Shown: positions 1 to 24,488 of the stretch, piece by piece
Numbering within the stretch: the stretch's first letter is position 1
How the letters are laid out: each line of letters starts with the position of its first letter
IMG/VR virus record: IMGVR_UViG_3300034066_000231
Coordinates: 1 to 24,488 of that record
Origin: a virus
DNA length: 24,488 nucleotides
Reading direction: 5' to 3' (one strand)
Program-made: the position numbers and the translations under genes
Notes under the pieces: generated by a model
What the model saw: only the letters and a program-made list of their open reading frames with translations
Database searches by the model: none
Told to the model about the DNA's origin: nothing

Positions 1-63
1 CACAGCAGGAGCAACAATCCCCAGAGCAACAGGTGCAAGCATCAGTTGTTTGAAAAATTTCAT
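1..63 (-). CDS. Partial CDS: N-terminus of a secreted, porin-like protein
   Basis: The ATG is at 61-63 and the frame is open for 21 codons to the window edge. The peptide begins MKFFKQLMLAPVALGIVAPA, a short basic start followed by a hydrophobic stretch, which is a signal peptide. From memory it resembles the signal peptides of cyanobacterial outer-membrane porins (SLH/OprB type, MKLFQQLLVAPAALGL...). A T4-type late promoter lies about 30 bases upstream (95-102), so this is probably a late gene. No clear Shine-Dalgarno is visible. The mature protein is outside the window, so the function is unproven; only secretion and the likeness of the leader are supported. Confidence 0.6.
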   Translation of the reverse strand, partial: MKFFKQLMLAPVALGIVAPAV

Positions 64-94
64 ATAGTTTGTTAAGAATTACAACTACAGTGTT

Positions 95-102
95 TATTTA
101 TA
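95..102 (-). promoter_or_regulatory. T4-type late promoter (TATAAATA)
   Basis: On the minus strand the sequence reads TATAAATA, the exact core recognised by the T4-type late sigma factor gp55 and matching the cyanophage late motif NATAAATA. It lies about 32 bases upstream of the ATG of the partial secreted-protein gene and downstream of the tRNA gene. Confidence 0.7.
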
Positions 103-123
103 ATTCCCAGATGTTTCTGGGGA

Positions 124-195
124 AGCGAGATAGGGGATTCGAACCCCTGACATCTAACTTGGAAGGATAGCGTTCTACCACTGAACTAATCTCGC
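124..195 (-). tRNA. tRNA-Gly (anticodon UCC)
   Basis: The minus strand folds as a 72-nt cloverleaf. A perfect 7-bp acceptor stem (GCGAGAT with ATCTCGC) encloses a D-arm, an anticodon loop CTTCCAA giving anticodon UCC (glycine), and a T-arm with loop TTCGAAT closed by AGGGG/CCCCT. The discriminator is U, usual for bacterial tRNA-Gly, and the 3' CCA is not encoded. The anticodon stem (CTATC/GTTAG) has one U-U mismatch. Cyanomyoviruses commonly carry a few tRNAs to supplement host decoding. A perfect sigma-70 promoter lies just upstream (210-238). Confidence 0.93.
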
Positions 196-202
196 ATATG
201 TA

Positions 203-222
203 AGGGAGTATTATAACTCCCT
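203..222. repeat. Perfect inverted repeat centred on the -10 box
   Basis: Arms of 7 bp (AGGGAGT and ACTCCCT) flank a 6-base centre. On the minus strand that centre is exactly TATAAT, the -10 hexamer of the tRNA promoter. No T-run follows, so it does not look like a terminator. It could be an operator or a 5' stem in the primary transcript. Confidence 0.6.
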
Positions 223-238
223 AGTATTCAGTTGTCAA
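210..238 (-). promoter_or_regulatory. Consensus sigma-70 (early) promoter for tRNA-Gly
   Basis: On the minus strand TTGACA (238-233) and TATAAT (215-210) are separated by exactly 17 bases, a full match to the bacterial housekeeping consensus. Predicted transcription start is near 203, a few bases before the 5' end of the tRNA at 195. Such promoters serve host RNA polymerase in early infection. Confidence 0.85.
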
Positions 239-247
239 GTATGTATA

Positions 248-610
248 TTATACCCTAGTATAGCATACATTGGCAACCCCCTGTCCAGGAGATGCAATTT
301 TACCAAAAGCTCCATAGGACAAGTCAAGAGATCTACCAGCAACAAAAGGTCCTCTGTCATTTACTCTTACAATTACAGAACGACCATTTGATTGGTTAGT
401 GACTTTTAATTTAGTGCCAAAAGGAAGAAATTTATGGGCAGTTGACAACCCATATGCATTGTATCTTTCTCCATTGGCAGTAATTTGTCCATGATATCCA
501 TCACCTACTCCATAATGTGATGCAAGGGAACATCCGCTTGCTGCCTTTGCTGTGATGGGTGCCAGTCCAACAAGACCAAAAGCAAGTATTGAAAGTGTTT
601 TAAAAAGCAT
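248..610 (-). CDS. RlpA-like secreted double-psi beta-barrel protein
   Basis: The 120-residue product has a signal peptide (residues 1-23, ending AKA) followed by an RlpA-type double-psi beta-barrel. Visible landmarks are a YG motif after the signal peptide, AHKFLPFGT (His59) and VNDRGPF (Asp85), then GRSLDLS. In the bacterial family, His and Asp at these places are catalytic in septal lytic transglycosylases that cut peptidoglycan lacking stem peptides. Cys27 and Cys116 could form a disulfide. The protein is much shorter than bacterial RlpA and lacks the SPOR domain. I chose the ATG at 608-610 because it starts the signal peptide directly; an upstream TTG at 635-637 would add nine residues. 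The likely role is local wall modification in the host periplasm, but activity is not shown. Confidence 0.85.
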   Translation of the reverse strand: MLFKTLSILAFGLVGLAPITAKAASGCSLASHYGVGDGYHGQITANGERYNAYGLSTAHKFLPFGTKLKVTNQSNGRSVIVRVNDRGPFVAGRSLDLSYGAFGKIASPGQGVANVCYTRV

Positions 611-740
611 TAAATTTAAGTGAACTCTACATCCCAATAGAAGGGGGGTACACCACTTCTCTCGAAGGGCACCTTCCTGGGCTCTAATTTCATAATCAAA
701 GACTCATTCTAAAAATCATTATGAGTGATTATTTAGGATT

Positions 741-929
741 TTAGATTACATCATTAATATAATCTAAAGAGAGAACTTCAATATCATATTTTTGAACAAC
801 CCAATCTTTAATTTCTGCATACAAAGCAGAAGCATCATCCAATCTTCCAGAATCACACAATTCATGAATTCTGTCAAATACATCATCCACTCTGTTCTGA
901 CACATCATTTGCAATTGTCTTTTGTTCAT
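741..929 (-). CDS. Small hypothetical protein (62 aa), early
   Basis: This 62-residue protein (MNKRQLQMMCQNRVDDVFDR...) is largely helical and acidic. I recognise no family. The ATG at 927-929 is preceded by a good Shine-Dalgarno (AGGAAAGA). A longer frame starting at the TTG at 995 is unlikely because that TTG is part of the -35 box of a perfect sigma-70 promoter (967-995). The 5' end overlaps the end of the GIY-YIG gene by 47 bases in another frame, so its promoter lies inside the neighbour. This points to early expression independent of the upstream gene. Confidence 0.72.
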   Translation of the reverse strand: MNKRQLQMMCQNRVDDVFDRIHELCDSGRLDDASALYAEIKDWVVQKYDIEVLSLDYINDVI

Positions 930-1344
930 AATAATCTTTCCTGAAGTATCTTCCCAAGATGTTGCTATTATAGTACCTAGGTTCTCCAGTGTCAAGTGAT
1001 TCAGTTAAGACATTATTTAAGAATAACTGTTTAGTCTCCTCATAGTTTGTTTTTCCTATAGTTTGATGCAAAGAAAGTATAGTCCTCTTGAACTTATCCT
1101 TACCATACTTCTTTACATCTTCTTTTAATTCTGGACAGGATCCATAATACTTTTTCCAATCACTTTCCTGTTTAACTTTTCTAGACTTACCCTTTGGTTT
1201 TCTAAAAGACCAAAAATACTTTCTTCCCAAATAAATTCTGGAAGTCTCAGTACATTCAATACGATAAACAAAACCAAAGTAGTCCAGTATGTCAGGTGAA
1301 TCAAAGATCTTTCCTTGATATATCCAAGGGTTCTCATAGGTCAT
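883..1344 (-). CDS. SegE-like GIY-YIG endonuclease
   Basis: This 153-residue protein is built like the SegE-type GIY-YIG nucleases of T4-like phages. FVY (25-27) and YLG (38-40) stand for the GIY and YIG motifs, followed by Arg41. The block SDWKKYYGSCPELKEDVKKYG (61-81) is characteristic of the family, and a conserved acidic patch NYEETKQLF (100-108) would supply the metal-binding glutamate. Free-standing enzymes of this type cut DNA of related phages and spread their own gene by repair (homing). The ATG at 1342-1344 has AAAGG upstream and a late-type motif (1367-1374) behind it. The 3' end overlaps the next gene by 47 bases. Exact cleavage specificity cannot be read from sequence. Confidence 0.82.
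   Translation of the reverse strand: MTYENPWIYQGKIFDSPDILDYFGFVYRIECTETSRIYLGRKYFWSFRKPKGKSRKVKQESDWKKYYGSCPELKEDVKKYGKDKFKRTILSLHQTIGKTNYEETKQLFLNNVLTESLDTGEPRYYNSNILGRYFRKDYYEQKTIANDVSEQSG
967..995 (-). promoter_or_regulatory. Consensus sigma-70 (early) promoter inside the GIY-YIG gene
   Basis: TTGACA (995-990) and TATAAT (972-967) with a 17-base spacer on the minus strand, a perfect consensus. It lies in the coding region of the endonuclease and directs transcription of the 62-residue gene starting at 929; the predicted start is near 960. Confidence 0.82.
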
Positions 1345-1366
1345 AAAGCCTTTAATAATTAAGCCT

Positions 1367-1374
1367 TATTTATC
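1367..1374 (-). promoter_or_regulatory. T4-type late promoter (GATAAATA)
   Basis: Minus-strand GATAAATA fits the cyanophage late motif NATAAATA. It sits about 23 bases upstream of the ATG of the GIY-YIG gene, in the 52-base gap after the preceding gene. Confidence 0.55.
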
Positions 1375-1396
1375 CTTCAAACCTGACAGAGTGATT

Positions 1397-1813
1397 CTAG
1401 TTACAATTTGGATCCTTGTCAACCCATACTCCTCTGATGCCCATCACTCCTCCAGGACACTCATAGTAGATGGCATCCCTCACCACCAGTCTCTGAGTGT
1501 CAGAGAACCTTGGGGACTTCAGACCCTCCAGGATGGTCTTATTGGTCATCCTAGGAGGCAGAGAGGACTCCCATCTCTCATACTCCCTGATTGCTTTATC
1601 CACATCCCTCTCAACTCTTCTGTTCAATTTTTCTGGATCTTTAATAACTAACTCATTAAAAATAGTCTGTGGGAAGAACTTTCTTTGAATTTCATCAAAG
1701 AGATCCCACAGACTATCTTCAGATATTTTAGTACATTGAGAAAGAGTTGCAATTAATCCAGAAGTAATAATACTTACAAAGATTAATTGTTTTTGCTTCT
1801 TACTTAGATTCAC
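1397..1813 (-). CDS. Hypothetical membrane-anchored or lipoprotein-like protein
   Basis: This 138-residue protein begins with a basic stretch (KKQKQ) and a hydrophobic segment (about residues 9-25) ending in Cys27. That is a signal anchor or possibly a poor lipobox (LSQC, where Gln at -1 is not typical). The rest is soluble, with a conserved-looking C-terminal part (ECPGGVMGIRGVWVDKDPNC) containing two cysteines. I do not recognise a function. The start appears to be GTG (1811-1813) and overlaps the previous gene by 14 bases. The purine-rich AGAAGG lies very close to the GTG, so the exact start is uncertain. It is probably co-transcribed with the upstream late gene. Confidence 0.7.
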   Translation of the reverse strand: MNLSKKQKQLIFVSIITSGLIATLSQCTKISEDSLWDLFDEIQRKFFPQTIFNELVIKDPEKLNRRVERDVDKAIREYERWESSLPPRMTNKTILEGLKSPRFSDTQRLVVRDAIYYECPGGVMGIRGVWVDKDPNCN

Positions 1814-2954
1814 CTTCTTTTTTTGATCTTATCTCATCAATAAGTTTATTAAGTTTTTCTCTCTTGGCTATTTGAGATGGCTTTCTTGGACCTACTTTTC
1901 TGTTTTCTAAATCTGCATTTTCTTCCATAGAAGTTTCCTCCACAGCATATCTGCGATCTGATTTAGAGGTATCCATATGCTTCTTAGCCATCTTAGTGGC
2001 AGTTGCATACATTACAGACTTTGCTCTCTCACCATATCTCTTCTTAAAGTCTGCTGCAGACTTCTTCATTCCTTTTACAAGTCTTTCTTTCTCACCAGTC
2101 TCTGCAGTATCAAGTGCTCTTTCATCAAGTTCCAGTTCTTCCTTCTTATATCCCTTTGCCTTAGGAACCCCCTTTGAAGGAACACAGTTTGGAACTTCAC
2201 GTCCATTCTTTTTCTTCATTCCAACTTGAGTATATCCTTTCCAGCAGGGATCTTCTTCTTTGATAACTTCCTCAAAGTGCTTCCTTGCTGCCTTGACCAT
2301 ATCAGCATGTGCCTTGGTCTTTTTCATATCTTCTATTGCTTTCTCATTATTCTTCTTTCTCTTCTCCATATCTGTCTCAAGATATGAATTATCTTTTGCT
2401 TCATCAACTTCAAACTCTTCTCTTTGTGCCTTTGCCATTTTAGGAGCACTTGCTGGATGAGTGTCCTTGTAGAAAGTTGATGAGCGTCTTGCCTTATCAG
2501 TATTCTGCTTTTCTCTCTTTGCCTTTTCAGATGCATGGAACATCTTACTAAAGCGAGTGGTTTCTTTCTTTTCAGAATCACTTACATTTGGAACAGCATC
2601 TCTGCTTGCAGGTCTACCATAGACAGAACCTGCCTTTGCCTTCGCCATTTGCTTTGCAACTCTCTTAGCAGGGAAAGTTTGCTTTGCCTCATCTACTAAA
2701 TCACCTTCTACTTCAACAGAGTCTGCCATTCCATGAATATGCTTGCCCTTTGATTTTTTATCTTCTCTTTCTGCAGACTTCTTTTCACTTTCTGCATACT
2801 TAGCACCAACCTTTGAATCTAATCTATCAGACTTACCTGCTCTTCGTTCTTGAGCAGCAAGACGTCTCATTTCCTTTTCATCATCACTCATTCTTTCATC
2901 AAGTTGAGAATAGATCTGACTATATGCTTCTCTAATGTTGTTAAGTCCTGCCAT
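1800..2954 (-). CDS. Charged, lysine/glutamate-rich putative virion or internal head protein
   Basis: This 384-residue, very charged, low-complexity helical protein belongs to a type often seen among cyanomyovirus virion proteins. It has several [ILV]-x-E-A/R sites of the form cut by T4-type prohead protease gp21: IREA (7-10), VDEA (87-90 and 183-186) and LDER (18-21 and 276-279). A segment near 236-259 (CWKGYTQVGMKKK... VPNCVP) and one near 305-325 (RYGERAKSVMYATATKMAKK) look like short modules I have seen in other marine phage proteins. It follows directly after a late promoter (2977-2984), which supports a structural role. Its place in the particle is inferred; the function is unknown. Confidence 0.75.
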   Translation of the reverse strand: MAGLNNIREAYSQIYSQLDERMSDDEKEMRRLAAQERRAGKSDRLDSKVGAKYAESEKKSAEREDKKSKGKHIHGMADSVEVEGDLVDEAKQTFPAKRVAKQMAKAKAGSVYGRPASRDAVPNVSDSEKKETTRFSKMFHASEKAKREKQNTDKARRSSTFYKDTHPASAPKMAKAQREEFEVDEAKDNSYLETDMEKRKKNNEKAIEDMKKTKAHADMVKAARKHFEEVIKEEDPCWKGYTQVGMKKKNGREVPNCVPSKGVPKAKGYKKEELELDERALDTAETGEKERLVKGMKKSAADFKKRYGERAKSVMYATATKMAKKHMDTSKSDRRYAVEETSMEENADLENRKVGPRKPSQIAKREKLNKLIDEIRSKKEGESK

Positions 2955-2976
2955 GACGCAAAAAATCCTTTTTAGT

Positions 2977-2984
2977 TATTTATA
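2977..2984 (-). promoter_or_regulatory. T4-type late promoter (TATAAATA)
   Basis: Exact TATAAATA on the minus strand, 23 bases upstream of the ATG at 2954. It continues directly out of the T-run of the nrdB terminator, so the termination site and the late promoter overlap. Confidence 0.8.
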
Positions 2985-3008
2985 AAAAAAGAGGGTCCTA
3001 AGACCCTC
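2984..3008 (-). terminator. Rho-independent terminator after nrdB
   Basis: A perfect 7-bp stem (GAGGGTC with GACCCTC, 2991-2997 and 3002-3008) with a 4-base loop is followed on the minus strand by seven T. It starts four bases after the nrdB stop codon and closes the primase-nrdA-nrdB transcript. Confidence 0.88.
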
Positions 3009-3011
3009 TAC

Positions 3012-4190
3012 TCAAAGTTTAAATCCAGCAAAACTATCTTTCTTCAAGTCTTGTTTGATGCCACCAACCACATAACTTTCAACTTCAGTTTCCTGGGGAG
3101 CAACTTGTAGACCTTTTGAGGAGATCCAGTGTTCTGTCCAGGGGAGAGGATTATTTTTGGCAGGGATATCATAGATAGGTTTAATTCCAATAGATTTCAT
3201 ACGACGATTAGCAATCCACTCAACATAATTATTGAGAAGTTTATCATTCAGACCAATCATAGAACCATCCTTAAACAGATACTGTGCCCATGATTTTTCT
3301 TGATCTACACAAGTTTTAAATGCATTAACTACCCAATCATGTTCTTCTTTAGCAATTTGTTGCATTTCTGGATCATCCCCTTCACTCCACTTATTGAGGA
3401 TGTTTTGAGTAATAACAAGGTGCTGGTTTTCATCTCTGGCGATAAGAGAGATAATTTTAGCGGATCCTTCCATAAGCTTGAGTTCACCAAATGCAAACGA
3501 GCAAGCGAACGAGACATAAAACCTGATACCTTCGAGAATGTTGACATTGGCAATTGCTCTATAAAGTTTTCTTTTAAGTTCAATTCTTTCCTCCCTAGCA
3601 TACCCTGCACCTTCCTGTGCAAAGATCCAATCATTGGATGTCCCATATAGTTGAGCAGAATTGATGAAGTCATCATATGCTCCTGTAACAGAAGATGCTC
3701 TTTCTAAAATCCTTTCATTAGTGAGGATAGTATCAAATACTTCAGAAGGATCTGAGTATACATTTTTGATAATGTAAGTATAGGATCTGGAGTGAATCAT
3801 CTCCATAAATTCCCAAACAGTCATACATGCTTCCAGTTCAGGAAGAGAACAGTATGGAATAAATGCCATACCAGGACCTCTTCCCTGAACAGAATCAAGA
3901 AGAATTTGATACTTTAAGTTAGATGTGAAGATGTGCTTTTGTTCTGGTCTTAATGTTTGATAGTCTGCTCTATCCTTTTGGAGGGAGACCTCCTCAGGTC
4001 TCCAGAAGTATCCAAGTTGCTGTTGAGTGAGTTTATCAAAGATAGGATACTTGTATTGATCATATCTTTGAACTCCAAGGGGATTTCCAAAAAACATTGG
4101 TTGCTTTTTGGAATCTACTTGTGATGTGTTGAATACTGTCATTCCTTCTATTGTGGGGTCAGAGTTAACTCTAAATTTTGCAACTGTCAC
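3012..4190 (-). CDS. nrdB: Class Ia ribonucleotide reductase, beta subunit
   Basis: This 392-residue protein is the small subunit of aerobic ribonucleotide reductase, which holds the di-iron centre and tyrosyl radical needed to turn ribonucleotides into deoxyribonucleotides. All expected ligands are visible: Asp99, Glu130, His133, Glu220, Glu254 and His257. Radical Tyr137 sits in IHSRSYTYII. These correspond to E. coli D84, E115, H118, E204, E238, H241 and Y122. The C-terminal tail SFAGFKL resembles the peptide that docks into the alpha subunit. The start is GTG (4188-4190) behind GAGGA. It overlaps nrdA by 20 bases, and a terminator follows the stop. The phage thus boosts dNTP supply for its own replication. 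Confidence 0.97.
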   Translation of the reverse strand: MTVAKFRVNSDPTIEGMTVFNTSQVDSKKQPMFFGNPLGVQRYDQYKYPIFDKLTQQQLGYFWRPEEVSLQKDRADYQTLRPEQKHIFTSNLKYQILLDSVQGRGPGMAFIPYCSLPELEACMTVWEFMEMIHSRSYTYIIKNVYSDPSEVFDTILTNERILERASSVTGAYDDFINSAQLYGTSNDWIFAQEGAGYAREERIELKRKLYRAIANVNILEGIRFYVSFACSFAFGELKLMEGSAKIISLIARDENQHLVITQNILNKWSEGDDPEMQQIAKEEHDWVVNAFKTCVDQEKSWAQYLFKDGSMIGLNDKLLNNYVEWIANRRMKSIGIKPIYDIPAKNNPLPWTEHWISSKGLQVAPQETEVESYVVGGIKQDLKKDSFAGFKL

Positions 4191-6471
4191 AATCTTCCTC
4201 TCCTTTTGAACTTAAAATTTCCTCAATTAAATCATTGATGTTTTGTGTTGGTTCTTTAATTTCATCAGTCTTATTATCATAAGTATTCTGATAATAAGAT
4301 GTCTTCCATCCATACTTATATGTACTCAAGAAATCTTGTGCCATTACTGAAGTAGGAACTTCATTGTCTTGGTAATTTTCTGGATTATAGGACCAGTTTC
4401 CAGAAATTGCTTGATCGAAGAATTTCTGCATAACTGCAACAATATTAATGTAACCAGTATTGCTAGGCATATCCCAAAGAAGCGTATAATTATTCTTGAG
4501 ATGTTGATACTGGGGGACAATCTGCTTAAGAGGTCCTTTCTTTGATTTCTTAATGGACAGGAATCCCCTAGGAGGCTCGATGCCATTGGTGGCATTTGAC
4601 ACAACGGAACTGCTCTCTGATGGCATTTGTGCCGACAGCGTTGAATGTCGTAGTCCATATGCTTGAATACTGGAACGTAAAGATTCCCAATCATGCTGGT
4701 AGGGGATAGAGGAAATTTCGTCTACATCTTTTTTGTATGTATCAATTGGAAGGATTCCATCAGAATATTTAGTTCTGTTAAAATACTCACAGGCACCTTT
4801 TTCTTTAGCAATCTGATTAGATGCTTTTAGAAGATAATATTGGAATGATTCAGAAAGTCCATGAACAGCATCCCATGCCTCTTGAGAATCATATCTGAAT
4901 CCAAGTTTAGCAAGGTAATGAGCAAGACCAATATAACCAATTCCAAGGGATCTACGTGCCTTTGTAGACTTCTCTGCAGCAACTACAGGATAATCCTGGT
5001 AATCAATTAGTTCCTCAAGTCCTCTGACTGATAGTTCACAAAGTTCTTCAAACTCTTCATCATCTCTTACTTTTCCAACATTAACTGCTGACAAAATACA
5101 AAGAGCAATCTCACCATTAGGATCATCAATATGCTGAAGAGGTTTAGTTGGAAGAGTAATTTCTTGACACAGATTGCTCATCTCAACTTTATCCTTAAAG
5201 GATGAATGAGAATTACAATGATCAATGTTCATGATATAGATTCTACCAGTCTCTGCTCTTTCTTTCAAGAGGTCCAGAATGAGTTCTTGAGCACCAATAG
5301 TTTTCCTTGGAATAGACTCATCTCGTTCTGCATCCAGATAAAGGTCGTCAAATCCATCAAGACCAAAATTAGCACTAAGCTCAGGAACATCTTGGGGACT
5401 GAAGAGTGAGATGTCTTGGTTGTTAATGAATCTTTCATAAAAGAGTTTGCTGATTTGGATTGAGTAATCTAATTTTCTAACTCTGTTATCTTCTGTTCCT
5501 TTATTATTTTTAAGAACAAGAATATCTTCTATTTCTTGGTGCCAGATTGGGAAGTGGACTGTCGCGGATCCACCTCGTATGCCATTCTGCGTGCAGCATC
5601 TGACAGTTGCTTCAAACTTCTTGAGAAATGGTACAACACCTGTGTGTTGAACTTCTCCACCTCTGATTTTGCTGTTGATACCACGGATTCTACCAGCATT
5701 GATGCCGATCCCCGCCCTCTGTGCAACGTATCTGCCAATAGCCATATCAGAACTAAAGATACTATCGAGGGTGTCATCAACATCAACAAGGACACAGCTA
5801 GCAAATTGTCTAAGCGGAGTTCGCACTCCTGCCATGATGGGGGTTGGGATGTTGATTTTGTGTTTGGAGATTGCATCATAATACCTCTTTACATATGAAA
5901 TTCTAGTTTCCTTGGGGTACTTAGCAAAAATAGTTGCTGCAATCATCATATACATAAACTGGGGAGTTTCATATACTTTCCCAGTGCTTCTATCCTGAAC
6001 AAGATATTTATCTACAACTTGCCTCAACCCAGCATAAGTAAACAGATAATCACGACTATGATTAATGTAAGAACCAAGTTTGTTAAGTTCTTCTTCAGTA
6101 TAGTTATTCAAGATCTCTGGATCATATACTCCTACTTCCACACAATTATTAATGTGCTCAAAGAATGAAGGATGATCTTGTACTCTTCCATAAAGAGACT
6201 TTCTAACTGCAAACAAAAGAAGTCTTGCAGCAACAAATTGATAATTAGGATTATCTAGATCAATCAAGTCTGAAGCAGATCTAATCAAAATTTCTTGAAT
6301 TTCTGCTGTAGTAATGCCATCATAAAATTGAATTCCAGATTGCATTTCTACTTGAGATGCAGAAACTCCTGCAATATCTTTGCAAGCTTCTTCAACCATC
6401 AAATGAAGTTTGTTCAAATCCAAATCTTCAATAGAACTGTTTCTTTTAATAACTTTAGTCCCGTTACTCAT
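4171..6471 (-). CDS. nrdA: Class Ia ribonucleotide reductase, alpha subunit
   Basis: This 766-residue catalytic subunit starts with an ATP-cone-like region (about 1-95). The active-site triad reads SNLCQEI (Asn433, Cys435, Glu437), and the redox pair partners are Cys226 (in FASCVLVD) and Cys458 (in IALCILSA). A YY pair near the C-terminus matches the radical-transfer tyrosines. The last residues hold a CDSC pair (761, 764), spaced more tightly than the CESGAC of E. coli NrdA. I chose the ATG at 6471, which overlaps the primase stop as ATGA and has GGAAACGAG upstream; a TTG at 6483 would add four residues. The gene is coupled to gp61 upstream and nrdB downstream. Confidence 0.97.
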   Translation of the reverse strand: MSNGTKVIKRNSSIEDLDLNKLHLMVEEACKDIAGVSASQVEMQSGIQFYDGITTAEIQEILIRSASDLIDLDNPNYQFVAARLLLFAVRKSLYGRVQDHPSFFEHINNCVEVGVYDPEILNNYTEEELNKLGSYINHSRDYLFTYAGLRQVVDKYLVQDRSTGKVYETPQFMYMMIAATIFAKYPKETRISYVKRYYDAISKHKINIPTPIMAGVRTPLRQFASCVLVDVDDTLDSIFSSDMAIGRYVAQRAGIGINAGRIRGINSKIRGGEVQHTGVVPFLKKFEATVRCCTQNGIRGGSATVHFPIWHQEIEDILVLKNNKGTEDNRVRKLDYSIQISKLFYERFINNQDISLFSPQDVPELSANFGLDGFDDLYLDAERDESIPRKTIGAQELILDLLKERAETGRIYIMNIDHCNSHSSFKDKVEMSNLCQEITLPTKPLQHIDDPNGEIALCILSAVNVGKVRDDEEFEELCELSVRGLEELIDYQDYPVVAAEKSTKARRSLGIGYIGLAHYLAKLGFRYDSQEAWDAVHGLSESFQYYLLKASNQIAKEKGACEYFNRTKYSDGILPIDTYKKDVDEISSIPYQHDWESLRSSIQAYGLRHSTLSAQMPSESSSVVSNATNGIEPPRGFLSIKKSKKGPLKQIVPQYQHLKNNYTLLWDMPSNTGYINIVAVMQKFFDQAISGNWSYNPENYQDNEVPTSVMAQDFLSTYKYGWKTSYYQNTYDNKTDEIKEPTQNINDLIEEILSSKGEEDCDSCKI

Positions 6472-7469
6472 ACTCGTTTCCAACTAATAAGTTTTGCTTT
6501 TGCTTCTAACCCAGAATAGGTATTTAATTCTATCATAGTCTGAACATCAAGTCCAGCAAGAACCATATCATTTATGTCCTTTTCTAGAACATTACTTGGC
6601 CAAATGACTACTGGAAAATGTGAGTCAATTGCCTTTTCTATTCTTTCTACTATCTGTTTATTCCTTTTTTCATTATCATACACCATAATAAAATCAGTTT
6701 CAAAATTGGTAAGAAAGAACATTTTGTCTATATCTGCACCCACCATTGCTATTGAGTTTTTTATAAACATGCTGTCAAATGGACCTTCAACAACATAGAC
6801 TTTTTTACTCCAATCAACTCCATCTAAACCATAGATCTTAGGTTGATGCTCATCTAAAATAACTGTTATGTATTTGATTGGAGAATTTGGTCTTAAACTT
6901 CTGCCCTGAAACCCAAATATTTTTCCATGATTAATTAAAGGAATAATAATCCTAGGTTCATCTTTTTGAAGAGAATCAAAAGTATGTTTTTGTTGATTAG
7001 TCCATTCCTTAAAGTTTTCACAAAAATATAATTGTTTCAAGTATTCTTGTGGAATTTTTCTTTTTTCTACATACTCTCTAGCGAAATGTTCTTTATTTAG
7101 TTCTGCAAGAGTAGGTAGATCAAAAGACTTTTTTGTGAATGATGGTGCTTTAAAATTGAATTTTGGTTCAGGAGTATTTGAATTTTTTCCAGTTAAACCA
7201 TTCTTATATCTTTCCATCACATACTGATCATAAAGGACACTATCCATATCCTTTAGGAAGTTTGTAAAAGACCTAGATACACCACAATTATGACACTTGT
7301 AATTGTGGTCATTCTTAGATTGGTAAATATATCCCCTTGCTTTGTTTCTATATTTCTGAGAATCCCCACAGTAAGGGCATCTGAAATTATAAAGATTGTT
7401 TTTTACTTGCTTAAATTTTTGAAGCCTAGATGAAACAAGTCCAATATATTTGGAGTCAACAAAACTCAT
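6468..7469 (-). CDS. 61: DNA primase (T4 gp61 type)
   Basis: The 333-residue product matches T4 gp61 in length (342) and layout. An N-terminal zinc ribbon has Cys31-x2-Cys34 and Cys59-x2-Cys62. A conserved GFQGR (186-190) follows. The Toprim-like catalytic part has VYVVEGPFD with Glu228, and IMVYDNE with Asp265. It makes RNA primers on the lagging strand, working with helicase gp41. A near-consensus sigma-70 promoter (7497-7525) lies upstream, overlapping the end of the previous gene, so this gene probably heads an early primase-nrdA-nrdB unit. The ATG at 7467-7469 has no obvious Shine-Dalgarno. Confidence 0.95.
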   Translation of the reverse strand: MSFVDSKYIGLVSSRLQKFKQVKNNLYNFRCPYCGDSQKYRNKARGYIYQSKNDHNYKCHNCGVSRSFTNFLKDMDSVLYDQYVMERYKNGLTGKNSNTPEPKFNFKAPSFTKKSFDLPTLAELNKEHFAREYVEKRKIPQEYLKQLYFCENFKEWTNQQKHTFDSLQKDEPRIIIPLINHGKIFGFQGRSLRPNSPIKYITVILDEHQPKIYGLDGVDWSKKVYVVEGPFDSMFIKNSIAMVGADIDKMFFLTNFETDFIMVYDNEKRNKQIVERIEKAIDSHFPVVIWPSNVLEKDINDMVLAGLDVQTMIELNTYSGLEAKAKLISWKRV

Positions 7470-7480
7470 TACAAGATAAT

Positions 7481-7894
7481 CTATTTGCTAGATTCTATTC
7501 TAGCAGGTTGCTGGTCTGGTGTCAAGATGTCCACCACCATATGAGATTGTGATACTGCAAAGGATAAGAGGATTGCTGCTCCTGCAATTATCCAACGAAA
7601 TTTTCCAAGTTCTTCTACTTTAGTCTCTAATGAATCAATTCTTTTAGAAACTACTTCATGCTGATCTTTATTTTCTAATTTTAATTCTTCAATTAATCTT
7701 CCAACATAATCATCTGCTCTATGACACTGTTCTATTTTTTCCTCATGAACAGCCAACATCTTACTGATATTCTGACTAGTCCTTCCCATAATTTGAATTG
7801 CTTCATCTATCTTTTTCAATAGCAATTCATAAGATGAAAGTCTTTCTTCAAGCACAGCAATTTTGGTATCAGCAGTTGTATTTTGGTTAAACAT
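7481..7894 (-). CDS. Coiled-coil protein with C-terminal membrane segment
   Basis: This 137-residue protein consists of a long helical, coiled-coil-prone region (about 9-97, many Glu/Lys/Leu heptads) and one hydrophobic segment (about 101-119, WIIAGAAILLSFAV), then a short polar tail. The shape recalls XhlA-like haemolysin/holin accessory proteins, but I see no diagnostic motif and leave the function open. I chose the ATG at 7892-7894, which overlaps the end of the gene before it by 8 bases; an upstream TTG at 7927 is possible but lacks a Shine-Dalgarno. It is the last gene of a three-gene overlapping cassette. Confidence 0.72.
   Translation of the reverse strand: MFNQNTTADTKIAVLEERLSSYELLLKKIDEAIQIMGRTSQNISKMLAVHEEKIEQCHRADDYVGRLIEELKLENKDQHEVVSKRIDSLETKVEELGKFRWIIAGAAILLSFAVSQSHMVVDILTPDQQPARIESSK
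7497..7525 (-). promoter_or_regulatory. Sigma-70-like (early) promoter for primase-nrdA-nrdB
   Basis: Minus-strand TTGACA (7525-7520), a 17-base spacer and TAGAAT (7502-7497), one mismatch to the full consensus. It overlaps the 3' end of the coiled-coil gene and lies about 28 bases before the primase ATG. Confidence 0.7.
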
Positions 7895-8078
7895 TTTTCT
7901 TGGTGGATCTTCTAGTAACTCTTGCAAGGTTCTTGAAGAATGGATTCCAATTTCTTCTTTTACCTTTTCTCAAATCCACTGGAGGTTCTTCTGGGGGAAG
8001 TCCTGCTAAACCACCACCTGTTGCAGTCATATTCTCTTTAATTATATTTATTACTCTGTCTACTTTATTGTTTTTCAT
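7887..8078 (-). CDS. Small basic hypothetical protein with GLPPEEPPV motif
   Basis: This 63-residue protein has a helical N-terminus, a glycine/proline-rich middle (TGGGLAGLPPEEPPV) and a strongly basic C-terminus (RKGKRR, RVTRRSTKK). Short proteins with an AGLPPxxPP motif and a basic tail are common in marine T4-like phages, but I know no function. The ATG at 8076-8078 overlaps the stop of the preceding gene (TAATG), typical of coupled translation; a TTG at 8105 would add nine residues. The basic tail could bind nucleic acid or another virion protein. Confidence 0.7.
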   Translation of the reverse strand: MKNNKVDRVINIIKENMTATGGGLAGLPPEEPPVDLRKGKRRNWNPFFKNLARVTRRSTKKNV

Positions 8079-8449
8079 TATAGATTCTGCAGTATTTTTA
8101 AACAATTTTCATCAACAGGAATTTCATTTAAAAAAGATTTTGGATATTCAGGTATTCTATTTAAGAATAATAAAAATGTCTTCATAGAAGACCACAACTC
8201 CTTTTCTATTTTAAAAAATAGAAGGGGAATTGCTGCATCATTGAAGACATTAAAAACTATGATGAAATGATTAATCAGGAGATTTGTTTTTAATTCTCCT
8301 GATTTAACATACCTTCTCAAAAGTTTTTTAATATATTTAAATCTACTTAAGTCCTCAAAGAAGTCTTCTTTTGTAACTGCTTGAGGATTGTCATAATATT
8401 TAATGGCAAATAATATATAATTGTCCTCATTCAACTCATCAAATTTCAT
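8078..8449 (-). CDS. Conserved hypothetical protein (123 aa)
   Basis: This 123-residue, mostly helical protein (MKFDELNEDNYILFAIKYYDNPQ...) is rich in aromatic and leucine residues. It resembles a family of small proteins in T4-like cyanophage genomes, but I recognise no catalytic motif. The ATG at 8447-8449 is 7 bases after the stop of the virion protein gene, so it probably shares its late transcript. Its stop overlaps the start of the next gene. Function unknown. Confidence 0.72.
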   Translation of the reverse strand: MKFDELNEDNYILFAIKYYDNPQAVTKEDFFEDLSRFKYIKKLLRRYVKSGELKTNLLINHFIIVFNVFNDAAIPLLFFKIEKELWSSMKTFLLFLNRIPEYPKSFLNEIPVDENCLKILQNL

Positions 8450-8456
8450 GGACTAA

Positions 8457-9218
8457 TTATTTTGCTGTTGGATAGAGGATGCCATCAGTACCAGTTTGGA
8501 TACCAGACATAGCAACCAGAACCTCACTCTTCACTCTCAGATTTCCATGCATATCAGTGTAAGTGGTAACACCTACCCAACCAGCATGAGTATATCCTCT
8601 ATATGCTGCAGGAGGATTGGTAGTTGTAGAAATACCATAGACCTGCTTATCATAACCATCAACAGATCTCTTAAAGGTAAGAGTGGCACCTGTGGCAATA
8701 CCTGCAGAAATAGTTGATCCTAAGGTAATTGTAGATCCACCAATGGTAGAAATTACAATATTGTTTGAATTATTAACCAAGAAATCACCAACAATAACTC
8801 CAGTTGGAGCAATTACTGGAATGATATTGGTTCCTACTCCAGCATTTGTAGTTGCAGTTCCTGTGACTGGTAAAGTTACTATGGTTTCATTTGCATCATT
8901 TGCATTGCTATAAGTGCTATCAAGAACTGTGTACTTAGGAAGTTCACTGACATAAAAACTAGTTGCAGCAATTGCTGCTCCACTTAATCCTGCAGTAGAA
9001 CCAATGGTGCATTGAGTTGTGCTTGCAATGCCAACAATTACAGCATCACCAAAATAAGTTCCACCAGAACCCCTAATACCAAATCTAATCACATCTCCTG
9101 TGGCAGCAGCCCCAACTTGCCCAAAGGTAGTACCAGATCCAGTAACAACTAAGGTTGAATAGTTCAGCGATACTGTTCCACCTGAACCCTTATTGTCGTT
9201 ATTTCCCCAGAGTGCCAT
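8457..9218 (-). CDS. Putative virion structural protein
   Basis: This 253-residue protein is rich in Gly, Thr, Ser and Ala with many short beta-like segments (TGSGTTFGQVGAAATGDVI, VTLPVTGTATT) and almost no charge, as in exposed beta-structured virion proteins. The N-terminus MALWGNND and a C-terminal block (HAGWVGVTTYTD... LVAMSGIQTGTDGILYPT) resemble cyanomyovirus structural proteins I have seen. It has an exact late promoter 37 bases upstream (9255-9262), as expected for a capsid or tail component. The precise location (head decoration, neck or tail) cannot be decided here. Confidence 0.8.
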   Translation of the reverse strand: MALWGNNDNKGSGGTVSLNYSTLVVTGSGTTFGQVGAAATGDVIRFGIRGSGGTYFGDAVIVGIASTTQCTIGSTAGLSGAAIAATSFYVSELPKYTVLDSTYSNANDANETIVTLPVTGTATTNAGVGTNIIPVIAPTGVIVGDFLVNNSNNIVISTIGGSTITLGSTISAGIATGATLTFKRSVDGYDKQVYGISTTTNPPAAYRGYTHAGWVGVTTYTDMHGNLRVKSEVLVAMSGIQTGTDGILYPTAK

Positions 9219-9254
9219 TCTTTTTACCTAAATTAATTTTTTTTCTTCTTAAGT

Positions 9255-9262
9255 TATTTATA
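9255..9262 (-). promoter_or_regulatory. T4-type late promoter (TATAAATA)
   Basis: Exact TATAAATA on the minus strand, 37 bases before the start of the virion protein gene, again running directly out of the T-run of the upstream terminator. Confidence 0.82.
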
Positions 9263-9286
9263 AAAAAAGGGGAATTGAAATTCCCC
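9262..9286 (-). terminator. Rho-independent terminator
   Basis: The arms GGGGAA and TTCCCC (9269-9274, 9281-9286) enclose a 6-base loop and are followed on the minus strand by seven T. It lies 25 bases after the stop of the 57-residue gene. Confidence 0.85.
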
Positions 9287-9311
9287 AGTCAACTATTAAA
9301 TTATACTAGAT

Positions 9312-9485
9312 TCAAACACACTCTTTAAGAAGTGCCTCTCTTACCATTTTAGCAATCACATTGTCAATATCATTATCTGTAGTGGTTACATATCTATCAA
9401 TGAGGTCACACACAAGTCTTTTGACTTGACATGAATTCATGGCACTAATAAGGATTGGTCTTGCGAGTGATACTAAAGCAGACAT
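9312..9485 (-). CDS. Small hypothetical protein (57 aa)
   Basis: This 57-residue protein (MSALVSLARPILISAMNSCQ...) has an amphipathic, helix-prone first half and an acidic middle (TTTDNDIDNV). No family recognised. The ATG at 9483-9485 has a strong Shine-Dalgarno (GGAGA) at good spacing, so the longer TTG start at 9497 is not needed. A late-type motif AATAAATA (9511-9518) precedes it and a terminator follows, so it could be a short unit of its own. Confidence 0.65.
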   Translation of the reverse strand: MSALVSLARPILISAMNSCQVKRLVCDLIDRYVTTTDNDIDNVIAKMVREALLKECV

Positions 9486-9510
9486 GATGGTCTCCAAATG
9501 AACCTAATAC

Positions 9511-9518
9511 TATTTATT
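9511..9518 (-). promoter_or_regulatory. Late-type promoter motif (AATAAATA)
   Basis: Fits NATAAATA on the minus strand, 26 bases upstream of the ATG of the 57-residue gene. It overlaps the stop codon of the upstream gene. Because the region is AT-rich, a chance match is possible. Confidence 0.45.
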
Positions 9519-10617
9519 TTTTAAGGCTCTTCAGAACATCTCCTGCTTTTTTAGCAAGAGTATCTTGCTTCTGTCTTCTAGATAATTGTCTATTTGCTTC
9601 TGGAGCAGGTGCCTTTGCAGCAGGAGATTCAGATCCCATTGGTTTTGAAGATCTTCTTGTAGATCCTCCACCTTTCACTTGTCTCAGAACTTTTTCTGCT
9701 TCTTGCTCAAGTCTTTCTGCTCTCTTTTGCTTCATCTCTGCTGCTTTCTTTTGAGCAGGACTTAATTCAGTTGATTTTCTTTCTGATGCAGGTCTCAGTT
9801 TTGATTTCTTAGGATCAAAAACACCCTCAGAAAGATCATATCTATTATCAAGATAATTCAGGACTGCTTCTTCTGATGCTGGATTTAACTTTGCAGATGC
9901 TCTTGCCTTAGCAACCTGAAGATCTGAGAGTTCCTTTCTAACTTGTGCTTGTGCTGCTCTTCTTTTTGCTGCTTGAAGAGGATCTGCTCCTGCAGTTTTT
10001 GTATCTTGAAGATCTCCTCTTGGAGCAAGCATTGTAGTATCTGCTTCTTCTAGTTCTGCAGACTCATAAATGTCTACGACTTCTTGCCAAGTAAACTGTG
10101 AAAGGTCATATCCTTCATCTAAAAGAACACCAACCCATTCTTCAACTTCTTCTGGAATAGAAGGTTTAGTATCAATCTTATTTTTGATATTTTTTCTTAC
10201 ATCAATTCTTTCATTCTTATCTGTTTTTGTAAAGAGATCTCTCTCTTCCTTATTAAGTTTTGCAAGATCTGCTGCACCTGCTGCTTTTCTTTCTTTACTT
10301 TGCCACTTTCCACCAAATGATGTTGGAGGTCCACTGCGATCCAATCCACGCATATCCCCATACTTTTGCTTTGGACCTTCACCAGGCTCGTCATGCTCTC
10401 TTGCTTCATCAACTTCTTCTACTTCTTCTTCTACCTTTGCTTTCTTCTTTTTAAACTTGCTAGATACTTCTCCTTTCTCATATCCAATACCATCACCATC
10501 ATCATCCCACCAACGCTTTGGTTTTTCCTTCTTTTCTTCAGTTACAGCATAAGGATCTGCCATTTCAAAAAATGGCTCTCTAATTTCTTTATAAAGATCT
10601 GCCCAAATGTTAGTCAT
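9514..10617 (-). CDS. Charged protein with Excalibur-like calcium loop; putative internal head protein
   Basis: This 367-residue, highly charged and low-complexity protein is of the same general kind as the one at 1800-2954. Near the N-terminus it has RWWDDDGDGIGYEKGE (35-50). The core DxDxDGxxxE (38-47) is the acidic loop pattern of Excalibur/EF-hand-like calcium sites, here without the cysteines of true Excalibur domains. A VDEA site (69-72) fits the cleavage pattern of a gp21-type prohead protease. The C-terminal third is Lys/Arg/Ala-rich and could contact DNA. It lies between a CTS-bearing transferase and virion genes, so a head-internal role is inferred. The ATG at 10615-10617 has only a weak purine stretch upstream. 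Confidence 0.72.
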   Translation of the reverse strand: MTNIWADLYKEIREPFFEMADPYAVTEEKKEKPKRWWDDDGDGIGYEKGEVSSKFKKKKAKVEEEVEEVDEAREHDEPGEGPKQKYGDMRGLDRSGPPTSFGGKWQSKERKAAGAADLAKLNKEERDLFTKTDKNERIDVRKNIKNKIDTKPSIPEEVEEWVGVLLDEGYDLSQFTWQEVVDIYESAELEEADTTMLAPRGDLQDTKTAGADPLQAAKRRAAQAQVRKELSDLQVAKARASAKLNPASEEAVLNYLDNRYDLSEGVFDPKKSKLRPASERKSTELSPAQKKAAEMKQKRAERLEQEAEKVLRQVKGGGSTRRSSKPMGSESPAAKAPAPEANRQLSRRQKQDTLAKKAGDVLKSLKK

Positions 10618-10641
10618 CTTTTTGCTAATTCTTTTTTCTAT

Positions 10642-11751
10642 TTAGTCAGGATGGACTTCTGATACATCCTTGATCCAAGATTTAAACATAAATCCATCCT
10701 CAGTTACGCAGATCAAATGGTTTGCACCAGACCTAATAATTTCACCTCTAAGTCCTGTTGTAGAACTTTCTACAATAGTTCCAACTTTGAATAAATTACC
10801 AAAGATATAATTTTCTCTTAATCCTTTCCAATCTAACTCTGGAGATATTAACCAAGTCTCTTTAACTTCTAATGATCCTCCAAGTTCATCAAATAATTTT
10901 TTAGATCCTTTAAATGATGTTGGCATCATCTTCTTAAAGGATTCAAAGTCACCAGCAGATGCTGCTTTTCTTGCTGCTGCAGAAGATTCATCAGGATCCT
11001 TTGGTCCTGCAGAAACTACATTAATAGAATTAAATTCATATGCAGTTCCATTTTGCTTTAATGATAAACTGTCAATTTCAGCAACTCTTTCTGCTCCAAC
11101 TACAATATTAACTGCAGTGTATCCTTCTTGATTTAAGAATGCAAGAACATCAAAGATAGTTTTAAAATCTTCACTATCAATAATCCTATCTGCATACTGA
11201 GGAAACATTTCCTTCATATACTCAATTTTAATATCAGGAGGAAGTGGATTCTTCTTTCCATCTTGTGTTCTACTTGGGAAGACATAGAAATTACCCCCTG
11301 AAGATGCTTGCTTTAAAGCATTCAAAAGATTCAAATGTCCTTTTGTTGGAGGATTAAATTTACCAAAAGCAACAGTTACAACTTCTCCCCTAACGTCTTG
11401 TCTAGGTTGCTGCCCTCCTTTTCTAGAAGTTCCTGTAGGTTCTGCTTTTTTACTCTTTACTTCAGTAGGTTGAGTTGGTTTAGATCCTAATCTTTTTGGA
11501 GCAGCTTTAAATTTCTTAGATTTTCTTTTTTTAATTTCTGCTGGAGTGTACCCTACCTCATCATCTCCACCATCTTTTTTCTTTTCTTTTCCCTTTATAA
11601 ACTCAAGTTTTCCCTTGACTGTTCTGGCTTGCTTTGTGCCTTCTCTATCTATCCAATATCCGTGACCATCTCCAACATACCCAAGTTTCTTTGCTTGCTT
11701 TGCAGCTTGGGATGTTCTTGCTTCTGTTAAAAAATCTAAGAATCTTTTCAT
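10642..11751 (-). CDS. Nucleotidyltransferase (NMN/cytidylyl-transferase fold) with capsid-targeting-like N-terminus
   Basis: Residues about 124-280 of this 369-residue protein form an HxGH-type nucleotidyltransferase: VAFGKFNPPTKGHLNLL (TKGH at 136-139), VVGAERV (218-224) and SSAAAR (256-261) in place of the family's ISSTxxR. This layout is that of NadM/NadR-like adenylyltransferases. The substrate is not clear from sequence; NMN is possible. The first residues MKRFLDFLTEA resemble the T4 internal-protein capsid targeting sequence MKTYQEFIAEA, with a gp21-like site after Glu10 (LTE/A). Residues about 40-120 are a basic, low-complexity linker. The start codon overlaps the stop of the preceding ORF (ATGA). 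Confidence 0.85.
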   Translation of the reverse strand: MKRFLDFLTEARTSQAAKQAKKLGYVGDGHGYWIDREGTKQARTVKGKLEFIKGKEKKKDGGDDEVGYTPAEIKKRKSKKFKAAPKRLGSKPTQPTEVKSKKAEPTGTSRKGGQQPRQDVRGEVVTVAFGKFNPPTKGHLNLLNALKQASSGGNFYVFPSRTQDGKKNPLPPDIKIEYMKEMFPQYADRIIDSEDFKTIFDVLAFLNQEGYTAVNIVVGAERVAEIDSLSLKQNGTAYEFNSINVVSAGPKDPDESSAAARKAASAGDFESFKKMMPTSFKGSKKLFDELGGSLEVKETWLISPELDWKGLRENYIFGNLFKVGTIVESSTTGLRGEIIRSGANHLICVTEDGFMFKSWIKDVSEVHPD

Positions 11752-11972
11752 TTATTAATTTCTGAATATATCAAATTCTGATTATCCTGTATATATCTTA
11801 GACCAAGATGTTTCAATTGTAAGTATTTATCTTTCTTTTCGTTTGGATCGTTATTCTGATCTACAAAATGAATATAGAATTTAGAAAAATTTTCTATGGT
11901 TCTTTTTTTCAATTGTTTGATTCTTATATGTTTTTTGTAGATCAGAATAAGTTCTTTAAAAAAATCTTCCAT
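11748..11972 (-). CDS. Hypothetical ORF (74 aa) built on a long inverted repeat
   Basis: This 74-codon frame (MEDFFKELILIYKKH...) is linked by TGATG to the methyltransferase upstream and by ATGA to the transferase downstream, which favours a real gene. The product is basic and helix-prone; no family is recognised. Oddly, 100 of its 225 bases form a hairpin with a perfect 18-bp outer stem (see repeat). The constraint may therefore lie on the RNA or DNA as much as on the protein. The ATG at 11970-11972 is chosen; a frame starting upstream at 12023 would overlap the methyltransferase more. Confidence 0.55.
   Translation of the reverse strand: MEDFFKELILIYKKHIRIKQLKKRTIENFSKFYIHFVDQNNDPNEKKDKYLQLKHLGLRYIQDNQNLIYSEINK
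11824..11831 (-). promoter_or_regulatory. Possible late promoter motif (GATAAATA)
   Basis: Fits NATAAATA on the minus strand, 73 bases upstream of the transferase start at 11751 and inside the 74-codon ORF. It would fit late expression of a packaged protein, but the motif is short and in AT-rich coding DNA. Confidence 0.35.
11851..11950. repeat. Perfect 18-bp inverted repeat forming an extended hairpin
   Basis: The arm at 11851-11868 (TTATTCTGATCTACAAAA) is the exact reverse complement of 11933-11950. Inside it, after a 3x3 internal loop, 11872-11876 pairs with 11925-11929, and after a one-base bulge 11877-11880 pairs with 11920-11923. This makes 27 pairs in all. The apical part holds a further near-palindrome TAGAAAA-A-TTTTCTA (11882-11896). 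No GC-rich stem and no trailing T-run suggests an ordinary terminator. Confidence 0.85.
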
Positions 11973-12739
11973 CAGGAAAGCAGCGTAAAAATATCTCTTT
12001 CTGTATTTACCTCTATTCCACACTCTTCAGTAAACTTCTCAAGGTCTCTTCTAGATGGATTATTAATTCTTTCCTTTGCCATTGCATGATAATCATCAGA
12101 TAGATCAAACCCAATATAGTTATGACCAAGAAGTGTGGCAGCAAGACCAGTAGTTCCTGAACCACTATAGGGATCAAGAATTACACCAGGAGATTCCATT
12201 ACTGCCTGAATGCACCTGAGAGGAAGAACAATAGGGAATGGTGCTGGATGAGGATTCTTCATCTCAGGACCAAACTTCCAAACACTTCCATAGTTCACAG
12301 ACCTTCTGGGAAGTTTTGGTCTCTTAGCACCTTTACACAACCAATAGATTCTTTCATCAATCTGAGTGAATCTGTAACCAGAAATCTCAGGACCACTGCC
12401 TCTGTTCCAGATAATTTCTTCCCTGATGTGCCATTTAGTTTTAGGCAACCATTCCCAAGGAGAAGTTGCATTTCCCTGAAGATATCTGACTTTGTGATTG
12501 TAGAATAAAGAACCACCTTCTTTTGTTTTATCAAACAAAACATTCAGAAGTTCAATCTGTTGCTCCTGATATACATCTTCTGGAAGTGAATCATCAAACT
12601 TATCATATTCAATTTTACGAAACAATCCACCACCAATCTTTTGTTTGTTGTATGGTGGTGAAGTTACAGTGCAATCAATGGAGTTATCATCAAGTTGTTT
12701 TGCCAACTCAATGCAGTCTCCAGTTCTCAGATCAATCAT
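11972..12739 (-). CDS. Beta-class DNA amino-methyltransferase (N4-cytosine or N6-adenine)
   Basis: This 255-residue enzyme has the catalytic motif IV first (TSPPY, 26-30) and the S-adenosylmethionine motif I last (DPYSGSGTT, 189-197). That order defines the beta class. HPAPFP (164-169) before motif I is typical. TSPPY occurs in N4-cytosine enzymes and some N6-adenine enzymes, so the modified base is undecided. No restriction endonuclease is recognisable beside it, so it is probably a solitary phage methylase protecting DNA from host restriction. The ATG at 12737-12739 has GGAGA upstream. Its stop overlaps the next start. Confidence 0.92.
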   Translation of the reverse strand: MIDLRTGDCIELAKQLDDNSIDCTVTSPPYNKQKIGGGLFRKIEYDKFDDSLPEDVYQEQQIELLNVLFDKTKEGGSLFYNHKVRYLQGNATSPWEWLPKTKWHIREEIIWNRGSGPEISGYRFTQIDERIYWLCKGAKRPKLPRRSVNYGSVWKFGPEMKNPHPAPFPIVLPLRCIQAVMESPGVILDPYSGSGTTGLAATLLGHNYIGFDLSDDYHAMAKERINNPSRRDLEKFTEECGIEVNTERDIFTLLS

Positions 12740-12770
12740 AGGGTCTCCAGTGTTTTACCAGTGTAGCACA

Positions 12771-14048
12771 TCATTGGACTTTGATAAAGGGTCCAGACAG
12801 GTCTGCTTGACTAATGTTCATTTTTGATGAAAGAAAATATGCATGAGTGATGAGTTCTGCAAGTTTTCCTTGTTTCTTTGCCTCAACAATCATTTTCATA
12901 TATCTTAGAATTCTCAGTTTACTTCTCAATTTTACAGCGAAGTTTTTACCTGATGGATTTGGTGATTGCTCATCCAAAAGAAAAGCTTTCTGAATAAATT
13001 CTTCTGGACTAGTTTTTTGTCCAAGATAAGAAATTTTTCCAAAATCTTTACTCACAGTTCTATCTGAGACTAGATCAACAAAATACTTTTGCCAATATTT
13101 CAGTTGCTGTTCATTGAATTTTGCATTCAATGGAATATTATAATTAACATCTTCCCCAGTATATTTTTTAACTAGATCTGCCATCTTAGGGGCAGGAATA
13201 GCACCATTTCTAGCAGTAGCATTTACATATTTTCCCTTATTATTAGGGACTCTATCCCTAGGTTCAGTAGCATGTGCTGCTGTACTAGAAACTTTGCTTT
13301 CCCAATAATATCTTTTAATATATTTTCCTGCTCTAAATTGAGCCTCAAAGGTTAGGGAATTTCCTGAAAAGTCCATTTCCCCTCCCCTTTTTGCAATTTC
13401 CATATAGGTGAATAAATCACCTATAATATCTCCATCATGAACTTCAATTCCATCAGGACCAACATCTAAATTAGTTTCATAAACATGAGATTCTGGTTCT
13501 GCTTTAGTTGGTTTTTTAAGTGAGATTCCTAAGAGAGTTTTATTCTTTAATAATTGACTCAAATAAGCATTTACTGTTCCAACAAAAACTTCTGGTGCTG
13601 TTGTTCCATCAGAAAATTCTGATTTCAAGGTGTCTATCATATTTTTAATTTTATTTTCATCAGAAGCTTTTACCATGTAAACATCTGTAGTGTTCCAACT
13701 ATCTTTTTTACCTGTAAAAATTTGCTGCTGACTTCTATTAAAACTATCCCAAATATAGTCATAGATATCTGTAGACTTCCCTGGAGGTATTGTTCTTGTT
13801 TTACCTCCATACCTAGCATACTTCCAAGAAGTATCTTTATTTCCTTCACTGTGACCCAAATATTTAATTAATGCTTTAGATTGTTTAAGAAGTCCAAGAT
13901 ACCAATCACTGTCCATATTTGGGAATTCAGTTTTTAGATCATTATACATATCTAAATCCTGATTTGGAGTCAAATCTGCTCCTTTCTCTACAGCATGATA
14001 GAAGGCAACAATAGATGCTGCTTCAAATAGATCTGTTTCAGCTACCAT
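12771..14048 (-). CDS. Conserved hypothetical protein (425 aa) next to the methyltransferase
   Basis: I do not recognise this 425-residue protein. Visible features are a central stretch with WNTTDVYMVKAS, then LLKNKTLLGISLKKP and HVYETN, in which an Asp and a SLKK separated by about 55 residues recall the core of some PD-(D/E)xK nucleases. An aromatic, basic segment (AGKYIKRYYWESKV) follows, and the C-terminus is helical. It precedes the methyltransferase with a gap of 31 bases, so the two may be co-transcribed. A nuclease role is only a hypothesis; a virion role is equally open. The ATG at 14046-14048 has no clear Shine-Dalgarno. Confidence 0.72.
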   Translation of the reverse strand: MVAETDLFEAASIVAFYHAVEKGADLTPNQDLDMYNDLKTEFPNMDSDWYLGLLKQSKALIKYLGHSEGNKDTSWKYARYGGKTRTIPPGKSTDIYDYIWDSFNRSQQQIFTGKKDSWNTTDVYMVKASDENKIKNMIDTLKSEFSDGTTAPEVFVGTVNAYLSQLLKNKTLLGISLKKPTKAEPESHVYETNLDVGPDGIEVHDGDIIGDLFTYMEIAKRGGEMDFSGNSLTFEAQFRAGKYIKRYYWESKVSSTAAHATEPRDRVPNNKGKYVNATARNGAIPAPKMADLVKKYTGEDVNYNIPLNAKFNEQQLKYWQKYFVDLVSDRTVSKDFGKISYLGQKTSPEEFIQKAFLLDEQSPNPSGKNFAVKLRSKLRILRYMKMIVEAKKQGKLAELITHAYFLSSKMNISQADLSGPFIKVQ

Positions 14049-14068
14049 TTTTTATCTATTGTTTATTA

Positions 14069-14479
14069 TTATCTATCGTCTTCAGAACGATTTTCTGAAT
14101 AGAAGACATCAAAAGCACCTTCAGGATAACGCTTCATCAGTTTATCCACATTCTTAGAGACCACATAATCAATAGAAACTTCAAGTGCTACACATGCTTG
14201 CATAACATACCACATCAAGTCACCAAGTTCAGTGATCAGGTGATCTTTATTATCTTCATTCCAGGGTTTGCCTTGGAAGATCATTTTCTTAATAATCTCA
14301 AGAAACTCACCACCTTCAGCATTGATACCAACACCAGCAGTCAGAAGTCTTTCAATATTAGCACCTTTGCGATCAAGTTCTACAATACGATCAGAAAATG
14401 ATACAAAGTCTTTGGATGCATCTGAAGTAACTGCATCCACAAAATTTTTGTACTTGTTAAAATCTACTTTTTCAATCAT
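14069..14479 (-). CDS. mazG: MazG-like nucleoside triphosphate pyrophosphohydrolase
   Basis: This 136-residue all-alpha enzyme has the ExxE...ExxD metal-binding signature: Glu55 and Glu58 in EGGEFLEIIKK, then Glu84 and Asp87 in ELGDLMWYV. MazG proteins hydrolyse nucleoside triphosphates to monophosphates. Cyanophage versions are thought to act on deoxynucleotides and help recycle high-GC host DNA, rather than act on ppGpp. The start overlaps the helicase stop (TAATG), so it belongs to the gp41 transcript. Its length is that of the single-domain cyanophage form. Confidence 0.92.
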   Translation of the reverse strand: MIEKVDFNKYKNFVDAVTSDASKDFVSFSDRIVELDRKGANIERLLTAGVGINAEGGEFLEIIKKMIFQGKPWNEDNKDHLITELGDLMWYVMQACVALEVSIDYVVSKNVDKLMKRYPEGAFDVFYSENRSEDDR

Positions 14480-15855
14480 TAGAATTTCAAACTAGCGAAT
14501 TTACTTTTTTTGGGTTCTTCATTATAAGTATACTCTTCTTCTTGTCCAGAGTCAAGAATATCATTTTGAGCACTTTGCTCACAATCATAGAGTCTCATCT
14601 TTGCCCTATCAATACCAATAACAAATCTCTTGTTAATGGTAGGATCATTATATCTGTTTTTTAGTTGTTTTACCATAATCTGTCCCAACTGTTCCAACTC
14701 TTCTGTGCTAATAAGGGCAAACATAAGGTCAGCAGTAGCAGGGAGACCAAAGGATTCAGAAGTATCAGTAAGTTCAACATCAGAGTTCCCATAACCACCC
14801 CTAGTGGTTTGGGTAGCAGAGACAATGGGAACATTGAATTCCACTGCCAATCCACGTAATTCTTCTGCAATTGCTTTAATATACGAATAAGAATTGACAG
14901 AAAAATTTGACTTATACCTAGAGGAAGAACAAATGTTAAGGTAATCAATAAAAATAATATCAGGTCTAAATGACTTCTTAAGAGATAGTTCATTGAGAAG
15001 TGCTTTAAAGTGCCCAGTATGTGCAGAAGCAGTTGGGTATTCCTTAATAATTAAAGACCCCTGAGTCTTCTTACTGATATTATTTACTTTTGTCTCAAAC
15101 ATCTTTTTAGGAAGTTCTTGAATATCTTTAATATTAGTATTCAAGAGGTTCGCATCAATTCTTTCAGCAATCCTTTCCTCTGCCATTTCAAGTGTAATGT
15201 AGAGAACATTGCGCCCCTGCAGGAGGACGGAGCTAGCCATGTGGCACATGAATAGACTTTTCCCGACACCTGTGCCAGCCAGAGCGACATTGAGAGTCTT
15301 ATTAGGTAAACCACCTTTTGTGACTTTGTTAAAGTATTCAAGGTCAAATGGGATTTTGTCTTCTTTTCTGTGATAAGATTCATATCTTTCTAAGTAGTCC
15401 TGTAGATAATCGTGTCCAATGTGGTCATCAAAACTGACTGCAAGTGCATCCTGAAGAATTGAAGGAATAGAATCCCTAGACTTCTTCTCATCTTGTCCAT
15501 CAGCAATTTTAATACTTTCCATAAGTGCAAGATAGATTGCTCTATCTCTACACCACTTTTCTGTAGTATCTAACAACCACTGATGATCTGGTTTAGAATC
15601 ATCTAGAGAGGAGACATAAGAACAAATTTCTTTATATGTCTCCTCTGTGATATCAGTTCTTTTTTCAGTCTCAATTAAGATAACTTCTTTTGTGGCAAGA
15701 TTGTCATAGTTAAGAATGAACTTACAAATCTCTTCAAAAATTACCTTCTCATGGTAAACCTCAAAATATTCATTTTTAATAAATGGTAATACCTTTCTAC
15801 AATATTCATCATTGTAAATGAGATTCCTGAGAATTGTAGTTTCAATCTTTTCCAT
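14479..15855 (-). CDS. 41: Replicative DNA helicase (T4 gp41, DnaB family)
   Basis: The 458-residue product has an N-terminal helical DnaB-like domain (about 1-150) and a RecA-type motor domain. Walker A is GTGVGKS (194-200) and Walker B is IIFIDYLN with Asp304; VSATQTTRGG is the sensor segment. It unwinds DNA 5' to 3' at the fork as a hexamer with primase gp61. I chose the ATG at 15853-15855, which overlaps the uvsX stop as TGATG and lies just after a GGAGG; a GTG one codon upstream is possible. Confidence 0.95.
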   Translation of the reverse strand: MEKIETTILRNLIYNDEYCRKVLPFIKNEYFEVYHEKVIFEEICKFILNYDNLATKEVILIETEKRTDITEETYKEICSYVSSLDDSKPDHQWLLDTTEKWCRDRAIYLALMESIKIADGQDEKKSRDSIPSILQDALAVSFDDHIGHDYLQDYLERYESYHRKEDKIPFDLEYFNKVTKGGLPNKTLNVALAGTGVGKSLFMCHMASSVLLQGRNVLYITLEMAEERIAERIDANLLNTNIKDIQELPKKMFETKVNNISKKTQGSLIIKEYPTASAHTGHFKALLNELSLKKSFRPDIIFIDYLNICSSSRYKSNFSVNSYSYIKAIAEELRGLAVEFNVPIVSATQTTRGGYGNSDVELTDTSESFGLPATADLMFALISTEELEQLGQIMVKQLKNRYNDPTINKRFVIGIDRAKMRLYDCEQSAQNDILDSGQEEEYTYNEEPKKSKFASLKF

Positions 15856-16859
15856 CACCCTCCATATAAGAATTCTTTGTGTGCTGCCTCATCAATTGCC
15901 TGCATAATTTCTGCAGTAAAGTACTTTTCAGGATCTTCCATTATAGTTTTTCCATACTGCGATCCAAACTGCGTTTCATACCTCGTACCAGACTTTTTGA
16001 ATATTTCATATTTTTCAGCCAGATCAAGAAGACCATAATACTTATCAAGACCACGATCATCATAATACAACCTTACTTCTACTGTTTTGTTTTCTTTACT
16101 AAGTCTAGACTTATGAGTTGTTGCTTTAATAATGTTTCCAACAACTTCTGTACCATCCTTTTCTTTCTTTTTGGAAAGATAGATGATTGTGGATGCTGCA
16201 TACTTGAGACCTGATCCACCACTCATTTCTTTAGTTGGAACATAGGCACCAACAACATCATAGGTATGATTGGTCACAATCATAGGAATGTTTGCTTGAC
16301 CCAATTTAAGAGTTAGCATTCTAAATGCACCCTTAACCAATTGAGATTTAGTCATATCACGCACTTGCTTATCATTTAAAGCATCAGTGATCTCCTTTTC
16401 TGTTGAGAGCATACCCAGGGAGTCTAGCACAAACATGCAGGGCTTCCTAGTGTCAGATGGTTTCTTCATATAAAGATCAACTGCCCTCAGAGCTTTTGAT
16501 CTAAATTCCTCAATAGTAACCACATTAACTACAACAAGTCTGTTTGTATCTACTCCTCTACTCTCTAAAAGAGATTTAGTGATAGCAGCCTCAGTGTCAA
16601 AGTAGAGACAGTAACCATCGGGATTAGTATCAAGAAAGTTCTTAACCACTGCGAGAGAGAAAAAAGTCTTTCCAGTAGAAGACTCTCCAGCAATAGCAGT
16701 AATCTTGTTCCCAGATACACCACCAAATACACTACCTGAAACCAGTGCATTAAAAATGTATGAACCTGTATCAACATAGTTTTCTGTTTCCTCTATATCA
16801 GATGCTAATGAAGCATATTCTCCACCAACTTCTTTAATTATATCTTTTAAGAAATCCAT
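15855..16859 (-). CDS. uvsX: UvsX RecA-like recombinase
   Basis: This 334-residue strand-exchange ATPase is of T4 UvsX type. Walker A is GESSTGKT (58-65), followed by the catalytic acidic segment CLYFDTEAA and a Walker B-like [20 protein letters not shown] and the [12 protein letters not shown] loop match the DNA-binding region. It is shorter than T4 UvsX (391), as is usual in cyanophages. I chose the ATG at 16857-16859, giving the familiar MDFLKD start; a TTG at 16874 would add five residues and has a closer GGAAAA. It supports recombination-dependent replication and repair and is coupled to gp41. Confidence 0.96.
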
Positions 16860-16860
16860 A

Positions 16861-17397
16861 TCAACCAATATCAATTTTCCAATTTTTTACATCAGTATCA
16901 TCTTGTCTGGTAATAGTTAGACTAGTCCCATCATCAAAAGCATCTAATACACCAGCAGAATGCCCCTCATAGAGAGAATACTCTTGATAGTAATCATCAT
17001 CGCTCTTTTGAATAGAGAACCAAGGACATCCAACAGTTGGGTTAGTTACACAAATAAGAAGTGCTTTACCAATTGCATCACCACGACTAGTAACTCTTTG
17101 AATGCGAACATAAGCATCCATATCATTCATCCAATTGCTGATACCATCAACAATATCAGAAACAATATCCATACTAATTCCACCAACTGTTGTGGATCCA
17201 GAAACCTCTGGATATGGAGTCATTACGTTTGTATTCTTATCCATATAAACAATTGTCTTTGTTTCTGGAGAAGGTGTTGCCATTTTAATTTGATAAATGA
17301 CATCATCACCCCAACCATCACTGTTTCTGACCATTACATCAGTGTCTTTTCTCATCCAAGCTGTCCATCTGTTAAACAGCAAAATTAATTTTTTCAT
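16861..17397 (-). CDS. Hypothetical protein (178 aa) between polymerase and uvsX
   Basis: The 178-residue product has a hydrophobic, basic N-terminus ([14 protein letters not shown]) that may be an amphipathic or membrane-associated helix. A soluble part follows, with acidic, Trp- and Tyr-containing segments ([36 protein letters not shown]). No family recognised. The ATG at 17395-17397 follows the polymerase stop by 4 bases; a TTG at 17409 would overlap the polymerase gene. Its place between gp43 and uvsX suggests expression with the replication genes. Confidence 0.7.
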
Positions 17398-17401
17398 AGG
17401 T

Positions 17402-19897
17402 TTAAGCAAAAAGTGATTCTAATGTGTTTGTTTTTTCAATGCCCCATCCAATACATTGAAGAATAGTTTTCAAAGGATCAATAAAACCTTTCTCAAACTG
17501 AAGTTCATAATCAACATATTTAATTAGATTTAATTCCTTTGGGAACTGCTGTACAAATGATAGCACATTTTCTCTAATTGGGTTGGGATTCTTTAAATAA
17601 CAAAATTTAATTTTTTCCCCATTATTGATAATGGGATATTTATTATTTAAATTCTTCTCTTTAGTATAGTGGTTATACAACAAACATCCCCTGATATGAA
17701 TGGGACATTTCTTTTCATAAATTGAACTGTAGGATCTGTATTTGTTAATGTTGTTTGCTGTTCTTGGAAAAGAAATTTCCTCTGGAGGCAAAGAATAGAA
17801 AGTTTTTCTAGACTTATCAACATACTCAATAAGATCATCTTCAGTTTTTGTCATAATCAATTTGAGAGCATCTTTAATCATCTGCCTACAAGGTGCTGGA
17901 GTAGATGATTTGACTGCCTCAATTCCCATAATCTTCAGTTTTGGTTCAGAGTATCTGACTCCTTCAGAGTCCCACACATTTAGAATGTATCTTTTCTTAG
18001 CAGTCCAAATTCCACGATCAGCAATATTTTCTCGCTTCATTTGCATCTTCTGCTCATATGCATTCACATACTCAGCCAGTTCTTTGTAAGAATCTTCAAT
18101 ATAAGGCTCAAGTTCCATTTTACAGATCTTATCAAGGAACCCAACAACTTTCTCATTAGTTTTCTCTCTGCCTTTGTATACACATTCAACCAAAGGACCC
18201 ATATTAAGGTAAATAGAATCAGTATCTGAAGCAATAACATAATCTACACCATCAGTTTTTAGAATTTTATTTAAGTAAGTATTCATTTTGTTTTCAATCC
18301 ATCTGATAGATACTTGACCAGATAGAGTAACTGCTTCTGCATTCTCAATCCTAAAATACCTAAAGTATTCATTTCCTACAGCACCATAGGCAGAATTAAG
18401 TTGAATCTTTCTTGCCAATTGAATGTTATTACAACGAGCAATTTCCTTTTCTAGATCTTTTGTTGGTGTTTTTTCATACTCCTGTTTTGCAGCAAGCATT
18501 TTCTTTTTATAGATTGTCCTCTCACTATAGATTTTATCCATTAGTTCTGGAAGGAATCCACGAACATCTTTCCTAAACATTGCACCATTGGCACAAACAG
18601 AGTACTGTTTGTAGTCATCAAAATCTACAGACTTGTTCAGAATTTTGTCCACAGAAATACTTGGATGCTTAGCATCCAGAAGAGTTTCTGGAGAAATGTT
18701 ATACATCATAATCAGGTGTGGATACAGACTATTAAGGTCAAAACTCACAACCCAATCATACTTTCCAGGAACTGGTTCCTTTACATAAGCACCAGCATAC
18801 TTAGAATCTTTTTTAGTATCCTTCTTAAATGGAATAACAATATCTTTTTCTTTCAGATAATTGTAGATGATAGAATCCCACATTCTTACCTGATAAAACA
18901 CATCATTGAAATTGCACTTAGCATCATATGCCATAGTAATTGCAAGTTCAATTAGACGCATTTTATCCTCAAGTCTATCTACAAGTTCCACGTCCTTGAT
19001 GTTATATTCTACAAACTTTTGCCAGTTTTTAGTATAGAACTCCTTAAAGGTATCATACTCTGAGTGGTCCAATTTATTCTGACCAAGTTCAACAAAAGCA
19101 ATATGATCAAGTCTATATGATTCTTGATTGGTATAAGTAAACTTTTTATACAACTCAAGATAATCTAGAACAGTGGTTCCTGCAATATCATATCTGATAT
19201 GAGGTCTGCCATTAACAATGATTTCATTCTCAGTAACAATTCCCCAAGTAGAAAGTTGCTTGGCAATCTTTTCGCCAAGAACCCTAGATATTCTCCTATA
19301 GAGATAAGGAATATCATAATATTCACAGTTCCATCCAGTAATTACCTCTGGACAATTCTGCTCCCAATAAAACATAAATCTATCCAGTAGATCATATTCA
19401 CTGTTGCAGGAAATATAATTTACATTAGGATTAGTATTTACAAAAGGTTTGCTTCCCCAAGTAATAATTTTTTTAGTGGAATAATCCTGGATGGATATAG
19501 TTAATACTTCCTCCTGGACTGATTCCACATCTGGGAATCCTTGTTCTGATGCAACCTCAATGTCAATGGTAATTAGTTTGATCTTTGAAATATCAAATCT
19601 AATAGATTCATCCTTATAGTTTTCTGAAATATATTGATTGATATACCTAGTATTACCATATAGTTTAAAGTTATCAATCTTTTGATACTTATCAATGAAC
19701 TCTCTAGTTTCCCTAATAGTTCCTGGTTTAACTTCCTCTACATATTTTCCCTCAAGAGTTTTAAATTTAGTTTTTTTATTACTAGTTACATATAAAGTTG
19801 GAAAGAACATTTCTCTATTCTTGAAATGTTCCCCATTATTAAACCCTCTGGAAAGTATTTCATTTCCAACAAGAACTACATTGGTATAAAAGTTCAT
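17402..19897 (-). CDS. 43: Family B DNA polymerase (T4 gp43)
   Basis: This 831-residue replicative polymerase has a 3'-5' exonuclease: Exo I DIE with Asp112 and Glu114 (the same numbers as in T4), Exo II ...CEYYD (Asp195) and Exo III YNIKD (Asp302). The polymerase domain has motif A FDLNSLYP (386-393), motif B KIQLNSAYG (497-505), motif C SDTDS (557-561) and a KKRY motif. The C-terminal NTLESLFA resembles a sliding-clamp binding peptide. It is somewhat shorter than T4 gp43 (898). The start overlaps the stop of the small gene upstream (ATGA). Confidence 0.98.
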   Translation of the reverse strand: MNFYTNVVLVGNEILSRGFNNGEHFKNREMFFPTLYVTSNKKTKFKTLEGKYVEEVKPGTIRETREFIDKYQKIDNFKLYGNTRYINQYISENYKDESIRFDISKIKLITIDIEVASEQGFPDVESVQEEVLTISIQDYSTKKIITWGSKPFVNTNPNVNYISCNSEYDLLDRFMFYWEQNCPEVITGWNCEYYDIPYLYRRISRVLGEKIAKQLSTWGIVTENEIIVNGRPHIRYDIAGTTVLDYLELYKKFTYTNQESYRLDHIAFVELGQNKLDHSEYDTFKEFYTKNWQKFVEYNIKDVELVDRLEDKMRLIELAITMAYDAKCNFNDVFYQVRMWDSIIYNYLKEKDIVIPFKKDTKKDSKYAGAYVKEPVPGKYDWVVSFDLNSLYPHLIMMYNISPETLLDAKHPSISVDKILNKSVDFDDYKQYSVCANGAMFRKDVRGFLPELMDKIYSERTIYKKKMLAAKQEYEKTPTKDLEKEIARCNNIQLARKIQLNSAYGAVGNEYFRYFRIENAEAVTLSGQVSIRWIENKMNTYLNKILKTDGVDYVIASDTDSIYLNMGPLVECVYKGREKTNEKVVGFLDKICKMELEPYIEDSYKELAEYVNAYEQKMQMKRENIADRGIWTAKKRYILNVWDSEGVRYSEPKLKIMGIEAVKSSTPAPCRQMIKDALKLIMTKTEDDLIEYVDKSRKTFYSLPPEEISFPRTANNINKYRSYSSIYEKKCPIHIRGCLLYNHYTKEKNLNNKYPIINNGEKIKFCYLKNPNPIRENVLSFVQQFPKELNLIKYVDYELQFEKGFIDPLKTILQCIGWGIEKTNTLESLFA

Positions 19898-20160
19898 TTA
19901 ATAGTTTTCAAGTAAAGTTCAATTTGATCTGGTTTTGGATCTACAATAGTAAAGATTGAGTCAGAATGAATCTTGAGTTCTCTCTGATCAGTGAATACAG
20001 GCCATTTTTTCATATCATAATGATTGGCATCTGAAACCAACATCTGAACAGGATTTACCAATTTACAATCAGGTTCTCCCAAGTCTGCCCCTGGAACTTC
20101 ATGTATTTCTGTAATCAGAATAGCATCATTCTTCAGAATCAGAATTTTTAGGTTTTGCAT
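19894..20160 (-). CDS. Small beta-rich (Sm-like?) protein, second of a tandem pair
   Basis: This 88-residue, beta-strand-rich protein begins LKILILKNDAILITEIHEV and ends with a helix (PDQIELYLKTI). It aligns by eye with the gene upstream: VKLLILKSLEDVIADVTE, a central NPV motif in both (LVNPVQ; LSNPVV), and a final D(P)..D..xxYLxxx. The pattern suggests an Sm/Lsm-like small barrel, but this is not proven. A good Shine-Dalgarno (GGAG) precedes the ATG at 20158-20160. It overlaps the polymerase start by 4 bases and its partner by 35. Confidence 0.72.
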   Translation of the reverse strand: MQNLKILILKNDAILITEIHEVPGADLGEPDCKLVNPVQMLVSDANHYDMKKWPVFTDQRELKIHSDSIFTIVDPKPDQIELYLKTIK

Positions 20161-20404
20161 TTACATTCTCCAAATAAGAATCAACAACTTCATCAATAGG
20201 ATCTAAACAAGCAACTACCCAATCAGTAGGAATTTTAATGGTAGTTTCTTTAGAAAGGGGAGCATATGGATAGAAAGAAAGTTTGTCTCCATCCAATCTA
20301 GTCACTACTGGATTGGATAGTGTGTAATATTTACCAGTTATATCTTCAGTAACATCAGCAATGACGTCTTCCAAAGATTTTAGAATTAAAAGTTTAACTG
20401 CCAT
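20126..20404 (-). CDS. Small beta-rich (Sm-like?) protein, first of a tandem pair
   Basis: This 92-residue protein starts AVKLLILKSLEDVIADVTED, then YYTLSNPVVTRLDGD, LSFYPYAPLS and IPTDWVVACLDP, and ends in an acidic tail. Alternating hydrophobic strands and the Gly/Asn-Pro turns look like an Sm-like barrel. Proteins of this kind are frequent near DNA polymerase in cyanophages, where they remain hypothetical. GGAAAA precedes the ATG at 20402-20404. It overlaps the upstream transferase by 11 bases and its paralogue by 35 bases. RNA binding is a reasonable guess only. Confidence 0.72.
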   Translation of the reverse strand: MAVKLLILKSLEDVIADVTEDITGKYYTLSNPVVTRLDGDKLSFYPYAPLSKETTIKIPTDWVVACLDPIDEVVDSYLENVNAKPKNSDSEE

Positions 20405-21122
20405 AATTTTCCAAAGTAAGAGTTTTATCTTGAAGTTTCAGAATATGATCTGCAAGTTTATCTATGTAACCTTTGTTTCTAAGTTCTTTAAAAACAAGAT
20501 TCTCAAAGGAAAATTCTCCTCCCTTATCTAAACCTGCATTTCTCATATCTCTGAGTTTAGATAGAAGATTTTTTAAAACATCTTCATCAGTTGCGCTAAC
20601 AACTGTCCTATCTATTTTCCTCATCATATCACGAACTTTGTCATTCAGCAAGTCCCTATCCAGTTCTCCAGTGAACTTACCAGGAAGCATTAACCATTTT
20701 TTATATTTTATGGAATAAACTCCTTGATTTTTTCTTCTCTTTTTGCCAATATCTTCTACATAAGGTTCAATATCATGTCCATAAATTTTGGCATTATGAG
20801 TTAACTTCCACAGTTGTTTCTTATCCTCATACATATCAGATGCTAAATCTGGACATTCAGTTGCTTTCTCCAAATCAACAACTATATGCAAATCCAAATC
20901 TGAATATCTAGTATAATTATATCCAGCATTTCCTCCCAATAATAAAATATCCTGAACTGATGACTTCTTTAATCCCACAAATTCAGTCCAAGCATCTGCT
21001 ACTTTCTTTAGATGCTTTGCTACTTCAGGTTTCAATTTATCATTGACCCAAAATTTAGGATTAAGTTGTGTATTAACTTTAAAAGATATTGATTCCTCAA
21101 GGAATTGATTATATGTTTTCAT
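20394..21122 (-). CDS. Pol beta-superfamily nucleotidyltransferase with T4-type capsid targeting N-terminus
   Basis: The catalytic core of this 242-residue protein reads LLLGGNAGYNYTRYSDLDLHIVVD (60-83): a GG...SDLD signature with metal ligands Asp75 and Asp77. A third carboxylate is likely at HDIEPYVED (116-124). This is the fold of minimal nucleotidyltransferases that add nucleotides to RNA, proteins or small molecules; the substrate is unknown. The first residues MKTYNQFLEES match the T4 internal-protein capsid targeting sequence MKTYQEFIAEA at six of eleven positions, with conservative changes elsewhere and a gp21-like LEE/S site after residue 10. A late promoter (21137-21144) sits 15 bases upstream of the ATG, in keeping with packaging in the virion. 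Confidence 0.88.
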   Translation of the reverse strand: MKTYNQFLEESISFKVNTQLNPKFWVNDKLKPEVAKHLKKVADAWTEFVGLKKSSVQDILLLGGNAGYNYTRYSDLDLHIVVDLEKATECPDLASDMYEDKKQLWKLTHNAKIYGHDIEPYVEDIGKKRRKNQGVYSIKYKKWLMLPGKFTGELDRDLLNDKVRDMMRKIDRTVVSATDEDVLKNLLSKLRDMRNAGLDKGGEFSFENLVFKELRNKGYIDKLADHILKLQDKTLTLENYGS

Positions 21123-21136
21123 TAACCCTTTTTAGG

Positions 21137-21144
21137 TATTTATA
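21137..21144 (-). promoter_or_regulatory. T4-type late promoter (TATAAATA)
   Basis: Exact TATAAATA on the minus strand just before the capsid-targeted nucleotidyltransferase, continuing out of the T-run of the hsp20 terminator. Confidence 0.82.
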
Positions 21145-21180
21145 AAAAAGGGGGTTGGATGGTCTTAGTCATCCTCCCCC
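21144..21180 (-). terminator. Rho-independent terminator after hsp20
   Basis: A two-part stem, GGGGG/CCCCC (21150-21154, 21176-21180) and GGATG/CATCC (21157-21161, 21170-21174), has a small internal loop between the parts and an 8-base apical loop. On the minus strand it is followed by six T. Confidence 0.87.
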
Positions 21181-21204
21181 TGCGCCGACGATATTCAAAT
21201 CTAT

Positions 21205-21639
21205 TTATAGATAATCTTTACGTGCATGATGCTCTGGAACAATCTTCCCTAATCGAATGACAAGTAATCCATCTTCAAAGGTGACTTCTCTGACTTCTGT
21301 GTCGTCTGAGAGTGTCCATGCTCTCGTGAAACTTCTGCTAGCCACTCCCTTGTGGATAAACGTCCTGTCCGATTCAGTATCTGATTTTTTTCCTTCGACA
21401 AAAAGTTTTCCATACTCTGTGAAGACATGAACCTCCTCCTTCTTAAATCCTGCAAGGGCAATCTCTAAACGAGATTCCACATTATTTACCTGAACTAGAT
21501 TATATGGAGGATAATTTGTTGTAGTTTCATGAAGGTTAAACAGACGATCAAAATATTCATCCATTCCAATACTATTGCGTGTAATCTTGTCCAGCAAAGT
21601 AGGCAAATCCGAAACAGTATATCTTGTGAGATTAGACAT
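21205..21639 (-). CDS. hsp20: Small heat shock protein (Hsp20/alpha-crystallin family)
   Basis: This 144-residue ATP-independent chaperone has an IbpA-like alpha-crystallin domain (about 48-135). It begins NNVESRLEIALAGFKKEEV and includes GKLFVEGKK, FIHKGVASRSFTRAWTLSDDTEV and the final strand DGLLVIRLGKIVPE, the last holding the usual I-x-V/L-type anchoring residues. Such genes are widespread in T4-like cyanophages and may keep phage or host proteins folded during infection. GGAG precedes the ATG at 21637-21639, a TATAAT box lies at 21700-21705, and a terminator follows, so it looks monocistronic. Confidence 0.95.
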   Translation of the reverse strand: MSNLTRYTVSDLPTLLDKITRNSIGMDEYFDRLFNLHETTTNYPPYNLVQVNNVESRLEIALAGFKKEEVHVFTEYGKLFVEGKKSDTESDRTFIHKGVASRSFTRAWTLSDDTEVREVTFEDGLLVIRLGKIVPEHHARKDYL

Positions 21640-21699
21640 TATGGTAGCTCCTTTAAAAGCGAGTTTGTGTTTTGTGGACCCCTAAGGCATCCATTATTA

Positions 21700-21705
21700 A
21701 TTATA
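21700..21705 (-). promoter_or_regulatory. Possible -10 box for hsp20
   Basis: An exact TATAAT on the minus strand lies 61 bases before the hsp20 ATG, downstream of the regA terminator. No -35 match is visible at normal spacing, so an activator or another sigma factor may be involved, or the match may be chance. Confidence 0.4.
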
Positions 21706-21716
21706 CAACATCCAAT

Positions 21717-21739
21717 AAAAAAGGGGATGTTGAATCCCC
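21717..21739 (-). terminator. Rho-independent terminator after regA
   Basis: GGGGAT and ATCCCC (21723-21728, 21734-21739) form a 6-bp stem with a 5-base loop, followed on the minus strand by six T. It begins 8 bases after the regA stop codon and ends the clamp-loader transcript. Confidence 0.86.
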
Positions 21740-21746
21740 TACCATA

Positions 21747-22187
21747 TTATTCAGTTTCCTCTACCTTCTTTTTCTTAGAACCAATATTGTATTTGGTTTC
21801 AAGGACCCAATCATTCTTATCTTTGTAAGAAAGAACTTTGATTTGATTAAGTGGAGCAATATCTTGAATTTTGCTCACATCCACAATAGTAATAAGACCC
21901 CAATCTGCAAGAAGTTGGGCAATCCTATTTCTTCTCTGAACATCATTCAGAGTAAGATTAGCGTGCTTACCATCAAGAGCAAACAGTTCTTTAAAGTGGA
22001 CAAGATAATATCTTCCTTGCTTATGAAGAATGTGGCAAGATTGATAGATCTTTTTTTCTTTTCTAGATGCAACACCAATCCTAGTGAGTGTCTCACGAAC
22101 CTTCAAGAAATCATCAGGTTCATTAAGAATAACTTCTACCATTTGGTTAGGAGTCCACTTCACTTCAGGTTCATTAACTACACTCAT
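21747..22187 (-). CDS. regA: RegA translational repressor
   Basis: This 146-residue RNA-binding protein closely follows T4 RegA. Both share the order VE(I/V)xL..P(D/E)DFLKVxETLTR(I/M)G(I/V)A, YQSCHILxKxGxYYxVHFKE, the central DG..., RRxxIAxLLxDWGLIxIV, and a C-terminal KxxxW.L..KYxIG. RegA binds early mRNAs near the start codon and blocks translation, including those of the clamp loader and polymerase. An N-terminal extension (MSVVNEPEVKWTPNQ) and a Lys/Glu tail are absent from T4. The start overlaps the gp62 stop by 4 bases. Confidence 0.96.
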   Translation of the reverse strand: MSVVNEPEVKWTPNQMVEVILNEPDDFLKVRETLTRIGVASRKEKKIYQSCHILHKQGRYYLVHFKELFALDGKHANLTLNDVQRRNRIAQLLADWGLITIVDVSKIQDIAPLNQIKVLSYKDKNDWVLETKYNIGSKKKKVEETE

Positions 22188-22570
22188 TTTCTTCCTCCAG
22201 TTTCAAGTTTAGATTTAATAAAGTTAATTTGGTCTTCTGAGAGAATTTTCAAAGCTTGTTTTGCTTTTTCATTACTATAACCATAGTAAGATTTAACTAC
22301 TTCAAGATCTTTGAGTTTTTCTTGTTTAATCCAAGGAGAGTATCTTTTCCTTGTTCTCACAGTATTTATAAAAAAATCATATTGCAACTTCTTGTCTAAT
22401 GAATGATTCTTATTCATTTCATTAGAATACATCAAAGTATCAATTGTTCCAGATAAACATCTGTTAATAATATAGGGAGCATAATCTTTTTTGGAGGATG
22501 AATCTTCATCCATAATATTGATTTTAGACTGATTAATTGACCCTAACCAATCCTTCAACTCATACTTCAT
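22184..22570 (-). CDS. 62: Clamp loader small subunit (T4 gp62 type)
   Basis: This 128-residue protein matches the short form of gp62 known from T4-like cyanophages. It has YAPYIINRCLSGTIDTLMYSNEMN, a middle part FFINTVRTRKRYSPW and a tail with KDLEVVKSYYGYSNEKAKQAL and LETGGRK. It forms the sliding-clamp loader with gp44. Position between gp44 and regA supports the call. Compared with T4 gp62 (187) it is shorter, as usual in cyanophages. It overlaps dam upstream by 11 bases. An exact T7-ATAAATA sequence lies inside the coding region (22363-22376). Confidence 0.9.
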   Translation of the reverse strand: MKYELKDWLGSINQSKINIMDEDSSSKKDYAPYIINRCLSGTIDTLMYSNEMNKNHSLDKKLQYDFFINTVRTRKRYSPWIKQEKLKDLEVVKSYYGYSNEKAKQALKILSEDQINFIKSKLETGGRK

Positions 22571-23390
22571 AATTAATAAGAACTAATTCCTTTCTCTGAT
22601 GTTGTTCTGACATGTACTCACCCACAGATCTCATAGTATATGTGTGGGAAAATTCAAATGCTTTCCAAGTTTTAAATCTATCTCTAACCAATTGACTTGA
22701 GTTGTAACTAACCATCATATCCATACCAGGATAATTATCACAATCAGCAGCAAACTTATCGTGATCAAATCCTTTATGCATTGATCCTCTATTGCCATAG
22801 AGATTGTCCTTAATATCATAAGGAGGATCAAGATACACAAAAACAGTACTATCTCCATCCAATAGATGATTGTAGGAATAATTAGTTATATTCCATTTTT
22901 CAATCAACTTAGAATATTCTGGAAGTTTTTCAATTCCCCTGACTGAAAAATTATTTTCAGATGCTTGAGCAGAAAAGGAGGAACTTTCTGTAAGTCCACT
23001 AAAAGAACACTTATTTAAAATATAAAAAGATACTCCCCTATCAAATGACTTTGATTTAGAATGAGCAAGGCATTCTTTAGACTCTGCAAACAGAAGTCTT
23101 GCTTTGTCTGGTGAGTTGTAAGATTGTTTTAATTTCAAAAGTTCTTCTGTAAATTTTTCTCCTTCTGTTTGAAGGACCTTCCAAAAATTTACAAGAGGTT
23201 CATAAAGATCATTTACCCATATAGAAATATCTGGATATTGTTTAGTCACTGCAAGTGCCATAGAAGCACCACCAACAAATGGTTCTCTAAATTCTCTGTA
23301 GTTATAGAGATCTGGCAAATGTTGAAATAGTTTTGGAACTGCTCTGGACTTTCCTCCAGGATACCTTAAAGGTGTTTTAAGTTGTTTCAT
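22560..23390 (-). CDS. dam: Dam-type (alpha-class) N6-adenine DNA methyltransferase
   Basis: This 276-residue enzyme has the D12-class layout. An N-terminal PLRYPGGKSRAVPKL leads into SAM motif I REPFVGGAS (35-43), and the catalytic DPPY is at 188-191. The order motif I then motif IV defines the alpha class, to which E. coli Dam and T4 Dam belong; the usual target is GATC. It would methylate phage DNA to avoid restriction or mark strands. Unusually, it lies between the two clamp-loader genes. The start overlaps the 64-residue gene by 14 bases and the end overlaps gp62 by 11. Confidence 0.95.
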   Translation of the reverse strand: MKQLKTPLRYPGGKSRAVPKLFQHLPDLYNYREFREPFVGGASMALAVTKQYPDISIWVNDLYEPLVNFWKVLQTEGEKFTEELLKLKQSYNSPDKARLLFAESKECLAHSKSKSFDRGVSFYILNKCSFSGLTESSSFSAQASENNFSVRGIEKLPEYSKLIEKWNITNYSYNHLLDGDSTVFVYLDPPYDIKDNLYGNRGSMHKGFDHDKFAADCDNYPGMDMMVSYNSSQLVRDRFKTWKAFEFSHTYTMRSVGEYMSEQHQRKELVLINYEV

Positions 23391-23571
23391 AATCAGGTTT
23401 GTTGTACTTCAAATATTCCCAGAAGGTAAGTTTCATTTCTTTCTGAGTCATTCCACAATGTTTTGCAGCAGCAGGAAGAGTCATCTTTGCTCTAAAGAGT
23501 GCCTCATTTGCTTCCTTAACATTCTCAGGAGTTGTTTTTACTGGTTCATCTTTTAGGATATTATAATTCAT
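23377..23571 (-). CDS. Small hypothetical protein (64 aa) after gp44
   Basis: This 64-residue protein contains NVKEANEALFRAKMTLPAAAKHCGMTQKEMKLTFWEYL (about 18-55), which looks like a helix-turn-helix with the turn at HCGMT. DNA binding is therefore possible but unproven. The ATG at 23569-23571 overlaps the gp44 stop (ATGA), and its end overlaps dam by 14 bases, so it is translated together with the clamp-loader genes. Function unknown. Confidence 0.75.
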   Translation of the reverse strand: MNYNILKDEPVKTTPENVKEANEALFRAKMTLPAAAKHCGMTQKEMKLTFWEYLKYNKPDYETT

Positions 23572-24488
23572 TTAAAGTTTACCTCTACCATCAATTCTGT
23601 TAATGCTGCAAGAAGATTAATTTCTTGGTCTGCCACAAATGCACTTTGATATTGATACTTTGCTACAATCAAAACTGCAGCAGCAATACTTGGACCATCA
23701 ACCTTCTCATAAAGAGCATCATAAACTTTCCTGAGAATTGTTGATGAATCATTATCCATATTCAGAGAAACCCATTTCCTGACCTCTGGGAAATTCTTTT
23801 CCTTCAGGTTCTTAATTAGGTCAGTTACTGATACATCAGAGAATGTGGTTAGAATTCCAGAGTCAATCTTTCCACTTACAGAATATCTTTGACACTCATT
23901 GAGGACTCTCCTCCAGTCTGGGAAATGACTGTTGATAATTTGTGCCAGAACTTTTTGCTCAAATTCAATGCTCTCTTCCTCAAGAATAGACCCGAGACGC
24001 TTGAAGAACTCTCCTGCAAGTTTTGTTTTTTCCTTCCCTTTAATTGAGAAATCAACAACTGCACATCTTGAATGTAGGGGTTCAATGATCTTGTTCTTAT
24101 AGTTGCAGGTGAAGATGAATCTACAGTTTTTATAGAACGTCTCAATATTTGCCCTAAGTAAGAGTTGTACATCTGTGGTGGTATTGTCACTTTCGTCCAC
24201 AATAATTACTTTATGTTTATTGTTTCCTTGAAGTGAAACTGTTGAGGCAAAGTTTTTTGCTTGATTGCGAACAGTATCAAGAAATCTTCCCTCGTCTGAA
24301 CCGTTAATCACATAGTAATCCACTCCCAATTCTTCGCATAATGCCTTTGCTACTGTTGTTTTACCAATTCCTGGTGGACCAGATAAAAGTAGATTGGGAA
24401 TTTCTCCTTTATCTACAAAGTCCTGAAATGTTTTCTTAATGCCTGCTGGCAAAATGCAATCTTCAATTTTCTTTGGACGATATTTTTC
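23568..24488 (-). CDS. 44: Clamp loader large subunit (T4 gp44), 5' end beyond the window
   Basis: The frame is open to the window edge, where it reads EKYRPKKIEDCI, the typical N-terminal motif of clamp loaders. The 306 visible residues compare with about 319 in T4, so only a few are missing. The AAA+ domain has Walker A SGPPGIGKT and Walker B VIIVDESD. Sensor and arginine-finger segments are visible as FIFTCNYKNKIIEPLHSRC. It loads the gp45 clamp together with gp62. A start at the internal TTG (24452) would cut off the conserved N-terminus and is not real. Confidence 0.96.
   Translation of the reverse strand, partial: EKYRPKKIEDCILPAGIKKTFQDFVDKGEIPNLLLSGPPGIGKTTVAKALCEELGVDYYVINGSDEGRFLDTVRNQAKNFASTVSLQGNNKHKVIIVDESDNTTTDVQLLLRANIETFYKNCRFIFTCNYKNKIIEPLHSRCAVVDFSIKGKEKTKLAGEFFKRLGSILEEESIEFEQKVLAQIINSHFPDWRRVLNECQRYSVSGKIDSGILTTFSDVSVTDLIKNLKEKNFPEVRKWVSLNMDNDSSTILRKVYDALYEKVDGPSIAAAVLIVAKYQYQSAFVADQEINLLAALTELMVEVNFK

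Follow-up and report, generated by a model that had tools for sequence, protein, structure and literature searches.

Why would a T4-like cyanophage carry, among its replication genes, a nucleotidyltransferase (NTase) gene that is preceded by a late promoter motif and begins like the T4 proteins that are targeted to the capsid? The question is raised by the 24,488-base fragment of such a phage that was analyzed here (the whole stretch is called the window below), a virus record that comes closest, among named records, to Synechococcus phages DSL-LC03 and S-SRM01. The original prediction was that the enzyme is packaged in the head and injected with the genome, where it would modify a host target at once. 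Our analysis makes it probable, as a whole, that the NTase is made late, loaded through a capsid-targeting sequence (CTS), cleaved and ejected as a host-modifying enzyme, and we rate it as a variant of the T4 strategy of internal, ejected head proteins.

The gene and its late promoter motif

The NTase gene (242 amino acids) occupies positions 20394..21122 on the minus strand; the interval first assigned to it, 20394-21144, extends beyond the end of the open reading frame at 21122, and the remainder includes the promoter. With names assigned by comparison with relatives, the order on the coding strand is gp44-like, gp62-like, regA, hsp20, NTase, two DUF6561 genes and DNA polymerase. The paired DUF6561 genes lie at 19894-20160 and 20126-20404 (minus strand), and genes of virion type are found at about 8457-11751. 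Replication genes do adjoin the NTase, as the description of an early cluster had it, but the cluster is not purely early, since five other open reading frames in the window have [AC]TAAATA no more than 70 nt upstream. Late-type genes are interspersed here, and the late motif at the NTase is not exceptional within the cluster. All 16 copies of [AC]TAAATA in the window are on the coding strand.

The motif itself, which is of the T4 late-promoter type, is an exact TATAAATA at 21137..21144 on the minus strand, as originally reported, although its distance from the ATG is 14 bases rather than 15. It lies inside the T-tract of a hairpin after hsp20, and folding shows this hairpin to be GC-rich, followed by T6 and terminator-like (21149..21181, minus strand), although a terminator consensus scan did not list it. 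At the end of hsp20, about 65 nt upstream of the first, stands a second TATAAATA (21202..21209, minus strand), and many relatives keep [AC]TAAATA at this position. Across the family, [AC]TAAATA is found within 120 nt upstream of the NTase in 40 of 55 clusters, compared with 48 of 366 other open reading frames at the same loci, and in the cyanophage S-CREM2 it stands upstream of 29 of 52 virion genes compared with 24 of 167 others. The 14 nt in the window is a short spacing by comparison with S-CREM2, where 18-35 nt is usual and a single outlier has 47. A close relative (L055) has CTAAATA in place of TATAAATA, and CTAAATA is the commoner form of the late motif upstream of S-CREM2 virion genes. 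As judged from these sequences, the motif before the NTase gene is probably real.

A solo nucleotidyltransferase of the Pol-beta type

The protein had been described as a minimal Pol beta-type transferase with a GGNAG..SDLD motif, and this assignment was borne out by alignment and structure prediction. The product matches PHROG 36119, a family with no assigned function, at E 1.9e-58; Pfam NTP_transf_2 reaches only E 0.07 against the window NTase, although with a cutoff of E 0.1 it is detected in 43 of 58 relatives, the best of them at 7e-6. The catalytic motif GGNAGYNYTRYSDLD spans residues 63-77 (20892..20936, minus strand) and includes the presumed metal ligands D75 and D77, and the presumed third catalytic carboxylate is E119 of the sequence DIEPY (codon at 20766..20768, minus strand). 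In an alignment of 58 sequences, G63, S74, D75, D77, H79, K101, E119, R194, E203, N208 and K212 are invariant, and the motif positions G63, G64, S74, D75 and D77 are all invariant or nearly so.

An AlphaFold2 model of the protein (pLDDT 87.7, pTM 0.80) has high confidence in the core, which starts at about residue 11, whereas both ends (residues 1-9 and 237-242) fall below pLDDT 50. The predicted mature enzyme, residues 11-242 (20397..21092, minus strand), consists in this model of a Pol-beta fold at about residues 13-148 and a C-terminal helical bundle at residues 149-232. Comparison of residues 13-148 with nucleotidyltransferase folds by Foldseek and VIA-align, a check that had been proposed with the prediction, returned AadA, AAD(9), CdnE, CdnD, MNT and a Sulfolobus nucleotidyltransferase with Z of 5-7, scores that place the fold only and from which subfamily or substrate does not follow. 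The window NTase has the G-[GS]...D-x-D motif and a third acidic residue in a Pol-beta fold, and it shares the catalytic fold and the motif with AadA/ANT(9), MNT antitoxins and CD-NTases but has no specific sequence relationship to them. Likeness to the AMPylase SidM/DrrA was weak (PDB search E 0.31; Pfam in 1 of 58 members). Low-scoring Pfam matches to Rtt102p, TssO and Ku were rejected, and matches of the helical half to HSC20, CorA and an allergen were taken as common helix arrangements.

Searches of NCBIfam yielded no match for the window NTase, PADLOC gave none of weight, and solved structures searched with a profile yielded nothing better than E 0.02. In BFVD, its close structural neighbours are for the most part phage proteins without a name, and each is larger than the window NTase. 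As a plasmid search found no relative and bacterial genome contigs contained only three weak ones, all on MAG contigs, these searches did not lead to a host-derived origin of the NTase.

A leader that resembles a capsid-targeting sequence

The window NTase begins with MKTYNQFLEESISFK, in which the first ten codons (21093..21122, minus strand) encode MKTYNQFLEE, a CTS-like leader with a predicted cut after Glu10 (L8-E9-E10/S11). For packaging of T4 IPIII, the ten N-terminal residues are enough; positions 4 and 7 serve mainly in targeting and positions 8 and 10 in processing, and the T4 protease gp21 cuts after L/I-x-E (PMC9026906). The LEE/S of the window fits this rule, as the original prediction had stated. 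Its comparison with T4 internal proteins starting MKTYQEFIAEA was correct for ipII and ipIII and not for ipI, whose N-terminus in the T4 record is MKTFKEF and whose site of the L/I-x-E type is ITE-19.

Leader conservation was counted over 39 distinct N-termini of close relatives from IMG/VR, an alignment that had been suggested as a check and that came out in favor of the leader. K2, Y/F4 and F7 are kept in all 39 and E10 in 38, and residues 3, 5, 6, 8 and 9 vary freely; aromatic residues at positions 4 and 7 are thus common to the window NTase and its 39 close homologues. Residue 8 is L or I in 17 of the 39, V in 3 and F or Y in 19, so that a strict L/I-x-E is not universal. Almost invariant K2, Y/F4, F7 and E10 within a tail that is predicted to be unstructured are the pattern expected of selection for a CTS, and, on sequence grounds, the match of the conserved positions to the targeting and processing residues of T4 IPIII places the leader beyond chance.

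Homologues that lack the leader had been named in advance as evidence against the prediction, and the outcome was divided: the 39 close homologues keep the layout, but several sublineages, including S-CREM2, are without a classical leader. The leader recurs in distant branches (L171 MKSFSSFITESLTLQYH, L187 MKNFKSFLTEMKISLEYH and L179 MRSYKDFLNELKITLQYH). Other branches have a different N-terminus, YSRVLKHISAADLRE/SLTL, or the shortened leader MKKLISE/LKLTL that is also found in S-CREM2. Sublineages with MKTYRDLKLTL, which has no cleavage site, or with MNLQEFVDKKLTF are without the site or without the layout. Over the family as a whole, [LI]xE stands just before the core in 33 of 53 clusters, compared with a shuffled mean of 5.3 and maximum of 12, an excess that is indicative since related sequences are not independent; any hydrophobic-x-E precedes the core in 46 of 53 clusters.

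A generalized leader pattern, ^M[KRNQ]x[FYL]xx[FL][LIVMFY]xE, was then searched in six frames with GTG and TTG starts allowed. In a 50-kb T4 stretch it matched ipII and ipIII only, and in the window it matched only the NTase and a cytidylyltransferase/NMNAT-like gene (10642..11751, minus strand; leader MKRFLDFLTE/A). In S-CREM2 it matched a SAM hydrolase, a kinase, gp13, gp136 and the cytidylyltransferase, all five of which belong to the virion proteome, compared with none of 167 other proteins (5/52 versus 0/167, Fisher P = 6.5e-4, a value that is indicative as the pattern was generalized after the sequences had been seen). With residues 2-41 shuffled, the chance expectation is 0.03 matches in the 219 S-CREM2 proteins, compared with the 5 observed. 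Matches in S-SCSM1 were the virion protein NMNAT; SSCSM1_30, a small protein that is not flagged as virion and is flanked on both sides by virion genes; and one within the region of a tail-fibre gene.

Several leaders of this type were also observed outside the NTase family. The window cytidylyltransferase, MKRFLDFLTEA, matches the T4 CTS as well as the NTase does, and its homologues are known virion proteins. A small conserved protein with the strict leader MKTFKQFMSES lies between two virion genes in S-SCSM1 (44215-44535, PHROG 1742), and the same protein occurs with the strict leader MKSYKQFISES in G001 (32461-32775); by its sequence it is a candidate for a further head protein. The Cas9-like virion protein gp12 of S-CREM2 (L096 7704-10313, minus strand) has a leader-like RFASFMAEA at residues 18-26, and Cas9 may be among the proteins that this phage packages in its head.

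A homologue in purified virions

The strongest evidence for packaging comes from S-CREM2, in which ORF156 (SCREM2_gp156, 126012-126725) is 40.5% identical to the window NTase. ORF156 was detected in CsCl-purified virions with 6 unique peptides and 15.2% coverage and listed as 'Hypothetical protein' (PMC10665884 Table 3), beside ORF154, the cytidylyltransferase, and ORF155 (PMC10665884). The leader of this homologue is the shortened MKKLISE/L without the K2/F4/F7 layout, and its presence in virions is therefore no direct test of the leader in the window. A prohead protease gene was found in 6 of 6 related contigs checked, two of which carry NTases 96% identical to that of the window. A further homologue of the NTase is g125 of phage S-CRM01. 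Taken together, the virion homologue, the kept targeting and processing residues, the late motif of the family and the disordered leader on a folded domain agree with the predicted packaging of the NTase in the head, which we consider very likely.

Insertions and fusions between promoter and enzyme

In three relatives (L060, L083 and L023), an extra leader-bearing protein is inserted between the same TATAAATA and the NTase, with leaders MKTFKEFLSEA or MKSFREFVVEV/MKSFREFIVEV. In L083 and L023 the inserted protein is fused in frame to the NTase and the internal MK[SR]Y..F leader is kept; the same in-frame fusion is found in L069, whose contig begins partway through the extra protein. These basic proteins (L060 3456-4001, L083 3278-4000, L023 2432-3082 and L069 1-462) are H-rich with nuclease-like stretches and have no clear family match. 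The insertions and fusions resemble a loading site for interchangeable cargo, some of which may be processed from a polyprotein. In L194, a 791-codon stop-to-stop open reading frame over the match at 3001-3726 starts MNPFLTYLTED and contains repeats, with the NTase at its C-terminus and an internal leader-like KPFIRFLSEE just before the NTase core.

Proposed route and alternative explanations

For the window phage, we infer the function of the leader and its cleavage, as well as injection, activity and target, as follows. The NTase would be made late, and MKTYNQFLEE would bind the scaffold core via Y4 and F7 and so load the enzyme into the prohead. A gp21-like prohead protease would then cut after Glu10, a step that the sequence makes probable, and the 232-residue enzyme starting at Ser11 would remain in the mature head. 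As its leader resembles a head-loading tag and a relative is present in purified particles, the NTase probably enters the host together with the viral DNA. In the cyanobacterial cell, it would transfer a nucleotide to a host target (a protein, an RNA or a small molecule) before the phage expresses its own genes. Injection with a host-directed role, for which T4 Alt and the internal proteins serve as the analogy, is the more plausible fate of the packaged enzyme, at a lower confidence than packaging or cleavage.

An alternative explanation is that the NTase is an ordinary intracellular enzyme of nucleotide or RNA metabolism, with a chance-like amphipathic N-terminus in place of a leader and with contamination as the source of the S-CREM2 peptides. 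The adjoining replication genes and the homologues without a leader fit this explanation, and the S-CREM2 authors mention that abundant proteins can persist through CsCl purification (PMC10665884). However, the 52 virion proteins of S-CREM2 include no replication or nucleotide-metabolism enzyme except Cas9, which makes gross contamination unlikely, and neither the conserved late promoter motif nor the position-specific conservation of a disordered tail would be expected of an ordinary enzyme, an explanation that we accordingly regard as improbable. The NTase could instead be packaged but retained, as an internal head protein that acts in the prohead or in maturation or is non-catalytic, with no host-directed effector. 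T4 IPIII has an assembly role, and detection in virions is silent on ejection, but G63, S74, D75, D77 and E119 are invariant over 58 homologues down to 35% identity, and the leader-bearing sets hold other enzymes (the SAM hydrolase, kinase and cytidylyltransferase). In addition, the window NTase has matches in only 45 phage records and the remainder of the window in 426, a difference that fits accessory cargo, and retention is likewise given a low probability.

T4 IPI disarms a restriction enzyme, and in a variant of the preferred reading the injected NTase would serve counter-defence in the manner of an MNT antitoxin, by nucleotidylating a defence RNase of HEPN type in the host. Fold comparison of the catalytic half returned MNT chains among others (Z 5.2-6.0), and MNT antitoxins nucleotidylate HEPN toxins, including those of a pair from the cyanobacterium Aphanizomenon (PMC11586414). 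However, Z of 5-7 fails to separate MNT from aminoglycoside, CD-NTase and poly(A)-polymerase relatives, and the MNT-like role is one possibility that no specific evidence favors, at a probability as small as that of the two preceding explanations. The preferred reading thus stays with a late, CTS-loaded, cleaved and ejected NTase that acts on the host.

Relation to known packaged proteins

Packaged enzymes (Alt, cyanophage NMNAT and kinases) and the CTS are already known. The window NTase shares with T4 IPI, IPII and IPIII the M-K-x-[YF]-x-x-F layout and a cleavage-type site adjoining the mature part, and its family shares with them a late-type promoter motif and, in NTase-bearing relatives, a prohead protease. 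The T4 internal proteins are small, and the literature searched describes none of them as an enzyme, whereas the cargo in the window is a 232-residue NTase of a different family. T4 Alt, a packaged and injected ADP-ribosyltransferase (PMC7411985, PMC5512222), shares the proposed logic of a head-carried enzyme that modifies a host target at once but differs in enzyme superfamily and donor. The cyanophage NMNAT/cytidylyltransferase, a family detected in virions of S-CREM2, S-SCSM1 and S-SM1, has the same leader type in the same phages (MKRFLDFLTEA; MKNFSSFLTEA in S-CREM2), although its fold and chemistry are unlike those of the NTase and its presence in virions has been reported before. Polyvalent proteins with Pol-beta NTase domains share the idea of invasion-phase NTases delivered with DNA, and some NTase relatives are multidomain fusions, but polyvalent proteins combine at least two disparate domains, whereas the window NTase is a leader on one solo NTase unit. 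In a survey of polyvalent proteins, Pol-beta NTases were found only in those of conjugative elements and in none from phages (PMC5512222).

The literature searched, outside which most subscription journals lay, contained no virion-packaged nucleotidyltransferase of the kind in the window and no cyanophage CTS. This agrees with the original statement that no injected nucleotidyltransferase has been described; the S-CREM2 homologue was detected yet unrecognized. In a broader reading, which we put forward tentatively and think somewhat less likely than otherwise, one interchangeable, protease-removed tag would load rotating enzymes into T4-like phages (the NTase, cytidylyltransferase, SAM hydrolase, kinase, possibly Cas9 and nucleases), and the NTase would represent a new enzymatic type of injected effector, for counter-defence or for take-over.

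If the proposed route is correct, an unannotated and widespread family of phage enzymes would be assigned to the head as its location and to the opening minutes of infection as its time of action, and the target of the NTase would thereby become searchable in vitro. The leader together with the late promoter would provide a simple sequence rule for head-packaged effectors in cyanophages, the leader rule in S-CREM2 having picked virion proteins only. The T4 internal-protein strategy would then reach beyond coliphages, into cyanophages of marine and fresh waters, and beyond ADP-ribosyltransferases to other enzymes.
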